NCBI GenBank assembly: GCA_023255735.1
Contig: JAGDVP010000022.1
Location: 1 to 64,000, forward strand
From: Halothiobacillus sp.
GTDB lineage: Bacteria > Pseudomonadota > Gammaproteobacteria > Halothiobacillales > Halothiobacillaceae
Direction: 5' to 3'
DNA: 64,000 nt
Below the pieces are notes generated by a model, which saw only the letters and a list, made by a program, of their open reading frames with translations, did not search any database and had not been told where the DNA came from. A program made the translations under genes and the position numbers. Of this stretch, positions 1 through 64,000 are shown piece by piece; position 1 is the stretch's first letter, and every line of letters starts with the position of its first letter.

Positions 1-38
1 TTAGATTACGAGAAAATTCCACTTCTGAATACCGCTAG

Positions 39-194
39 TTTTCGGGGGGATTACCACACCAATCGCTGGGCTATATCACACCCGATCAGGTCTACCGAAC
101 AGCGAGTGGCGGCGGCGCAAAAATTTCGGATAAGTACGGTGAGCAGAAAAAAACTGACGCAGAAAAAAATGCGGAAACAAAAGCAGAATCATAA
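39..194 (+). pseudogene. IS3-family transposase (OrfB) C-terminal remnant
   Basis: In frame 3 an open stretch follows an in-frame stop at 36-38 and ends with TAA at 192-194. It reads like the extreme C-terminus of IS3-group integrase-type transposases: a 'HQSLGYITPDQVYRTASGGG' segment, then a charged Lys/Glu/Ala tail. No start and no catalytic DDE core are present, so this is only a tail fragment. A GGGGTCCACC stretch at 269-278 resembles the terminal repeat of some IS3 elements and may mark the old right end. The fragment sits about 130 bp from a complete IS5-family element. Family assignment rests on remembered motif similarity. Confidence 0.6.
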
Positions 195-319
195 AAACGG
201 GGCAGCGCCGTTCCGCTGCATATGAAAGGTTACCCTCTTAAACTCAATGCATTATTGTCTTAACTAAGGGGGTCCACCATAACCATCTGAGCGTGGCCAC
301 CACCCATCGAGAAGGACTA

Positions 320-338
320 AGAAGCTGTTTTGAAATAG
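320..338. repeat. Left terminal inverted repeat of the IS5-family element
   Basis: AGAAGCTGTTTTGAAATAG pairs with the reverse complement of 1151-1169, with one mismatch. The flanking TAA at 318-320 is repeated at 1169-1171. Confidence 0.85.
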
Positions 339-339
339 C

Positions 340-1104
340 TCAGCACAATTTGCCAAGCATTATTTTTATCATGGCAAGCCGCACGACATTTTCAGCCGTG
401 CCAGTCAAAATCTCGTAATCTTTGGATAGGCGACGAAAGTTGCCTATCCATGCAAACGTCCTTTCTACCTCCCATCGCTTAGGCAGAATGGCAAAACCAT
501 CCTTGATTTTGGTCGAGATATGACATGCTAATTTCAGCCGACTTTCCACAAAATTCACCGTCGTACCCCGATACCCCGCATCGGCTGAAAAAGCCTGAAT
601 GCGCGGAAATTTCTCCACGACTCGCGCCAACACCGCTGGCGCAGCTTTTGTATCGTGCGTATTGGCCGCATGCACTGAAACATGCAACAAATCTCCAAGT
701 ATATCAACGACATGGTGGCGTTTACGACCCTTGAGCTTCTTGCCGCCATCGATGCCAATCTCTTCGCTCGCATAGATCGTCTTGACGCTTTGCGAGTCAA
801 TAATGCCGTAGCTCGGACTCGCTTTTCTGCCCAGCCGCACGCGACGTTTGCGGTTCAATTCGTCCAGCACTTTCTCCCAAACACCATTTAAATTCCAGCG
901 TCGAAAATAGCCATAGACCGTTTGCCACGCTGGGAAATGCCTCGGCAACATTCGCCACTGACAGCCCGAACGAACCAGATAAAAGATCACTTCTACGATG
1001 TGACGGCGAGCGTGAGAGGGCTTGCGTCCGCAGCGAGCACGATATGCGAAGAACCTTCTAATTTCTTTCCACTCACGTTTTGTCAAGTCGCTGTAGTAGC
1101 TCAT
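340..1104 (-). CDS. IS5-family DDE transposase
   Basis: Transposase of 254 aa that cuts and rejoins the ends of the surrounding element. The DDE triad can be placed at D103 (in 'IIDSQSVKT'), D175 (in 'SADAGYRG') and E214 (in 'WEVERTFAWIGNFRRL'). The R-F-x-W and K-D-Y-E context after the glutamate is the usual IS5 C-terminal signature. The N-terminal 90 residues match the DUF4096-type DNA-binding region with the 'GCQWRMLPRHFPAWQTVYGYFRRW' stretch. It is a single uninterrupted frame, so no programmed frameshift is needed. Length is normal for the IS1031/IS427 groups, and the protein looks intact and probably active. The IS5 subgroup is less certain than the family. Confidence 0.9.
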   Translation of the reverse strand: MSYYSDLTKREWKEIRRFFAYRARCGRKPSHARRHIVEVIFYLVRSGCQWRMLPRHFPAWQTVYGYFRRWNLNGVWEKVLDELNRKRRVRLGRKASPSYGIIDSQSVKTIYASEEIGIDGGKKLKGRKRHHVVDILGDLLHVSVHAANTHDTKAAPAVLARVVEKFPRIQAFSADAGYRGTTVNFVESRLKLACHISTKIKDGFAILPKRWEVERTFAWIGNFRRLSKDYEILTGTAENVVRLAMIKIMLGKLC

Positions 1105-1150
1105 TACACGGATTTTCTGAATATTTCGGAGCTTGATTTTCTCAGAAAAT

Positions 1151-1169
1151 CTATTTCAAAACGGCTTCT
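1151..1169. repeat. Right terminal inverted repeat of the IS5-family element
   Basis: CTATTTCAAAACGGCTTCT is the inverted partner of 320-338 (18 of 19 positions). The adjoining TAA at 1169-1171 completes the target duplication. Confidence 0.85.
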
Positions 1170-1171
1170 AA

Positions 1172-1200
1172 AAAGCCCGCCATTTGGCGGGCTTTTTTTT
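1172..1200 (-). terminator. Intrinsic terminator of the sigma-54 activator gene
   Basis: AAAGCCCGCC and GGCGGGCTTT pair around a short ATTT loop, with runs of A and T on the two sides. The hairpin can act in both directions. It lies about 15 bp past the stop of the minus-strand activator gene and directly beside the IS element. Confidence 0.8.
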
Positions 1201-1214
1201 GGCCGGGATTTCGC

Positions 1215-2177
1215 TTATTGAATTGAAAACTTTTTCAAACGATAGAGAAATGTGTCTCGCGATAAACGCAGCAACCGCGCTGCGCGGCTTTTGTTGCCCC
1301 CGGTGCGCGCCAGCGCTTGGCGGAGCAAATCCGATTCAATTGCTTCCAAATCCACCCCACTTTCGGGCAAATCAAAACGCGGGGTTTTCACTACTTCAAT
1401 TTCGGCCGCGCGCAATTCGTGCGGTAAGTTTTCGACGTCAACCGTGCGCCCGGCATTCAAAATAACCAAACGTTCAGCCAAGTTGCGCAATTCGCGCACA
1501 TTGCCCGGCCAAGGATGACGACGAATCACCCCCTGGGCATTGGCGGTTAACCTCGGCAAATGCACATCATATTGCGCTGCAAAATCGGCCATAAATCGAG
1601 CCAACAACCAATCAATATCCCCTTGGCGCGCACGCAATGGCGGTAATTCAATCGGCACGACTTGCAAGCGATAAAACAGATCAGCCCGGAATTGCCCCGT
1701 GGTAACTAACTGCGCCAAATCCCGATGCGTTGCCGCCACCAAGCGCACATTGACTCGATGCGTTTGCGTATCGCCAAGGCTTAGAACCTCACCAGTTTCT
1801 AAAAATCGTAGCAACTTAGCCTGCACTGCAAGGCTTAATTCGGCAATTTCATCGAGAAATAAGGTGCCGCCATCGGCTGCGCGAATCATGCCGTCATAAT
1901 CGCTCTGTGCGCTCGTAAAAGCGCCGCGCTTATGGCCGAACAACTGAGATTCGGCTAATGATTCTGAAAATGTAGCACAATTAACCGCAACATAAGGTGC
2001 CGCATGACGCCGAGAACCCATGTGTAGCGCACGGGCAATAAGCTCTTTGCCGGTACCCGATTCACCGAGAATTAAGGTTGTCGCTTCGGTGGCTGCCACA
2101 ATTTGCACGCTGCGCAATACCGATTCAAATATCGGCGACTGTGTCCAAATTTGAGAAAAAATTGCGGGCTGTGACAT
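1215..2177 (-). CDS. Sigma-54-dependent transcriptional activator, no receiver domain
   Basis: AAA+ activator of sigma-54 RNA polymerase, about 320 aa. After a short N-terminus comes the ATPase with Walker A 'GESGTGKE' (residues 38-45), Walker B 'GGTLFLDEI', and sensor and arginine-finger regions ('FRADLFYRL'). A C-terminal Fis-type helix-turn-helix follows ('GGNKSRAARLLRLSRDTF'). No receiver, GAF or PAS domain precedes the ATPase, so control must come from a partner protein or from expression level, as with PspF. The sigma-54-contacting loop reads GAFTSA (residues 85-90) instead of GAFTGA. The ATG at 2177 with AGAGAAG upstream is preferred over the in-frame TTG at 2198. Its targets cannot be told from the neighbours. 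Confidence 0.85.
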   Translation of the reverse strand: MSQPAIFSQIWTQSPIFESVLRSVQIVAATEATTLILGESGTGKELIARALHMGSRRHAAPYVAVNCATFSESLAESQLFGHKRGAFTSAQSDYDGMIRAADGGTLFLDEIAELSLAVQAKLLRFLETGEVLSLGDTQTHRVNVRLVAATHRDLAQLVTTGQFRADLFYRLQVVPIELPPLRARQGDIDWLLARFMADFAAQYDVHLPRLTANAQGVIRRHPWPGNVRELRNLAERLVILNAGRTVDVENLPHELRAAEIEVVKTPRFDLPESGVDLEAIESDLLRQALARTGGNKSRAARLLRLSRDTFLYRLKKFSIQ

Positions 2178-2260
2178 AGGACACTTCTCTGACAACAAAT
2201 GTTAGCAAAAGTATAATACGGCATGGGTTAATTGCCACATAAAAACCTTCTATCGCTAGA

Positions 2261-2800
2261 TTAATGAACCAAACTTTTTAGCGCCGCAATGATTTGCTTG
2301 CTGTGGTCTTTGGGATCAACATCGGTATAAGTCGCCGCTAGGCGACCTTGCGGATCAATAATAAACGTGTGTCGTTTGGCAAATTTCAGCCAGCCAAATA
2401 TCGAAAAAAGCGAATCGTACTCGGCGGCAACTTTGCCGTCCTCATCGGCGAGCAAGGTGTAGGGCAAATGATATTTTTTGGCGAAACGCTCGTGACTAGC
2501 AATGCTGTCCTCGCTGATACCGATCACGGTAACACCCAACCCTTGGATGGTGGCGATGTCATCGCGAAATTGACAAGCCTCGGTTGTGCAGCCTGGGGTT
2601 TCATCTTTGGGGTAAAAATACACAACCAGCCATTTACCTCGATAATCCGCCAGTGAATGCAGCTTGCCCGCTTGATCAGGCAAGTTGAACGCGGGGGCAA
2701 GATCACCCACGTGGAGCTCTGCCGCCTGAGCATTCGCGCCAAAAAATAATCCCAACATCAATAACCCCGCAAGATAAAGGGGACGAACCGGATTTGCCAT
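2261..2800 (-). CDS. Exported Bcp/PrxQ-type peroxiredoxin
   Basis: Thioredoxin-fold thiol peroxidase of about 179 aa that reduces hydroperoxides. An N-terminal hydrophobic stretch ending 'ANAQA' is a signal peptide, so unlike cytoplasmic E. coli Bcp this enzyme should act in the periplasm. The motif 'TPGCTTEACQFRD' holds the peroxidatic cysteine C71 and the resolving cysteine C76, the CxxxxC spacing typical of PrxQ/Bcp. A later arginine and 'HTFIIDPQG' strand complete the fold. I chose the ATG at 2800; an in-frame GTG at 2809 adds three residues. Its electron donor is not evident nearby. Confidence 0.88.
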   Translation of the reverse strand: MANPVRPLYLAGLLMLGLFFGANAQAAELHVGDLAPAFNLPDQAGKLHSLADYRGKWLVVYFYPKDETPGCTTEACQFRDDIATIQGLGVTVIGISEDSIASHERFAKKYHLPYTLLADEDGKVAAEYDSLFSIFGWLKFAKRHTFIIDPQGRLAATYTDVDPKDHSKQIIAALKSLVH

Positions 2801-2926
2801 TAGAAACACCCGTTAATTATTAGCCCACATCGCTACCTTCGACTATAGATTAGAAGGCCGCTTTTTTGCGCATCAATGGCATAATTCATAACGCATTTAT
2901 GAATTTATTTTTCAAGGAGTCGGAAT

Positions 2927-3328
2927 ATGTCACTCATTAGTGAGTTCAAAGAGTTTGCAATGAAGGGCAATGTGATCGATATGGCGGTCGGCGTTATTAT
3001 CGGTGTGGCATTTGGCAAGGTGATTTCATCGGCTGTAGCCGACATCATTATGCCCCCATTAGGCTTACTCATTGGCGGGATTGATTTCAGCCATTTAAGC
3101 ATTGTGCTGCAAGCGGCGCACGATAAAGTACCTGAAGTGGCCATTCGATATGGCTTATTTATTCAAACCGCACTGGATTTTACGATTGTTGCTTTTGCCA
3201 TTTTTATGGCGCTTAAAGTCATAAACAAGCTCAAAAAACCCGCCGCAGCGCCAGAGCCAGAACCCGCAGCGCCGCCGGCTGATATCCAGCTTTTAACTGA
3301 AATCCGAGATTTACTCAAACAAAAGTAA
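2927..3328 (+). CDS. mscL: Large-conductance mechanosensitive channel
   Basis: Pentameric inner-membrane pressure valve that opens under hypo-osmotic shock. At 133 aa it is close to the 136 aa of E. coli MscL. The N-terminal amphipathic helix is followed by TM1 ('[22 protein letters not shown]', glycine- and alanine-rich pore lining), a periplasmic loop, TM2 ('[19 protein letters not shown]') and a cytoplasmic helix after an Ala/Pro/Glu linker. An AAGGAG ribosome site lies 7-8 bases before the ATG. It is a single gene, convergent with the aldo/keto reductase gene. Confidence 0.97.
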
Positions 3329-3367
3329 CCTGCTTCTGCCTAAAAACTAAGGTTGAATACCGCGTAG

Positions 3368-4405
3368 TTACGGCGCGGGATTAGGCAGGCGTTGATCAAT
3401 CGCATCAATTTCTGCCAAAATTTCAGCGCTTAAGGTCACCTCAGCCGCGCCGATATTTTCGGCTAACTGTGCTATCTGCGTAGCACCAATAATAACCGAG
3501 GTGGTGAACGATTGATTCATAGCAAACGCAATCGCCATCTGCGCGGGCGACAACCCATGACGTTCGGCTAAATCCACATACGCCTGCGCCGCCGCTGGCA
3601 CATTAGGCTTGGCATACCGCTGACCAAACCCGGCAAACTCGGTAATGCGCCCCGCCGCCTTGGGATCGCGCTGATATTTTCCCGTTAGCCAACCAAAAGC
3701 CAGCGGGCTGTAGGCCAGCAAACCAATGCCCGTTTGCGCGCTGACTTCCGCCAACCCGCCGGTCTCAAAAGTTCGGTTCATTAAATGGTAGGCGTTTTGC
3801 ACGCTGGCGACGCGCGGCAAATTAAAATCTCGGGCAGCTTGTTCAAACGCCATAACGCCATAGGGCGTTTCGTTCGATAAACCAATCGCCCGCACTTTAC
3901 CTGCTTGAACTAAATTCGATAATGCCCGCAATTGCACCTCGATCGATTCCGCTGCGCGCAGATTCGCCGCATCAAAGTAGCGCTCACCGAACATGGGCAC
4001 ATAACGTTCAGGCCAGTGAATTTGGTAGAGATCGATATAATCAGTTCGAAGCCGCATTAAGCTCGATTCGATAGCGGTTTGAATTTGCTGCGCGTTAATG
4101 TGTGGCCCGCCCCGAATCCATTTCATGCCGCGCGAAGGGCCGGCAATTTTGGTGGCCACCACCACAGAATCACGCGCGCGCTTGGCCAGCCAAGTACCCA
4201 CGATTTCTTCGGTGCGACCCTGCGTTTCCGCCCTAGGCGGTACGGGATACATTTCTGCCGTATCGATAAAATTGATGCCTTGGCTCACCGCAAAATCGAG
4301 TTGTGCATGCCCCTCAATTTCAGAATTTTGCTGCCCGAATGTCATTGTGCCTAAACACAATGCGCTCACTTTGATGCCTGAATGCCCTAATTGACGCTCT
4401 TCCAC
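3368..4405 (-). CDS. tas: NADP(H)-dependent aldo/keto reductase, Tas-like
   Basis: Soluble TIM-barrel oxidoreductase of 345 aa, matching E. coli Tas (346 aa) along its length. Shared blocks include 'LCLGTMTFGQQNSE', 'FIDTAEMYPVPPR.ETQG.TE' and 'DLYQIHWPERY'. The AKR tetrad is recognisable: D in 'FIDTAE', Y in 'EMYPV', K in 'VATKIAGP' and H in 'YQIHW'. The start is GTG at 4405, set by a strong GGAGGAG eight bases upstream. The physiological substrate of Tas is not firmly known. It is a stand-alone gene, divergent from the unknown gene at 4.6 kb. Confidence 0.9.
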   Translation of the reverse strand: MEERQLGHSGIKVSALCLGTMTFGQQNSEIEGHAQLDFAVSQGINFIDTAEMYPVPPRAETQGRTEEIVGTWLAKRARDSVVVATKIAGPSRGMKWIRGGPHINAQQIQTAIESSLMRLRTDYIDLYQIHWPERYVPMFGERYFDAANLRAAESIEVQLRALSNLVQAGKVRAIGLSNETPYGVMAFEQAARDFNLPRVASVQNAYHLMNRTFETGGLAEVSAQTGIGLLAYSPLAFGWLTGKYQRDPKAAGRITEFAGFGQRYAKPNVPAAAQAYVDLAERHGLSPAQMAIAFAMNQSFTTSVIIGATQIAQLAENIGAAEVTLSAEILAEIDAIDQRLPNPAP

Positions 4406-4593
4406 CGCAAAGCTCCTCCGACAATACGCTTTTAACCGGCCAATTGGCCATAAAACGCCTGCAAATAGGCTAACATTCCCGCCGTTGACGGCAGCTCGGT
4501 TGGTTCCGAACTTGGCCGAAAACTCATTAACCTGCTAACAATAGCATAGGCAAACTTTTAATGGATCGTTTGCCCTATTTGAGAACTGACATC

Positions 4594-5127
4594 ATGCAAC
4601 AACCTGCCAGCCAAATATGTGCCGCCCACATTGAACTGATTACGGCCGTAGCCGATAGCCGGCGTGCCGGACACCTGTACCCAGCAGCGCAATCCCAAAT
4701 TGAGCAGTATCAAAACACGGGTTGGGTACAACTGGCTCATACGCTCACCGCATGGATGAATGGCGCGGAGCCAGATTTAGCGCGCCTTGATGCGGAAGAT
4801 CAGCAAATTATTTTGGGTATCGAATACGCCACAACCGAGCCCAATTGGCTCGAAACTTTAAGCGATCAGGCGCAAACCGAAGCCGCCCAATCCCTTGCTC
4901 AAATGATTTACGCCGCCACTTGGGGCGATTACGATGCGCTTGAGTTGCTTTCAAGCATGCGCGAAGCCGCTGAAGATGCCGGTGTTTATCAATCGGCGGC
5001 ACATGCGTTTGTCGCCATGGTGGAAGGGGAGCGAGATAACGAAAAACTCCACCAACAATACCCAAAAGCAGAACAAAGCCTAATCAATGCCGTGCTTAAT
5101 TGCTTAATCGAAAAAGAACAAGACTGA
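4594..5127 (+). CDS. Hypothetical protein, acidic and soluble
   Basis: No family recognised. The product is about 177 aa, acidic, almost entirely helical in character, with no signal peptide or membrane segment. The middle is rich in Gln/Ala/Glu ('AQTEAAQSLAQMIYAATWGDYDALELL'), suggesting an all-alpha bundle. Two starts are possible: ATG 4561, without a convincing ribosome site, and ATG 4594, preceded by GAGAA at a good distance; I prefer 4594. Coding character matches its neighbours and the frame is uninterrupted, so the gene is probably real. It converges on the hydroxylase gene with about 30 bp between stops. Confidence 0.6.
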   Translation: MQQPASQICAAHIELITAVADSRRAGHLYPAAQSQIEQYQNTGWVQLAHTLTAWMNGAEPDLARLDAEDQQIILGIEYATTEPNWLETLSDQAQTEAAQSLAQMIYAATWGDYDALELLSSMREAAEDAGVYQSAAHAFVAMVEGERDNEKLHQQYPKAEQSLINAVLNCLIEKEQD

Positions 5128-5159
5128 GTTGCGTGGCAAAAGCCACCGCAACTGGCTGA

Positions 5160-5708
5160 TTATTTATCGCGGTACGTGCCAAATACGCGATCCCAAAAGA
5201 GCGTAATGACCCCATAATTTGATTCATCAAACGTGTGGTGGTGAATCGCGTGCATTCGCTTAAGCCGCCGAAACCACGGCATGCTTGAGCGCCAATGATG
5301 TTCGGCATGATGCAACCAAGTGTAAATGCCATAACCCAGCAGCAACCCCACACTAAACCCGGATCCCAGCCACAAACCCACAAGCCAATAGGCGGGAAGA
5401 AAAATCAATAAGGCCACCAAGGTAAGGCTCACCCAAGTGGGGGTACCCACCGCTAAATCGGGTGCTTCGTGATGCGCTTGATGCCATTCCTTAAAAGGGG
5501 ATAAATGATGCAAAACAAACCGATGCAAACCGTATTCGAGCAAAGTCCAGCCGATAAATCCCAGCACCACAGCGGCCAGAACGCCCCAACCCGTGCCCAG
5601 CGGGCAAGCCCACCACAATGCGCCAACTGCAAGGATGGGGATAACCAAAAAAACAGCCAAATCAATTTTATAGGCTGTTTTACTAAATTCAAGTTTCAAA
5701 ATGCTCAT
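5160..5708 (-). CDS. Membrane fatty acid hydroxylase / sterol desaturase family protein
   Basis: Integral-membrane di-iron oxygenase of 182 aa in the fatty acid hydroxylase superfamily. The histidine boxes 'HRFVLHH', 'HQAHH', 'HHAEHH' and 'HAIHHH' should bind two irons. Four hydrophobic spans are visible, around residues 18-35, 38-58, 93-112 and 115-135. The substrate (fatty acyl, lipid or carotenoid) cannot be read from sequence, and no lipid genes adjoin. ATG 5708 is preceded by AAAGGAGTGAT, a good ribosome site. Confidence 0.85.
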   Translation of the reverse strand: MSILKLEFSKTAYKIDLAVFLVIPILAVGALWWACPLGTGWGVLAAVVLGFIGWTLLEYGLHRFVLHHLSPFKEWHQAHHEAPDLAVGTPTWVSLTLVALLIFLPAYWLVGLWLGSGFSVGLLLGYGIYTWLHHAEHHWRSSMPWFRRLKRMHAIHHHTFDESNYGVITLFWDRVFGTYRDK

Positions 5709-6036
5709 ATCACTCCTTTAACCCAACACCACAACTATCGGCGCATAGCCGCGCTGGTATCGCAACTCATGCCTGTGAAATCCATCATGGGGTGAAATTT
5801 CCCACGTATGCTCATAATAACTCTGCATCATACGTTAATTTGAATAATTTTATCTATTTTATACTAACATAAATATAATTTATAACAATGTGCGTTCAGC
5901 CAACTCGCGCCCATCACAAAACGCCCCCTTTTCGTTCGGCGCGTAAGCGGGTGGCTTAAAAATAGCCTATGATTGCGCTTATTTTGCGTATTAATTAAAA
6001 ATATATCGCAATAGAATTTATTCCAGAGGAAGTACA
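5709..6036. other. Intergenic region upstream of the efflux operon
   Basis: About 330 bp without a gene. It is AT-rich, especially 5840-5885 and 5980-6015, and must hold the divergent promoters of the membrane hydroxylase and the efflux operon. I see no -35/-10 pair I would defend and no clear operator. The ribosome site GAGGAAG at 6024-6030 serves the next gene. Confidence 0.5.
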
Positions 6037-7512
6037 TTGTCTTTAAAAATCTTATTGGGCGTGGGAGCACTCTGTGTATCGGCAAGCTTAATTTTGGCGG
6101 GCTGCACGACAGTCGGCCCTAATTATCAGGCGCCATCGGTGCCTGTGCCGTCCGATTGGCAATCAATCCAGCCTGCCGCCGCGCCGCCCGCAACCCAGCC
6201 TAATCATGATCTGCGGCTTGCCCAGTGGTGGCAGGTTTTTGATGACCCCCAACTCACCCGGCTCATTGACAAGGCGCTGGCTAATAATAAAGACGTTAAA
6301 CAAGCCGAAGGCCGCGTGCGAGAAGCTCAGGCGCGTCGAGCCATAGCCGAGGCCAATCAATACCCAAGTTTAGGCACGAAAGCCGGCGCAAACCGTAATG
6401 GCAGCAGCAGCGAAGCGGGTTTAGGGCTTACCAACAATGTATTTTCTTCAGGCTTTGATGCCAGCTGGGAGGCGGATTTATTCGGCGGTAAACGCCGTGC
6501 CCTTGAAGCTGCCGACGCGCAAACCCAAGCCTCTGAAGCGGATTTGGCCGATGTGCAAGTAACCCTTACTGCTGAAGTTGGGCTCAATTACCTCAATCTT
6601 CGTGCGTATGAAACAAGGCTTGCGGTGGCGCAAAGCAATCTTAAAATTCAGGTGGATACCCGCGATATAGCCAATTGGCGGCACCTGGCAGGGCTGACCA
6701 CCCAGCTTGATGTTGACCAAGCAACCACCACGCTTGAGCAAACCCGCGCGCAAATTCCGCCCCTTGAAACACTCATTGCGCAAACCAAGAACCAAATCGC
6801 TGTTTTACTGGGGCTTAATCCCGAGCAAGGTCCCGCCTTGACTCCCTCGCCCATCCCGCACGCCAACGCGGCAATTGCATTGGGGTTTCCGGCGGAATTA
6901 TTACGCCGTAGACCCGATATTCGTCGTGCTGAACGCCAGCTGGCCGCACAAACTGCCCAAATCGGCGTGGCTACGGCGGCGCAATACCCTAATTTTTCAC
7001 TCAGCGGCAGCTTAGGCTTAGCGGCCATGGCGGCTGGCAATTTATTCACCGCCGGCGCCAAAACTTTTGCACTCGGCAGCAATGCCACTTGGACTGCCTT
7101 TGATGCAGGGCGCATTCGGCAAAATATTTTGGTTCAAAGCGCCCTCCAAGAGCAGGCGTTAGGTCGCTATGAGGCCACAGTGCTCACCGCATTTTTACAG
7201 GTAGAAAACACCTTAACGGCCTATGCCCGCGAACAAGAGCGCCAAGTGGCCTTAAAGCGTGCCGTAGCGGCCGCGCAAAATGCAGAAGTTTTGGCGCGCA
7301 ATCAATATGCGGCAGGTTTAGTGAGCTTTCAAACCGTGCTCGATACCCAGAAAAGTTTGCTGACCTTGCAAGATCAACAGGTGATCAGCGAGGCGGCCGT
7401 CAGCACCGATCTTGTTCAACTTTATAAAGCCCTCGGAGGCGGCTTTGCGGCTAAATCCCCAGCGACGCCTTCTTCACCGGCACCATCCGAATTGGAGCAC
7501 TCAATCCTATGA
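6037..7512 (+). CDS. Outer-membrane efflux lipoprotein, NodT/OprM family
   Basis: TolC-like outer-membrane channel of 491 aa that lets a tripartite pump expel its substrate across the outer membrane. The N-terminus is a lipoprotein signal with lipobox 'LAGC' (C23). 'TTVGPNYQAPSVPVP' after it is the family hallmark. Two OEP repeats follow, each with long alpha-helical hairpins ('KQAEGRVREAQARRAIAEANQYPSL'; 'RRRPDIRRAERQLAAQTAQIGVATAAQYPNFSL'). The start appears to be TTG at 6037, five bases after GAGGAAG; no suitable ATG exists. Its stop overlaps the adaptor gene's ATG (ATGA), so translation is coupled through the operon. Confidence 0.92.
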   Translation: MSLKILLGVGALCVSASLILAGCTTVGPNYQAPSVPVPSDWQSIQPAAAPPATQPNHDLRLAQWWQVFDDPQLTRLIDKALANNKDVKQAEGRVREAQARRAIAEANQYPSLGTKAGANRNGSSSEAGLGLTNNVFSSGFDASWEADLFGGKRRALEAADAQTQASEADLADVQVTLTAEVGLNYLNLRAYETRLAVAQSNLKIQVDTRDIANWRHLAGLTTQLDVDQATTTLEQTRAQIPPLETLIAQTKNQIAVLLGLNPEQGPALTPSPIPHANAAIALGFPAELLRRRPDIRRAERQLAAQTAQIGVATAAQYPNFSLSGSLGLAAMAAGNLFTAGAKTFALGSNATWTAFDAGRIRQNILVQSALQEQALGRYEATVLTAFLQVENTLTAYAREQERQVALKRAVAAAQNAEVLARNQYAAGLVSFQTVLDTQKSLLTLQDQQVISEAAVSTDLVQLYKALGGGFAAKSPATPSSPAPSELEHSIL

Positions 7513-8798
7513 CCGCCACACCCGACCATCGTCCAGATTTAGCCCCAGCGCCCCAGGTGTCGCCACCTGCATTTTTAAAAAAGTCCAAATCGAGCCGGCC
7601 ATTGGTGTGGCTCACGGTGCTTTTGATCATCGCGGGGCTGATTTTTAGCTATATCCAAGTTAAAAATCAGAGCAATCAGCCGCCAACGTATCTTACCCAG
7701 CCCGCCACACGGGGCGATTTGACGGTGACCGTGTCCGCAACGGGCACGCTGGCACCGACCAATCAGGTGGATGTGGGGATTGAGGTTTCCGGCACGGTTA
7801 AAGAGGTGCTCGTCGATTTCAACGATAAAGTCACCGTCGGTGAACCACTCGCGCGCATCGACCCCACCAAGCTTGAAGCGCAATTACGCCAAACAACTGC
7901 CGCCCTCACGGCGGCCAAAGCGAAAGTATTACAAATCCAATCCACGGTTTTGGAATCACAAAACCAGCTCGCAAGGTTAGAGGCGGTGCGCAAAATGAGT
8001 GGCGGCAAAGTGCCCTCCGTGCTGGAACTTGATGGCGCGCGCGCCAATGTGGCTCGGGCGCGCGCCGATTTGGCCAGCGCCCAAGCCAGTGTCGAGCAAA
8101 CGCAGGCATCACTAAATGCTAACCGCAACGATTTATCCAAAACCGTGGTGCGCTCGCCCATCAATGGCATCGTGCTCAATCGCAATGTGGAACCGGGGCA
8201 AACCATTGCCGCCACGTTCCAAGCGCCCGTTTTGTTTACCTTGGCGGAAAATTTGGCGCAGATGGAATTGCAGGTAGATGTCGATGAAGCCGATGTAGGC
8301 TTGGTGCACGAGGGGCAAATGGCGCATTTCAGCGTAGATGCCTACCCCGATCGGGTATTTGATGCCAAAGTCACCCAAGTACGTTTTGGCTCGCAAACAG
8401 TTTCGGGCGTTGTGACCTACAAAACTATTCTGAGCGTCGATAACCATGATTTATTGCTGCGCCCCGGTATGACCGCCACGGCACAAATTGTGGTTAGCCA
8501 GGATAAAAATGTATTGCTCGTACCCAATGCGGCATTGCGCTTTGCGCCCGCGCCGCAAACAGCGGCTAAAAGCAATGCGGGGTTTATCGCAAGCTTAATT
8601 CCCCGCCCGCCCAGTGCCAAAAAACCCGAGGCGCCGACGCCCGGCTCAGGGCAACACGTATGGGTTTTGCGCGATGGGCAGCCTGTGGCGGTGGCGGTAA
8701 CACCCCTACGCACCGATGGGCTGAACACCGCGGTTGAAAGCGATGTCATTACCCCGGGCACCGAGCTGATTGTTGATCGGGCAGAGCCTGCCAAATGA
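7509..8798 (+). CDS. macA: MacA-like periplasmic adaptor subunit
   Basis: HlyD/MFP-type adaptor of 429 aa linking the inner-membrane ABC transporter to the outer-membrane channel. One N-terminal transmembrane helix (about residues 34-56) anchors it. Then come the barrel-sandwich hybrid ('GTLAPTNQVDVGIEVSGTVKEVLVDFNDKV'), a long coiled-coil hairpin (about 115-205) and the returning lipoyl half ('SPINGIVLNRNVEPGQTIAA'), with beta-barrel and membrane-proximal domains at the C-terminus. A Pro/Ala/Lys insertion near residues 345-380 is longer than in E. coli MacA. Both ends overlap neighbours by ATGA. The substrate is unknown; MacAB homologues export macrolides, heme precursors or lipopeptides. 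Confidence 0.9.
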   Translation: MTATPDHRPDLAPAPQVSPPAFLKKSKSSRPLVWLTVLLIIAGLIFSYIQVKNQSNQPPTYLTQPATRGDLTVTVSATGTLAPTNQVDVGIEVSGTVKEVLVDFNDKVTVGEPLARIDPTKLEAQLRQTTAALTAAKAKVLQIQSTVLESQNQLARLEAVRKMSGGKVPSVLELDGARANVARARADLASAQASVEQTQASLNANRNDLSKTVVRSPINGIVLNRNVEPGQTIAATFQAPVLFTLAENLAQMELQVDVDEADVGLVHEGQMAHFSVDAYPDRVFDAKVTQVRFGSQTVSGVVTYKTILSVDNHDLLLRPGMTATAQIVVSQDKNVLLVPNAALRFAPAPQTAAKSNAGFIASLIPRPPSAKKPEAPTPGSGQHVWVLRDGQPVAVAVTPLRTDGLNTAVESDVITPGTELIVDRAEPAK

Positions 8799-9516
8799 GC
8801 ACCCAGCCGATTGCCCTCGATGCACCGCTGATTGAGCTGATTGATGTCACCAAATCCTATGGCGCGGGCAGCGCTTCAATGCAGGCTTTGCGTGGGGTGA
8901 GTTTGCGCATTAACGCAGGCGAATTTGTGGCCATTATGGGCGCTAGTGGCTCGGGCAAAAGTACCATCATGAATATTATTGGCTGCTTGGACACCCCAAG
9001 TTCAGGGAGTTATCGCTTCAAGGGGGTGGCGGTTGAGCTTTTGGATCGCAACCAACGCGCCCAGTTACGACGCTTTGAATTAGGCTTTGTGTTTCAAGGA
9101 TTTAATTTACTTTCGCGCACCTCGGCGCTTGAGAATGTCGAATTACCGCTGATTTACCGAGGCTTACCCCATAGCGAGCGCCGAGCGCTCGCGCAAGAGG
9201 CATTGGCGAAAGTCGGGCTGGATGGCTGGGCTGGCCACACGCCGAGCGAGCTTTCCGGTGGCCAGCAACAGCGCGTCGCCATTGCCCGCGCCATTGTGAC
9301 GCAACCTTCGGTATTGCTGGCCGATGAGCCCACCGGCAACCTCGATTCTGCACGCAGCGTCGAAGTGATGGAAATGATTACCCGCTTTAACCAAGAATCG
9401 GGCATTACCGTGGTGATGGTGACCCATGAACCCGATATGGCTCAATTTGCACGGCGGGTGATTCATTTTCGTGATGGGATCATTGCCAGTGACGTAATTC
9501 AGTCCGGGATAACCTC

Positions 9517-9520
<4 letters not shown>
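8795..9520 (+). CDS. MacB-like ABC transporter ATP-binding protein
   Basis: ATPase of 241 aa powering the efflux complex. Motifs in order: Walker A 'GASGSGKST', Q-loop 'FVFQGFNLL', ABC signature 'LSGGQQQRVAIARA', Walker B 'VLLADEPTGNLDS' and the switch histidine in 'VMVTHEPD'. This is the LolD/MacB/FtsE class. In E. coli MacB the ATPase and permease are fused; here they are separate genes overlapping by ATGA. Membership of the pump is inferred from the operon. Confidence 0.93.
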
Positions 9521-10722
<1,202 letters not shown>

Positions 10723-10857
10723 TGCACCGCCTTGGCGTTGTTGATTTGGCGCGGCAAAGCACCCGCCCTTACGTCGTGGCACCGCGTGGGGTGCCGCATC
10801 GGAGTTAAACCCCCGCCTGAACGGGGCACGCAAACTTTGGCGGGGCGGATCAAAATA

Positions 10858-12084
10858 TCATAGAGACCCGTGTGCCATGACACCTTCATCGGTGCCCGCC
10901 GCATAGGTGAGCTGGGCGACATTATCGCGGGCGAAAAACCCCTGAAAACTGCCAAAACGCTGCACATATTCGATGATGAGTGAGGAGTATTCAGAAGCCG
11001 AGGAGAAAATCTGTTTCAAGCCCTCCTCGCGCGAGCCGACGGTATCAAGTAAGAACCGCTTGCCTTGGGATGAAATGGCACCCACCACAAAATCAATATG
11101 TTCCAACCCGTTGGTTTGGCCATCGGCCACGGTGAGCGCCATGTGGTGCAAACGCGGGCCATAGTTGCGCACAAACGTTTCGGTTGGGCTGGGCAATTGA
11201 TCTAAATGATTTACACAATACGGGGTGTTATTGGCGGTAAATACTTTGGCGGGCGAACTGGACTCTGGCGCGCCGCGCACGTTTTTGGTGACATTCGTTG
11301 AGGAGTTTTGATCTGTAATATCGTAGCTACCCCAATAGTAATAGCTTGATAAAGCCAAGTATTCGAGCAAGGCTGCCTCGCGATTTTGGCTATAGACCCG
11401 GGTGGCTAGGTGGTCGATCGGCAGAATCATGTCTTTTACGCCGATGTGTTCCTGCATGGCTTTGCCGCGCTCATAGGCGGCTTGCGCCTCGGGCATAATG
11501 TGTGAATCGCCGTGTTGGTACACCCGAATGCCATCCGATGAGCGTTCCATGTAGCCCACCACATTTTGGGTGTAGGGCGAGGGCTTGGAGATGCTCATAT
11601 TCAGCGGCAAATCCAATTCGGCTAACTGCCCCATGGTTAAAAAGCGAAACTCGCGCTCTTGCTGCATCGCCACCACATCGTAGCGATTGGTTACGCGCAA
11701 AATCTCACCCAAATAACGGCTGTGGGGCCGGCGCGCACCGACGGGATATTGATCGTTCAGGCTGCGGAATAAATCGCTGTACTCGGGGGATTTAATTTCT
11801 CGCAATAAAATATCGGGCGAATTCATGTCGATGCGCAAAATATGCGTCAGGTGTTTGGGGCTATCGAGCGTAACCAAGTAGTGGTAGGGCGTCATGAGGG
11901 CTAATTCGGAAATATATTCAAGCGATTTGCCCGGCTCGACCGAAATCATCATCGCTTCGATGCCGCCGATGAGTTCAGTCAACCCACTGCGATCGCGCTC
12001 GGCCAGCACGCGGGGCAAATATTCTTCAAAAAATGTCGAATTTTGTTTATCGCCAAACCGCTGAAAACTATTGGAATCGAACAT
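10858..12084 (-). CDS. HPPD-like vicinal-oxygen-chelate dioxygenase, fifth gene of the Anbu/transglutaminase operon
   Basis: The 408-aa product resembles 4-hydroxyphenylpyruvate dioxygenase in its C-terminal half. All three non-heme iron ligands of that family can be placed: H225 in 'PIDHLATRV', H314 in 'LHHMALTVAD' and E372 in 'LIIEYVQRFG'. The tail 'GFFARDNVAQLT' matches the HPPD 'GNFKALF' region. The first 200 residues are diverged, as in the vestigial HPPD N-domain. No tyrosine-catabolism genes are near, so a different substrate is likely. It follows the transglutaminase-like gene by 33 bp and has its own strong ribosome site (AGAGAGGAA before ATG 12084). An oxygenase acting on the product or substrate of this operon is my inference. 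It could also be an unrelated passenger gene. Confidence 0.7.
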   Translation of the reverse strand: MFDSNSFQRFGDKQNSTFFEEYLPRVLAERDRSGLTELIGGIEAMMISVEPGKSLEYISELALMTPYHYLVTLDSPKHLTHILRIDMNSPDILLREIKSPEYSDLFRSLNDQYPVGARRPHSRYLGEILRVTNRYDVVAMQQEREFRFLTMGQLAELDLPLNMSISKPSPYTQNVVGYMERSSDGIRVYQHGDSHIMPEAQAAYERGKAMQEHIGVKDMILPIDHLATRVYSQNREAALLEYLALSSYYYWGSYDITDQNSSTNVTKNVRGAPESSSPAKVFTANNTPYCVNHLDQLPSPTETFVRNYGPRLHHMALTVADGQTNGLEHIDFVVGAISSQGKRFLLDTVGSREEGLKQIFSSASEYSSLIIEYVQRFGSFQGFFARDNVAQLTYAAGTDEGVMAHGSL

Positions 12085-12117
12085 GAGTTCCTCTCTATAT
12101 TAAATGCACATCAAAAA

Positions 12118-15100
12118 TTAACGGGGCTGCCAGCGCAAATCGAGCGTGAGGGGAAAACGAGGGTTTTGGGTCTCTGGGCGCAAAACGTATTGCCCCGGCG
12201 TGTGCCCATGATCCCAAAACCGTGAGCGACGACGAGCCTCAGCCTCGTTCGCATTGACGGGGAACAGCTCATACCCTCGCCCGCCCGGATGGCTTACGTG
12301 GTAGGTGCAGCCGCCAATTGCGCGGTTATTCCAGCCATCAATCAAATCAAAAATGAGTGGGGCTTGCACGCCGATGGTGGGGTGCAGCGCCGAATACGGG
12401 GCCCAGGCCTTGAATCGTACCCCAGCCACAAATTCTCCCGGTACCCCGGTGGGATGCAGCGGCACCGCGCGGCCATTGCAGGCGATTTGATGGCGATTGC
12501 CAATGAGGCCGCGCACCAGAATTTGCACCCGTTCAATAGATGAATCGACATAGCGCGCGGTGCCGCCTGCGGCCATTTCTTCGCCCAGCACGTGCCATGG
12601 CTCAATGGCTTGACGCACCTCAAGCGTCACCCCTTCATAACTCACCATGCCATAACGTGGAAAGCGGAATTCCAAAAACGGCACAAACCACGCTTCATCG
12701 AAGGCGTAGCCGGCCCCGCGTAAATCGCGGCAAATATCCTGCATATCTTGTTCAATAAAATGCGGCAACATGAAGCGATCATGCAGCGCCGTGCCCCAAT
12801 CCACCAATTTGCCGCTGTAAGGGGTTTTCCAGAAGCGGGCAACTAAAGCGCGTAGCAGCAAAGATTGCACGAGGTTCATGCGCTCGTGCGGCGGCATTTC
12901 AAAGGCACGCAGCTCCAAAATCCCTAAACGCCCCGTGGAAGAATCGGGGGAATAGAGCTTGTCGATACAAAACTCGGCTCGATGCGTATTGCCGGTTAAA
13001 TCCACCAGCATGTGCCGCAGCAAGCGATCGATCATCCACGGTTGCTCGGATACTTGCCCGGGCGGAAATTGTAAATCCAGTTGCTGGAAGGCGATCTCCA
13101 GCTCACCCAAGGTGTCATCTCGCGCCTCATCCACACGAGGCGCTTGGCTGGTGGGGCCGATAAACTGCCCCGAAAATAAATACGATAACGCGGGGTGCTG
13201 CTGCCAGTAGGTGAGCAAACTTTTTAATAAATCGGGGCGGCGTAAAAACGGGCTATCGGCAGGTGTGGCGCCGCCCAAGGTGACATGATTGCCCCCACCC
13301 GTGCCGGTATGCCGGCCATCGAGCATGAATTTTTCAGCCCCTAAGCGGGCATAACGCGCGGCACCGTATAAATGGTGCATGTTGCGTTCAAGCTCATCCC
13401 AAGTGCCGACGGGGTGGATATTGACTTCTATCACCCCAGGATCCGGCGTGACCGATAACGATTGCAGCCGCGCATCCCGTGGGGGCGCGTAGCCTTCCAT
13501 CCGAATGGGTTGTTTGAGTGTTTTAGCGCAATATTCAATCGCGGCGACTAGATCGAGCCAAGATTCCAACGTCGTTAAGGGCGGCATGAATACGTGCAAA
13601 ATACCATTGCGCACTTCGAGCGCCAGTGCGGTATGAATCACCTCTTGGGGATTTATGTGTGCCGCCACCGGCATCGGCGCAACCAGTTTTGGGTTGGTTG
13701 GTGTGCGGGGGTAATCGCCCAGCACTTGGCGCGCGGCATAGGGATCGACGGGAAAATCGACCGGCTGGGCTTTAGGGTCAACCCACGGCAGGCTATCGAG
13801 GGGCAAACGCAGCCCAAGCTGGGAATCGCCACCTAATAAAAATAAACGCTCGGTTTTAAGCGGCCACAGGCTGGAATGCCAAATCACTTTTTCTGCCGTG
13901 TGGGCTTTGAGCGGCAATACATAGCCCACGGTTTCACCTAAGCCTATGCGCAATTTGCGCGCTAATTGTCCGCGTGCGGTGGCATCACTTAAGCTGGCTT
14001 TTAGGGGATCGATATTCACCGGCAAGGCGGCTTCCATTGTGAGCGCCAAGAGTGGGTCTTCATAAGCTGCAATCACATAATCGGTTGAAAGCTGTAAGCG
14101 CGAGGCCAGTAAATGCGCAAAATGATAGGCGCGGGCTTTGGGTATGGCCGATGCAGGCGCGGGTTGGGCAACGGGTGATTCAACGGGTGGCACGACGGGC
14201 GCAGCCGCGCTGGCCGCGCTCGCAGGCAGGGCGGGCGCGTTGGCAAGCAAGGCGGCATCATGCCAAACGGGTTTGCCATCAAGCCGCCAATAAACGCTTA
14301 AAGCCCAACGCGGCAGGGGTTCACCGGGGTACCATTTGCCTTGGCCAAAATACCGCAGCCCGCCGGGGGCAAATTGATCACACAAACGCTGCATTAAATC
14401 TTGCGCCAGCACCCATTTTTGCTCGCCCAGCGCGGCAATATTCCACTCAGGCGCATCCATATTATCGAGTGCCACAAAGGTGGGCTCGCCCCCTTGAGTT
14501 AGGCGCACATCGCCTAATTGCAATTCTCGGTCGATGTCGCGTCCTAACGCTTGCACGGCCTGCCATTGCGCCTCGGTGTAGGGTTTGGATACGCGCGGAT
14601 CCTCAAAGATGCGGGTGACGGTCATCTCGACAATTAATTCAGATTCACACACGCTGGTCATGCCACTAATCGCTGCCGCCGATGAAGGCTGCGCGGTGGC
14701 CGCCAAGGGAATATGCCCCTCGCCCGCCAGCAAGCCCGAGGTGGCATCGAGCCCCACCCACCCCGCACCGGGAATGTAGGCCTCGCACCAGGCGTGTAAA
14801 TCAGTGAAATCACTCGTGGGGCCGGCAGGGCCATCAATGGGTTGCTCATCGGCCACCAATTGAATGAGGTAGCCTGAGACAAACCGCGCAGCGATGCCTA
14901 AATGCCGCAGGGCTTGAACCAAAAGCCAGGCACTATCCCGGCAAGAACCCGAGCCTTGCACCAAGGTTTCTTCCGGCGTTTGCACGCCCGGTTCCATGCG
15001 GATGAGATACCCCACGCTGCGCTGCACGGTTTGATTAACCTGCACTAAGAAATCGTTAATTGTGAGCGTTTTAGGCAAGCTTTGGCGCAACGATTCAAGC

Positions 15101-15489
15101 CAATGTTTGAACTGTTTATCGGGGGGGCTTACGTCTAAAAAAGGCGCGAGCTCAGCTTTCATGTCATCGGGGTAAGCAAAAGGATAATGCTCGGCCCAGG
15201 GCTCGACAAAAAAATCAAACGGGTTGATCACCGTCATATCAACCACGAGATCGACCGTCACCTCAAACGCCACGGCCGGTTCTTGAAACGTGAGCCTTGC
15301 TACAAAATTGCCGTAGACATCTTGCTGCCAGTTGACAAAATGTTTGGCGGGCAACACGGTGAGCGAATAGCTCAAAATGGGGGTGCGGGCATGCGCGGCG
15401 GGGCGCAGGCGAATTTCATGGGGGGAGAGAACCACCGCCCGATCAAACAAATAGCGGCTTTTATGATGCAGGGCAACGCGAATAGTCAT
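12118..15489 (-). CDS. Large transglutaminase-like protein with DUF2126 region
   Basis: Protein of 1123 aa in two parts. Residues 1-95 form the bacterial transglutaminase N-domain. Residues 165-255 are a transglutaminase/protease core with triad C183 ('GSGSCRDSAW'), H232 ('DLHAWCEAY') and D248 ('GLDATSG'). From about 290 to the end is the DUF2126 region, glutamine-synthetase-like by published analysis, with 'GGEPTFVALDNMDAPEWN', 'HTGTGGGNHVTLGG' and 'AEFCIDKLYSPD'. An Ala/Pro-rich linker lies near 425-460. The family is predicted to make or break amide bonds in peptides. The start overlaps the Anbu stop (ATGA). Substrate and reaction direction are unknown. Confidence 0.88.
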   Translation of the reverse strand: MTIRVALHHKSRYLFDRAVVLSPHEIRLRPAAHARTPILSYSLTVLPAKHFVNWQQDVYGNFVARLTFQEPAVAFEVTVDLVVDMTVINPFDFFVEPWAEHYPFAYPDDMKAELAPFLDVSPPDKQFKHWLESLRQSLPKTLTINDFLVQVNQTVQRSVGYLIRMEPGVQTPEETLVQGSGSCRDSAWLLVQALRHLGIAARFVSGYLIQLVADEQPIDGPAGPTSDFTDLHAWCEAYIPGAGWVGLDATSGLLAGEGHIPLAATAQPSSAAAISGMTSVCESELIVEMTVTRIFEDPRVSKPYTEAQWQAVQALGRDIDRELQLGDVRLTQGGEPTFVALDNMDAPEWNIAALGEQKWVLAQDLMQRLCDQFAPGGLRYFGQGKWYPGEPLPRWALSVYWRLDGKPVWHDAALLANAPALPASAASAAAPVVPPVESPVAQPAPASAIPKARAYHFAHLLASRLQLSTDYVIAAYEDPLLALTMEAALPVNIDPLKASLSDATARGQLARKLRIGLGETVGYVLPLKAHTAEKVIWHSSLWPLKTERLFLLGGDSQLGLRLPLDSLPWVDPKAQPVDFPVDPYAARQVLGDYPRTPTNPKLVAPMPVAAHINPQEVIHTALALEVRNGILHVFMPPLTTLESWLDLVAAIEYCAKTLKQPIRMEGYAPPRDARLQSLSVTPDPGVIEVNIHPVGTWDELERNMHHLYGAARYARLGAEKFMLDGRHTGTGGGNHVTLGGATPADSPFLRRPDLLKSLLTYWQQHPALSYLFSGQFIGPTSQAPRVDEARDDTLGELEIAFQQLDLQFPPGQVSEQPWMIDRLLRHMLVDLTGNTHRAEFCIDKLYSPDSSTGRLGILELRAFEMPPHERMNLVQSLLLRALVARFWKTPYSGKLVDWGTALHDRFMLPHFIEQDMQDICRDLRGAGYAFDEAWFVPFLEFRFPRYGMVSYEGVTLEVRQAIEPWHVLGEEMAAGGTARYVDSSIERVQILVRGLIGNRHQIACNGRAVPLHPTGVPGEFVAGVRFKAWAPYSALHPTIGVQAPLIFDLIDGWNNRAIGGCTYHVSHPGGRGYELFPVNANEAEARRRSRFWDHGHTPGQYVLRPETQNPRFPLTLDLRWQPR

Positions 15490-16307
15490 GATGGCGGTAT
15501 CTCTTGAGTGGGGATCTGACCCTGGATTTGATTCTGGGTTTGAATAAACACATCAGAACCGGCTGGGGGGAGCGTTGAGCACACCCATTCAGGATCGGGC
15601 AAGGTGGAAAATACACTCCGCAAACCCTCGCTCCAGCTGCCACTAATAGCAGTAAAGTAGGGGTCGCCTTCGGGCAGCTGGCGCAAGTTATCCAGCACGA
15701 GGCTATCTTTCACATAACAGGCCAAATCAATTGGCATACCCACCGATACATTGCTGCGCATGGTGGAATCAAACGAGACCATGACGCATTTAATTGCCTC
15801 GGGCAGTTGGGTTTCTGGGCGAATCACGCGATCAATAATGGGCTTGCCATATTTAATTTCGCCAATTTGGAAAAACGGGGTGTTCTCAGTGGCCTCAATA
15901 AAATTACCTTCGGAGTACACCAAAAATAAACGCGGGGCTTCGCCTTTAATTTGGCCGCCAATAATAAAATTGGCACTCACATCAATATTGCCCGCTAATA
16001 AATAAGGGCGGTCGGTGCTTTGCACCCGACGCAAACACTCACCGAGCAGGCTTGCCACATCAAACATTGATTCAACATTCCAGATGTTGCGCTCATCATG
16101 TTTGCGCCCCTGAATTTCCAGCGTGTTGATGGCGTTTTGGGTAATCGATAAATTGCCCGAGCTTAAAATCACAATGCTGCGATCACCGCGATGCACAAAG
16201 CTGCGCATTTTTTTAAAGCTGGAGATTTGATCCACCCCCGCATTGGTGCGAGAGTCGGAGGCAAATACGAGGCCGGCGTTTAGTTTGAGTGCAACACAGT
16301 AAGTCAT
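15486..16307 (-). CDS. Anbu proteasome-like N-terminal nucleophile hydrolase
   Basis: Bacterial relative of proteasome beta subunits, 273 aa. Removing Met1 exposes Thr1 ('TYCVALKLNAG'). D17 in 'FASDSRTNAGVD' and a lysine at 31 or 32 in 'SSFKKMRSF' supply the rest of the Ntn active site, and 'ILSSGNLS' is the conserved glycine strand. These features match Anbu (COG3484) rather than HslV; no HslU-like ATPase adjoins. Anbu assembles into open helical or ring forms and its substrate is undefined. It sits third in the operon, 31 bp after the alpha-E gene, and overlaps the transglutaminase start by ATGA. A peptide-trimming or activating role is inference. Confidence 0.9.
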   Translation of the reverse strand: MTYCVALKLNAGLVFASDSRTNAGVDQISSFKKMRSFVHRGDRSIVILSSGNLSITQNAINTLEIQGRKHDERNIWNVESMFDVASLLGECLRRVQSTDRPYLLAGNIDVSANFIIGGQIKGEAPRLFLVYSEGNFIEATENTPFFQIGEIKYGKPIIDRVIRPETQLPEAIKCVMVSFDSTMRSNVSVGMPIDLACYVKDSLVLDNLRQLPEGDPYFTAISGSWSEGLRSVFSTLPDPEWVCSTLPPAGSDVFIQTQNQIQGQIPTQEIPPS

Positions 16308-16338
16308 ATCAGCGCTTCGCTATAAATCAAAAGGGCAT

Positions 16339-17334
16339 TCATTGTAGTTGCAACTGAAAGCGATCAGGCCGAATGCCGCCGGGGATTTTGTCGTCTTTAA
16401 GCGATAAATAGGCATCATGAATCTCGCAGCTGAGCTGATGCGTGCGCGCTAAAAAATCGGTTAAATACTCATGCAAGCCATAGGCAAACACATCGTCAAT
16501 GCGGGTGAAATGCAGTGCCGCATGCAGTTCACCGGCCAACCTGCGGGCTTCTCGCCCCGTGCTGCCGTTGATAATTTCGAGCGTGCTTTCCACCTCGTTT
16601 AAGCAGGCATGTAATGAGCGCGGCATATCGGCACGCAAAATTAATAGCTCCGCCACCCGCATCGGGGTGATGCTATCGCGGTAAATTTTGCGGTACGCCT
16701 CCTGCGCGCTCACCGAGTTAAGCAAGGCACCCCATTGGTAGTAATCTGCCGCCCCGCCCACATCGTGCACACTGGGCAAGAGAATGTGATATTTCACATC
16801 CAAAATGCGCGCCGTATTATCCGCGCGCTCTAAAAATGTGCCTAAGCGGATAAAATATAACGCATCATCTTTTAGTATCGTGCCAAGGGTAACCCCACGA
16901 AACAAATGCGAACGCTCTTTAACCCAATCAAAAAACCCATCTAGATTGGCCTGATCGAGCGAGGGCAACATGCGCTTTAAATCCAGCCACATGCTGTTAA
17001 TAATTTCCCACATTTCGGTTGTGATGGCACCGCGTACCGCACGGGCACTTTCGCGCGCCTGCATCAGGCTTGAATAAATACTGGAGGGGTTATCCGAATC
17101 GATCGCGATATAACGGGTCACGTTACCCGCCTCAACCTCGCCATATTTTTTCTCGTAGCCTTCGGCTGAACCGCAAATATTCAAGGGCGCAAACCACAGG
17201 CGCGCCACCGCGCCCTCATCCTCATCCGGCAGCATGGCGGTGCGGTGTGCCACATCCAAAATTCTCGCGGTATTCTCCGCGCGCTCAATGTAGCGCGCCA
17301 TCCAAAATAAATGATCGGCTGTGCGTGAAAGCAT
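16339..17334 (-). CDS. Alpha-E domain protein (DUF403)
   Basis: Soluble all-alpha protein of 331 aa. The opening 'MLSRTADHLFWMARYIERAENTARILDV' and the repeated 'FLERADNTARILDVKYH' near 170-190 are the glutamate-rich helices that give the alpha-E family its name. This family almost always accompanies circularly permuted ATP-grasp and transglutaminase genes; its biochemical role is unproven. It starts 3 bp after the ATP-grasp stop, and the ribosome site GGAGGAA lies within the end of that gene, so the two are translationally coupled. Confidence 0.92.
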   Translation of the reverse strand: MLSRTADHLFWMARYIERAENTARILDVAHRTAMLPDEDEGAVARLWFAPLNICGSAEGYEKKYGEVEAGNVTRYIAIDSDNPSSIYSSLMQARESARAVRGAITTEMWEIINSMWLDLKRMLPSLDQANLDGFFDWVKERSHLFRGVTLGTILKDDALYFIRLGTFLERADNTARILDVKYHILLPSVHDVGGAADYYQWGALLNSVSAQEAYRKIYRDSITPMRVAELLILRADMPRSLHACLNEVESTLEIINGSTGREARRLAGELHAALHFTRIDDVFAYGLHEYLTDFLARTHQLSCEIHDAYLSLKDDKIPGGIRPDRFQLQLQ

Positions 17335-17337
17335 GAT

Positions 17338-18777
17338 TTATTCCTCCAATACCCAAGTATCTTTTGTGCCGCCCCCTTGCGATGAATTAACCACAAGCGA
17401 GCCTTCGGCCAAGGCGACGCGGGTTAACCCCCCGGGGGCTAAGCGAATTTCTTTGCCCGAAAGGACAAATGGGCGCAAATCGACATGGCGGGGCGCAACA
17501 CCGCTCTCCACCATCGTGGGGCAGGTGGATAAAGCAAGGGTGGGTTGCGCAATAAAGCCTGCGGGATTTTGCACAATGCGGGCACGGTACGCCTCAATTT
17601 GCGCCTCGGTGCTCGTGGGGCCAACCAACATGCCATAGCCCCCCGAGCCTTGCACTTCTTTGACCACCAACTCGGACAAATTCGACAAAACATATTTAAA
17701 ATCATCGGGTTGATCGAGCCGCCAAGTGGGCACGTTCGATAACAGCGGTTTTTCACCAAGATAAAACTCAATCATCTCGGGCACAAATAAATAGGTAGAT
17801 TTATCATCGGCAATGCCCGTGCCCACACCATTGGTTAAAGACACGCCGCCATGACAATACGCATCAAACAGCCCCGGCACGCCGAGCAGTGAGTCGGGTC
17901 GAAACACCAATGGGTCTAAATAGTCATCATCCACGCGCCGATAAATCACATGCACTTGCTGCGGGCCTTGCGTGGTGCGCATATATACCTTGTGGCCGCT
18001 TACGAATAAGTCTTTGCCTTCAACTAATTCCACCCCCATTTGGCTCGCCAAAAACGCATGCTCAAAATACGCACTATTAAAGGCACCGGGTGTCAGCACC
18101 ACAATCACTGGGTCTTCTACATGCACGGGCGCCGATTCCCGCAGGGTTTGCAGCAATAATTGCGGATAATGCGCCACGGGGCGCACCGTGTGCTGGGTAA
18201 AAAGATGGGGAAATAGCCGCATCATCGTATTGCGGTTTTCGAGCATGTAGGACACACCCGATGGCGTGCGCAAATTATCTTCCAACACATAAAAATCATT
18301 TTCAGCCACACGCACCAAATCAATACCCGCAATTTGTGCATACACTTGATTTGGTAAATCGACGCCCTGCATCGCCGCGCAATACATGCTGTTGCCCAAT
18401 ACCTGCTCTGCGGGAATAACCCCGGCTTTGATAATCTCCTGATCGTGATAAATATCATGCAAAAACATATTTAAGGCTTTAACGCGCTGCATTAAACCCG
18501 CCTCTAAACGCTGCCACTCTTGCGCGCCAAATACCCGCGGCACCACATCAAAGGGGATTAAACGCTCTTCTTCTGCGGCAGCACCATACACAGCAAACGT
18601 AATGCCCATGCGACGAAATAATAATTCCGCATCCCGCTGTTTTTGCCCAAGCAATTCAACTGGTAGAGATAACAAATGCTCTGCCACATCAAGATACTGC
18701 GGCCTTGTTACGCCATCGAAACCCTGCATTTCATCAAAACAGCGGGGCGTTACAGGAATCGTATTCGAATTATCCAT
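17338..18777 (-). CDS. Circularly permuted ATP-grasp protein (DUF404/DUF407)
   Basis: Predicted ATP-dependent carboxylate-amine ligase of 479 aa, first gene of the five-gene operon. Family landmarks are 'RMGITFAVYG', 'ERLIPFDVVPRVF', 'VLEDNLRTPSGVSYMLENR', 'GVGTGIADDKSTYLFVPEMI', 'ELVVKEVQGSGGYGML' (nucleotide-binding lysine and glycine-rich loop) and 'LRPFVLSGKEIRLAPGGLTRVAL'. ATP-grasp enzymes activate a carboxylate as acyl phosphate and join it to an amine. This subfamily is predicted to form short peptides or modify them. AGAGAA sits six bases before the ATG. Acceptor and donor substrates are unknown. Confidence 0.9.
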   Translation of the reverse strand: MDNSNTIPVTPRCFDEMQGFDGVTRPQYLDVAEHLLSLPVELLGQKQRDAELLFRRMGITFAVYGAAAEEERLIPFDVVPRVFGAQEWQRLEAGLMQRVKALNMFLHDIYHDQEIIKAGVIPAEQVLGNSMYCAAMQGVDLPNQVYAQIAGIDLVRVAENDFYVLEDNLRTPSGVSYMLENRNTMMRLFPHLFTQHTVRPVAHYPQLLLQTLRESAPVHVEDPVIVVLTPGAFNSAYFEHAFLASQMGVELVEGKDLFVSGHKVYMRTTQGPQQVHVIYRRVDDDYLDPLVFRPDSLLGVPGLFDAYCHGGVSLTNGVGTGIADDKSTYLFVPEMIEFYLGEKPLLSNVPTWRLDQPDDFKYVLSNLSELVVKEVQGSGGYGMLVGPTSTEAQIEAYRARIVQNPAGFIAQPTLALSTCPTMVESGVAPRHVDLRPFVLSGKEIRLAPGGLTRVALAEGSLVVNSSQGGGTKDTWVLEE

Positions 18778-18903
18778 GATCGTTCTCTAAGCTAGATCGG
18801 CAGGTTGATATGCGCCATGGAGTTAAATGCAAAACTCGAGCCAATTAATTAAAAACAATAAGCCATTGATAAATAATTAAAAAAAATTACAACAAAAAAT
18901 CAA

Positions 18904-18919
18904 GGTGATTTAATTCACC
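18904..18919. promoter_or_regulatory. Palindrome upstream of the ATP-grasp operon, possible operator
   Basis: GGTGATTTAATTCACC has 5-bp inverted arms around an AT-rich centre. It is the only clean dyad in the AT-rich leader of the operon. A repressor or activator site is a guess; no regulator gene adjoins. Confidence 0.35.
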
Positions 18920-18964
18920 ATAATAGTGCGCGGAAAATAAACCAATCCCCAAAACAGCGCACAG

Positions 18965-18994
18965 CACAAAAATTAACGCCACATGATTGTGGCG
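18965..18994 (-). terminator. Probable terminator downstream of the DUF2242 lipoprotein gene
   Basis: CGCCACA-TGAT-TGTGGCG (18977-18994) is a perfect 7-bp stem. Read on the minus strand it is followed by TTAATTTTT. It lies about 140 bp past the lipoprotein stop and would insulate the ATP-grasp operon from read-through. Confidence 0.6.
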
Positions 18995-19133
18995 TGCGTT
19001 TATAGTCAAAAGATTTCTAGGCTATTTCAAAATAACTAAAGTCAGATGCAGGTCAATAGTTACAGGCGCACCGATAAGCTAAATTAATTTAGCCCGCCTT
19101 ACTTTATTTATGAGCGCGGGTTTAAGCGGGTAA

Positions 19134-19970
19134 TTAGGGCGCTGGGTGGGCGGCTGGATTAAGCCCAGTGTTGGTGCTCGGTTGCTCTGATTTTTCTGCC
19201 TGCTTAGAGGGCGTTGTGGCATCGGGTGCCGGCTTTAGGGTTTGAGTGGAATCGGCAGCCTGCGGGACGGGCGCTTCGGGCATGGCCGCCGCCGGCTCGG
19301 TAACCGGCTCTGTCACGGGCTCGGGCGTGCGCGTTAAAACCGGCACGGGCGGTTCTGCAGGAACGGATTGGGGTGTTGAAGCGGGCGGCACAGGGGATAC
19401 CGCTGTGGGTATTTTTGGCGCAGCGGGCAGCACATCTTGATTTGCATCACCCAAAACACCTTCTACCGAGGCAAAAAACCGCTTGTAAAATACTCGATCG
19501 GTAATGGTTTCATCCGAAACTTTAACCATAGAATCAACACTTTGTCCGATCGGCAGCGAAATTGAGCCAATCACAGAGAGCCCGACGCTCGCGGCATTGG
19601 CTGATTTTTTTAAATCATAAGTCGAGATTAAACCATTCGCATAAATGGTGCTCCCCAAGGTGTCTTGCAAGCACACCACGCTCATTTCAAGAAAGCTACT
19701 GCGCCCTCCATCCATGCGGTACGCCTTGCGCCCTTTAATCGTGCCCATTTTAGCGCTGGCACTATCGAGCGTGTAGCCATCGCCCAGTAACGTGCGCTCT
19801 GCCGCAGAACAGGCAATTTTTGCACTGGCTGAAACATGCTTTTGATAGGGGCTATCGTTAGAAAAACTATCTTTAGCAAATGAGCCCGGTGTGCTGCACG
19901 CCGCAAGCATAAAGGCACCGGGCACCAATACCAAGGCGCACAAAATAAGGGGGATGGGCAATTTTTTCAT
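19134..19970 (-). CDS. DUF2242-family lipoprotein with Pro/Ala-rich tail
   Basis: Predicted lipoprotein of about 278 aa. The signal peptide 'MKKLPIPLILCALVLVPGAFMLAAC' ends in a lipobox (LAAC). A globular domain of about 150 residues ('CSAAERTLLGDGYTLDSASAKMGTIKGRKAY', 'VGLSVIGSISLPIGQSVDSMVKV') follows and matches my memory of DUF2242. The last 90 residues are Pro/Ala/Glu-rich with 'EPVTEPVTEPAA' repeats, probably a disordered periplasmic spacer. ATG 19970 is preferred over the TTG at 20015 because the signal peptide then begins correctly. The function of this family is unknown. Confidence 0.75.
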   Translation of the reverse strand: MKKLPIPLILCALVLVPGAFMLAACSTPGSFAKDSFSNDSPYQKHVSASAKIACSAAERTLLGDGYTLDSASAKMGTIKGRKAYRMDGGRSSFLEMSVVCLQDTLGSTIYANGLISTYDLKKSANAASVGLSVIGSISLPIGQSVDSMVKVSDETITDRVFYKRFFASVEGVLGDANQDVLPAAPKIPTAVSPVPPASTPQSVPAEPPVPVLTRTPEPVTEPVTEPAAAMPEAPVPQAADSTQTLKPAPDATTPSKQAEKSEQPSTNTGLNPAAHPAP

Positions 19971-20151
19971 GAGGGTAATTACAACGGGGTTTTGGGGTAT
20001 AAATATCAGTTTCAAATACTATCACGGCACAGTGCGGGCATCTGCCGTGGAATGTAACAAAGATAATTACACGCGCTTTATGCGCAAAAGGCCATCGTGG
20101 CGGCATCGCCTTTTTGCGTGGAAGGCGTCTGCATCAAAGCCATGCAAAATC

Positions 20152-20322
20152 TTAACAGGATGCTGAAAGACCCATCCATGGGATTTTTCAGCGGCGCCCA
20201 GCCCAGTACATACCCGGACTGGACTACGACAAATCAAATCGTTGTGTATTTGATTTGCGTGCGGGCCATCCATGTCCCGCCTTTAGCAGGCTGCTGAAAT
20301 AAGTATTTCAGCAGCCTGTTAA
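20152..20322. repeat. TTAA-flanked, hairpin-rich MITE-like element
   Basis: A 163-bp segment (20156-20318) begins CAGGATGCTGAAA and ends TTTCAGCAGCCTG, terminal inverted repeats matching at 12 of 13 positions. It is bounded on both sides by TTAA, which looks like a target duplication. It contains four hairpins: 20162-20192 (GCTGAAA/TTTCAGC with inner CCCAT/ATGGG), 20231-20256 (AAATCAAAT/ATTTGATTT), 20261-20280 (GCGGG/CCCGC) and 20287-20318 (14-bp stem CAGGCTGCTGAAAT). No ORF of note lies inside. The right-hand TTAA supplies the TAA stop of alr. A non-autonomous transposable element is the best reading; a structured RNA or compound terminator is the alternative. Confidence 0.6.
20285..20320 (-). 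terminator. Strong stem-loop at the alr stop codon
   Basis: CAGGCTGCTGAAAT and ATTTCAGCAGCCTG form a perfect 14-bp stem around AAGT, extending nearly to 16 bp, directly abutting the alr stop. There is no T-run after it on the minus strand, so it may protect the 3' end of the message or be part of the mobile element rather than a classic terminator. Confidence 0.45.
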
Positions 20323-21479
20323 GGCTCAATTATGTGGCGGGCCACCCGGCCACTTAACTGGCACATCAACTCGTAGCTGATGGTGAATGCGGCGCTGGCG
20401 ACTTCATCTATCGGCAGCTGCGCGCCCCAGCATTCAACCGAATCGCCCACGGCGGCTTTAATGCCCCGCAAATCAATCGTTATAAGATCCATCGATACCC
20501 GACCAATCAGCCGGGCGCGCTGGCCGTTCACCACAATCGGCGTACCATCGGGGGCGTGGCGCGGGTAGCCATCACCATACCCGATGGCGGCCACCCCGAC
20601 GGGCATGGTCTCAGGCGCGGTAAAACGGCCACCGTAGCCGACCGATTCGCCTGCCTGCACGGTACGCGTGGCAATCAGGCTCGTCGTTAAGGTCATCACG
20701 GGGCGCAAATCATGCTTGCTCGCCGTATCGCTGATAAACGGATTACCGCCATAGAGCATAATGCCGGGGCGAACCCAATCGCCGCCCGCCTCGGGGAAGG
20801 CAAGCAAACCGGCGGAATTACACAAACTCAATTCACCAGCGCAGTGGGCAGTTGTTTGCTGAAACAAGGCAATTTGCGCTTGGGTGGGCGCAGCATCGGG
20901 TTCATCGGCGCGGGCGAAATGGGTGAGCACACCAGGATTGGGGCGCACACCGCGCAGCGCGCTTAAGCGGGCATAGGCATCGGGAAACTCGTTTGGTGTG
21001 AAGCCAACCCGGTGCATGCCGGTATCTACTTTAAGCCACACGGTAAGCGGCAGGCCAAACCCCACCGTGCCTACGGTATCGATTTGGCTTGTGTGATGAA
21101 ACACCGGTTCTAAAAAACGCTGAGCAGCACGGCGCGCCTCGGTTTGATTCATGACACCCTGCAACACCACGATGCGCTGAGTAAATCCGGCTTGGCGCAA
21201 GGCCTCGCCCTCGCCAAGGGTTGCCACCATAAACCCATCTACCCTATCACGCAGCGCGTGCGCCACGGTGACCGCGCCGTGGCCATAGCCATCAGCTTTA
21301 ACTGCAGCCAAGATTTTTCGCCCACCGGCTGCCCGCTTGGCAATCATCGCGTTATGCCGCAAGGCTGATAAATCAAGAGTAACTTGCGGGCGGCGCAAGC
21401 GTGTGGCCGACTCTTTGGGGATGGGGTTAAATTCCGCCAGTAATTTGGGGGTCAGGCGGGTGGGGGTTGGCTCTACCAT
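20319..21479 (-). CDS. alr: Alanine racemase
   Basis: PLP enzyme of 386 aa interconverting L- and D-alanine for peptidoglycan. The PLP lysine is K61 in 'AVKADGYGHG'. The catalytic tyrosine is in 'SVGYGGRF', and 'AIGYGDGYPRH' and 'GRVSMDLITID' are further family signatures. About 28 extra residues precede the usual start of homology ('PQVTLDLSALRHN'). Its ATG overlaps the dnaB stop (TAATG), so the two are co-translated, the common dnaB-alr order in gammaproteobacteria. The stop codon lies in the TTAA border of the hairpin element. Confidence 0.95.
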   Translation of the reverse strand: MVEPTPTRLTPKLLAEFNPIPKESATRLRRPQVTLDLSALRHNAMIAKRAAGGRKILAAVKADGYGHGAVTVAHALRDRVDGFMVATLGEGEALRQAGFTQRIVVLQGVMNQTEARRAAQRFLEPVFHHTSQIDTVGTVGFGLPLTVWLKVDTGMHRVGFTPNEFPDAYARLSALRGVRPNPGVLTHFARADEPDAAPTQAQIALFQQTTAHCAGELSLCNSAGLLAFPEAGGDWVRPGIMLYGGNPFISDTASKHDLRPVMTLTTSLIATRTVQAGESVGYGGRFTAPETMPVGVAAIGYGDGYPRHAPDGTPIVVNGQRARLIGRVSMDLITIDLRGIKAAVGDSVECWGAQLPIDEVASAAFTISYELMCQLSGRVARHIIEP

Positions 21480-22927
21480 TAGTTATAACCCTCGGGGATG
21501 ACATCATTGGGTATGTAATCTTCAAAGCGGGTGTTTTGCCCCCGAAAGGTAAGAAATAAATTCCCAATCGGGCCATTACGTTGTTTGCCGATAATAATTT
21601 CGGCCATGCCTTTTTGCGGCGATTCTTTGTCGTAGACCTCGTCGCGATAAATAAACACGATCAAATCGGCATCTTGTTCAATCGCGCCCGATTCGCGCAA
21701 ATCCGACATCACGGGGCGCTTATTGGGTCGCTGCTCCAGCGAGCGATTTAATTGCGAGAGTGCGACCACGGGGACTTTAAGCTCTTTGGCAATGGCCTTA
21801 AGCGAGCGGGAAATCTCAGAGATTTCATTGGTACGATTTTCTTTGGTGCCGGGCACCTGCATCAATTGCAGGTAATCGACCACAATCACCCCAAGCTCGC
21901 AGGTGCGCGCTAATCGTCGCGCCCGCGAACGTAAATCACTCGGCGAGAGCGCGGGGGTATCATCAATGTGAATTTCGGTTTGGCTTAAAATGCCGACGGC
22001 AGAGGTCAGGCGGTGCCAATCCTGATCGTCCAGCCGCCCGGTACGCACGCGGGTTTGATCGACGCGGCCAATGGATGAAAGCATCCGCAGCGCCAGTTGC
22101 TCGCCCGGCATTTCCATCGAAAACACTGCCACCGCTTTTTTGCCAGAAATGGCAATGTGTTCGGCAATATTCATCGCAAAGGTGGTTTTCCCCATCGAAG
22201 GCCGCCCTGCCACAATCACCAAATCGCCAGCTTGCAGGCCTGAGGTCATCTCATCAAAATCTTTAAACCCCGTGGCATTGCCGGTGATGGCCTCTTCCCG
22301 CTCAAACAATTCGGCCACACGATCCATCGCACCCGTCATTAGCTCTTTAATGGGGCGAAAACCTCGGCTTAAACGCTCGCCTTCATCGGCAATCGAGAAA
22401 ATCTCCCGCTCGGCAAACTCCATCACCTCGGCCGCCGCCCGGCCTTCGGGGCGATAACCCATCGTGACAATTTGGGTGCCCACATCAATTAATTGGCGCA
22501 GCACGGCACTTTCTCGAATCATTTGCGCGTAGGCCAAAATATTCGCAGCGGTGGGCACCGCCTCCACCAATTCCACCAAATAACCCACCCCACCCACCTC
22601 GGCCAACTGATCGCGCTTCGTTAACCACTCCGCCACCATGACCGCATCGAATGGTTTATTGCCTTCCGACAATCCAAGAATGGCGGCATAAACCAGCCGG
22701 TGATCTGCGCGATAAAAATCATCCACCCGCAACACATCACTGATTTTCTCCAGCGCCAAATGATCGAGCATCAGGCCACCCAGAACAGCTTGCTCCGCCT
22801 CTTGCGCATGAGGCGGCATACGCACGCCGGCAAGCGCATCGGCCGGGGGGAGCGATACAAAATTAGGCGAAAAATTAGGCGAAAAATCAGACGACATAAA
22901 GACACGCAAAGCATAAAAAACGGGCAT
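21479..22927 (-). CDS. dnaB: Replicative DNA helicase
   Basis: Hexameric helicase of 482 aa that unwinds DNA ahead of the replication fork. The N-terminal primase-interaction domain ('PPHAQEAEQAVLGGLMLD') occupies about residues 38-140. The RecA-like domain has Walker A 'GRPSMGKTTFAMN', Walker B 'VIVVDYLQLM' and 'VPVVALSQLNRSLEQR'. Two starts are possible, ATG 22927 and ATG 22897; neither has a good ribosome site. The extra N-terminal residues include a small 'NFSPNF' duplication. No intein is present. Confidence 0.95.
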   Translation of the reverse strand: MPVFYALRVFMSSDFSPNFSPNFVSLPPADALAGVRMPPHAQEAEQAVLGGLMLDHLALEKISDVLRVDDFYRADHRLVYAAILGLSEGNKPFDAVMVAEWLTKRDQLAEVGGVGYLVELVEAVPTAANILAYAQMIRESAVLRQLIDVGTQIVTMGYRPEGRAAAEVMEFAEREIFSIADEGERLSRGFRPIKELMTGAMDRVAELFEREEAITGNATGFKDFDEMTSGLQAGDLVIVAGRPSMGKTTFAMNIAEHIAISGKKAVAVFSMEMPGEQLALRMLSSIGRVDQTRVRTGRLDDQDWHRLTSAVGILSQTEIHIDDTPALSPSDLRSRARRLARTCELGVIVVDYLQLMQVPGTKENRTNEISEISRSLKAIAKELKVPVVALSQLNRSLEQRPNKRPVMSDLRESGAIEQDADLIVFIYRDEVYDKESPQKGMAEIIIGKQRNGPIGNLFLTFRGQNTRFEDYIPNDVIPEGYN

Positions 22928-22972
22928 TCATCATACACCGCCCGCCCTGTTGCGCGGACGGCGCCCACAAGA

Positions 22973-23017
22973 AAAGCCACCTGCCCCTTAAAAATTAAAG
23001 GGGACTCAAGTGGCTTT
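22973..23017 (-). terminator. Nested stem-loop between phoD-like gene and dnaB
   Basis: AAAGCCAC pairs with GTGGCTTT at the outside, and CCCCTTTAA-type arms pair inside. It falls 30 bp after the PhoD stop on the minus strand and is followed there by TTCTTG, so termination before dnaB is likely. Confidence 0.6.
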
Positions 23018-23048
23018 ATACGCGCGCAGTTGGCGCAATTTTTTAAGG

Positions 23049-25286
23049 CTAAAGCGGCGTTACAATGCCGGTTTGCGGATTCAAACTAAAGCTTTTTTTA
23101 CTAAATTGCGCCGCCAGCGCCGCCGGGTTTTGGGTTAAATCGGTAGCAACCATCGCTTGATTAATCAGTAAATAATCAACGGTGGTTTGCGCCTTCGTCA
23201 CAGCAAAAATCATGATGCCATGCTGACGCGTATCGGCAAATATAATGGGCGCGTCTGTGGGAGCGGAATACTGCAAGGTTTGCTCTAAGCCCTGCACCAA
23301 GGCCTGATTTGCCGCTGCTTTTTGCGTGGCATCCAGCCCCGGCAAGCCTGCAATGGCACTTTCAACAAAATTATTAAAAGTGCCAGAGCTAATGGCAGGC
23401 CCGGTAAAATCGGCCACCGGCATTGCCATTTTGGCCGTTTTGTGGACGGTCACAAAACTGGCGTGAATATCGCCCGAGGCCAAAAACACCCCTGGCCTTG
23501 TGGCCAGTGTCTCGAGCAAGGCTTGTTTACCTTGCGGAAAGCCATCCCAATGATCGACATTGGGCTTAAAGATGGTTTGGTAATCTGCCGGCAAATTGGT
23601 TGCCGTGGAGAGGTTCCAAAGCAAGGGCGCGGTAGAAACCGTGCTAATCACGTTAATAAAGGTGGCATCCGAGGCCAAGGCATTACCCAAAAATTGGCGC
23701 TGAATTTCACCCAATGGGTCCTGGTTGTATTGCCCGGTGGCCTGCATATATTGCGCGTATAAATCAAATGTGGGTTGCACCACGGCATAGCGCGCACCCA
23801 GTTCGCTGAAAAACGCTTGTTTGCCCATATGCAAATAAGCAATACCACGCGGCAGCGCATCGTAAGTTGCCTGGCTGATTAATGGCAATGCGCTGGCACC
23901 CGCTATTAACCCCGCGCTCACCGCTGCATTAAATTGCGTAATCAACTGGTTAAATACAAACGCAGAAACCAGACCCGTTAAATCGCGGGTTGCCTTTGCA
24001 GGGGCAAGGCTGGCGGCATAGCCCGCTTGAATGTAGCCCTGCGCCAATGCAGGGATAAGCGCTGGCAAGTACGCATTCCACGGGGCGGTAGTGGTATCGA
24101 CATATGGCCCAAAATTGGGCTTTACCACATCGAAAGTGGCCTGCCCCAACACGCCGATTAACACCGGCGCGCTCATCACAACTTTACCGGGAAACGCATC
24201 TTCAGGGATTAAGTGATCGGGGCGATAACTGCGGTAATCGAGCAGCACCGCCTCTAAATTTTGGCCAAAACGCAACCGGCGATACAGCACGTTGTTCGGC
24301 CATAGCGTTGATGGGTCTTTATTTAACGCGGCGGTGGCTGTAATTGCCGGATCATCAATCGGCATAAACTCGTAATACACCTGCTCGGCACGATCACGGC
24401 GCGGGGGATTGTATTCATCTTTCAAGCCATTGAAATAAGTCGCCGTGGCGCCCCAGCAATCATCTGAATACTCGTGATCGTCCCAAATGCCGATCATGGG
24501 ATATTGCTCATGCACGCGCTGCAAAACCGGATCGCTGCGATAGGTTTTATACAAATCGCGGTAGTTCGAAACACTTGAGGCGGCATAAAACGCCCGAGTA
24601 CCGCTACCAAGCGCAATGGCACCCGCCGTATCGGCAAAGCTGACCGTGCGGGTGCTGCCCACGGTTTGAAATGAGGGGTCACCCGTAGTCTCGTAAATGT
24701 AATCGCCAATTTGCAAAATAAAATCGAGGTCTGGCTCAGCCTGCAATACCTGCGCCCACACGTTGTAATAACGGCCAATAAAATCTTGGCAGGATGTAAC
24801 CGCATATTTAACCGGCACATTGGCCTTGGCATCGGGCGCCGTTTTGGTGCGCCCCGTGCGAGAGCTGGCTTGCGTGTTGGTACCGGTTTTAACTAAAAAG
24901 CGGTAGTAATAGTGCGTGCCCGGCTGCAACCCGGCCACTTTCACCCGCAAGCAATGATCGTGCTTGGCGGCGGCCATCAAACCATCCACATCTACCAGCA
25001 CGCTGGCAAAATCAGCCGTAGGGCTTACCTGAAGCCGCAGCGTGCCATCGGTGTTGGCATCCAAACCGCCCAATCGCGTCCAGAGAATCATCGAATTCGG
25101 TTTGGGATCACCCGAGGCAACCGATTGCGGAAAACGGGTTGCATCTATGGTGATGGAGGTGGTTGGTGCATCGTTCGAACCGCCACAGGCCTGCAAAGCC
25201 ACGGCTGCCGCCGTCACGGTGACTAATTTAAGAAACTGCCGCCGACCGGCCACTAAAATGTCTTCGGAACCATTGCGCGCGCTCAT
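23049..25286 (-). CDS. Tat-exported PhoD-like alkaline phosphatase
   Basis: Metallophosphoesterase of 745 aa that would release phosphate from phosphodiesters or monoesters outside the cytoplasm. The N-terminus has a twin-arginine motif 'GRRQFLKL' (R15-R16), then a hydrophobic stretch ending 'LQACGG', so it may be a Tat-dependent lipoprotein anchored at C34. A PhoD N-terminal domain (about 46-155) precedes the catalytic domain with 'TSCQDF', 'FILQIGDYIYE', 'IWDDHEYSDD' and 'ASGDIHASF'. It is longer than B. subtilis PhoD, mainly by an alanine-rich insertion around residues 385-520. It is monocistronic, bounded by a stem-loop before dnaB. Confidence 0.88.
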   Translation of the reverse strand: MSARNGSEDILVAGRRQFLKLVTVTAAAVALQACGGSNDAPTTSITIDATRFPQSVASGDPKPNSMILWTRLGGLDANTDGTLRLQVSPTADFASVLVDVDGLMAAAKHDHCLRVKVAGLQPGTHYYYRFLVKTGTNTQASSRTGRTKTAPDAKANVPVKYAVTSCQDFIGRYYNVWAQVLQAEPDLDFILQIGDYIYETTGDPSFQTVGSTRTVSFADTAGAIALGSGTRAFYAASSVSNYRDLYKTYRSDPVLQRVHEQYPMIGIWDDHEYSDDCWGATATYFNGLKDEYNPPRRDRAEQVYYEFMPIDDPAITATAALNKDPSTLWPNNVLYRRLRFGQNLEAVLLDYRSYRPDHLIPEDAFPGKVVMSAPVLIGVLGQATFDVVKPNFGPYVDTTTAPWNAYLPALIPALAQGYIQAGYAASLAPAKATRDLTGLVSAFVFNQLITQFNAAVSAGLIAGASALPLISQATYDALPRGIAYLHMGKQAFFSELGARYAVVQPTFDLYAQYMQATGQYNQDPLGEIQRQFLGNALASDATFINVISTVSTAPLLWNLSTATNLPADYQTIFKPNVDHWDGFPQGKQALLETLATRPGVFLASGDIHASFVTVHKTAKMAMPVADFTGPAISSGTFNNFVESAIAGLPGLDATQKAAANQALVQGLEQTLQYSAPTDAPIIFADTRQHGIMIFAVTKAQTTVDYLLINQAMVATDLTQNPAALAAQFSKKSFSLNPQTGIVTPL

Positions 25287-25430
25287 AAAATCCTGCCTTT
25301 TAATATGCTTTTAAAACGCATTCAGACTAAAGCGGCTTTATGACTCTTTCATGGCGCAGGGGAACTTGCCGCCGACAATCTTTCTCTACCCACTGTGTGT
25401 TTATGGGTGTTTTTTATGCGTGTTTTCCGG

Positions 25431-25467
25431 GTGCTTTTTTCAAGCACTTTTTTCAAGCACTTTTTTC
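25431..25467 (+). repeat. 13-bp tandem repeat forming a terminator-like hairpin
   Basis: GTGCTTTTTTCAA, GCACTTTTTTCAA and GCACTTTTTTC follow one another. GTGCTT at 25431 pairs with AAGCAC at 25442-25447 and is followed by six T, the form of a small intrinsic terminator. It lies 30 bp before the monooxygenase start and could attenuate it. Confidence 0.5.
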
Positions 25468-25496
25468 CTGCCGTGATTATTTAAGGATGTGAAATT

Positions 25497-25823
25497 ATGT
25501 ATGTTGTAGCAAACCGCGTGCCCGTCGCTGCCGAATGGCGTGAACAATTTGAGATGCGTTTTCGCGCCCGGGCAGGCCAAGTTGATCGGCAGCCAGGGTT
25601 CGTGCGCATGGAAATTTTGCGCCCAGAGGCCGACGATGGGGTTTATGTGGTGCTCACCCATTGGCAAGATAAAGCCGCCTTTGAAGGCTGGATTGGTAGC
25701 CCCGATTTCCGCGCGGCACACAGCAACCCCCTACCCAAAGAGGCCTTTACGGGGCCTGGGCAAATCGAACGCCATGAGGTGGTGATTTCAAGCGAAACCG
25801 AAACCGGCACCGGCGCAAACTAA
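25497..25823 (+). CDS. IsdG/HmoA-like heme-degrading monooxygenase (ABM fold)
   Basis: Small dimeric ferredoxin-like-fold oxygenase of 108 aa. The three residues used by IsdG-type enzymes align: N6 in 'VVANRV', W65 in 'FEGWIGSPDF' and H75 in 'FRAAHSN', the heme ligand. The pattern 'AAFEGWIGSPDFRAAH' is nearly diagnostic. The likely reaction is oxidative opening of heme with iron release in the cytoplasm. The gene converges on the TonB receptor gene with a 4-bp tail overlap. No Fur box was recognised upstream. Other ABM-domain quinol oxygenases share the fold, so heme as substrate is probable, not proven. Confidence 0.75.
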   Translation: MYVVANRVPVAAEWREQFEMRFRARAGQVDRQPGFVRMEILRPEADDGVYVVLTHWQDKAAFEGWIGSPDFRAAHSNPLPKEAFTGPGQIERHEVVISSETETGTGAN

Positions 25824-27895
25824 AACAGCAATTGCACGCCCGCTGCCAGTGAACGGCCCGGTTTAGGTGCCAGCAAGCGCATGGAATCGATACTGCTCGC
25901 CACATAGGCCGTGCGGTCGGTTAGGTTATTGAGCGATACATACCATTGCCCCGCCACAGCGCCGCCGCCAAAGGGCGGGGTGAATTGGCGGGTGAGCTTC
26001 ACATTCACCAGCACATAACCCGGGGTTGCGCCGGCGGCATCATTGGCAGGCACACGGGTTTGGCGAGCAGCCATTGGGGCATCGAGTTGTGCTGTCCACA
26101 AATCATGCCGCCAAATCAAGGCAGGCGTCACGGTGAGTGGCGCTATGCGCGGTAAGGGCTCGCCTTGAGTTAAGTTTTCTGCACGCACCGCATTGGCGAC
26201 CAGCCGAAAATCTACCGAGTGCGCACTTTGCGCCAATACCGGCCACAAGCCGCTGAATTCAAGCCCGGTTAGCCGCGCGCGCACGCCGGTGTAATTGTAT
26301 TGCGGCAAGGCATCTGGGGTTGAACACGATTGGATATTGCCCACACCATCACGGCATAAGCTTGTGCCGAGCAAACCAATATAGTTTTGATAATCACTTA
26401 AATAGGCCGTGGCGGAAAATTTTGCGGCTGCCCGCTGCCATTTAAGCCCGGCTTCCACGGTATTACTGCGCTCGGTTTTAAGATTCGGATCGCCCAATTC
26501 ATAAGCGCCTGTGGCATCGTGCGGGCCGTTAGCATAGAGCTCATCAAATGCGGGTGCCCGTTCATTATGCGAAAGTTGGGCAATCACCGACCATTCGGGA
26601 TGAAACTGGTAGGCCGCACTCAGTGATGCACTCATTGGAGTGGATTGATGCGCGCTGGGGGCACCAAAGCGCGCCACACCTAAATTGCCCGCGCCATCGG
26701 AGGCCACGCGCACCCGCTCAACCCGCCCACCCACACTATAAGACCAAGCGCCGCTGGCACCCTTGCCCACCGCAAACCCACCCAAATTGCGGGTGTGGGT
26801 TTGCGGCAAGAACGATTCATCGCCTAGGGCTGAAAAATCAAACTGCTTATATTGCAAACCATACGTCCAATCGAGCCCCAACGCGGTGCTATCTAGCGCC
26901 AAGCGGAAGCTATTACCTTTGTTTAAAAATGTGGTTGCTGGCGTGCCGTTATTAAGTTCCTGATGTTCGTAATTGGTGTGATTTGCCTCAAGCGTGATCT
27001 GGCGCACAAAACCCGGCATATTGCGTTGCTGCGCTTTAAGATTGATTGTGGTGGAACGCATATCAATTGTGGTCACAGGATCAATCACCACGCCATAAAT
27101 ATCTCGGCTCTGGCCAATCGACACACCCACGCTCGTATCTGCGCCGGTGTAACTCAAACCCAACGTGCCGCCGCGCTGGCGGCTGGCCGAGTTTCGAATT
27201 GTTCCATCCGCCAGCGATTGCCCAGAAAACCCACCCGGCGCACGATAATTGCCCGCATTTTGCAAGAAGCCATCAAAATGCAGCGCATACAAGCCATTAC
27301 CCGCATCGACCGATGCCGCGCCCGAGGTTTCTTTAGCCCCCGTGTTGCCTTGCGTTTGCACCCGCCCGGTCACACCATTTACCGGCTGCATCGCAATCGC
27401 ATCATTCTCGGTTCTGATAATGCCGCCCGCCGCGCCGCCGCTATACAGCAAGGCTTGCGGTCCGCGCAAAATTTCCACCTTATTTAACGAGAGGGGATTA
27501 ATCGGCGCATTGTGATCGTAGCTTACCGCCGAGGCATCCAGCGCGGGCAAGCCGTTGGTAAAAATCCCGACCCGATGCGCATCCAGCCCCCGAATCACGG
27601 GACGGTTGCTGTTTGGACCATACCAAGTGGAACTGACCCCCGGCAAGCCATCGAGCAAGGCGCCCAAAGTGCCGGCATCTTGCTTCTCAAATAATGCAGG
27701 CCCTTCAAGCACTTGGGTCGGCGCACCCGGCAAGCCGATCACCTCTGGCGGGGCGGTAATTGCAACCGAGCCTAAATTATTTTCACTCACCGAATCGGCG
27801 TCCGCGTGAGTTGCGGCACCCAACAAAATGAAGGCAATCAGCAAAGTTTTGCGTCGAACGGCCATATCTATAGTTTTAGGGGCTATTTTGCTCAT
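25820..27895 (-). CDS. TonB-dependent outer-membrane receptor, ZnuD-like
   Basis: Outer-membrane gated channel, about 691 aa. A signal peptide ('LLIAFILLGAATHADA') is followed by the plug domain, then a 22-strand barrel ending in 'GVQLLF' with a terminal phenylalanine. The plug carries 'NRPVIRGLDAHRVGIFTNGLPALDASAVSYDHNAPINPL', which closely follows the ZnuD zinc-receptor pattern, and 'EILRGPQALLYSGGAAGGII'. A Zur-like operator (27946-27958) lies just upstream, supporting zinc uptake under zinc starvation. ATG 27895 is chosen over a TTG at 27907; ATG 27865 also fits the signal peptide. Heme uptake is an alternative because of the IsdG-like neighbour. Confidence 0.8.
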   Translation of the reverse strand: MSKIAPKTIDMAVRRKTLLIAFILLGAATHADADSVSENNLGSVAITAPPEVIGLPGAPTQVLEGPALFEKQDAGTLGALLDGLPGVSSTWYGPNSNRPVIRGLDAHRVGIFTNGLPALDASAVSYDHNAPINPLSLNKVEILRGPQALLYSGGAAGGIIRTENDAIAMQPVNGVTGRVQTQGNTGAKETSGAASVDAGNGLYALHFDGFLQNAGNYRAPGGFSGQSLADGTIRNSASRQRGGTLGLSYTGADTSVGVSIGQSRDIYGVVIDPVTTIDMRSTTINLKAQQRNMPGFVRQITLEANHTNYEHQELNNGTPATTFLNKGNSFRLALDSTALGLDWTYGLQYKQFDFSALGDESFLPQTHTRNLGGFAVGKGASGAWSYSVGGRVERVRVASDGAGNLGVARFGAPSAHQSTPMSASLSAAYQFHPEWSVIAQLSHNERAPAFDELYANGPHDATGAYELGDPNLKTERSNTVEAGLKWQRAAAKFSATAYLSDYQNYIGLLGTSLCRDGVGNIQSCSTPDALPQYNYTGVRARLTGLEFSGLWPVLAQSAHSVDFRLVANAVRAENLTQGEPLPRIAPLTVTPALIWRHDLWTAQLDAPMAARQTRVPANDAAGATPGYVLVNVKLTRQFTPPFGGGAVAGQWYVSLNNLTDRTAYVASSIDSMRLLAPKPGRSLAAGVQLLF

Positions 27896-27944
27896 GTGAT
27901 TACTCAAAAAAAGGCAGGAAATCCCCGGAAGGCAGGGTTTTGAC

Positions 27945-27960
27945 TGTTATAACATAACAT
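27945..27960 (-). promoter_or_regulatory. Zur-like operator upstream of the ZnuD-like receptor
   Basis: GTTATAACATAAC at 27946-27958 matches the gammaproteobacterial Zur half-site pattern GTTATA-N-TATAAC at all but one position. It sits about 50 bp before the receptor start, where it could cover the promoter. Zur would repress when zinc is plentiful. The site is also 187 bp from the divergent gene at 28146. Confidence 0.6.
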
Positions 27961-28108
27961 TTATCAGCACCCGCTCTCATTTCATCTATCAATCCTATAT
28001 CGATATATTTAATAGCAACTAAATTTATCGGCTATTAAGTATGCAAACATATATTTTTATCATGAATCATAAAAAATTTGAATAATCACCCAATACCCTA
28101 TAAGTTTA

Positions 28109-28114
28109 GTAGGT
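28109..28114 (+). promoter_or_regulatory. Possible -10 element for the unknown exported protein gene
   Basis: TATAAG lies 31 bp before the ATG at 28146, with a weak TTTGAA sixteen bases upstream. GGAGA at about 28136 is a good ribosome site. Confidence 0.35.
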
Positions 28115-28145
28115 CATTTTTGCCCTACCCCGTCTGGAGATCTTC

Positions 28146-28847
28146 ATGAAACGTTTATTGATTGCCGCCACCCTGTTTGCCACCGCCCTGCCCGTTTTTG
28201 CCGATGAACCTAAGCCCTTAACCTTAGGCGAGCAATTTATCGTGCGCGCTTATGCCGGCCAACTTGAAGGCTTGGCACTGAACAACGTGGTGAAAGCCAA
28301 CACCTTAGGCATCGCCGTGAACGACAGCACCATTTGTGTCGCCTTAGCCAGTGCCATGGCCGGTGAATTTGTATCGCACAATAAAGCCGATGGCCTCGCC
28401 GACAAAAATGAAAACCCTGAGCGCCGCCTAGACATCGTGGCCTTTAACAAGCCCGATTCTGCCGCGTTTGCCGCCCAGCAGTTCAAAAACAAAGATGCCA
28501 TTGCGCTGGTATTCGGCGGCCAATTGAGCAGTGAAGAAAACGCCAAAGAAGTGAAAATGCTGCTGGCTGATTTAGCCAAAGAAAACTACAAAGGCGCATT
28601 GTTTCTGCATTTAACCGTCTTCGGCATGAAATGGGTCGAAATGGCGGCCAATGAAGATAAAGCCATCGGCACTTGGCTGGCCGGCAAAGACAACATTTTC
28701 GCCCTAGCGGTCGACCCCAAAGAGAAAAAAGGCATGGTTAACCAAGTCAGCTATAAAGATGGTAAACAAACCGTTACGGGTGCAGTATTCACCACTGATT
28801 TAAACAATGGCTTTTTAAGCCTGTTTACCCGCCGCTTACTGAAATAA
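28146..28847 (+). CDS. Exported protein of unknown function
   Basis: Predicted periplasmic protein of 233 aa. 'MKRLLIAATLFATALPVFADE' is a clear Sec signal peptide with an A-D-E cleavage region. The mature protein is soluble, Lys/Ala-rich and contains a single cysteine ('STICVALAS'). I recognise no family. It has its own promoter-like -10 and a good terminator, so it is a single transcription unit. It is divergent from the ZnuD-like receptor; shared zinc control is possible but only suggested by position. Confidence 0.65.
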   Translation: MKRLLIAATLFATALPVFADEPKPLTLGEQFIVRAYAGQLEGLALNNVVKANTLGIAVNDSTICVALASAMAGEFVSHNKADGLADKNENPERRLDIVAFNKPDSAAFAAQQFKNKDAIALVFGGQLSSEENAKEVKMLLADLAKENYKGALFLHLTVFGMKWVEMAANEDKAIGTWLAGKDNIFALAVDPKEKKGMVNQVSYKDGKQTVTGAVFTTDLNNGFLSLFTRRLLK

Positions 28848-28857
28848 GCGTTCGCTG

Positions 28858-28881
28858 GTGTACTCATCGCGCTGAGTACAC
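28858..28881. repeat. Perfect 9-bp stem-loop after the unknown exported protein gene
   Basis: GTGTACTCA and TGAGTACAC pair around TCGCGC. It lies 10 bp after the stop and 12 bp before a standard terminator, probably stabilising the message 3' end. Confidence 0.6.
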
Positions 28882-28891
28882 CGCAAATAAC

Positions 28892-28916
28892 AACCGCCCA
28901 ACTGGGCGGTTTTTGT
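28892..28916 (+). terminator. Intrinsic terminator
   Basis: ACCGCCC-AACT-GGGCGGT followed by TTTTG ends the transcript of the exported protein gene. Confidence 0.85.
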
Positions 28917-28965
28917 TTGGGCTATCGGTTAGCCAATACCCCAAAGGTGCTCGGTTAATCGCCTA

Positions 28966-29505
28966 TTAAGGCGTTGGCACGCCATTACCAATCACCCCGC
29001 CCAACACGCCGCCAATGGCGGTTCCCATTAAGGTACCGCTTGTTTTATCCCCTTTTTTACTGAGATAGTGCCCAGCCAGCGCGCCCACGCCCGCACCCAC
29101 TATCGCCCCCGCCACGGGATTACCTTGAACGCTTTGATCGGGCGATGCGTATCCTTGCTGATATTGAGGGGCGGATTGGTATTGGTCATAGCCTGAATTT
29201 TGTGGGTATTGTTGATACCGAGTTTGATATTGGGGTTCGTATTGAGGTTGATATTGGGACTGATATTGCACATAGCGGGGTGGCGTTTGATAACCACTTT
29301 GCGCGTAAGGCTGATAACTTTGATATTGCGGCGCACGCCCTGAATATTGCCCCTGATAAGGAATTGGCGCACAGCCGCTGGCCAAAACGATTGATGCCAC
29401 CAATACAGCGCTCAGCGCGACTCTACGGGTGGGCGTTGCCCGCTTGTCGCTTGGGGATGCAAAAAGCGGCATCGAATCCGCCACAATTTTTTTATTTTTT
29501 AACAT
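28966..29505 (-). CDS. Tyr/Gln-rich lipoprotein with glycine-zipper C-terminus
   Basis: Lipoprotein of about 179 aa. The lipobox 'LASGC' follows a hydrophobic stretch with two arginines. The middle is an irregular YQ/PQY repeat region (for example 'YQSQYQPQYEPQYQTRYQQY'). The C-terminus is a glycine-zipper 2TM domain with 'GAIVGAGVGALAGHYL' and 'GTAIGGVLGGVIGN'. Such proteins associate with membranes; their role is usually envelope structure. I prefer ATG 29505; the upstream extension to 29595 has no signal character. It converges on the unknown exported protein gene. Confidence 0.72.
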   Translation of the reverse strand: MLKNKKIVADSMPLFASPSDKRATPTRRVALSAVLVASIVLASGCAPIPYQGQYSGRAPQYQSYQPYAQSGYQTPPRYVQYQSQYQPQYEPQYQTRYQQYPQNSGYDQYQSAPQYQQGYASPDQSVQGNPVAGAIVGAGVGALAGHYLSKKGDKTSGTLMGTAIGGVLGGVIGNGVPTP

Positions 29506-29732
29506 GATGCTCAATTTCCTAATAGAGGGGTTAAACACATCGTCGTAGGGCATACCATACGCGGCAAAGGCCTTAAAAAGTGGCCTTAATGCCATGAAAA
29601 CAGAATAAATTTTGTAAACCTTTTGTATCTAAAATAATACGTTTTTAACAGATGGGCAGATCCGTCTTTAACCGCACTGGCTCGCGCAGCGCACAGTAAA
29701 GCCATGCGCGGCCGCCTTCAGGTTGAAATATC

Positions 29733-29747
29733 GTACTAATCTAGTAC
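29733..29747 (+). promoter_or_regulatory. Dyad operator, IscR type-1-like, before the SUF regulator
   Basis: GTACTA-ATC-TAGTAC is a perfect 6-3-6 palindrome about 30 bp upstream of the regulator. Its core ACT-N5-AGT has the same geometry as E. coli IscR type 1 sites. Autoregulation by the Rrf2 protein with its [2Fe-2S] cluster is the likely purpose. Confidence 0.6.
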
Positions 29748-29778
29748 ACTTTAATTGAATTAAGAATTGAGCGCCGCC

Positions 29779-30285
29779 ATGTTAAAAATTAGCCGAATGA
29801 GTGATTACGCCATCGTGCTGCTAACCGCGCTGGCTCGAAATGAAACAAAGCAATGCACGGCTCGCGCGCTCGCTGAAATGACGGGTTTAACCTTACCCTC
29901 GGTAGGCAAATTGCTCAAAACGTTATCGGCGCAGGGTTTGCTCAGCTCACAACAAGGCCGGCATGGGGGGTATCGATTAGCGCGCAGCGCACACGCCATA
30001 AGCTTGGCTCACATTGTAGAAGCCATTGATGGCCCCATTGCGATGACCAATTGTTTCGATGCCAGCCACGATTGCGGCCTTGAGACCCATTGCGCCGTGC
30101 GCCCCCATTGGCAAGCCATTAACCAAGGCCTGCACCGTTTGCTGGACGAAATTACCTTAGCCCGCTTGATTGAGCCGGCGGCGCCACCTCCGATGTTGGC
30201 GGTACCGGTGTGGTTTAAAAAGCCCATGCACAGTGGCGAGCAGGGCAAAAATGCGCCAAAGCCCGCACCGCTTAAGGCCAAATAG
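29779..30285 (+). CDS. Rrf2-family SUF system transcriptional regulator
   Basis: IscR-like repressor of 168 aa. The winged helix-turn-helix is at residues 5-70 ('RALAEMTGLTLPSVGKLLKTLSAQGLL', 'GRHGGYRLA'). Three cysteines C92, C99 and C105 match the spacing of the IscR [2Fe-2S] ligands; H109 also lies in this area. It should sense Fe-S status and adjust the SUF operon that begins 60 bp downstream. ATG 29779 is preferred over the TTG at 29767. The Lys/Pro-rich C-terminus after residue 140 is an extension not seen in E. coli IscR. It corresponds to the SUF regulator subfamily known from Xanthomonas-type clusters. Confidence 0.9.
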   Translation: MLKISRMSDYAIVLLTALARNETKQCTARALAEMTGLTLPSVGKLLKTLSAQGLLSSQQGRHGGYRLARSAHAISLAHIVEAIDGPIAMTNCFDASHDCGLETHCAVRPHWQAINQGLHRLLDEITLARLIEPAAPPPMLAVPVWFKKPMHSGEQGKNAPKPAPLKAK

Positions 30286-30345
30286 CCGCCATGCGTTCCA
30301 TCCATTCATTTATTCGGCACAGCCGCACTAATTAAGGCACCTTCC

Positions 30346-31812
30346 ATGAGCGAACAACACGAAATCGAAGCGCTGGTTTCCCGGGATTATCAATACGGCT
30401 TTGTGACTGATATTGAGCAGGAAATTATTCCGCCCGGCTTAAATGAGGACGTGGTGCGGTTAATTTCCGCCAAGAAAAATGAGCCTGAATTCTTGCTGCA
30501 ATGGCGGCTTGATGCTTATCGGCATTGGTTGACCATGACGCCCCCCACTTGGGCGCATGTGCATTACCCGCCGATTGATTATCAGGCTTTGTCTTATTAT
30601 GCCGCGCCCAAAAGCGCATCAGAGCAGGCAGAAATTGATGCCAATCGCCCCAAGAGCTTAGATGAGGTAGATCCCAAATTACTGGAAATGTACGAAAAGC
30701 TGGGCATCCCGTTGCATGAGCGTGCTGCACTGGCGGGCGTCGCGGTTGATGCGGTATTCGATAGCGTGTCTGTCACCACCACTTTTCGCGAAAAGCTGGC
30801 TGAAGTGGGGGTAATTTTCTGCTCATTTTCCGAGGCGGTGCATAGCCATCCCGAGCTTATAAAACAATATTTAGGCAGCGTGGTGCCCCCCGGCGATAAC
30901 TATTATGCCGCGCTCAATTCGGCGGTGTTTTCCGATGGCTCATTTGTGTTTATTCCCAAAGGCGTGCGCTGCCCGATGGAGCTTTCCACCTATTTTCGCA
31001 TTAACGCGCTAAATACTGGCCAGTTTGAACGCACGTTAATTGTGGCCGAAGAAGGCGCCCATGTGAGCTATTTAGAAGGCTGCACCGCCCCACAGCGCGA
31101 TGAAAATCAACTCCATGCCGCCGTGGTGGAATTAGTGGCGCTGGATGATGCCACTATTAAATATTCCACCGTGCAAAACTGGTATCCCGGCGATGAGTTC
31201 GGTAAAGGCGGCATTTACAATTTTGTTACCAAACGCGGCGATGCGCGAGGCAATCGCTCAAAAATCACTTGGACACAAGTGGAAGCCGGCTCCGCTATTA
31301 CCTGGAAATACCCGAGCTGCATTTTGCGCGGCGATGATTCCGTGGGCGAGTTTTACTCGGTTGCAGTCAGCAATAATTATCAGCAAGTGGATTCAGGCAC
31401 CAAGATGATTCACTTAGGCAAACGCACGCGCAGCACAATTGTCTCCAAAAGCATTTCTGCCGGTCGCTCGCAAAATGCGTATCGCGGCTTGGTGCATATT
31501 GCCAAAGGGGCGGATGATGCCCGCAATTACACCCAGTGCGATGCCTTGCTGATTGGCGATCGCAACGGCGCGCATACCTTTCCGTATATTGAATCGAAAA
31601 ATTCCAGCGCCCAAATTGAACACGAAGCCACCACGACCAAGGTGAGTGATGACCAGATTTTTTACTTAAAATCACGCGGCATCACCGAAGAAAATGCCAC
31701 CAACATGATTGTGAATGGCTTTTGCAAAGAAGTGTTTAACGAGCTACCGATGGAGTTTGCGGTTGAAGCCCAAGCCTTGCTCGCCGTATCGCTTGAAGGC
31801 TCAGTGGGTTAA
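30346..31812 (+). CDS. sufB: Fe-S cluster scaffold subunit SufB
   Basis: Core scaffold of the SUF machine, 488 aa, building Fe-S clusters with SufC and SufD under oxidative or iron stress. Family marks are '[20 protein letters not shown]', '[25 protein letters not shown]', '[10 protein letters not shown]', '[11 protein letters not shown]' and '[22 protein letters not shown]'. The conserved Cys of 'DARNYTQCD' is the site where persulfide arrives and cluster forms in E. coli SufB. Length is normal. It opens the structural part of the operon, 60 bp after the regulator. Confidence 0.97.
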
Positions 31813-31865
31813 CCCTGCATGAACACGCTTCAACACCTCACCCTTATTTTTTAAGAGAACCGATC

Positions 31866-32621
31866 ATGAGCTTATTAGAAATCAAAAACTTGCACGCAAA
31901 CATTGGGGATAAAGTCATTTTGCGCGGCATTAACCTCACTGTGAATGCCGGTGAAATACATGCCATCATGGGGCCCAATGGCTCGGGCAAAAGCACGCTG
32001 TGCCAAGTGCTGGGCGGGCGCGATGGGTTTGAGGTAACCGAAGGTTCGGTTCAATTTGATGGTATGAACTTGCTTGAAATGGCAACCGAAGATCGCGCCA
32101 ATGCAGGCTTACTGCTCGGCTTTCAGCATCCGGTTGAAATTCCGGGTGTCAAAAATATCTATCTTCTAAAAGAATCACTTAATGCCCAGCGCAAGGCGCG
32201 GGGCTTGGGCGAACTTGATACTTTTGCTTTTATGAAACAAGTGCGTGAACTCGTTAAATCTATGCAAATGGATGATGCGTTTTTGCATCGCGGCGTGAAT
32301 GCGGGCTTTTCCGGCGGCGAGAAAAAACGCAACGAAATTCTGCAAATGCTGTTGCTCCAACCCAAGCTCGCGCTGCTGGATGAAACCGATTCGGGCTTAG
32401 ATATCGACGCGCTTAAAATCGTATCCGAGGGTATTAATCGCCTGCGCGGCACCGATCGCGGCATTGTCTTAGTGACCCATTATCAGCGCTTATTAAGCTA
32501 TGTTGAGCCGGATTTTGTGCATATTTTATACAAAGGCCAAATCATTAAATCGGGCGATAAATCGCTCGCCCTGCAACTCGAAGCCGAGGGCTATGAAGAT
32601 ATTTTAAAGGCGGCATCATGA
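31866..32621 (+). CDS. sufC: Fe-S assembly ATPase SufC
   Basis: ABC-type ATPase of 251 aa that drives conformational change of SufB and SufD. Walker A 'GPNGSGKSTL', signature 'FSGGEKKRNEILQ', Walker B 'LALLDETDSGLDIDAL' and switch histidine in 'VLVTHYQRLL' are all present; the D-E-T-D-S-G-L-D version is SufC-specific. It is cytoplasmic, with a ribosome site AAGAGAAC before the ATG. Its stop overlaps sufD by ATGA. Confidence 0.97.
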   Translation: MSLLEIKNLHANIGDKVILRGINLTVNAGEIHAIMGPNGSGKSTLCQVLGGRDGFEVTEGSVQFDGMNLLEMATEDRANAGLLLGFQHPVEIPGVKNIYLLKESLNAQRKARGLGELDTFAFMKQVRELVKSMQMDDAFLHRGVNAGFSGGEKKRNEILQMLLLQPKLALLDETDSGLDIDALKIVSEGINRLRGTDRGIVLVTHYQRLLSYVEPDFVHILYKGQIIKSGDKSLALQLEAEGYEDILKAAS

Positions 32622-33925
32622 GTGCTGCTCTACCCCGCGCCATTGAACCTGTGGAATTGCCAGAGTGGCTGCGCGCTGCGTTAAGCCAACCGGTCACCGC
32701 CAGCCTGGCACCCACTGGGGTTCAAACCCTCGCCTGTGAGCAAATTTTAAGCTGGGGCTTGCCGACCGCGCGAGATGAAGAATGGCGTTGGACCAACCTT
32801 CGCCCCATCGCGCGCTTGAGCGCCACCAGCACCATAGACAATACCGCCAGCCCGAAAACCCCTGCCACAGATTTAACCGCATTTGTACCCAACGCATGGG
32901 TGATTCGCTGTAACGGTGGGCAGTTGCAGCCTTTGCCTCAAAACTTACCCGCAGGCATCACCATCACCCCCTTGACTGAGGCGAGCGAAGCCGATTGCGC
33001 TGCCGCCTTCGCCCCGCGCGCGCAAGGCCGCAACGATGCGCTCGTAGCCCTCAACACCGCCTTGGCTGGCGATGGTTTTGTGCTCGATATTGCCGCCCAT
33101 GCCGACATCCAAGCGCCCATCCTGATCGATTGGCACGATACACCCCATGAGGCCAACCACAGCCATACCCGCCTTTTAATTCGCTTAGGTGCCCACAGCA
33201 AGGCCACCCTGATTGAAGCAACGCCATCGTCTTGCTCAAACACGCCTTTAAGTACCTATTGGCGCAATGCGGTCAGCGTGATTGAGCAAGGCGCCAACAG
33301 CCAGCTTAACCATATCAACTTGGGGCTGGGTGATTATCAGCGTTTACTCACTGACCGCAGTTTTGTGCATCTCGAACGCGATGCCCGTTATCGCTCGATT
33401 CATATTCAATTGGGCGGGCAGCTCACTCGGCATGAAATTGATGTCAACATCAGCGCGCCCGGCGCGCACTGTGATTTACTCGGTTTAATGATGCCTCGCG
33501 GCAAGCAAGTGATGGATACCCACACCCGCATCACCCACGGCGCGCCGCACACCACCAGCAATGAGCACTATCTCATTATTGCCGATGACGCCGGGCGGGG
33601 CATTTTCAAGGGGCGAATTTTGGTGGCACAAGATGCCCAAAAAATTGAAGCCTATCAAAATAGCCGCAATTTATTGCTATCAAACACCGCCGAAATTGAT
33701 ACCAAGCCTGAGCTTGAAATTTACGCCGATGATGTGAAATGCAGTCACGGCGCCACCATTGGCCGGCTTGATGACGAGGCGATATATTATTTGCAAAGCC
33801 GAGGCATTAGTGCGGCGAACGCCCGCAAATTACTGGTTACAGGCTTTGCCCAAGAAATTATCGATGCCCTGCCCTACCCCGAGCTTATCGCGCATCTAAG
33901 TGAGCTCATCGGAGCTGGGGCATGA
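32618..33925 (+). CDS. sufD: Fe-S cluster assembly subunit SufD
   Basis: SufB paralogue of 435 aa that completes the SufBC2D complex. The beta-helix core and C-terminal signature 'DDVKCSHGATIGRLDDEAIYYLQSRGIS' contain the histidine and cysteine near the SufB-SufD interface. The N-terminal 150 residues are diverged, as normal, with 'WLRAALSQPVTASL' and 'DEEWRWTNLRPIARL'. It overlaps sufC and sufS by ATGA at each end. Confidence 0.95.
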   Translation: MSAALPRAIEPVELPEWLRAALSQPVTASLAPTGVQTLACEQILSWGLPTARDEEWRWTNLRPIARLSATSTIDNTASPKTPATDLTAFVPNAWVIRCNGGQLQPLPQNLPAGITITPLTEASEADCAAAFAPRAQGRNDALVALNTALAGDGFVLDIAAHADIQAPILIDWHDTPHEANHSHTRLLIRLGAHSKATLIEATPSSCSNTPLSTYWRNAVSVIEQGANSQLNHINLGLGDYQRLLTDRSFVHLERDARYRSIHIQLGGQLTRHEIDVNISAPGAHCDLLGLMMPRGKQVMDTHTRITHGAPHTTSNEHYLIIADDAGRGIFKGRILVAQDAQKIEAYQNSRNLLLSNTAEIDTKPELEIYADDVKCSHGATIGRLDDEAIYYLQSRGISAANARKLLVTGFAQEIIDALPYPELIAHLSELIGAGA

Positions 33926-35172
33926 GCGCCCAACCGGCACACGTCGCGCCTGCCGCCTTTGATGTGGCGGCCATTCGGGCGCAATTTCCCGCCTTGCGCC
34001 AAGAAATCCATGGCAAGCCCTTGGTATATTTGGATAATGCCGCCACCACGCAAAAACCGCTCTGCGTGATTGAAGCGGTGAACCAATTTTACCGGTTGGA
34101 TAACGCCAACATTCATCGCGGCGTGCATACCTTATCTGCACGTGCGACCGAGCATTATGAGGCGGCGCGCGAGCAGATTCGCCAAAGCCTGAATGCGGCG
34201 GCTATTGAGGAAATCGTGTTCGTGCGCGGCACCACCGAAGCCATTAATTTGGTTGCAGCAAGCTTCGGCACCCGCCTTAAAGCCGGGGACGAAATCCTCA
34301 TTTCTGCCCTAGAGCACCATGCCAACATCGTGCCGTGGCATATGCTGCGTGAACGCATCGGCATCGTGCTCAAAGTCATTCCCGTCAACGATTCAGGTGA
34401 ACTGGATTTATCCGCCCTGCCCGCGCTTATTACCCCGCGCACGCGACTACTCGCGGTCAACCACGTATCAAATGCGCTTGGCACCATCAACCCGGTGCAA
34501 GCAATTTGCGCACAAGCCCACGCCCACGGCGTACCGGTTCTGATTGATGGCGCGCAAGGCTTGCCGCATGGCTTAGTTGATGTGCAAGCCCTAGGCTGCG
34601 ATTTTTATGCGATGTCGGGGCACAAGGCCTTCGGTCCCTCAGGCGTGGGGGCGCTGTATGCCCGCCGCCCTTGGCTAGATGAACTCCCGCCCTACCAAGG
34701 CGGCGGCGACATGATTGAATCTGTGCGCTTTGATGTGGTGCGCTACGCCCCACCCCCCACCAAATTTGAAGCCGGCACGCCCAATATTGAAGGCGCCATT
34801 GGCCTTGGCACCGCGCTCATCTGGCATGCCGCGCAAGATTGGCCCGCCATTGCCGCCCATGAAGCCAAACTCCTCGCCACTGCCACCGCAGGGCTTAAAG
34901 AAATCTCGGGGCTGCGCATCATCGGCACTGCCGCGCACAAAGTGCCGGTGGTCTCGTTTGTGATTGAAGGCAGCCACCCGCACGATATGGGCACCTTGCT
35001 CGACGCCATGGGCATTGCAGTGCGCACCGGCCAGCATTGCGCCATGCCCGTACTCGAACAACTCGGCGCCCCAGCGGGTACCGTGCGTGCCTCATTTGCC
35101 TTGTACAACACCATCGATGAGGTGACTGCCTTAATTCGGGCCGTCCACCGCGCGCACAAACTCCTCTCCTAA
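33922..35172 (+). CDS. sufS: Cysteine desulfurase SufS
   Basis: PLP-dependent group II desulfurase of 416 aa supplying sulfur from cysteine. The PLP lysine is in 'MSGHKAFGPSG'. The persulfide-forming C373 is in 'RTGQHCAMP', the short RxGHHCA loop of group II enzymes that need SufE. 'YLDNAATTQKP' and 'NIHRGVHTLSARATE' are N-terminal signatures. It overlaps sufD by ATGA; its partner SufE is the last gene of the operon. Confidence 0.97.
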   Translation: MSAQPAHVAPAAFDVAAIRAQFPALRQEIHGKPLVYLDNAATTQKPLCVIEAVNQFYRLDNANIHRGVHTLSARATEHYEAAREQIRQSLNAAAIEEIVFVRGTTEAINLVAASFGTRLKAGDEILISALEHHANIVPWHMLRERIGIVLKVIPVNDSGELDLSALPALITPRTRLLAVNHVSNALGTINPVQAICAQAHAHGVPVLIDGAQGLPHGLVDVQALGCDFYAMSGHKAFGPSGVGALYARRPWLDELPPYQGGGDMIESVRFDVVRYAPPPTKFEAGTPNIEGAIGLGTALIWHAAQDWPAIAAHEAKLLATATAGLKEISGLRIIGTAAHKVPVVSFVIEGSHPHDMGTLLDAMGIAVRTGQHCAMPVLEQLGAPAGTVRASFALYNTIDEVTALIRAVHRAHKLLS

Positions 35173-35190
35173 CCTGATTTGAGAAACTCT

Positions 35191-35736
35191 ATGGAACCCT
35201 TGGAACGTGTTCGATTAACCCGAGATTGTGTCGCCATCATGGTGCCTTCTGGCCAAAAAGTGCTGGCATCCAAAGACACGCCGGTTGAAATCATGCAATC
35301 ACTGGGCGGCAGCTTCACCATTAAGGCGCGCGGCCATTTACTGCGCTTAGAAGGCAAAGATGCCGATGCGCTCGGCAAAGAGCCGCCCCCTAAGCCTGAA
35401 CTCCCCGAAAATGCGACCGATGCCGATATTGAACACATGGTGTGGCAACAATTGCGCGGGGTATTTGACCCGGAGATTCCGATCAATATTGTCGAGCTGG
35501 GTTTGGTGTATAAAGTCAAAGTTGAAGCCCTGCCCATATCTGGTCGGCGGGTTGAAGTGGATATGACGCTCACCGCGCCCGGTTGCGGCATGGGCGGCGT
35601 CATCGCCTCCGATGCGCATCAACGCATTATGGAAATCCCCACCGTCGAAGAAGCCGCCGTCGAGCTGGTATTCGATCCCCCGTGGCACCGCGACATGATG
35701 TCGGAAGAAGCGCGCCTTGCCACGGGGATGTTTTAA
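35191..35736 (+). CDS. sufT: SUF-associated MIP18/DUF59 protein SufT
   Basis: Fe-S maturation factor of about 181 aa. The first 80 residues are the SufT-specific extension; residues 85-180 form the MIP18/DUF59 domain with 'LRGVFDPEIPINIVELGLVY' and the conserved cysteine in 'LTAPGCGMGGVIA'. Related proteins help transfer clusters to target proteins. ATG 35191 follows GAGAAA; the TTG at 35179 is less likely. The Rieske gene's ATG follows its stop by a single base. Confidence 0.9.
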   Translation: MEPLERVRLTRDCVAIMVPSGQKVLASKDTPVEIMQSLGGSFTIKARGHLLRLEGKDADALGKEPPPKPELPENATDADIEHMVWQQLRGVFDPEIPINIVELGLVYKVKVEALPISGRRVEVDMTLTAPGCGMGGVIASDAHQRIMEIPTVEEAAVELVFDPPWHRDMMSEEARLATGMF

Positions 35737-35737
35737 G

Positions 35738-36064
35738 ATGACAAATCACCCCATCTGGCTGCCGGTATGCCCCCTGCGAGAGTTGGCGGCAGGCGAGCGG
35801 CGCATCGTTGAAGGCACCGACACCGACATTTTAGTGATTAATGCCGATGGCGTAATCTTGGCGGTGGCCAACCAGTGCAGCCACCAAGATCGCCCGCTCG
35901 ATGAGGGCGCGCTTGATGGTGATCTGCTCACCTGCCCCTACCACAACGCCCAATTTTGCCTGCGCACGGGCGAAGCGCTCTCGGCGCCGGCCTATGAACC
36001 CATCGCCTGCTTTGATATCAAAATCGAGCATGAACACATTTATGTTGCCGATACCCCGCGCTAA
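35738..36064 (+). CDS. Rieske [2Fe-2S] ferredoxin in the suf operon
   Basis: Soluble Rieske protein of 108 aa. Ligands C47 and H49 ('NQCSHQDRPL') and C66 and H69 ('TCPYHNAQF') are in the standard order CxH...CxxH. It lacks a signal peptide and a membrane anchor, resembling NirD or dioxygenase ferredoxins. There is no oxygenase or nitrite reductase gene nearby. Its place between sufT and sufA suggests an electron carrier for cluster assembly or for a client; this is inference. It starts 1 bp after the sufT stop. Confidence 0.88.
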   Translation: MTNHPIWLPVCPLRELAAGERRIVEGTDTDILVINADGVILAVANQCSHQDRPLDEGALDGDLLTCPYHNAQFCLRTGEALSAPAYEPIACFDIKIEHEHIYVADTPR

Positions 36065-36083
36065 CCCCTAAGGAGGAATTGCC

Positions 36084-36485
36084 ATGAGCTCGTCCCAAAT
36101 GCACGCGGCCATTTTGCGTGCTGCCGCCTTGCCGCCCCGCGCGCACATCACACTCACCCCTGCCGCTTGTGCACATATTCAATCGATGTTGGCAACCGAA
36201 CCCACCGCCCTTGGACTGCGCGTTGGGGTAAAAAAATCGGGCTGTACCGGCTATGGCTATGTGATGGATTTTGCCAAAACCATTGAAGAGGATGATCTGG
36301 TCTTTGTGCAACACAATGTGCATCTTGTTTGTGATGCCGCAAGCCTCACCATGCTCGAAGGCTCAAGCTTGGATTATGTTGCCAGCGGACTTTCGCGCCT
36401 GCTCAAATTTACCAACCCCAATGTGGTGGATAGCTGCGGTTGCGGCGAGAGCTTTAGCATTAAGGAAACCCCAGCGCATGGCTAA
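36084..36485 (+). CDS. sufA: A-type Fe-S carrier SufA
   Basis: HesB/IscA-family carrier of 133 aa that takes clusters from SufBCD to apo-proteins. The three ligands are C54 ('KKSGCTGYGY'), C118 and C120 ('DSCGCGESF'). A 20-residue N-terminal extension precedes the domain. The ribosome site AAGGAGGAA is strong. The stop lies 8 bp inside sufE. Confidence 0.95.
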   Translation: MSSSQMHAAILRAAALPPRAHITLTPAACAHIQSMLATEPTALGLRVGVKKSGCTGYGYVMDFAKTIEEDDLVFVQHNVHLVCDAASLTMLEGSSLDYVASGLSRLLKFTNPNVVDSCGCGESFSIKETPAHG

Positions 36486-36915
36486 TCTCACACCGCAAAT
36501 AGCGATTGATGAACTTAAATCGGAGTTTGCTTTTTTTGATGATTGGACCGATCGCTACCAATACATCATCGATATGGGCAAAGCTCTACCCGCCTTTCCG
36601 GCCGAAAAGCAAGACGACGCCCATAAATTTCATGGCTGCCAATCCCAAGTTTGGTTTGATGCCGAGTGGCAAGATAACCGCCTGATTTTGCAAGGCACCA
36701 GCGATGCGGCGATTGTAAAAGGGCTCATCGCCCTGCTGTTTCGGGTGTATGGCGAAAAAACCGCCACCGAGATTTTAGCCACCGCGCCGGATTTTTTAGA
36801 TGAGATGGGCTTAAAAACCCACCTCTCCGCCAACCGCGCCACCGGGCTTATGGGCATGATTCAAAAAATTCAAACCCTTGCGGCTGAATCCCAAAAAACC
36901 AATAGCGATAAATAA
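36478..36915 (+). CDS. sufE: Sulfur acceptor protein SufE
   Basis: Sulfur-transfer partner of SufS, 145 aa. The acceptor is C54 in 'KFHGCQSQVW'. 'RYQYIIDMGKALPAFP' and 'FLDEMGLKTHLSANRATGLMGM' are family signatures. The true start is the ATG at 36478, overlapping the end of sufA; a longer in-frame stretch upstream is a shadow of sufA. It is the final gene of the SUF operon. Confidence 0.95.
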   Translation: MANLTPQIAIDELKSEFAFFDDWTDRYQYIIDMGKALPAFPAEKQDDAHKFHGCQSQVWFDAEWQDNRLILQGTSDAAIVKGLIALLFRVYGEKTATEILATAPDFLDEMGLKTHLSANRATGLMGMIQKIQTLAAESQKTNSDK

Positions 36916-36948
36916 AGGCGGCTGAACTTAAAACCGTTCAACCGCCTT
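36915..36948. terminator. Bidirectional stem-loop between sufE and grxD
   Basis: AAGGCGG-c-TGAAC pairs with GTTCA-a-CCGCCTT around eight bases. The T-rich side follows on the minus strand, so it best ends grxD, and it would also close the SUF transcript. Confidence 0.7.
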
Positions 36949-36970
36949 AGAAGGGTGCTTAAAACCCTAT

Positions 36971-37315
36971 TTAAACAGCGTCGTTTTGCGCCGCTTTCTT
37001 TTGCACCGCCTGCTCCACCAAGGGCTGCAATTCGCCGCGATCGAGCATCTCAAGCGTAATATCGCAGCCGCCGATGAGTTCGCCATCCACATAAATTTGT
37101 GGGAAGGTGGGCCAATCGCGGTAGCGCGGCAGATGCTCAAAAATCTCAGGGTCAGAAAGCACATTCACATAACCAAAGGGCACACCACAGGCCTTGAGCG
37201 CTTCAGAGGCGCGGCTTGAAAAACCACAACTCGGAAATTGCGGCGTGCCTTTCATGAAAATAAGCACAGGATTGGATTTAACAAACTGATCGATACGGTC
37301 AAGAACGTCCATCAA
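36971..37315 (-). CDS. grxD: Monothiol CGFS glutaredoxin
   Basis: Glutaredoxin-4 type protein of 114 aa, binding a glutathione-coordinated [2Fe-2S] cluster as a dimer and passing it on. The active site is 'CGFS' (C30), with 'WPTFPQIYVDGELIGGCDI' shaping the glutathione site. It converges on the SUF operon, matching a shared role in Fe-S trafficking. The Lys/Ala-rich C-terminal tail is unremarkable. Confidence 0.96.
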   Translation of the reverse strand: MMDVLDRIDQFVKSNPVLIFMKGTPQFPSCGFSSRASEALKACGVPFGYVNVLSDPEIFEHLPRYRDWPTFPQIYVDGELIGGCDITLEMLDRGELQPLVEQAVQKKAAQNDAV

Positions 37316-37462
37316 TGAAAACCTCTGGTGGTTGAATAAATGAATGGCATCAGTGTAGCCGGTTCAAGCCGGCATTACTTCATGCAGCGCAATTTTATAA
37401 CACCCCATGCAACCGAACGGCCACCCCGCCCGAACCATAAGCAACCGGCTAAACCTCTGGCA

Positions 37463-38527
37463 CTAAGGCCGGTGATTGAGCGACACGGGGCAACCCTGCG
37501 CTCTGGCACAGGGAAAATCACTCTGGTTCGATTCAATTTGCAAGGTGACATGGTTGATCTTAAACCGCGCGCCTAACTCATGATTCATGGTTTCACGCAG
37601 GGCATCGCTATAAGCCCCATCGGCCATAATTAAATGCGCCGTGAGTGCATTCTCTGTGGTGCTCAAAGCCCAAATATGCACATCGTGCACATCGATTACC
37701 CCAGCGCAGCCGGCGAGATAATTTCGCACGGCAGCTAGGTTAATCCCTTCAGGCACACCGTGCAGAATTAACCGTGCTGCCTGTTTGAGCAAGCCCCAGG
37801 CAGGGATTAAAATAACAAGGCTAATCAAGACACTGATGAGGGGGTCAAGCCAGTTCCAATGGGTAAACACAATCAACACGCCCGCGATAACAACCCCGAA
37901 AGACACCACGGCATCGGCGGCCATATGCAAAAATGCGCCGCGTTGATTGAGATCGTGCGCTTGGCCGCGCATGAACAGCAACGCCGTTAAGCCGTTAATA
38001 ACCACACCCGCCAAAGCCACCCAAATCAACACCGCACCATTAACTTGCTCGGGATTAAGTAAACGCGGCAGGGCTTCCCAGAGAATCCACACGGTCATCG
38101 CAATCAAAAAACCCGCATTCAATAAAGCGGCTAAAATGGTGCTGCTGCGCAAACCGTAGGTGAAATGGGTACTCGCCGCCCGGCGGCTTAACACCATGGC
38201 ACCCCAAGCAATCAACAACCCCAACACATCGCATAAGTTATGTGCGGCATCCGAGAGCAACGCCACTGAGTGGCTCCACAAGCCAAAACCGACTTCAATG
38301 GCCACAAATAAAACATTCAACCCAATGCCGAAGATAAACGCCCGACTAATTTGATCGGGCAACGAATGACTGTGACCGTGATCGTGACCGTGACCGTGAC
38401 TGTGGTCGTGGTCGCCATGATTCTTCTGATGTGAATCACGATGAACGTGTTCATCAGGCGGCGATTGGGTTGCCGCATGATGGGCTATCGGAGCCGATTC
38501 AGATTTTGAATGATTCATTGGCAACAT
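37463..38527 (-). CDS. Cation diffusion facilitator (Zn/Co/Cd) exporter
   Basis: Inner-membrane metal-proton antiporter of 354 aa, CzcD/ZitB group. A His-rich N-terminal tail ('HDHSHGHGHDHGHSH') precedes six transmembrane helices. The metal site residues are in 'HSVALLSDAAHNLCDV' (TM2) and 'FLHMAADAVVSFGVV' (TM5), each with the H/D-xxx-D pattern; a cytoplasmic C-domain follows. Zinc is the likely main ion. It is 8 bp downstream of truD and may be co-transcribed. Confidence 0.9.
   Translation of the reverse strand: MLPMNHSKSESAPIAHHAATQSPPDEHVHRDSHQKNHGDHDHSHGHGHDHGHSHSLPDQISRAFIFGIGLNVLFVAIEVGFGLWSHSVALLSDAAHNLCDVLGLLIAWGAMVLSRRAASTHFTYGLRSSTILAALLNAGFLIAMTVWILWEALPRLLNPEQVNGAVLIWVALAGVVINGLTALLFMRGQAHDLNQRGAFLHMAADAVVSFGVVIAGVLIVFTHWNWLDPLISVLISLVILIPAWGLLKQAARLILHGVPEGINLAAVRNYLAGCAGVIDVHDVHIWALSTTENALTAHLIMADGAYSDALRETMNHELGARFKINHVTLQIESNQSDFPCARAQGCPVSLNHRP
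38366..38412. repeat. GTGACC-type short tandem repeat encoding the His-rich loop
   Basis: Degenerate six-base units (GTGACC, GTGATC, GTGACT, GTGGTC) repeat about eight times within the CDF gene and encode His-Gly/Asp/Ser pairs. Slippage could change the number of metal-binding histidines. Confidence 0.7.
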
Positions 38528-38535
38528 AGTTGTCG

Positions 38536-39654
38536 TTACACGGCGTAAGGCTCAGGCGAGAGATCAATCAATTCGCGCAATAAAGCCGTGGCATAAGCGC
38601 CGGCATCCAGCGTAAATTTTAATTCAAGCTGCCGCGCACCCGCCACCTCGTGCCAGGCCATGTGCAAATCGGATACGGGGGCGCGCAGCAAGCGCCGATC
38701 GTGTTCAACCCGCCAGGCCGCTAAGTGCTGCAGCCAGTATTTTGGCTCGTGCTTGTGGCCATATTGCGCCATGATTTGGCTCGCCATCATTGTTTCACTT
38801 AAACCAACGGCATCGCCAGCCGGGCTTTCCCCCTCACCCCAGAGCGGGCCGGTTAAGGCCACATCGCCTTCAGCCAGCCGGGTTTGGGTGCGAGCCAACT
38901 CATCGCTTGTCACCAAAAACCGGCTGTGACTGCCCGCCAATTGCGCTAAATCGCCTACCTTGGCCTGCACATCAGACTCCTCGGCGAGCCTGTGCGATAA
39001 ACATTGATTAAATATTTCTGCCCGCAAGGTCGATAAACCCCAATTACGATCTGCGCGACTAACCGCTGCGCTCTGTTCAGCCGGAATGGCGCCGATTTTA
39101 TGCAGTAAATCGTAATTCCCGCCCTGATGACCAAAGCGCTGCTCCGCAAAATAATTGGGAAACCCTTGCTGATTTAAAATCGCCAGCCGTTGCTCAAACA
39201 GCAGATCATCCCCCGTCACGCCATGAATCACGAGGGTGAATCGATTACCCTGATGAATACCGCGGCGAATTTTTTTACGATGGGGCGCCCAGCGAACCAC
39301 CCGCACGCCCGCGGGCAAGGCAGCAAACCAATCAGGATCCGTGTGCGGCGGGTGTTTAGGGGGCAAAGGCAAGCTAATCCATTGCGTAGTCACCGCGTGC
39401 TTATCTTTAAGGCCACAAAAGCCAATATCTCGCTCGGATGTGCGGGTGATTTTCGACAACGCGCCCACCAGTTGCCCCGTGGTCATACCCGTTTTTTCAA
39501 ACAGAAAAAGCCCGTGGGAACCCGTTCCCTCGGGCTCAAAACCTAACACCTCATCAACCCGAAAATCGCTGGGGGTTTGCTTCAACACCCCCTGCAATAA
39601 GGGCGGTGCCAGCAAGCGCGCCAAACCGGTTAATGGGCCTGGGTTTGGGCTCAT
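38536..39654 (-). CDS. truD: tRNA pseudouridine(13) synthase
   Basis: RNA-modifying enzyme of about 372 aa that makes pseudouridine 13 in tRNA-Glu. The catalytic aspartate is in 'GLKDKHAVTTQW'. 'FRVDEVLGFEPEGTGSHGLFLFEKTGMTT' and 'NYFAEQRFGHQGGN' are TruD signatures, and the TRUD insertion domain lies in the middle. The ATG at 39654 overlaps the pyrC stop (ATGA), which decides the start over the one at 39675. Confidence 0.95.
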   Translation of the reverse strand: MSPNPGPLTGLARLLAPPLLQGVLKQTPSDFRVDEVLGFEPEGTGSHGLFLFEKTGMTTGQLVGALSKITRTSERDIGFCGLKDKHAVTTQWISLPLPPKHPPHTDPDWFAALPAGVRVVRWAPHRKKIRRGIHQGNRFTLVIHGVTGDDLLFEQRLAILNQQGFPNYFAEQRFGHQGGNYDLLHKIGAIPAEQSAAVSRADRNWGLSTLRAEIFNQCLSHRLAEESDVQAKVGDLAQLAGSHSRFLVTSDELARTQTRLAEGDVALTGPLWGEGESPAGDAVGLSETMMASQIMAQYGHKHEPKYWLQHLAAWRVEHDRRLLRAPVSDLHMAWHEVAGARQLELKFTLDAGAYATALLRELIDLSPEPYAV

Positions 39655-40694
39655 GGCACAAGCTGCGCTTGCCAAGCCAGCGTTTCGCCCGCGCGCAGGG
39701 GAATTAACCGCTCCGATTCGCCCACGGGGATAAACAGAGGCACCGCTTGCGCCCTGCGGGTGAGCTTAATGCGCGCCTCATTGGGCGCCAGCCCATAAAA
39801 ACGTGGGCCATTCAGGCTCGTGAAGGCTTCCAAGCGCGCCAGCTGGCCGACCTGATCGAACGCCTCGGCGTATAGTTCAAGCGCCGCATGCGCGGTAAAT
39901 GCGCCCGCACAACCACAGGCCGATTCTTTATTGGCTTGGGTATGCGGCGCTGAATCGGTACCCATAAAAAATTTCGGATGCCCCGAGGTGGCAGCAACAA
40001 GCAAGGCTTGGCGATGCGATTCTCTTTTCAAGACCGGCAAACAGTAATAGTGCGGATGCACACCACCCACTAATAAAGCATTGCGGTTATATAGAAGATG
40101 ATGCGCTGTGATGGTCGCCGCCACGTTATCTGGCTGGCTTAAAACAAACTCAACGGCATCTTTCGTGGTGATGTGCTCCATCACCAATTTAAGCTTGGGA
40201 AAGCGCGCCAGCAGGGGTTTTAACACCCGTTCAATAAATTGCGCTTCCCGGTCAAAAATATCAACCGCCGAATCCACCACTTCCCCATGCACGAGCAACG
40301 GCAAGCCTGAACGCTCAAGTTCTGCCAGCAAAGGATCAATCGACAAAGGATCACGCACGCCCCGATCAGAGTTGGTGGTTGCGCCCGCCGGATACAGCTT
40401 CACCGCGTGGATGTAGGGACTGGCTGCAGCGGCTGCCAATTGCGCCACCGAGGTTTGCTCGGTTAAATACAAGGTCATTAAAGGCTCAAAGCTAACGCCT
40501 GCAGGCACAGCCGCCAAAATACGATCTCGATACGCCAAGGCATCCGCCACCGTGGTTACCGGCGGCACCAAGTTCGGCATCACAATCGCGCGCGCGCACT
40601 GACGCGCCGTAAATGGCGCCGCTGCCGCCAGCATCGCGCCATCGCGCAAATGCACATGCCAGTCATCAGGCTGGCGAATCACCAATTCATTCAT
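39651..40694 (-). CDS. pyrC: Dihydroorotase
   Basis: Zinc enzyme of 347 aa closing carbamoyl-aspartate to dihydroorotate in pyrimidine synthesis. Metal ligands are in 'DDWHVHLRDG' (HxH), the lysine to be carboxylated in 'HAVKLYPAGATTNS', and further histidines in 'LVHGEVVD' and 'LVMEHITTKD'. It is the class II (E. coli-like) type. It overlaps truD by ATGA and lies 25 bp after the DsrE-like gene. Confidence 0.96.
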   Translation of the reverse strand: MNELVIRQPDDWHVHLRDGAMLAAAAPFTARQCARAIVMPNLVPPVTTVADALAYRDRILAAVPAGVSFEPLMTLYLTEQTSVAQLAAAAASPYIHAVKLYPAGATTNSDRGVRDPLSIDPLLAELERSGLPLLVHGEVVDSAVDIFDREAQFIERVLKPLLARFPKLKLVMEHITTKDAVEFVLSQPDNVAATITAHHLLYNRNALLVGGVHPHYYCLPVLKRESHRQALLVAATSGHPKFFMGTDSAPHTQANKESACGCAGAFTAHAALELYAEAFDQVGQLARLEAFTSLNGPRFYGLAPNEARIKLTRRAQAVPLFIPVGESERLIPLRAGETLAWQAQLVP

Positions 40695-40719
40695 GAAAAA
40701 ACCTTATTAAAAAATGCCA

Positions 40720-41202
40720 TCACCACGCGATATAAGAATAACCTTGCTCTTGATACTCCATTAAAGCCGCCGCCCCCACTTGGCGAATTTTGGCAAATGA
40801 ACGCATATCCGCATCGGTGTAACCCACGGTGTGCATGGTATTGCCACAGGCCACAAACTCCACGCCATAATTATCGGCAAAGCCTTGAACCCGCTCGTAA
40901 ATGGTTTTATCAACTGGGCGCTTGGGGTTTTTAGCTAAAATATGAATTCCCTTTGAAAACGCGACCACCGCCAACTGAATATTGCCGCCAAACTCGGTAA
41001 GCAGCGCACTCATTGAATTCAAAATATGGGTTTGGTACTCGGTTTCATCATGATTCAATTGAAAAACCAAATGATGTTTGGGTTTATCGCCCGGAAAGCT
41101 GAGTTCATCCGCCGCCTGTGCCGATTTAACCCCTAAAGCCAAACCACCGGCACCGGCCATAGCGGTTATAAAATGACGACGATTTTTCAGAATTTCAGAC
41201 AT
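40720..41202 (-). CDS. Tat-exported DsrE-family protein
   Basis: Protein of 160 aa with a twin-arginine signal ('NRRHFITAMAGAGGLALG', cleavage near 'AQA'), then a DsrE/DsrF-like domain. A single cysteine in 'EFVACGNTM' sits where DsrE-type proteins hold their sulfur-binding cysteine. A role in periplasmic sulfur handling is plausible. The ATG at 41202 with AGGAG six bases upstream is preferred over ATG 41208, which touches the ribosome site. A perfect palindrome TTTGACGTCAAA lies at 41253-41264 upstream. A Sec-exported relative with the same CGNT motif is at 47.2 kb. Confidence 0.78.
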   Translation of the reverse strand: MSEILKNRRHFITAMAGAGGLALGVKSAQAADELSFPGDKPKHHLVFQLNHDETEYQTHILNSMSALLTEFGGNIQLAVVAFSKGIHILAKNPKRPVDKTIYERVQGFADNYGVEFVACGNTMHTVGYTDADMRSFAKIRQVGAAALMEYQEQGYSYIAW

Positions 41203-41289
41203 GGCCATCTCCTATTGGTGTCTGTCAAATCAGGCTGAGGACTCAGACTATATTTGACGTCAAAAAAATTAAGTTTTAGTGGTAAGAGT

Positions 41290-42846
41290 CTAACGCATTC
41301 TTAACAGCACCACACCGCCCTGCGCAAACAGAATTTGGGCATTTAATGTGGCCGCATCACGCGCGCGGGATAAAACCAAATCGCCGGGTTCGGGCTTGCC
41401 TTTTTTAAGAATTTTTCCGGCATAAACACCAAAACTTGGGGTATTCATGCCAACCATTAGGGCGGGCCCAGGTAAATCCCGCGCAATCAGCCCGGCTGTT
41501 TTGATTGGACCCTGCTGAAGCTGCGCCACGATCGGCAACAAGCGGGCATTCACCATAAATGAAAATGAAAGAGCCAGCGGCACCATAATTGAAACTAAGG
41601 CAATGCGGCGCTTAAATGCCGCAAAAAGCAATAGCCCCAAAAACACAGCTAACGGGGCATACCAACCCCAACCAAAATAAGCAGCGCGATCAGCCAGCAT
41701 ATCTTGCACATATGGCGGATTTATTTGATGAACGGTTAGATTAAGCGCCAAGGGTAAAATCAAAAGTATGATAAAAAACAAAGCCACGGGTGCTAAATGC
41801 AAAAAACGGTTTGATATTTTAGGGAACGCCAAAGCCATAATAATAATTAAGCCAACTAAACCGTAGTTAAGATAATGCGGTAGCTTTGTGCCTGAAAATG
41901 AAAAAATCACTAATACAAATAAAAACCAAATCCAAGCAAATCGTTTTAATGCTGCCTCATCAGAAAGCACCAAAACCCGCAGCGGGCGAAGATCAGAGAT
42001 ACTATTTTTTACGGCAACTAACACTAACCCCGTAAAAGGCAACAAAGCAAACAATGTCACCACCGGATAAAACCAAAAGCCACCCGAATGCCCTTCCATG
42101 GGTGAATTAAATCGACCCACATTGTTTTTTAAGAAAAACCCTTCGATAAAAGCCTGCCCCTCTCTTAAATACTCCACCACGTACCAAGGCATTGCTATGA
42201 TAAGAAAAATAGAAAGACCCCGCCAATCTAATACCGCGCGCCACCACGCGCCAAAGCGACCCGTTGATAAATAAAACAATAAACTCACCACGGCGGGAAT
42301 CAGAACCGCCACCGGCCCCTTGGTGAGAAACCCCAGCGCCATAGCCAGATAAGCCCAACGAATGTAGGCGGCTTTGGCCGTTTGCCAATGGCGGAAAATG
42401 GCAAACATAGCTAAGGTGATCAATAACATTAAAACCGCATCGGCAATGGCGGCTTTACCCACCACTGTGGGCATTAAGCTGGTCGCGGCAATTAACGCCG
42501 CATAAAAGGCTTTTTTTGAATCCGCCACTTGAGCGACAAATCGATAAATCACCCATACCCATGCAGTTGATGCAAGCGCTGAGGGCAGCCTGAAAGCAAA
42601 TTCATTAAAGCCAAACAACACGGCCGATGCCGCTTGTAACCAATAAATCAAGATGGGTTTATCAAACCGAGGAACCGAATTTAAATAGGGCGTAATAAAA
42701 TCATGTCTTAAAAACATTTCTCGTGTGGCGGTGGTAAATGCGCCTTCGTCTAAATCAAACAAGGGCATTGAGCCGATATAACCATAAAATCCGATAAAAA
42801 CAGCTAAGGCTAAAATTAAAAAACGTAACAGAACCGATTGGGGCAT
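41290..42846 (-). CDS. ArnT-like membrane glycosyltransferase (GT83/PMT family)
   Basis: Polytopic inner-membrane enzyme of 518 aa with about a dozen hydrophobic helices. The first periplasmic loop carries the DLDEGAF motif with acidic residues and 'FDKPILIYWLQA', as in ArnT and other polyprenyl-phosphate-sugar transferases. ArnT adds aminoarabinose to lipid A; here no arn genes adjoin, so the sugar and acceptor are uncertain. The C-terminal periplasmic domain is short. Confidence 0.82.
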   Translation of the reverse strand: MPQSVLLRFLILALAVFIGFYGYIGSMPLFDLDEGAFTTATREMFLRHDFITPYLNSVPRFDKPILIYWLQAASAVLFGFNEFAFRLPSALASTAWVWVIYRFVAQVADSKKAFYAALIAATSLMPTVVGKAAIADAVLMLLITLAMFAIFRHWQTAKAAYIRWAYLAMALGFLTKGPVAVLIPAVVSLLFYLSTGRFGAWWRAVLDWRGLSIFLIIAMPWYVVEYLREGQAFIEGFFLKNNVGRFNSPMEGHSGGFWFYPVVTLFALLPFTGLVLVAVKNSISDLRPLRVLVLSDEAALKRFAWIWFLFVLVIFSFSGTKLPHYLNYGLVGLIIIMALAFPKISNRFLHLAPVALFFIILLILPLALNLTVHQINPPYVQDMLADRAAYFGWGWYAPLAVFLGLLLFAAFKRRIALVSIMVPLALSFSFMVNARLLPIVAQLQQGPIKTAGLIARDLPGPALMVGMNTPSFGVYAGKILKKGKPEPGDLVLSRARDAATLNAQILFAQGGVVLLRMR

Positions 42847-42922
42847 GAATAATTCACAATAATTATTAAAATAAAGAGGATGCCAATAAAAAAGCCAAGG
42901 CTATTTTATGAACCCACCTGGT

Positions 42923-44815
42923 TTAGAGAAAATGCGGGGGATGGGTTTCGATTCGGTTGCGGCCTTTATTCTTCGCGTCATAAAGTGCTGCATCGGCCTG
43001 ACTTAACCAAATATCGAATAAATCGGCACTCAAGCCGGTTTGATCCAACACGCCACCCACCATACCGAAACTCGCACTCACCAACACAAAATTGCCGCCC
43101 TCGCATAATATTGTCATCTCTGATAATTTTTGTCTTAGGCGTTCGATGAGTAAATGTGCCTTGCGCAATGGCGTGCCGGGCAAGATTAAAATAAATTCTT
43201 CGCCGCCCCAGCGTCCGAGAATGTCGTGCTCTCGCAGACTTTGCTGCGCTATCTCGGCCACTGTGCGCAAAACCTGATCACCGCATAAATGGCCATAGGT
43301 GTCGTTAATATTTTTAAAATGATCTAAATCAAAAATGCACAGGGTCAGCTCTTCTGTGCTGTGGCTCGGCTGCTCAATCAGCCTGTGATACAACTCAAGC
43401 ACCTGGCGGCGATTATGCAAGCCGGTGAGCTCATCGGTGGTGGCTTGGGTAATTAAATTGGCTTCCCGAATTTTGTGCGCGCTAATGTCTTTAAACGCAA
43501 ACAACAGCGCTTCTTTTTGATCGAGCTGCGTTAACACGACCGCCATAGAAAACCAGACCATATCGCCTTGGGGCCCTTTGAACGCGGCCTCATAATTGCG
43601 AATCGCTTCGCCAGCTTTTAGCCTTAAAATAATCTCCTCGCGATCACGGGGATCGGCCCATAAATCTTTGGGCACCACTTCTTTTGCTTGCGCTCGGGTC
43701 ATGCCATACAAACTCAAGCACTCATCATTGACAAATAATATGTTGCTGGTGGTAAGTTCGGTTACCAATATCGGCATGGGCGTCATCTCGAGCATGTGGC
43801 GCATTCGGCTCTCGCTCATACTTAACGCCAAGGTGCGCTCTGCTACGCGCTCTGCCAGCGTTTCGTTGACTTCGCGCAAATGTGTTGTGACTTTTCGGCG
43901 CTGAAAATCCAGCACTGAGGCGATTAATATGCCAGAGCCAATCGAGGCGCCCATTAACTGTAAAGCCGTTAATGCCGCCCCTAAATCAAACTCGCCAAAA
44001 GGCCCCCGATGAAGAATCGTGCCGCCCATGGCTATAATGTAAAGCGTTGCAAATAAAGTTAAGGCAATGCGGGGATTATAACGTTGCGCCGCCCAAACCA
44101 AGGGCGGCAAGACAAGCGCCATCGACCCAATATGCAGCACACTGCCAACGCTTGGAAACCCAAAAATTGCAAGCGAACCGCCTAGAATCATCACCGAAGT
44201 TAAAACAAGCTCACGATGCCCCTCTTGCTCATGGGGATAACGCTCGCCTAAATAGAGCCATTTGCCCCATAAATACAGTGCCGGCGCCAGCATGACCACA
44301 CTGGTTAAATCGCCCACCCACCAGCTTAAAAATGTCCCCCATGAGCCGGCATGGGCAGCCTGCCCCATCAAAGAAAGACCCAGCACGCCCACTAAAGCGG
44401 AGAAAAGTGACGCCACCCCGCCCTGCATGAGCATAAACAAGCCGACTGTTTTGGTGCTATCAAAGTAATCTTCGGTTGTGATCTTACGATAAAGGTAAGT
44501 CCCGATTAACGGGCCTAGTGCATTCCCGCACGAGGCAATGGCAGCCCCGAGCGGGCTCCATTGCATTAAATAATTATTGGCCACGTAGGAGCCGATAAAA
44601 ATACCCGGCAATGCCGCACGCCCGAAGAGCATCACACCCGCCGCCGCGACCGACGCCGAAGGCCAAATCGGCGAGATCAAATAGAAATAGTGCGTCACGG
44701 TCCAAGCCAAGCCTAAATAAGCCAATGCCATGGGCAAGGTCAATACCGCGGCTGTCTGGCTGAAAAAGGGCGAACGCCCCGAGGGAGCCAGCGCCCGTTT
44801 AAGGCGGCGCATCAT
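42923..44815 (-). CDS. MASE1-PAS-GGDEF diguanylate cyclase
   Basis: Membrane sensor enzyme of 630 aa making cyclic di-GMP. Residues 20-310 form eight or so helices of a MASE1 sensor ('FYLISPIWPSASVAAAGVMLFG'). A coiled stretch and a PAS domain (about 335-455) follow, then GGDEF. The active site 'GGEEF' is at 537-541, and an I-site R528-E-H-D531 lies exactly five residues before it, so product feedback should work. No EAL domain is present. The pilZ gene lies just upstream on the same strand, a possible pilus and surface-attachment link. Confidence 0.92.
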   Translation of the reverse strand: MMRRLKRALAPSGRSPFFSQTAAVLTLPMALAYLGLAWTVTHYFYLISPIWPSASVAAAGVMLFGRAALPGIFIGSYVANNYLMQWSPLGAAIASCGNALGPLIGTYLYRKITTEDYFDSTKTVGLFMLMQGGVASLFSALVGVLGLSLMGQAAHAGSWGTFLSWWVGDLTSVVMLAPALYLWGKWLYLGERYPHEQEGHRELVLTSVMILGGSLAIFGFPSVGSVLHIGSMALVLPPLVWAAQRYNPRIALTLFATLYIIAMGGTILHRGPFGEFDLGAALTALQLMGASIGSGILIASVLDFQRRKVTTHLREVNETLAERVAERTLALSMSESRMRHMLEMTPMPILVTELTTSNILFVNDECLSLYGMTRAQAKEVVPKDLWADPRDREEIILRLKAGEAIRNYEAAFKGPQGDMVWFSMAVVLTQLDQKEALLFAFKDISAHKIREANLITQATTDELTGLHNRRQVLELYHRLIEQPSHSTEELTLCIFDLDHFKNINDTYGHLCGDQVLRTVAEIAQQSLREHDILGRWGGEEFILILPGTPLRKAHLLIERLRQKLSEMTILCEGGNFVLVSASFGMVGGVLDQTGLSADLFDIWLSQADAALYDAKNKGRNRIETHPPHFL

Positions 44816-44885
44816 CTTAGCGGCGCCCCAAAAAAAGGCGGGATGAGTTGAGATCCGCGGTCATCACCAAGTGCATCGCTCGGTT

Positions 44886-45227
44886 CTAGATCGTGGCCGT
44901 TGGCGTATCTTTTTCGAGCGCGCCGGGTAAATAAGCTTCGATTTTCGCGCGGGTTTGCCCCTTATCCATGGGGCTAAATTGCACACCGATACCGGCCGTT
45001 TTACCGCCTTGCGCGCCTTCCGGCGTGAGCCAAACCACTTTAACGGCCAGCGCAATACGCTCTGGGCTGCCCATCATGGTGAGGGTTAAAAATAGCTCTT
45101 TACCCAGTTCATGTTGCGTAAAACCGGGAATAAATAAACCGCCGTTTTTAATAAACGGCATATAAGAGCGATACAACATCTCCTTATCTGGAATGTTGTG
45201 ATGAATCATGCCGCCGCCCAGTGCCAT
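44886..45227 (-). CDS. pilZ: Type IV pilus assembly protein PilZ
   Basis: PilZ-domain protein of 113 aa closely following P. aeruginosa PilZ: 'YMPFIKNGGLFIPG', 'VVWLTPEGAQGGKTAGIGVQFS' and 'KIEAYLPGALEKD'. True PilZ of this type lacks the RxxxR c-di-GMP motif, as here, and instead binds the PilB ATPase and FimX. It is usually downstream of holB; here it stands alone upstream of a diguanylate cyclase gene, 70 bp away and possibly co-transcribed. Confidence 0.9.
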   Translation of the reverse strand: MALGGGMIHHNIPDKEMLYRSYMPFIKNGGLFIPGFTQHELGKELFLTLTMMGSPERIALAVKVVWLTPEGAQGGKTAGIGVQFSPMDKGQTRAKIEAYLPGALEKDTPTATI

Positions 45228-45436
45228 CCTTTTTCACCTCGTTCTACGCTTGAGTTCAATTTAAGATTGGCATTCTATCAGTATGTGTTCCCATTTGAGC
45301 ACGATTGATTAGCGCCGTCTGCGGCAATACGCGCACCCAAAACCCAGCCCGGAGATAAATCCGTTGGCATGGGCATAAATCCGGTATCATGCGCGGTTCG
45401 ATTATTCTTATCTTCCCCCTATTTTCTGGAATGCCC

Positions 45437-46870
45437 ATGTCATTTGCTGATCTTGGCCTCATGCCTGAGTTGCTTCGCGCACTTACCGCTGTTGGCTACA
45501 CAACCCCAACCCCAATCCAACGTGAAGCCATTCCGCTGGTTTTATCAGGGCGTGATTTACTGGCCGCCGCGCAAACCGGCACCGGCAAAACAGCCGGATT
45601 TACTTTACCTTTATTGCAGCGTCTGGCCACCACACCCGTGCTGCATCCCAGCAACAAACACCGCATCCGCGCGCTGGTGCTCACCCCCACGCGTGAGCTG
45701 GCCTCACAGGTTGAAGCCAGCGTGAAAGAATACGGTCAAGACCTTAAATTAAGCTCGATGGTGATTTTTGGCGGCGTCAACATCAACCCCCAGCGGGATC
45801 GCCTGCAGCGCAAGCTCGATATTCTGGTCGCCACCCCAGGCCGCCTGCTCGATCACGTAGGCCAAGGCTCAATTGATTTAGGCGGCGTTGAAATTTTAGT
45901 GCTGGATGAAGCCGACCGCATGCTCGACATGGGTTTTATCCGCGACATTAAACGCATCCTCGCCTTGCTGCCCAGCCAACGCCAAAACTTGCTCTTTTCA
46001 GCCACATTTGCGCCAGAAATTAAAACGTTTGCGCAAAATTTGCTGGATAACCCCGCTAAAGTTGAAGTGGCGCCCCAAGTCACCACCGCTGAGCGCGTCG
46101 AGCAACGCATTTATCCTGTAGATCGCGATGCCAAAAAAGCCCTTCTTACTCAGTTAATTACTGATGGCAACTGGAATCAAGTGCTGGTGTTTACCCGCAC
46201 CAAACACGGTGCCAATCGCTTAGCCGAAGGGCTAGATGCGGACGGCATTCCGGCCATGGCCATTCATGGTAACAAAAGCCAAGCCGCACGAGAGCGCGCG
46301 TTAAGTCAATTTAAGGCAGGCAAACTGCGGGTTTTGGTGGCAACCGACATCGCCGCGCGCGGCATTGATATTGATGCCCTGCCCCATGTGGTGAATTACG
46401 AGCTGCCCAACGTGCCAGAAGATTATGTGCATCGCATTGGCCGCACCGGCCGCGCCGGCGCGGGGGGCATTGCCGTTTCATTGGTGTGCATAGATGAGCA
46501 CAAGTTGCTTAGCGATATTGAGCGCACCATTCGCCAAAAACTTGAGCGCGTGATTGTGCCAGGCTTTGAGCCAGACCCTAACGCACGGCCAGAACCGTTA
46601 CGTAAACCCCAAGCGGCGCGCCAACCGCGCAGAGATATTCCGGCGCGCAACCACGGCAGCCCGTCACGATCAGAGGGCGCGCGCAGCACGGGGACCGGCC
46701 GCACCAATGAAGGCCGCCCGAGTAATCAGGCGAACCGCAGCCCCAATCGCGTCGATGCCAATGGCAACGTCAGCCGAGATAACCGCGATAACCGAGGCAA
46801 TACCACCGCATCGCGCCCGCAACCCGGCAATAGAGGTTCGCGTCGCCGCACCGAAGGCTACAACGCATAA
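45437..46870 (+). CDS. rhlE: DEAD-box RNA helicase RhlE
   Basis: ATP-dependent RNA helicase of about 477 aa. Motifs: Q motif '[13 protein letters not shown]', I 'AQTGTGKTA', Ia 'PTRELA', II 'DEAD', III 'SAT', IV 'VFTRTK', V 'DIAARGIDI' and VI '[10 protein letters not shown]'. The C-terminal 100 residues are Arg/Asn/Pro-rich and disordered, typical of RhlE, aiding RNA binding. The start 'MSFADLGL' at 45437 matches RhlE N-termini; earlier in-frame ATGs at 45389 and 45431 are less likely. Confidence 0.93.
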
Positions 46871-47105
46871 GCCGTGTGCTTAGGCCCGTTCTATAAAATT
46901 CGAACATCGAGCCTGTTCAACAAAACTCAGCAAGCGGCTGGAATCGTTATTTTCAGCCGCTTGTTCAGAGAGGACAAGCATGCCCACACGACCATTGACC
47001 AAACAAGTAGTTGATTGAATCCATCTGGGCGCAGACTGCGCTAGGTCGGGCGAGAAACTTAAGGATGAGGGGTTTTGGCAGCCTGCTAACGGCTCTATTT
47101 TTGCT
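46871..47105. other. Intergenic region after rhlE
   Basis: No credible gene between rhlE and the DsrE-like gene. It contains a perfect 10-bp stem CAAGCGGCTG/CAGCCGCTTG at 46931-46963 without a T-run. This is probably the 3' end structure of rhlE. The small plus-strand frame at 47011-47256 overlaps terminator hairpins and is not coding. Confidence 0.5.
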
Positions 47106-47140
47106 CAAAAAAAAAGTTTCAACCCTGCTTGGGTTGAAAC
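47106..47140 (-). terminator. Intrinsic terminator of the DsrE-like gene
   Basis: GTTTCAACCC and GGGTTGAAAC form a perfect 10-bp stem at 47116-47140. On the minus strand it is followed by about ten T residues. It lies 64 bp after the stop at 47204. Confidence 0.88.
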
Positions 47141-47151
47141 TGCTTGTGCCT

Positions 47152-47178
47152 GCGGCGGTGGCACATTACCACCGCCGC
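47152..47178. repeat. Perfect 10-bp stem-loop
   Basis: GCGGCGGTGG and CCACCGCCGC pair around CACATTA. It stands between the DsrE-like stop and its terminator, giving a tandem hairpin 3' end. Confidence 0.75.
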
Positions 47179-47203
47179 GTGACGGTTTATGTCAGTATCA
47201 CTG

Positions 47204-47698
47204 CTATTGAATTTTCAAATAAGCCGCACCTGCGTGCTCTAATTCGGCAATTTTAGCCACGCCAGAAGAGGTGACATTAACGCCGGAATACAGTTTCACT
47301 GAATCAGCGCCCGCCTCGGACAAGGTGTTGCCACACAAATACACCTTCACATTGCGGGAGTTGATGAGCGATTCCAGCCGCTCTTTGAGTAATTTTCGAT
47401 CGGCATTGAATTTAGCATCTTTGGCAGCATCAAATGGCGTGCCGGCCATATTGCTATCGGTGGTGAATCGAATGGCATTGCCCACAAACACCATCGAAAC
47501 TTCGACGGGTTTAAGCTCGGCTTCAAAGGCATCCAGCAGGTTATTCACCGAGGTCAAAGTGAGGGAATAACGGCTGGTATCCGCATAATCAACATGAAAA
47601 ACCACGCTGATTGGTGCCTCATCGGCGCGCGCGACGCTAAAAGCGCCCAAGCTTAAAACGAGCATCAGCAAAAACTTAACAAACAGTGGGTGGCGCAT
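47204..47698 (-). CDS. Sec-exported DsrE-family protein
   Basis: Periplasmic protein of 164 aa with a Sec signal peptide ('FLLMLVLSLGAFSVARA'). The mature domain has the DsrE-like alternation of strands and helices and one cysteine in 'VKVYLCGNTLSEAG', the same CGNT context as the Tat-exported relative at 40.7 kb. Sulfur binding or transfer in the periplasm is plausible. The ribosome site AAGGAGAG lies before the ATG. It is a single gene with a strong terminator and a leader rich in inverted repeats. Confidence 0.78.
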   Translation of the reverse strand: MRHPLFVKFLLMLVLSLGAFSVARADEAPISVVFHVDYADTSRYSLTLTSVNNLLDAFEAELKPVEVSMVFVGNAIRFTTDSNMAGTPFDAAKDAKFNADRKLLKERLESLINSRNVKVYLCGNTLSEAGADSVKLYSGVNVTSSGVAKIAELEHAGAAYLKIQ

Positions 47699-47733
47699 GG
47701 CTCTCTCCTTTGGTGATTAATAATAAATAGCCA

Positions 47734-47812
47734 GTTGAAAAACCCCTCCGTGTGCTTTTCAACCAGACTAAATCTGCTACTAACAGATTTAGTCAATGCA
47801 AATCAATCGGTT
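47734..47812. repeat. Cluster of inverted repeats in the leader of the DsrE-like gene
   Basis: GTTGAAAA/TTTTCAAC (47734-47763) and GACTAAATCTG/CAGATTTAGTC (47766-47794, perfect 11 bp), then an imperfect palindrome around AATCGGTTAATCGATT near 47799-47815. They fall in the gap between two minus-strand genes. They could be operators, a structured 5' leader or a decayed element. Confidence 0.5.
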
Positions 47813-47893
47813 AATCGATTAATTTGCGTGTAGCACCGCCTTGTGCTATCCAAGCGAGCTTTCGAATTTTAACATTCCGCAGGCGCTTTAGAT

Positions 47894-49429
47894 TTAACTA
47901 CCGCGTGCGTGGCCTGCCCGCCAGTGATTTGCTTGCGCGCGAATAGCGGCACGCTCTTCTTGCGTTTTGCGCTGCAAGTTTTTGACTTGCAACGCGAGTC
48001 TTGGGTGATTTTCAAACCGCGCTTCGTGGCGATCTAAAAAATCCCAATACAAGGTGGTGAACGGGCAGGCAGAATCCCCCACCGCCACCGCCGGTTTAAA
48101 AGCACAGCCGGCGCAATAATTACTCATGCGGTTAATATATTGACCGCTGGCAATATACGGCTTGGATGCCATCACGCCATTATCGGCAAATTGGCTCATG
48201 CCGAAGACATTGGGTATTTCGACCCATTCCACCGCATCCACATAGACGGCTAAATACCACGCATGAACGGCCTCGGGATTAATGCCCGAAAGCAAGCAAT
48301 AAAGCCCGGTCACCATCAGGCGCTGAATGTGATGCGCGTAGCCGGTTTGCAGCGTCTGGCCTAGGGTTTGCGCCAAGCACCGCGCGGGGGTGTCGCCGGT
48401 CCAAAAAAAATCCGGCAAGGGCGCGGTGGCATTGAGTGCGTTCATCTGCAGCCACGCATCGCCTTTTTGAAAATACAAGCCGCGCACATATTCCCGCCAA
48501 CCCAAAATTTGGCGGATAAACCCTTCCGCCGCCGCCAAGGGCACCGCACCCATTTGATAAGCGCGCTCAGCCGCTTGGCACACGTCCAGGGGGCGGATTA
48601 ATTTAAGATTAAGCGCAGCGGCCAATTTGCTGTGATAAAGCCAAGGCTGATCGGTCCACATGGCATCTTGGTATTGCCCAAACAGCGGCAAGCGATGAGT
48701 GATGAAATCATCAAGCGCCGCGTCGGCTTCATCCGGCGTAACCGGCCAATCGAACACCGCCAATTCGCCCGGGTGATCGGAGAAATGCAGTGCTACCTCG
48801 CGCAATACGGCTTGGGTTGTGGCATCGGGCGCAAAGCCGATTGGCGCGGGCAATAACCCAGGGCCTCTGGTATCAAACGCGCCGCGATTGTCGTGATCGA
48901 AATTCCACTGCCCGCCGATCGGCTCACGCTCTTGCATTAAGAGGCCGGTTTTTTGGCGCAGTAGCCGATACCAAAATTCAAGCCGCAAGCTTTTTTTGCC
49001 CTGGCTCCAAGCATCAAATTCGGCCAAGGTGGCGATAAAATGCCGATCTTCGCGCCATTCAAGCGCAATGGTGTGCTGTTGGCACACCATTGCAAGCTCG
49101 GTATTGAGGCGTGCAGCGCCGGCAGGGATCATCACCACTTTCGCGGGTGTATGGGTTTTAAGGGTGGCGCTTAGCGCTTGGGCGAGCGTTTGATGCGGGT
49201 GGCTGCCGAGCGCCCAATAATGCACGCGCACGCCATCGAAGGTGAGCGCTTCGGCAAAATGGCGCATGGCACTTAAAAACAGCGTAATGCGTGCCTTGTG
49301 CGTCCACACCTGCTTGGCTTCAAAGGGCACTTCGGCCATGAATACCGCATCGTTTGCCGCATCAAAATCATCAAATACGGCGCTGTGCCGATCGAGCTGA
49401 TCGCCCAAAATAACGATTAATTGCCGCAT
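47894..49429 (-). CDS. FeS-containing photolyase/cryptochrome (FeS-BCP, PhrB-like)
   Basis: Blue-light flavoprotein of 511 aa from the prokaryotic group with a [4Fe-4S] cluster, related to Agrobacterium PhrB, a (6-4) photolyase. The four cluster cysteines align: C351 ('ARCLAQ'), C439 and C442 ('NYCAGC') and C455 ('DSACPF'). The Rossmann-like N-domain begins '[13 protein letters not shown]'. FAD region markers include '[14 protein letters not shown]'. ATG 49429 follows GGAGC and overlaps the DUF2256 gene by 13 bp; a longer frame upstream is a shadow. Repair of (6-4) photoproducts is the likely role; signalling is possible. Confidence 0.92.
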
Positions 49430-49596
49430 GGTTGCTCCCGTGGGGCACGGGCTTTGCTGCGCGCGCGGCAAGCATCCGAGCAATATTTTACCTGTTCCCA
49501 GTCTTTGGCCCATTTTTTGCGCCAAGTGAAAGGGCGTTGGCACACAAGGCAAATTTTTTGCGGTAACTGCGCTTTATCGTTCGAGCGGCGTTTCAT
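49417..49596 (-). CDS. DUF2256 zinc-ribbon-like protein
   Basis: A 59-aa basic protein. '[30 protein letters not shown]' holds a CxxC-x20-CxxxC pattern, likely a zinc or metal finger, and matches DUF2256. Its ATG is 3 bp after the photolyase stop, and its end overlaps the FeS photolyase start. The family is repeatedly found beside photolyases; its job is unknown. Confidence 0.88.
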
Positions 49597-49599
49597 GGC

Positions 49600-51159
49600 T
49601 TACTCAAAAAGTGAGAGTTGCGGGGCGGGCGCTGGCTGCTTTGTGCGGCGGCGCGGCTTTCGGCTCCCGTGTTTAATGAGCACCATCGCGCTCTGCGCCC
49701 GTGCTTCACTTGTGGCGTAGGCCTCACGCAAGCGCGCCTTGGCCGTGCGTGCGGCGGCAATGGGTTCGATGATGGGGGCGGGATAATCGACCCCGATGCG
49801 GCAAGCAAATTGAATTTGCAAGGATTCGGGCATCCGCCACGGTTCATGGATCCACTGCGTGGGCACCGAGCGCAACACGGGGATCCACTGGCGAATAAAA
49901 CTGCCCTCGGGGTCTTGATCAACCGATTGTTTGAGCGGGTTGTAGATGCGAAACGCGTTAATGCCGGTGCTGCCCGATTGCATTTGCATTTGGCTCCAGT
50001 GAATACCGGGCTCGTAATCGATAAACAGCCGCGCCAAGATTTGCCCCACCGCTGTCCACGGCTGCCAGAGGTGGTAGCAGCCAAACGCGGCCAAAAGCGC
50101 GCGCATGCGAAAATTAATCCAGCCGGTGGCCTGCAATCGGTGCAGGCAGGCATCAATGAAGGGCAAGCCGGTTTGGCCACTGGCAAAGGCGTGCAAGATG
50201 GCGGCATCGCCCGTTTGTCGCTGTGTGCGCAGAGCCGGATGCAAATTTTGCCACTCAAGCGCGGGTTCAGTTTCAAGCTTTTGCATAAAATGGCTTTGCC
50301 ACGCCAGGCGCGAAGCAAAAGCCTGCAACGCCCGCGACCAATACGGGGCGGGCGAACTTGCCACCTCAAGTTGGCGGGCGCGAGTGGCTTGCACCACTTC
50401 GCGCAGCGATAGGGTGCCGTAAGCCAAATGCGGCGATAAACGCGAGCAGTGCTGCGGCGCGGTGCGCGGTGAGCTCATCCCCTTGAGGTACTGCTCTGCG
50501 CGCTCATGCAAAAAACTTTTCAGTAAGCGCAGCCCACGCCGGCGCCCCCCGGGTTGTGCATGTGGGCAAGTATCGGGCGCGAGGCACAACGCGGCGGCAC
50601 TTGGCAGGCTATGGCTGGCAAGATGGGTGGGCAGGTCGGTGTAAAACGCAATGACGGCAGGCGGCGGCTGCCGTGGCTGGGCAACAAACTGCGCCCAGTG
50701 GGCGGCAAAATCCCCGCGATCATGGCGACCTCGGCGCACGCCGTCTTGCCTTAATTCGTGCCAGGGAATGCCGTGTTCCCGCAATAACTGTGCAATAGCG
50801 CGATCGCGCTGAAAGGTGAATGCATTACCAGTTTCCGCGTGCGACCACACAGCGGCAATCGGCAAGGCTGCAAGCAAGGCCGCAAAGGTTTCCACGGCAT
50901 CGCCCACCTGCAGCCACAAGGCGCCGCCCAGCGCGGCAAGCTCTTCGGCCAGCTCATCTAAGCTCTGGGCGATAAACTGCCATTGCCGCGCCGAGGTATC
51001 GGGCTGCTGCCAGTATTCGGGCTCCACCAAATAAATTGGCAAAACCAAACCCGCGGCGGCGGCCTGCACCAGCGGCGCATGATCCACCGTGCGCAAATCG
51101 CGCTTGAACCAAACCAGCTGAACGGCGGTAGTCACTAATTTTTCGCGGCTGGCCGCCAT
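49600..51159 (-). CDS. Deoxyribodipyrimidine photolyase / cryptochrome family protein
   Basis: Flavoprotein of 519 aa. The N-terminal antenna domain starts 'VQLVWFKRDLRTVDHAPL'. The FAD-binding domain carries 'GQTGLPFIDACLHRLQATGWINFRMR' and 'DYEPGIHWSQMQMQSGSTGIN'. It follows the cryptochrome/photolyase plan, but the FAD-loop wording differs from classical CPD PhrB, so it may repair CPDs or act as a sensor. A Lys/Arg-rich tail ends 'PQLSLFE'. It overlaps the DUF2237 gene by about 25 bp. Confidence 0.88.
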   Translation of the reverse strand: MAASREKLVTTAVQLVWFKRDLRTVDHAPLVQAAAAGLVLPIYLVEPEYWQQPDTSARQWQFIAQSLDELAEELAALGGALWLQVGDAVETFAALLAALPIAAVWSHAETGNAFTFQRDRAIAQLLREHGIPWHELRQDGVRRGRHDRGDFAAHWAQFVAQPRQPPPAVIAFYTDLPTHLASHSLPSAAALCLAPDTCPHAQPGGRRRGLRLLKSFLHERAEQYLKGMSSPRTAPQHCSRLSPHLAYGTLSLREVVQATRARQLEVASSPAPYWSRALQAFASRLAWQSHFMQKLETEPALEWQNLHPALRTQRQTGDAAILHAFASGQTGLPFIDACLHRLQATGWINFRMRALLAAFGCYHLWQPWTAVGQILARLFIDYEPGIHWSQMQMQSGSTGINAFRIYNPLKQSVDQDPEGSFIRQWIPVLRSVPTQWIHEPWRMPESLQIQFACRIGVDYPAPIIEPIAAARTAKARLREAYATSEARAQSAMVLIKHGSRKPRRRTKQPAPAPQLSLFE

Positions 51160-51560
51160 AAATGGCGATTCAAATCGGCGGCAAACAAATTATTTAACAC
51201 GCCGATACTGGTGGCATTAGGGTTAATCGGCGGCGCCACGCCGGCATCTAGGGCTTGCTGCCAGCGCCCGGCGCACACGCACCAAAAATCCCCCGCCTTT
51301 AAGCCTGGAAAATTCGCCCACGGCTGCGGGGTGATTAAATCGTTGCCTTGCTTTAGGGTATAGGCCAAAAATTCCGGCGTCATGCGCGCGCACACGCCAT
51401 GCGCACCCAAATCACGCGGCGATAAACTGCAATAGCCGCTGCGCTGCGCGCCGGTCAAAGGCGCTTTGGAGCACACCTGTAATGGCTGGCCATACACATT
51501 TTGCGTGCGCGCCGCCTCGCTGTATAAATCAATCGGCTCAAGGGGTTGTTCAATTTGCAT
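51135..51560 (-). CDS. DUF2237-family protein
   Basis: Protein of about 141 aa. 'NVYGQPLQVCSKAPLTGAQRSGYCSL', 'DLGAHGVCARMTPEFLAYTLKQGNDL' and 'FPGLKAGDFWCVCAGRWQQALDAGVAPPI' match DUF2237 with its conserved cysteines. The function is unknown; the family often neighbours photolyases. ATG 51560 has AGGA at a good distance and gives the usual family length. An earlier ATG at 51644 adds a signal-peptide-like stretch, so export cannot be ruled out. Confidence 0.85.
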   Translation of the reverse strand: MQIEQPLEPIDLYSEAARTQNVYGQPLQVCSKAPLTGAQRSGYCSLSPRDLGAHGVCARMTPEFLAYTLKQGNDLITPQPWANFPGLKAGDFWCVCAGRWQQALDAGVAPPINPNATSIGVLNNLFAADLNRHLWRPAAKN

Positions 51561-51647
51561 AAAAGAATCCTGTGCGACGGCACCTGCCCGGCCGGTGCCC
51601 AAAATCGACAAAACACAACTTAAGGCGAGCAGGCAGCGCGGCATAAA

Positions 51648-52076
51648 TCAGCCCGATGTTTTCAGTAACGGCACTTGCGCACGCATGGCCAGCATTAAGG
51701 CCTCTGCAGCGGCGCCGCTTAGGTTGTAGGGATCAAACTGCTCACTTGCGCCAAATTCGAAAAAAATGTTGCGATTCATCGAGCCCTCGCCCAAATAGCC
51801 CATGTTCCAGCTAGAAAACTGCCGGGATACCACCACTTGATAATCCAGCAATAAGGGATCGGTATGCCGGTCATCTTGGGCAATGCGCGCAAAGCGTTCG
51901 TTCACCGCACGGCGTTCGCCCTCAAGCCATTGCAAAAAAAACCCTGAATTAAACATCAGCAAACCCGATACCCCGCGGGGCGGATTGTTGCGCTGCGAGG
52001 CGGCCAAGATAGACTTAATCTCGCTGTGATCAACATGCGATGTCATTTGCGACACATAAATTAAACGAACCAGCAT
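51648..52076 (-). CDS. BLUF-domain blue-light photoreceptor
   Basis: Short BLUF protein of 142 aa binding FAD and sensing blue light. Key residues are Y7 ('RLIYVSQ'), N30 or N31 ('RNNPPRGVSG'), Q49 ('FFLQWLEG') and W90 ('SSWNMGY'). After the BLUF core there is only a C-terminal helical extension of about 45 residues, so output is through a partner protein, as with PixD. It is first in a same-strand run with DUF2237, photolyase, DUF2256 and FeS photolyase, and may be the light sensor for that group. Confidence 0.92.
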   Translation of the reverse strand: MLVRLIYVSQMTSHVDHSEIKSILAASQRNNPPRGVSGLLMFNSGFFLQWLEGERRAVNERFARIAQDDRHTDPLLLDYQVVVSRQFSSWNMGYLGEGSMNRNIFFEFGASEQFDPYNLSGAAAEALMLAMRAQVPLLKTSG

Positions 52077-52162
52077 TATGCCTCCTGAATATCAATACAA
52101 AACTTGCAAAATAGTTATACACGTCTTCATGCATCGTTGCCAAAAAAATCTTAGCCAAAGCA

Positions 52163-52190
52163 AAAAACCCACCAAAGTGGTGGGTTCTTA
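52163..52190 (-). terminator. Terminator after tsdA
   Basis: AACCCACC pairs with GGTGGGTT around a short loop (52165-52185); on the minus strand it is followed by a T-run. It separates tsdBA from the BLUF group. Confidence 0.75.
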
Positions 52191-52265
52191 AACATAGGTC
52201 AGATGCAAGTCAGGCAAGCTGCTAGGCAAATAATGGACTGCACCACCCGCTGGCGGCCTTAAACA

Positions 52266-53255
52266 TTAGCTTTTATTCCCCTTGAACGACTTAGGCGCGC
52301 CGGTATCGCCCAGCAGCACCCCGTTGACCGTCGTGCCATACAAGCTATTTTTGTTATCGTGATATTTGGCGCGAGTGGCCGCCACGCTGCCCTCATAGCG
52401 CGGGTCTTGTGGGCGTTCTTGACCATCCATGTAGTAGGCCACATCCCAAGCTTGCTGCGGCGTTAGGCTATAACTTTGGCCATAGGGCATATTGGCGTAA
52501 ATGAATTTGGCCGCATTGGCAATACTGCCCATGCCCGCACCCCAATTAAATGATTGCGCGCCCCACAGCGGCGGGAACACCACTGCGCCATTGACCACTC
52601 GACCCTCGCCATTGGCAGCATGGCAAATGGCGCACTGGGCTTCATACACGGCTTTGCCGCGCACAAAATCGGGCGCCAGCGCCGGCTCTGGCACGTTGGG
52701 ATAACCGCGACCGGCCACTTTTTCATCCACCGGCAGCCCGCGAGCTAACCAGTAAGAATAGGCTTGTAAGGCCACCAGTACCTCACTGCCCAAGGGCGGG
52801 GCTTTACCATTCATGCTGAACCGAAAGCAGCCTTGCAACCGCTCTTCATAGGTGTTTACTTTTTTGTTTTTAGCGCGATACGCAGGGTAACTCACCCAAG
52901 CGCCCCATAACGGTGCGGAACCGGCCATTGCGCCGCCATCGGTATGGCAATTCACGCAACTCAATGAATTACCGACATATTCTGGCGCATATTTTTTGGT
53001 TTCAAACATAATATTGCGCCCCAGTTGCACCACTTGACCAAATTCATCTTTGGGGATGCTGGCCGGATCGGGCGGGGTGAAGGTCGCCCCGGTGAGCAAG
53101 GCGGCATTCAGAGCGGCCATCGCCGGTATCACCGAGGGCTGCGTTACGGCAGGCGCCGCATCAGCGGCCAGTAGGGGCGCACTTGCCCCCAGCAGCACGG
53201 CATACGCCAAGGGGGTTATTCCCCGTTTGAACAGGGGTTTGATTAGCGCATTCAT
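52266..53255 (-). CDS. tsdA: Thiosulfate dehydrogenase, diheme catalytic subunit
   Basis: Periplasmic diheme cytochrome c of 329 aa joining two thiosulfates to tetrathionate, or the reverse. Signal peptide at 1-31. Heme sites are C100-C103-H104 ('CVNCH') and C208-C211-H212 ('CAICH'). The unusual cysteine ligand of the catalytic heme is C143 in 'ERLQGCFRFSMNGKAPPLG', and M256 in 'ANMPYG' is the likely ligand of the second heme. The blocks 'APLWGAWVSYPAYRAKNKKVNTYEERL' and 'FPPLWGAQSFNWGAGMGS' match Allochromatium TsdA. The ATG overlaps the tsdB stop (ATGA). Confidence 0.92.
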   Translation of the reverse strand: MNALIKPLFKRGITPLAYAVLLGASAPLLAADAAPAVTQPSVIPAMAALNAALLTGATFTPPDPASIPKDEFGQVVQLGRNIMFETKKYAPEYVGNSLSCVNCHTDGGAMAGSAPLWGAWVSYPAYRAKNKKVNTYEERLQGCFRFSMNGKAPPLGSEVLVALQAYSYWLARGLPVDEKVAGRGYPNVPEPALAPDFVRGKAVYEAQCAICHAANGEGRVVNGAVVFPPLWGAQSFNWGAGMGSIANAAKFIYANMPYGQSYSLTPQQAWDVAYYMDGQERPQDPRYEGSVAATRAKYHDNKNSLYGTTVNGVLLGDTGAPKSFKGNKS

Positions 53256-53926
53256 TGCACACCTCCGGTTAATACAGGCTGGGTATCGCCCAGCACCGCC
53301 GCCGCAGGTTTAAGGGCGGCAAGATAGGCGGTGACGGCTTGGGTATCGACAGCGGTCATGCGGCTGGCCACGCTGTGCATTAAGCCTTGCGGATCGCCTT
53401 GGCGCGTGCCGGTTTGCCACGCAGTGATTTGATCGGCCAGATATTTTGCCGATTGCCCCGCAATCGGCGGGAAATACGGCGGCACCCCCACGCCGCCGGC
53501 CGCATGGCAGCGAAAGCAAGCGGGAATGCCGGCTTTCCAATCGCCAAATTCGGCGAGTTGCTGCCCGCGCGCGACAAAATCAGGCGCCACGCTGGCCGCC
53601 GGGGCGGGCATAGTCACCGGCAAGCTGGCGTAATAATCGGCAAGTATTGTGATTTGCGCGGGCGATAAAGGCTTGGCCATCCCCGCCATAATGGCGTTTT
53701 TGCGGGTGCCATCGGCAAAGTAGCTAAGCTGCGCTTTGATGTACTGCGCGGGCAAACCTGCCAAGCGCGGGTAATTTTCGGCGGGCAAACCCTCGCCAAA
53801 GGCGCCGTGGCAGGCGGCGCAACTGGCCGCCTCAGTAGGCGGCGCGGCATGAACCGAACCGATTGGACTGCATAATACAGCCCAACCGGCAATGAGTGGC
53901 ATCAAACGTAACGTGACTTGCCTCAT
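53252..53926 (-). CDS. tsdB: Diheme cytochrome c, TsdB-type electron acceptor
   Basis: Cytochrome c4-like protein of about 224 aa with a signal peptide ending 'GSVHA' and two heme motifs, 'CAACH' and 'CFRCH'. It would take electrons from TsdA and pass them to the respiratory chain. ATG 53926 is set by GGGAGGA upstream; the frame from 53956 is too long. Its stop overlaps the tsdA start. Confidence 0.88.
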   Translation of the reverse strand: MRQVTLRLMPLIAGWAVLCSPIGSVHAAPPTEAASCAACHGAFGEGLPAENYPRLAGLPAQYIKAQLSYFADGTRKNAIMAGMAKPLSPAQITILADYYASLPVTMPAPAASVAPDFVARGQQLAEFGDWKAGIPACFRCHAAGGVGVPPYFPPIAGQSAKYLADQITAWQTGTRQGDPQGLMHSVASRMTAVDTQAVTAYLAALKPAAAVLGDTQPVLTGGVQ

Positions 53927-54036
53927 GGCATATCCTCCCGAGATTTGGCAACTCAAACACCCCGCGCGGTTACGGTCATTAAATATAAGCCGCTGGCAAC
54001 CTGCTCAATTTGCGCAGGGTAATATGAATTTTGAGC

Positions 54037-54066
54037 AAAAAAAAGCGCACCCTGATTGTGCGCTTT
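54037..54066 (-). terminator. Terminator after the M16 peptidase gene
   Basis: AAAGCGCAC and GTGCGCTTT form a perfect 9-bp stem around CCTGATT. On the minus strand a run of eight T follows. It lies 39 bp past the peptidase stop. Confidence 0.85.
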
Positions 54067-54104
54067 CAATGCATTAATTACCGATGCAAATTATTTATAG
54101 GCCG

Positions 54105-57014
54105 CTAGATTCGCTCAATCTGCAGCCCCAAATCCACGAGCTCCGCTTCTTTGGTGGCGCCGGCCAGCACGCCCACCGAGGCGTTATCAGGCTGCAAATA
54201 CGTAGTCGCAACCCGTTTTAAATCGTCTTCAGTCACCTCTAAAATGCGCGCGCGCATGGCTTGCTGATACTCAGGCGTGCGACCATGCAAGCTGTCGTTA
54301 AAGGCTTTTTTCGCCTCGCCCGCCGGTGAGCCGGGTTTATCGATGCCGGAAATTACGCCAAAAATAGCTTCATCAATGGTGCGGCTTTCATGCCGGGTAT
54401 TGAGCAGCCAATCAATCGACTGATCGAAATCGGCAAGGGTTTCAGCCAAGCGCGGGTCGCGGTAAGAGTAAAAACGAAAACTCGCCGATTCGCCGTCATA
54501 ACCTGCGCCGCCGCCATATGCGCCGCCCTGCTCGCGAATTGCGCGGTGCAAATAACCATTGCGTAAAAACCCGCCCAAAACCGCCAGCGCGGCGGCATCT
54601 TTGTGGGCGGGCGGCACGGCGGCATAGGCTTTGGCGCAATAATTCACCGCTAAATTGCCAATCCAGCCCTCGCGCACGCTGTGGTGCACGTGATTGAGAT
54701 GAAATGGCGTAACCGCTGTGCCGTGCTGCATGTGCGCGGCAAGGCTTTGTTCAATATCAGCAAAATGCCGATCCTCCGCCACGATGTTGTAACGGCGCAG
54801 GCCGCCCTTGATTTTGGCATGCAAGCGAGTCAGCCGCTCGGCCACATCACTTAATGCGTGCGGGGCATCCAGCGCATCATCCATCGCTTTGATGCGGCGC
54901 ACCCCGGCAACGCCACCCGATTCGTGGGTGAGCTTGGCACGTGCGTTCATGCCGCTTGCGGCCACATTCATGGCATGCACATGGCCGGAGCCCACAATGC
55001 CCTGCTCGCTTCGAAAGCGAATTTGGCTGATTAAATCGCGGATGCGATCGGTTTCATCGAACCGCGCTGCATTCAAATGCGCGTGGAATAAATCCACCAT
55101 ATCCTCGGTATAGCGCACCAAGGCTTTACCGCCAAGCATAAAATAAGACGTCAGGTTGTGCGGATCATCCACATTCGGGCGAATGGACGAGCGCGCGCCA
55201 AAGCCGCCGGTGCGGGCGGAGGTGGCCTCAGCCATGGCCACGTAATTGCGCGAGCCGGCGCCAAGTTCTGTGAGCAAGCCGGTGTAAATGGGCAATAAAT
55301 CCAGCTCATCGTGCGTGAGCGCAGGCAAATCGAGTGCCACCTGCAGGTACATAAGCCCATTGGTGCTGCGATTAAACCAGGTTTGAGACACCGGCTGCGC
55401 CGCTACTTTTTCGGGCACCGGCAAGGCGATATGCTCGGGGATATCGGCGCGGGTCACGGTGGGCAGAATACTGATGTCATCCACCTCAGCCTGCCGATCG
55501 GCCAACGCCTTGGCGGCCGCGACAATCGCCTGTTTCTCGGCATCACTTAAGTTAGCTTGCATCGAGGCCAACCGCGCCAGTTCGGCGGCAGTTTTTTGGG
55601 CGGAAAGCGTGGTATCCGGCGCCAACACCAAACGCACACGGTGCGGGTTATCAAGCAATAGGCGGCGAATTAAATTCGGGATAAATTGCGGATCGGCCGC
55701 GCGCGTTCGCAAGCGCGCCAGTGCCGGCTCTAAGTCCAGCACGGCAATCGGGTCGCCATCGTGAATGGCGGCCGGCAGGCTGTGCATCATGAGCTGCAAG
55801 CCATACGGGTAGCCATCGCCGGTCACCTCGCGCTGCGAGAGCTCAATTTGATGCAAAACCGCTTCAATCATTTCGGCGGGCACGCCCTGCTCGGCCACCG
55901 TTTTGAGTGTGTCGAGAATCAGCGCCTGCACCGCCTCGGCGCGCTCGGGCTCGGAGCCTTCAAGCCCCGCCACAAACACCATTTGGCGCTGCGAATCCTC
56001 AAGCCCCATGATTGGGCTGGGCGAGCCGCCCAAATCGGTGCTTTCCAACACCCGCATCAAGGGCGATGCGCTGTTTTCAAGCAATACACCTTCCAGCACT
56101 TGCGCCTCAAGCGCAGCATTTAAATCGGTGCTTTCGCCCAAAAGCCAACCCAACACGATGTGAGTTTTCTCGGTCGTATCAGGCTCATCAAAGGCGTAGC
56201 GATCGACACATTCGATAGGCGAGCGCAACGCTTGCTCCAAAGGAATGGCCGATTGCGGATCAATTTGGCTAAAGCGCTTTAAGGCTTTTTCTTCAAACTG
56301 GGTTTGCAAATCTGCGACCGGCAAATTGCCATAGGTCATAAAAACCGCGTTCGAGGGGTGATAAAACCGCTGGTAAAACGCCTTTAATTGCGCATAGGTT
56401 AAATTTGGAATATCCGCAGGTTCGCCGCCGGAATTAAAATGATACGTAGTGGTTGGGAACAACGCGCTGGTTAGCGTTTGCCACAGCACCGATGAAGGAT
56501 TGCTCATCGCGCCCTTCATTTCGTTAAATACCACGCCTTTAAAAGTGAGCGGCGTGGTTGGGTCATCGGGGGTGGAAAATTCAACCCGATGGCCTTCTTG
56601 CATGAAGTCCCGCTCGTCGATGCGCGAGAAAAACACCGCATCCAAATACACGTCCAGCAAGTTATAAAAATCTTTCACATTCACCGAGGCGAAGGGGTAG
56701 GCTGTCCAATCGCTTGCCGTAAACGCATTCATAAATGTATTGAGTGAGCGGCGAATCATCATGAAAAACGGATCGCGCACCGGAAACCGCTCCGAGCCAC
56801 AGAGCACGGTGTGTTCCAAAATATGCGCCACGCCGGTTGAATCGTTCGGCACGGTGCGCAACCCCACCAAAAATACATTTTGATCGTCTGAGGTGGCCAA
56901 ATGAAAATGCCGCGCACCTGTGCCGATGTGGCGGTATTCATCCACCGTGAGATTCAAGGCGGCAATCGGCTGGCTGCGGACAAAACAAAAAGCGGGATGA
57001 TGGCGTGCGCTCAT
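54105..57014 (-). CDS. M16 (insulinase-like) metallopeptidase, PreP type
   Basis: Zinc peptidase of 969 aa from the presequence-protease branch. The inverted motif H64-I-L-E67-H68 ('GVAHILEHTVLCGSERFPVRDPF') binds zinc with a downstream glutamate. Four homologous M16 domains in two halves enclose the chamber; 'REQGGAYGGGAGYD' near residue 830 is the C-terminal R/Y signature. There is no signal peptide, so it should degrade short peptides in the cytoplasm. It is a single gene with its own terminator. Confidence 0.9.
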   Translation of the reverse strand: MSARHHPAFCFVRSQPIAALNLTVDEYRHIGTGARHFHLATSDDQNVFLVGLRTVPNDSTGVAHILEHTVLCGSERFPVRDPFFMMIRRSLNTFMNAFTASDWTAYPFASVNVKDFYNLLDVYLDAVFFSRIDERDFMQEGHRVEFSTPDDPTTPLTFKGVVFNEMKGAMSNPSSVLWQTLTSALFPTTTYHFNSGGEPADIPNLTYAQLKAFYQRFYHPSNAVFMTYGNLPVADLQTQFEEKALKRFSQIDPQSAIPLEQALRSPIECVDRYAFDEPDTTEKTHIVLGWLLGESTDLNAALEAQVLEGVLLENSASPLMRVLESTDLGGSPSPIMGLEDSQRQMVFVAGLEGSEPERAEAVQALILDTLKTVAEQGVPAEMIEAVLHQIELSQREVTGDGYPYGLQLMMHSLPAAIHDGDPIAVLDLEPALARLRTRAADPQFIPNLIRRLLLDNPHRVRLVLAPDTTLSAQKTAAELARLASMQANLSDAEKQAIVAAAKALADRQAEVDDISILPTVTRADIPEHIALPVPEKVAAQPVSQTWFNRSTNGLMYLQVALDLPALTHDELDLLPIYTGLLTELGAGSRNYVAMAEATSARTGGFGARSSIRPNVDDPHNLTSYFMLGGKALVRYTEDMVDLFHAHLNAARFDETDRIRDLISQIRFRSEQGIVGSGHVHAMNVAASGMNARAKLTHESGGVAGVRRIKAMDDALDAPHALSDVAERLTRLHAKIKGGLRRYNIVAEDRHFADIEQSLAAHMQHGTAVTPFHLNHVHHSVREGWIGNLAVNYCAKAYAAVPPAHKDAAALAVLGGFLRNGYLHRAIREQGGAYGGGAGYDGESASFRFYSYRDPRLAETLADFDQSIDWLLNTRHESRTIDEAIFGVISGIDKPGSPAGEAKKAFNDSLHGRTPEYQQAMRARILEVTEDDLKRVATTYLQPDNASVGVLAGATKEAELVDLGLQIERI

Positions 57015-57246
57015 AGAAAAATTTTCTCAAAGTTCAGGAGTCAAAAAACAATCCGATTGAGTTTAACCCAGCATCATTCAGAAAACAGGCGCTGTCGTCA
57101 TAATTCATCGGCATGATGTGGGCGTGAAAAGCTTTGGCCTTGCGCCAAAAATTCAAGCAAAAAAATCAATTTGCGTTATACAAGCCAAATAAAAAAACGA
57201 TCACTCTTGGACATACGTAGTTATTCTACGATGCCAAGGCCGATAA

Positions 57247-57621
57247 CGCCGTTGTGCGCCTTTTGGCTCAGCCACCCGCAGGGACGGGCATTTTGCGGGC
57301 GATCCGCCGTGTTGCGGCGCTTGCGAAGGGAATGGCCATTCACTGCGCGATGCGGCTTGGGCTCAGTTATATGCCTTATTTCCAAACCACCCCGGCGCAC
57401 GCCAACTATTTGATTTGACTATTAATTTAGTCCAAACCTCCCGCGGCTTTGGCGTACCCGAATTCGCGCAAACGTCCACAACCCTGCACGACCGCCCTAC
57501 CCTAAATCGGTGGGCAGAAAAAAAAGGCGTGGCGGGCATTGCTGCTTATTGGCAGGAAAAAAACACGGTCACCATGGATAACCTGCCCACGCATATTTTA
57601 AGCACCGATGACACTGACTGA
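57247..57621 (+). pseudogene. Decayed pyridoxamine-phosphate-oxidase-like flavoprotein gene
   Basis: The frame ending at 57621 contains 'AAWAQLYALFPNHPGARQLFDL' and 'LVQTSRGFGVPEF', then 'LNRWAEKKGVAGIAAYWQEKN'. This matches my memory of the C-terminal half of PNPOx-like proteins. An in-frame stop (57244-57246) precedes it, no ATG exists, and pieces resembling the N-terminal half appear in other frames upstream. The family cysteine in 'QTSCG' is arginine here. Frameshifts and loss of the start indicate a pseudogene. A short expressed fragment from the TTG at 57415 is possible but unlikely. Confidence 0.5.
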
Positions 57622-57633
57622 ATCAAGCAGAGG

Positions 57634-58980
57634 CTAATCGCTGCATTGCTTATCGTCCAACGACCGAAGAAAGGCCATTTTTTCTGCAATTTTGCCCTCA
57701 AGACCCCGGGGGGTGGGTTGATACCACTGCGGCTCGGCCATGCCATCGGGCAAATATTTTTCACCGGCGGCATAGGCATGGGGTTCATCGTGGGCATAGC
57801 GATAAGCATGGCCGTAACCCAGCTCTTGCATGAGGCGCGTGGGGGCATTGCGTAAATGCATGGGCACCTCGCGACTTTGATCGACCTTAACAAACGCCAT
57901 CGCTTGATTAAACGCGGTGTAGCCGGCATTACTTTTGGGCGCAATGGCCAAATAAATCACCGCTTGGCCGAGCGCGAGCTCGCCTTCGGGTGAGCCTAGC
58001 CGCTCATAGGTTGTGGCAGCATCATTGGCAATTTGCAGCGCGCGCGGATCGGCCAGCCCGATATCTTCCCAAGCCATGCGCACAATGCGCCGCGCGAGAT
58101 ATTTGGCATCCGCGCCGCCATCGAGCATGCGGCAAAACCAATACAACGCCGCATCAGGGTGTGAGCCGCGCACTGATTTATGCAAGGCTGAAATTTGATC
58201 GTAAAAATGCTCACCGCCTTTATCAAACCGGCGAGCACCCGCACTTAAGGTTTCAGTGAGTAATTCGGCGCTCATCTCAGTGCGCCCCAGGGCGAGGGCG
58301 GCGGTATCAAGCTGCTCAAGCAAATTAAGAAGGCGGCGCGCATCGCCATCCGCCAGCTCAATCAGCCGCTCGATGGCATCGGGTGAAAACACCAATGACC
58401 CCAGCGCTTGGGTTTGCGCTTGGGTTTGCGCCCGCGTGATGAGTTGGCGCAATTCCTCGGGGCTAAGTGATTTAAGCACATACACCTGCGCCCGTGAGAG
58501 TAAGGCTGAGTTCAGCTCAAACGAAGGGTTTTCGGTGGTGGCACCAAGTAACGTGACCAAGCCTGATTCGGCAAAGGGCAGCAGGGCATCTTGCTGCCCT
58601 TTGTTAAAGCGATGAATTTCATCAATAAATAACAGGGTGGGCTGGCCTGATTCCAGATTGCGTTCAGCCTGTTCCATGGCGGCACGAATATCTTTAACGC
58701 CAGAGAACACCGCCGACAAGGCAATAAACGCACTATCAAAAGCGCTCGCCATTAAGCGCGCTAGCGTGGTTTTACCCACCCCAGGCGGCCCCCATAAAAT
58801 CATGGAGTGGGGTTTGTGCGACTCAAAGGCTAAACGCAAGGGCTTGCCGGGCCCAAGCAAATGCGTCTGACCAATCACCTCATTTAGGGTGGTGGGACGT
58901 AGCTGTTCGGCTAAAGGTGGGCGGGGCTGGGTTTTATGCAGCGGCGCTGGCGGTTCGTTACCAAAAAGATCAGGCACCAT
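57634..58980 (-). CDS. rarA: Replication-associated recombination protein A
   Basis: AAA+ ATPase of 448 aa (also MgsA) acting at stalled replication forks. Walker A 'GPPGVGKTTLA', Walker B 'LLFIDEIHRFNKGQQDALL' and sensor 'LLGATTENPSFE' are typical; the C-terminal tetramerisation domain ends with 'YLPDGM...WYQPTPRGLEGKI'. The N-terminal 'LAEQLRPTTLNEVIGQTHLLG' marks the family. It follows lolA by 14 bp in the common ftsK-lolA-rarA order. Confidence 0.96.
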   Translation of the reverse strand: MVPDLFGNEPPAPLHKTQPRPPLAEQLRPTTLNEVIGQTHLLGPGKPLRLAFESHKPHSMILWGPPGVGKTTLARLMASAFDSAFIALSAVFSGVKDIRAAMEQAERNLESGQPTLLFIDEIHRFNKGQQDALLPFAESGLVTLLGATTENPSFELNSALLSRAQVYVLKSLSPEELRQLITRAQTQAQTQALGSLVFSPDAIERLIELADGDARRLLNLLEQLDTAALALGRTEMSAELLTETLSAGARRFDKGGEHFYDQISALHKSVRGSHPDAALYWFCRMLDGGADAKYLARRIVRMAWEDIGLADPRALQIANDAATTYERLGSPEGELALGQAVIYLAIAPKSNAGYTAFNQAMAFVKVDQSREVPMHLRNAPTRLMQELGYGHAYRYAHDEPHAYAAGEKYLPDGMAEPQWYQPTPRGLEGKIAEKMAFLRSLDDKQCSD

Positions 58981-58994
58981 GGGCGGATCGCAGG

Positions 58995-59669
58995 TTAATG
59001 GCTGTTCACCACATCAACGCCCGCCGGGGGCGTAAAGGCAAATAGGGTTTTATCAACAGGCTGATTGACCTCCCGCGCGCTGAATTGCACCGTGGTGTTA
59101 TTCCCTAATTTATCTTTAAAAACCATGGCCTTAATGCCTTTAGCATCCATGCCGATTTGCACCGATGAAAAATCGCTTTTTTGCGAGCGATCACTTAAAG
59201 CATACCAAGACAAACCATCGTTATTGCCGAGGCTGCGAATCGTGAACACTTCTTCAAGCGGTTGATTACCCAAAAAAATCCCAATCGGCGCGCCCCGATT
59301 ATCACTCAAGGAGCTGATGGTTACTTGGGCTAAATCGGGGTCATAAACCCAGAGCTTGCCGTCGCTTGCGATGAGTTTTTGCACATAGGGCACTTCATAG
59401 GCCCAGTAAAATTGGCCGGGTCGCGCCAACACAAAATTACCCGTCGAGCCCGGCTGAGTTTGGCCGCGAACATTGACTTGTTTTTGGATAAAGTTGGCTG
59501 AAAAAGTTTTAAGATTTTTCACAAATTCCGTGAGCGGGCGAACATCAGTCGGTGTGGCGGCGGCAGGGGTGCCTAGCGGAAATGCTTGCGTGTCGGCCAA
59601 GGCCGGGGCAATCACGCTCAAACTCAATGGGGCAACCACAAACACACAACCAATTAACCAACGCATCAT
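58995..59669 (-). CDS. lolA: Outer-membrane lipoprotein carrier LolA
   Basis: Periplasmic chaperone of 224 aa ferrying lipoproteins from LolCDE to LolB. Signal peptide ends 'APALA'. 'LKTFSANFIQKQ', 'GNFVLARPGQFYWAYEVPYVQKLIASDGKLWVYDPDLAQV' and 'NQPVDKTLFAFTPPAGVDVV' are LolA marks. It lies between ftsK and rarA. Confidence 0.94.
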   Translation of the reverse strand: MMRWLIGCVFVVAPLSLSVIAPALADTQAFPLGTPAAATPTDVRPLTEFVKNLKTFSANFIQKQVNVRGQTQPGSTGNFVLARPGQFYWAYEVPYVQKLIASDGKLWVYDPDLAQVTISSLSDNRGAPIGIFLGNQPLEEVFTIRSLGNNDGLSWYALSDRSQKSDFSSVQIGMDAKGIKAMVFKDKLGNNTTVQFSAREVNQPVDKTLFAFTPPAGVDVVNSH

Positions 59670-59722
59670 GTTAACTACCTAAAACGGGGGGCATAAAAAA
59701 ACGACTTAAAACAATCACTTGA

Positions 59723-62161
59723 TTAGCGAGCGGGCGGCGGCGGCGCCAACACCTCGCGGGCGCCATTGGCTTGGAGCTGCCCCACAATGCCATCATTTTC
59801 CATTTCTTCAATTAATCGCGCGGCGCGGTTGTAGCCAATTTTTAAGCGGCGCTGCACATACGAAATAGAGGCCTTGCGGGTTTCGGTCACAATGGCCACG
59901 GCTTGATCGTAATACTCATCAATGGCCTCGCCCGAGGCTGAAACAGGTTTCTCGCCGGGCAGCATGACAGCCGAGGCGGATTCTTCCGATAAGACCGCAT
60001 CAATGTAATTGGGTTCACCCAGCGCTTTTAAGGCTTCAACCACGCGATGCACTTCATCGTCGCTCACAAATGCGCCATGCACGCGCATCGGCAAGCCGGT
60101 GCCGGGCGGCAAATACAGCATATCGCCATGGCCGAGCAAACTCTCGGCACCCATTTGATCCAAAATGGTGCGGGAATCAATTTTCGAGGACACTTGAAAC
60201 GAGATTCGGGTGGGAATATTCGCTTTAATCAAGCCGGTAATTACATCCACCGAGGGCCGTTGAGTCGCTAAAATGAGGTGGATGCCCGAGGCGCGCGCTT
60301 TTTGCGCTAGGCGGGCGATGAGCTCTTCAACCTTTTTGCCGACCACCATCATCATGTCGGCAAATTCATCTACCACAATCACAATGTGCGGCAGCCGCTC
60401 AAGGATTGGCGCGGGTAGATCGGGGTCAAACGCTTCTGCAGGGTTGTAGAACGGATCGCGCAAAGGCTCGCCTTGATTGGCGGCATGGGTGATTTTTTCG
60501 TTGCAGCCGGCTAAATTGCGCACCCCAAGCGAGGACATAAGCTTGTACCGGCGCTCCATTTCCCCTACCGCCCAGCGCAGTGCGTTGGCCGCTTCTTTCA
60601 TATCGGTGACCACGGGCGCGAGCAAATGCGGAATGCCCTCGTACACGGATAATTCCAACATTTTCGGGTCGATCAGAATCAAGCGCACTTCATCGGCGGT
60701 AGCTTTGTAGAGCAAACTTAAAATCATGGCATTCACACCAACCGACTTACCCGAGCCTGTAGTACCTGCCACCAGCAAATGCGGCATACGGGCTAAATCG
60801 GCCGTAATCGATGCGCCCGCAATGTCTTTGCCCAAAGCCATGGTGAGCGGCGAGCGGCTCTCTTGATAGGGCTTGGATTCAATCAGCTCACGCAAGGCGA
60901 TAATTTCGCGCACCTGATTAGGGATTTCCAAGCCCACGGTTGATTTACCCGGAATTACCTCAACCACGCGCACGGATACAATCGACAGTGATCGGGCTAA
61001 GTCTTTGGATAAATTAGAAATTTGGCTTACTTTTACGCCCGGCGCCGGTTGCAATTCAAACCGAGTGATGACCGGCCCCGGGGTCGCGGCAACCACATCG
61101 ACCCGCACCCCAAATTCTTCGAGCCGATCTTCAATTAAGGCCGACATCGAGGCCAAAACTTCCGGGCTAAAACCGGTTTGTCGTTGCGGCGCAAAATCGA
61201 GCAAATCGACAATCGGACGCCCCCCCGCCGTGCCTAACGCAGGCTGAGGCTTAATGGGGGCTTTAGCCGATTTGAGTGGCGTGCGCGGGGATTGCCCCAC
61301 CGCTTTTGAGCGCTCGTTCGTGCCAAGGGTTGTGCTTGCGGCTGCGCTTGGGGCATCAAAAATCGGGTCGAAGGGCTGGGTCATGGATTGATGTTCATCT
61401 TGGGGCGATTGCGCCGGCATGGGGCGGCGACGCACCGCGGGGGCAACATAATTGCTTTGCACGGTTGGAATGGCACGCGGGGTGATGGTGGGCTCATCGG
61501 TGCCGTCATTGCGATCTGAGCCATGGGTTGAATCGCCTGCACGTCCCCCCGAAAACAGCCGGGCAATGCGCGCAATCATCCATTCAAACAAGCGCCCCAC
61601 GAGCTCAAATACCGCAAACCAAGATAAGCCCGATACGGTTGAAAAAGCCAGCATCATAAAGCCGAGCATGAGTAGGGTGGCGCCCATGGCACCCAAATAA
61701 TGAATCACCCCACTCGCCAGCACTTGGCCTACTACACCGCCCGCTGATCCGGCGGCGGCATGCAGGGGCGCTGCCTGATGAATCGCAGAGAGCACGCTCA
61801 CTGCGAACACCGTGAGAATCACGCCGCCAATTTGAATAGCAAAAAACACATCCAAAAGGCGCTCATCACTGCGCAGCCGCACAAACAACCGCAGGGCGAA
61901 CACCAGCACCATCGGTGGTACGGCATAGGCACCAAAGCCTAATAAAAACCGCGAAAAATCAGCGAGCCAAGCGCCTACGGCACCCGCCGCATTGTGAATC
62001 GCCCCCCCCGCTTGCCCCGTGGTGGTAAACCCCGGATCAGTGGGCGAATAAGTCCAGAGCGCCAAGGCGTAATAGCCCATCAACAGAACCAGAACAATTA
62101 AAACTGTATCAGCCACCATCCGTTGGGGCTGATACAACACCGTATTTTTGGCAGAACTCAT
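59723..62161 (-). CDS. ftsK: DNA translocase FtsK
   Basis: Membrane-anchored DNA pump of 812 aa for chromosome dimer resolution at the septum. Four transmembrane helices fill residues 15-185; a moderate linker rich in Pro/Gln follows (about 195-310), shorter than E. coli's. The alpha/beta motor has Walker A '[14 protein letters not shown]' and Walker B '[12 protein letters not shown]'. The C-terminal gamma winged helix ('[23 protein letters not shown]') reads KOPS sites. It is first in the ftsK-lolA-rarA run. Confidence 0.96.
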
Positions 62162-62244
62162 GGATATCCGATTAAATTCGAGTTAATTGAGGTAAATACC
62201 CCCGATACGCCCCATGCCACCGGCGGGTTATCCCAGCGTCCCGC

Positions 62245-62772
62245 TTACTTAACAATCCGCAGGCGGGAGCCTTTGGGCGGCGATTTTGGCGCGGGGGGTT
62301 CGGGTGGCTCATGATCGGGCTGGTCGGCTAAAGCGGGCTTTACAGGCACTTTGCTGGCCGAAGGCTCGCGCTTGGATCGCACATTTGGGCTTACTTTAGC
62401 CCCGGCCAAACTTAATTTGGGCGGGGTGGCGGTGAACTCGTCATCATCGTCAAACTCCTCATCGGGGTCCGGCGGAAACTGAGCGCCACTGCCAAAATCC
62501 CGATCATAAATACCGATAATGGCGCGCATTGGCACATAAATCGCCTCCGGCTTGCCGGCAAAGCGCGCTTCAAACGCAATCGATTTGCGATCCATCGCAA
62601 AGTTGCGCACCGCACTGGGGCTGATATTCAGATGAATTTGCCCCTCATCGACATGCGCTTGGGGCACTAAAACCCCCGACACCGTCGCATCGACAACGAT
62701 AATAGGCACATGCCCCTGATCGACCGTCCAGTCGTACAGGGCGCGAATTAAATAAGGACGTTTCGACAGCAT
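62245..62772 (-). CDS. sspB: ClpXP specificity-enhancing factor SspB
   Basis: Adaptor of 175 aa delivering ssrA-tagged proteins to ClpXP. The substrate-binding domain (1-105) includes 'LIRALYDWTVDQGHVPIIVVDA' and 'IHLNISPSAVRNFAMD'. A long Pro/Ala/Lys flexible linker leads to the ClpX-binding end 'RLRIVK', matching the E. coli 'LRVVK' tail. It lies 9 bp after sspA. Confidence 0.95.
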   Translation of the reverse strand: MLSKRPYLIRALYDWTVDQGHVPIIVVDATVSGVLVPQAHVDEGQIHLNISPSAVRNFAMDRKSIAFEARFAGKPEAIYVPMRAIIGIYDRDFGSGAQFPPDPDEEFDDDDEFTATPPKLSLAGAKVSPNVRSKREPSASKVPVKPALADQPDHEPPEPPAPKSPPKGSRLRIVK

Positions 62773-62781
62773 AGGGCGCCT

Positions 62782-63411
62782 TTAGTATTTATCGCGCATT
62801 TCGCGCTCAACTTCAGTTAGGCTCATTTGGAAGGTGGGACGATCGAACATGCGCTTCATGTAATCGAGGACAGGTTTGGCGCCGGCCCCTGTTAATTCAA
62901 CGCCATAAACGGGCAAACGCCACAGCAGGGCTGAGAGCGTGACATCGGTGAGGCTGTATTCATCGCTCATAAAAAATGGTTTGTGGCTGAAGGCGGGCGC
63001 AAAAGCGAGCAAGCCTTCACGCAAGGTTTTGCGGGCACGCGCCACGGTTTTCTCGCCGCGCTCGAACTCGGGCAGCAAACCATACCAATCGCGCTCAATG
63101 CTGTATAACGCGGTGCGCACTTTGGCGCGGCTTACCGGGTCTACCGGCATGAGCGGGGGATGCGGAAAGCGTTCATCTAAATATTCCATGATGACGCGGG
63201 CGTTGGTAATCACAAGATCACGATCGGCCAGCACAGGCACGGTGCCTTCGGGGCTTAAATCGTGAAAATCTTCTGGGATTTCGCCCAGCGATATATCAAT
63301 CACATCGGCGGTGAGTTCTTTTTCCGCCAGAACAATCCGCGTGCGATGGCAATCAGGATTTTCAGGGTTGGTGAACAGGGTCATGACCGAGCGGCGGTTG
63401 ACAGTCGCCAT
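62782..63411 (-). CDS. sspA: Stringent starvation protein A
   Basis: GST-fold RNA polymerase-associated protein of 209 aa. 'MTLFTNPENPDCHRTRIVLAEKEL' opens the thioredoxin-like domain and 'NARVIMEYLDERFPHPPLMPVDPVSRA' is the family signature. It lacks glutathione chemistry and acts on transcription in stationary phase. ATG 63411 with AGGAG eight bases ahead is preferred to 63459. Confidence 0.94.
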   Translation of the reverse strand: MATVNRRSVMTLFTNPENPDCHRTRIVLAEKELTADVIDISLGEIPEDFHDLSPEGTVPVLADRDLVITNARVIMEYLDERFPHPPLMPVDPVSRAKVRTALYSIERDWYGLLPEFERGEKTVARARKTLREGLLAFAPAFSHKPFFMSDEYSLTDVTLSALLWRLPVYGVELTGAGAKPVLDYMKRMFDRPTFQMSLTEVEREMRDKY

Positions 63412-63487
63412 AGGGCGTCTCCTTAAAGAATCAAGCAAAAAGATAGTGCATGATAGCAAATTGGCTTGAGCTTATGGGTTATGTTGG

Positions 63488-64000
63488 TCAAGAACTGCCC
63501 GCAAAGGCTTGGCGCCCCAATAATAAGCGGTACATAACCGGCATAATGATGAGCACAAGCGGCATTTGAATCATAAGCCCTGAGATAATGGCAACGGCTA
63601 GAGGCTGCTGCATAGCTGATCCTTGGCCAATCCCCAAGCCTAAAGGCAGCAAGGCCAAAATCGCCGCCAAGGTGGTCATCGCAATCGGGCGGATCCGATT
63701 GCTGCCCGCATCAATCAGCATCGAAGCCGACAGTGGCGCGCCCGCACACGCGCTGTTTTGCCGGATGACGGCAAGCTCGGAGAAATAAAACACGGCCACT
63801 TCGGTCACGATGCCTACGATCATAATCATGCCCATAAGCGCCGTGATATTGAGGGTTTGACCGGCCAACCATAGGCCGGTGAACACGCCACCCACGGCGA
63901 GCAAGGGCGCCACCATGATGGCCAGTGCGATCCGAAATTGCTCATACAAAAACAGCAAAGCAAAAAAAACCAGCATCGCTGCGGCGATAAATACTTGAAT
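63488..64000 (-). CDS. RND efflux transporter, C-terminal part (cut by window edge)
   Basis: The open frame continues past the window end; the visible 170 residues are the last transmembrane block of an AcrB/CusA-type pump. 'LYEQFRIALAIMVAPLLAVGGVFTGLWLAGQTLNITALMGMIMIVGIVTE' is the TM10-TM11 region. 'NRIRPIAMTTLAAILALLPLGLGIG' and 'PLAVAIISGLMIQMPLVLIIMPVMYRLL' complete it. The TM11 'GIVTEVAVFYF' differs from the usual 'GIVVNNAIVL', pointing to a heavy-metal-type or uncharacterised subgroup. Confidence 0.88.
   Translation of the reverse strand: MQVFIAAAMLVFFALLFLYEQFRIALAIMVAPLLAVGGVFTGLWLAGQTLNITALMGMIMIVGIVTEVAVFYFSELAVIRQNSACAGAPLSASMLIDAGSNRIRPIAMTTLAAILALLPLGLGIGQGSAMQQPLAVAIISGLMIQMPLVLIIMPVMYRLLLGRQAFAGSS

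Follow-up and report, generated by a model that had tools for sequence, protein, structure and literature searches.

The window, a 64,000-nucleotide stretch from what is probably a sulfur-oxidising bacterium, carries five minus-strand genes with successive gaps of 3, 31, -4 and 33 bp. This layout, as given by the sequence-only reading, agrees exactly with the open-reading-frame list of the window, and the families it named for the first four genes return with Pfam matches. The first gene (17338..18777) encodes a circularly permuted ATP-grasp ligase of 479 aa (CP_ATPgrasp_1, E 4.9e-165; CP_ATPgrasp_2, 5e-163), followed by a 331-aa alpha-E protein (16339..17334; PF04168, E 2.9e-101), the 273-aa proteasome-related Ntn hydrolase Anbu (15486..16307; Proteasome, E 7.1e-6) and a 1123-aa protein in which a transglutaminase-like domain is fused to the putative amidoligase DUF2126 (12118..15489; DUF2126 E = 0, Transglut_core 5.7e-16, Bact_transglu_N 3.6e-24). 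The fifth gene, ORF5 (10858..12084; 408 aa), belongs to an HPPD/HglS-like family without a name. The alpha-E and Anbu genes are the only matches to their families in the searched genome. A sigma-54-type -24/-12 promoter-like box, TGGCTCGAGTTTTGCA (GG-N10-GC; 18828..18843, minus strand), ends 50 bp upstream of the ATG of the first gene. A pattern scan also places a terminator-like hairpin of 8 pairs with a T tail (18976..18995, minus strand) in the stretch that separates the operon from the DUF2242 gene upstream of it; such sites are no more frequent in the region than chance predicts (5 found, 6.3 expected).

The first four genes constitute an Anbu operon, described as ATP-grasp, alpha-E, transglutaminase-like and Anbu genes in the available portions of PMC6376114 and PMC5666114, which cite Iyer et al. 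2009 and Valas & Bourne 2008. By the ORF list and Pfam, all four families are adjacent on one strand, and the spacing is tight. Alignment of 13 Anbu proteins shows conservation of T2, D18 and K33, the predicted counterparts of the catalytic Thr1/Asp17/Lys32 (mature numbering) given in the accessible part of PMC6376114. The operon differs from the described form in that the transglutaminase domain is fused to DUF2126 and located after Anbu, and in that ORF5 comes next. The word "dioxygenase" is absent from both papers, and "glyoxalase" from the second, PMC5666114. Among the open-access literature matches listed, judged by title and the start of the abstract, no report linked an HPPD-like protein to either Anbu or alpha-E, which leaves absence unproven.

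ORF5 matched no Pfam or NCBIfam family at E<=1, the HPPD model TIGR01263 included, when library searches were run with query sequences lacking the first Met. PDB sequence searches with ORF5 alone or an 11-row profile gave no credible match, and a plasmid collection contained no match at E 0.01. An AF2 model (pLDDT 82.6, pTM 0.85) nonetheless predicts an HPPD fold with two VOC domains. Its best Foldseek matches are the HPPD structure 8im2 (E 2.1e-13) and the hydroxymandelate synthase (HMS) structure 2r5v (9.0e-13), with query TM-scores of 0.43-0.57 among the matches listed and identities of 10-16% in the 50 listed. An earlier model built from 11 close relatives reached a pLDDT of 31.8 and was discarded. 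Profile comparison by hhalign gives an ORF5-HPPD probability of 24.9 at full length, below the 27.1 obtained there with the unrelated Anbu profile, and 83 for the C-terminal halves; the score of the ORF5-HPPD profile alignment was reached by none of 150 column shuffles. The earlier description of the fifth gene as HPPD-like therefore stands for the predicted fold and the alignment of a 2-His-1-Glu site, and fails for any Pfam or NCBIfam family match.

That alignment places H225, H314 and E372 in register with the HPPD metal triad, so that ORF5 is predicted to carry a 2-His-1-Glu metal site. All 95 aligned relatives of ORF5 have these three residues as well as R229. ORF5 also shares QIF and E-x-x-Q-R motifs with HPPD and HMS, but it has His where 11 of 12 HPPDs have Gln before the second metal His, and Arg (R229) four residues after the first, H225, where 11 of 12 HPPDs have Asn. 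This +4 Arg, within a DHxAxR motif, is instead shared with the DUF1338 proteins HglS and FLO7 (PF07063; FLO7 structure 6W1K). Four of five DUF1338 stretches reach the site, three of them reading DH[IF]A[LF]R (L139, L140 and L143, and not L141), and the fifth (L142) stops short of it. The C-terminus of ORF5, on the other hand, is HPPD-like, PF07063 does not match ORF5 in Pfam, and a comparison with one DUF1338 protein was empty (P 0.3). ORF5 defines a family that combines traits of HPPD and HglS and is missing from Pfam and NCBIfam in the searches made. We take the DHxAxR Arg as FLO7 Arg64, whose position is almost that of HglS Arg74, the residue that binds the distal carboxylate of 2-oxoadipate, HglS itself acting on the free 2-oxoacid (PMC7286885, in the sections available). 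R229 is by this analogy a predicted carboxylate-binding residue, and its invariance suggests a 2-oxoacid substrate with a second carboxylate. It is highly improbable that ORF5 is a VOC-fold protein with a binding or structural role and no oxygenase activity, since the failure of any part of it to match a family model is set against three predicted ligands and R229 held in every aligned sequence.

In a subset of Anbu operons ORF5 recurs as a component, and it is conserved as a partner of the system formed by Anbu, alpha-E and ATP-grasp. Among 369 gammaproteobacterial genomes, ORF5 occurs in 30, alpha-E in 106 and Anbu in 87. Alpha-E accompanies ORF5 in 28 of the 30 and is found in 78 of the 339 others (Fisher 1e-14); the corresponding counts for Anbu are 27 of 30 and 60 of 339 (Fisher 8e-16). 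The 30 include a 39-residue match only, with a stop at the contig end (G289), and four partial or interrupted copies (G231, G342, G074, G182). Fifteen of these genomes show linkage between ORF5 and system genes and 11 do not, and in four the contig ends too soon. Linkage, in several gene orders, is also seen at database loci with 9 kb available on either side, in 45 of 49 cases, although this set is biased to close relatives; at the other four, CP-ATP-grasp lies elsewhere in the genome. One locus (L064) was omitted because the ORF caller missed its ORF5, and the apparent ORF5 of another (L160), a wrong-strand overlap, was ignored. The linkage recurs across many genera and goes beyond chance, and in Methylotenera ORF5 lies within the operon, between the transglutaminase and Anbu genes. 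The proposal that the HPPD-like gene belongs with the system has therefore survived the neighbourhood check on which it was staked. No isolating promoter argues otherwise: a scan of 10650-12400 for sigma-70-like sites returned one weak match, within the ORF5 gene, against 1.9 expected, and nothing in the 33-bp gap before ORF5.

The sigma-54-type box ahead of the operon is new here. Read from 18843 to 18828, it has one mismatch to the sigma-54 consensus TGGCACGN4TTGCW. Matches with at most two mismatches number 19 in the window, where 19.8 would be expected. The box is therefore no proof by itself, and its weight rests on position and conservation; we therefore made a control comparison across related loci. 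By eye, it is the clearest conserved block upstream of the operon in a four-genome alignment, and 47 of 49 rows score at least 9 of 12 (L072 scores 8 and L081 scores 6; one row at 9, L022, is an artefact that arises where a contig is cut). Of 38 unit-starting ATP-grasp genes, 29 have a box upstream, as do 15 of the 35 ORF5 genes that were called unit-starting; among other genes the count is 17 of 323. In eight of those 35, tblastn detects a same-strand system gene ending <400 bp upstream, and as these eight misjudged genes all lack a box, the corrected count is 15 of 27. Inside units, boxes occur at 7 of 24 ATP-grasp and 1 of 42 ORF5 genes; other unit starts have them at 3 of 18 (TG-DUF2126), 0 of 11 (Anbu) and 0 of 3 (alpha-E). 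Both the box-enrichment and the 49-locus linkage sets consist of related loci, so their P values overstate the significance.

The genome contains both rpoN and ntrC, and nitrogen control of Anbu operons has been reported elsewhere. In the part of the B. cenocepacia report available, a cluster of DUF404/407, DUF403 and transglutaminase genes is among the members of the sigma-54/NtrC regulon, and the accessible P. putida data show Anbu and CP-ATP-grasp both up on nitrate versus ammonium (log2 4.44 and 3.99). In the available portion of PMC7801951, P. putida PP_2686-2688 rise similarly in the wild type and in the presumed rpoN-mutant column (column order inferred), which counts against strict sigma-54 dependence; the Anbu gene PP_2685 has values of 1.12, 4.81 and 1.45. 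By analogy with these two species, the Anbu operon here is possibly under nitrogen-limitation control. The five genes probably form a single sigma-54-dependent, nitrogen-limitation transcription unit, and in many other bacteria, too, a single nitrogen-starvation switch perhaps controls both ORF5 and the Anbu system.

We can propose a pathway, for which we infer the metal, substrate, reaction, direction and expression in this organism. The first four genes would presumably act on a glutamyl or peptide amide, with ATP-grasp and DUF2126 carrying out ATP-dependent amide ligation and the transglutaminase-like domain and Anbu catalysing the opposing amide hydrolysis or transfer. ORF5 would be a 2-oxoacid oxygenase of the HPPD/hydroxymandelate-synthase/HglS type that depends on Fe(II) and O2, decarboxylating and hydroxylating the glutamate-family 2-oxoacid that remains after nitrogen is removed from the product of the system. 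For this reading, a sigma-54 nitrogen-limitation operon joining the Anbu amide system to a dicarboxylic 2-oxoacid oxygenase, we see the arguments as evenly balanced.

It is possible, if rather unlikely, that ORF5 works independently as a nitrogen-limitation enzyme and has its regulon and neighbourhood, and not its substrate, in common with the Anbu system. The unlinked copies and the box at many unit-starting ORF5 genes are consistent with this, as is genome G304 (99% complete). Like G342, which is 79% complete, G304 has ORF5 but none of ATP-grasp, alpha-E and Anbu, so that ORF5 is able to exist without the system. Against it, alpha-E is retained in nearly all ORF5 genomes and is missing from the majority of those sampled, and co-regulation alone would not require the internal position of the Methylotenera gene. 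A little less likely still is that ORF5 acts, as the sequence-only reading suggested, on the peptide or amide product of the ligases; the outcome of the operon would then be an oxidised small molecule or a peptide modification. The HPPD-type predicted fold and the many gene orders in which ORF5 is linked to ligase genes would fit such a role, but HPPD, HMS and HglS take free 2-oxoacids, R229 is positioned like the HglS-type Arg that binds a small dicarboxylate, and in G304 ORF5 is in an apparent operon with putA in the absence of the ligases. The two stand-alone contexts (putA with a glutamate-synthase-domain gene, and a malic-enzyme gene), together with the Arg, point to a small dicarboxylic 2-oxoacid rather than a peptide or amide.

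A narrower version of the preferred dicarboxylic 2-oxoacid reading, which we regard as speculative and improbable, is that ORF5 acts in the manner of hydroxymandelate synthase to convert 2-oxoglutarate to malate and CO2 with O2, fired by sigma-54/NtrC once nitrogen is gone and 2-oxoglutarate accumulates, with the Anbu system freeing glutamate nitrogen upstream. Named ORF5 carriers are mostly chemolithoautotrophs and C1 users. Carbon metabolism was compared in 80 genomes, namely all 30 with ORF5 and the first 50, in list order, of the 78 with alpha-E and no ORF5. A long match to 2-oxoglutarate dehydrogenase E1 is missing from 14 of 30 ORF5 genomes and 7 of 50 others (P 0.003, kinship not corrected), and a RuBisCO match at E <1e-50 is present in 26 of 30 and 24 of 50 (P 0.0007, kinship not corrected); neither association is exclusive. 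If the conversion of 2-oxoglutarate to malate is real, it would give bacteria without 2-oxoglutarate dehydrogenase in the TCA cycle a way out of 2-oxoglutarate.

Structures of Anbu have been solved, and we know of no substrate for it. ORF5, being co-inherited, possibly co-regulated and equipped with a predicted small-molecule site, should lend itself to assay more readily than Anbu, and its product would show what chemistry the pathway performs, providing a testable chemical handle on the Anbu system.

The five minus-strand genes that the sequence-only reading had placed in one operon were recovered at exactly the same positions in the ORF listing: CP-ATP-grasp (17338-18777), Alpha-E (16339-17334), the proteasome relative Anbu (15486-16307), a transglutaminase (TG) fused to DUF2126 (12118-15489) and ORF5 (10858-12084), with intergenic gaps of 3, 31, -4 and 33 bp. 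Pfam identified the first four, the 'system' genes. ORF5 (408 aa) matched zero Pfam or NCBIfam families at E<=1, and its protein family is absent from both libraries. The window's genome (2.06 Mb in 29 contigs, 93.5% complete) carries RuBisCO and a single copy each of Alpha-E and Anbu, and gave zero matches to 2-oxoglutarate dehydrogenase E1 or to 4-hydroxyphenylpyruvate dioxygenase (HPPD). Across the 64-kb window, Rfam models gave no hit at gathering score, and searches for tRNA and tmRNA genes were likewise negative.

The HPPD-like label originally given to ORF5 is supported by both predicted fold and profile alignment. A structure predicted from 95 relatives (pLDDT 82.6, pTM 0.85) can be read as four HPPD-like beta-alpha-beta-beta-beta-like modules. 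Foldseek returned 227 PDB matches at E<=0.001, and each of the 50 listed is either an HPPD or a hydroxymandelate synthase (best E 2.1e-13, query TM 0.43-0.57, identity 10-16%). Alignment to an HPPD profile with hhalign gave P 7.8e-4 with a probability of only 24.9. The full-length score is 34.75, whereas 150 column shuffles peaked at 27.2; the C-terminal halves scored 41.0 (probability 83), with 25.9 as the highest of 150 shuffles. Reversed ORF5 scored 16.9, but in the same calibration an unrelated Anbu profile reached 27.1 over 27 columns. H225, H314 and E372, conserved in 95/95 aligned relatives, align with the His, His and Glu of HPPD. In contrast, R229 (also 95/95) and H313 stand where 11 of 12 HPPDs have Asn (at H+4) and Gln, respectively. 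Membership of ORF5 in the HPPD-type oxygenase class is thus well supported by computation.

ORF5 relatives are encoded in 197 stretches found by a contig scan, and the 80 best were carried forward. The nearest named relative among these is from Halothiobacillus sp. (L013, 93% identity), from which we infer that the window's host is a sulfur-oxidising gammaproteobacterium. Other named carriers among the best 80 include Sulfuriferula, Sideroxydans, Gallionella, Ferriphaselus, Mariprofundus, Methylomonas, Crenothrix, Methylophilus, Methylotenera, Methylobacillus and Methylovorus; these genera are chemolithoautotrophs and C1 users. Within the host's order, ORF5 occurs in 11/27 genomes (8/10 in its own genus, 3/5 in another and 0/12 in two more).

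ORF5 is flanked by 9 kb or more of sequence on each side in 49 loci, a set biased to the window's closest relatives. In 45 of them a system gene lies no further than 9 kb away (ATP-grasp 44, Alpha-E 33, Anbu 25, TG-DUF2126 23), and the other four have CP-ATP-grasp elsewhere in their genomes. The largest clusters of other genes cover at most 10 loci, and the 13 listed track related Methylophilaceae loci with single exceptions. The window's gene order recurs in Sulfuriferula and Methylomonas; Methylotenera has ATP-grasp, Alpha-E, a short TG, ORF5 and Anbu, and other loci are arranged divergently. Seven loci (L025, L026, L029, L044, L045, L046, L072) have a further Anbu gene, 38-46% identical to the window's and upstream of ATP-grasp in L025, L026, L029 and L046.

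Linkage was less extreme in 369 evenly drawn Gammaproteobacteria, 30 of which carry ORF5. Judged by match coordinates and tblastn with the window's proteins, which very divergent system genes could escape, ORF5 is linked to the system in 15 (G000, G052, G069, G071, G074, G107, G127, G188, G194, G209, G231, G289, G323, G359, G384); no system gene was found within ~7-9 kb in 11 (G041, G177, G182, G257, G264, G265, G272, G274, G288, G304, G382), and contigs end too soon in four (G142, G266, G342, G354). The HPPD-like gene, whose proposed membership hung on its neighbourhood, is therefore not a rare neighbour of the system in either set. Co-occurrence extends to whole genomes: Alpha-E is present in 28/30 ORF5 genomes versus 78/339 others (Fisher 1e-14), and Anbu in 27/30 versus 60/339 (8e-16). 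ATP-grasp, Alpha-E and Anbu were not found in G304 (99% complete), a clear exception, or in G342 (79% complete). G069 has two ORF5 copies (contigs C16 and C7), each adjoining its own Alpha-E gene. ORF5 is interrupted or partial in G182 (L165) and G231 (L172), which retain Alpha-E and Anbu, reflecting either ongoing loss or assembly error.

A sigma-54-type -24/-12 box, TGGCTCGAGTTTTGCA (18843-18828, minus strand, GG-N10-GC spacing), lies within the 356 bp that precede the operon; when four Halothiobacillus-type upstream regions are aligned, it is by eye the clearest conserved block. Under a fixed rule (at least 10/12 consensus positions, GG and GC obligatory), the box precedes 29/38 CP-ATP-grasp and 15/35 ORF5 genes called unit-starting, versus 17/323 other such genes and 1/42 ORF5 genes inside a unit; 8 of the 35 closely follow a system gene and are box-less, leaving 15/27. 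The P values for this enrichment (3e-23 and 6e-9) overstate independence, since the loci are interrelated. The window's genome carries rpoN, and ntrC above the cut-off. PMC5491218 places a Burkholderia cenocepacia DUF404/407, DUF403 and transglutaminase cluster under NtrC and sigma-54 control, and Table 2 of PMC8050072 gives log2 increases of 4.44 for Anbu (PP_2685) and 3.99 for CP-ATP-grasp (PP_2688) in Pseudomonas putida on nitrate versus ammonium. However, in PMC7801951, PP_2686-2688 rise similarly in wild type and in the column presumed to be the rpoN mutant, and PP_2685 has values of 1.12, 4.81 and 1.45; these weigh against strict sigma-54 dependence. Elsewhere in the window, a DUF2242 protein gene (19134-20015, minus strand) lies upstream of the operon with a terminator-like hairpin between, and a sigma-54 activator whose Pfam matches include no receiver domain (1215-2198, minus strand) adjoins an IS4/5-type transposase gene (340-1104).

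R229 offers a clue to function. Three of the four DUF1338 stretches covering the site have DH[IF]A[LF]R at its place, as has the hydroxyglutarate synthase structure 6W1K at chain positions 58-63. We take the 6W1K Arg to be Arg64 of FLO7 despite an offset of one; PMC7286885 locates Arg64 almost at the position from which Arg74 of HglS binds the distal carboxylate of 2-oxoadipate. The PDB list of PMC7286885 gives 6W1K as FLO7, and the paper reports no activity of the hydroxyglutarate synthase HglS on 2-oxoglutarate; an Arg at this place therefore leaves substrate chain length unsettled. ORF5 itself was rejected as a DUF1338 member, having neither a model match nor a match in a comparison with one DUF1338 protein.

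We hypothesise that ORF5 may be an Fe(II) 2-oxoacid oxygenase acting on a dicarboxylic 2-oxoacid; a hydroxymandelate-synthase-type reaction on 2-oxoglutarate would yield malate. In two of the 11 unlinked cases the surroundings of ORF5 are consistent with glutamate-family metabolism. The ORF5 gene of G304 (L152:9843-15852, contig C33) shares 4 bp with putA, a glutamate-synthase-domain gene comes next, and the three overlap in an apparent operon; in G264 (L157:8289-10899, contig C9) ORF5 is preceded by a flavin/NAD oxidoreductase gene and followed ~20 bp downstream, on the same strand, by a malic-enzyme gene. The neighbours of ORF5 in the other unlinked cases suggest no shared theme save an aminotransferase gene near three (one Pfam-identified). 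2-Oxoglutarate dehydrogenase E1 is missing from 14/30 ORF5 genomes versus 7/50 Alpha-E genomes without ORF5; since E1 is present in roughly half of the ORF5 genomes, its absence cannot be the full explanation. Overall, the window operon is a variant of a known Anbu operon type with an extra family, ORF5, a well-supported partner of the Anbu system that is recurrent, not universal.
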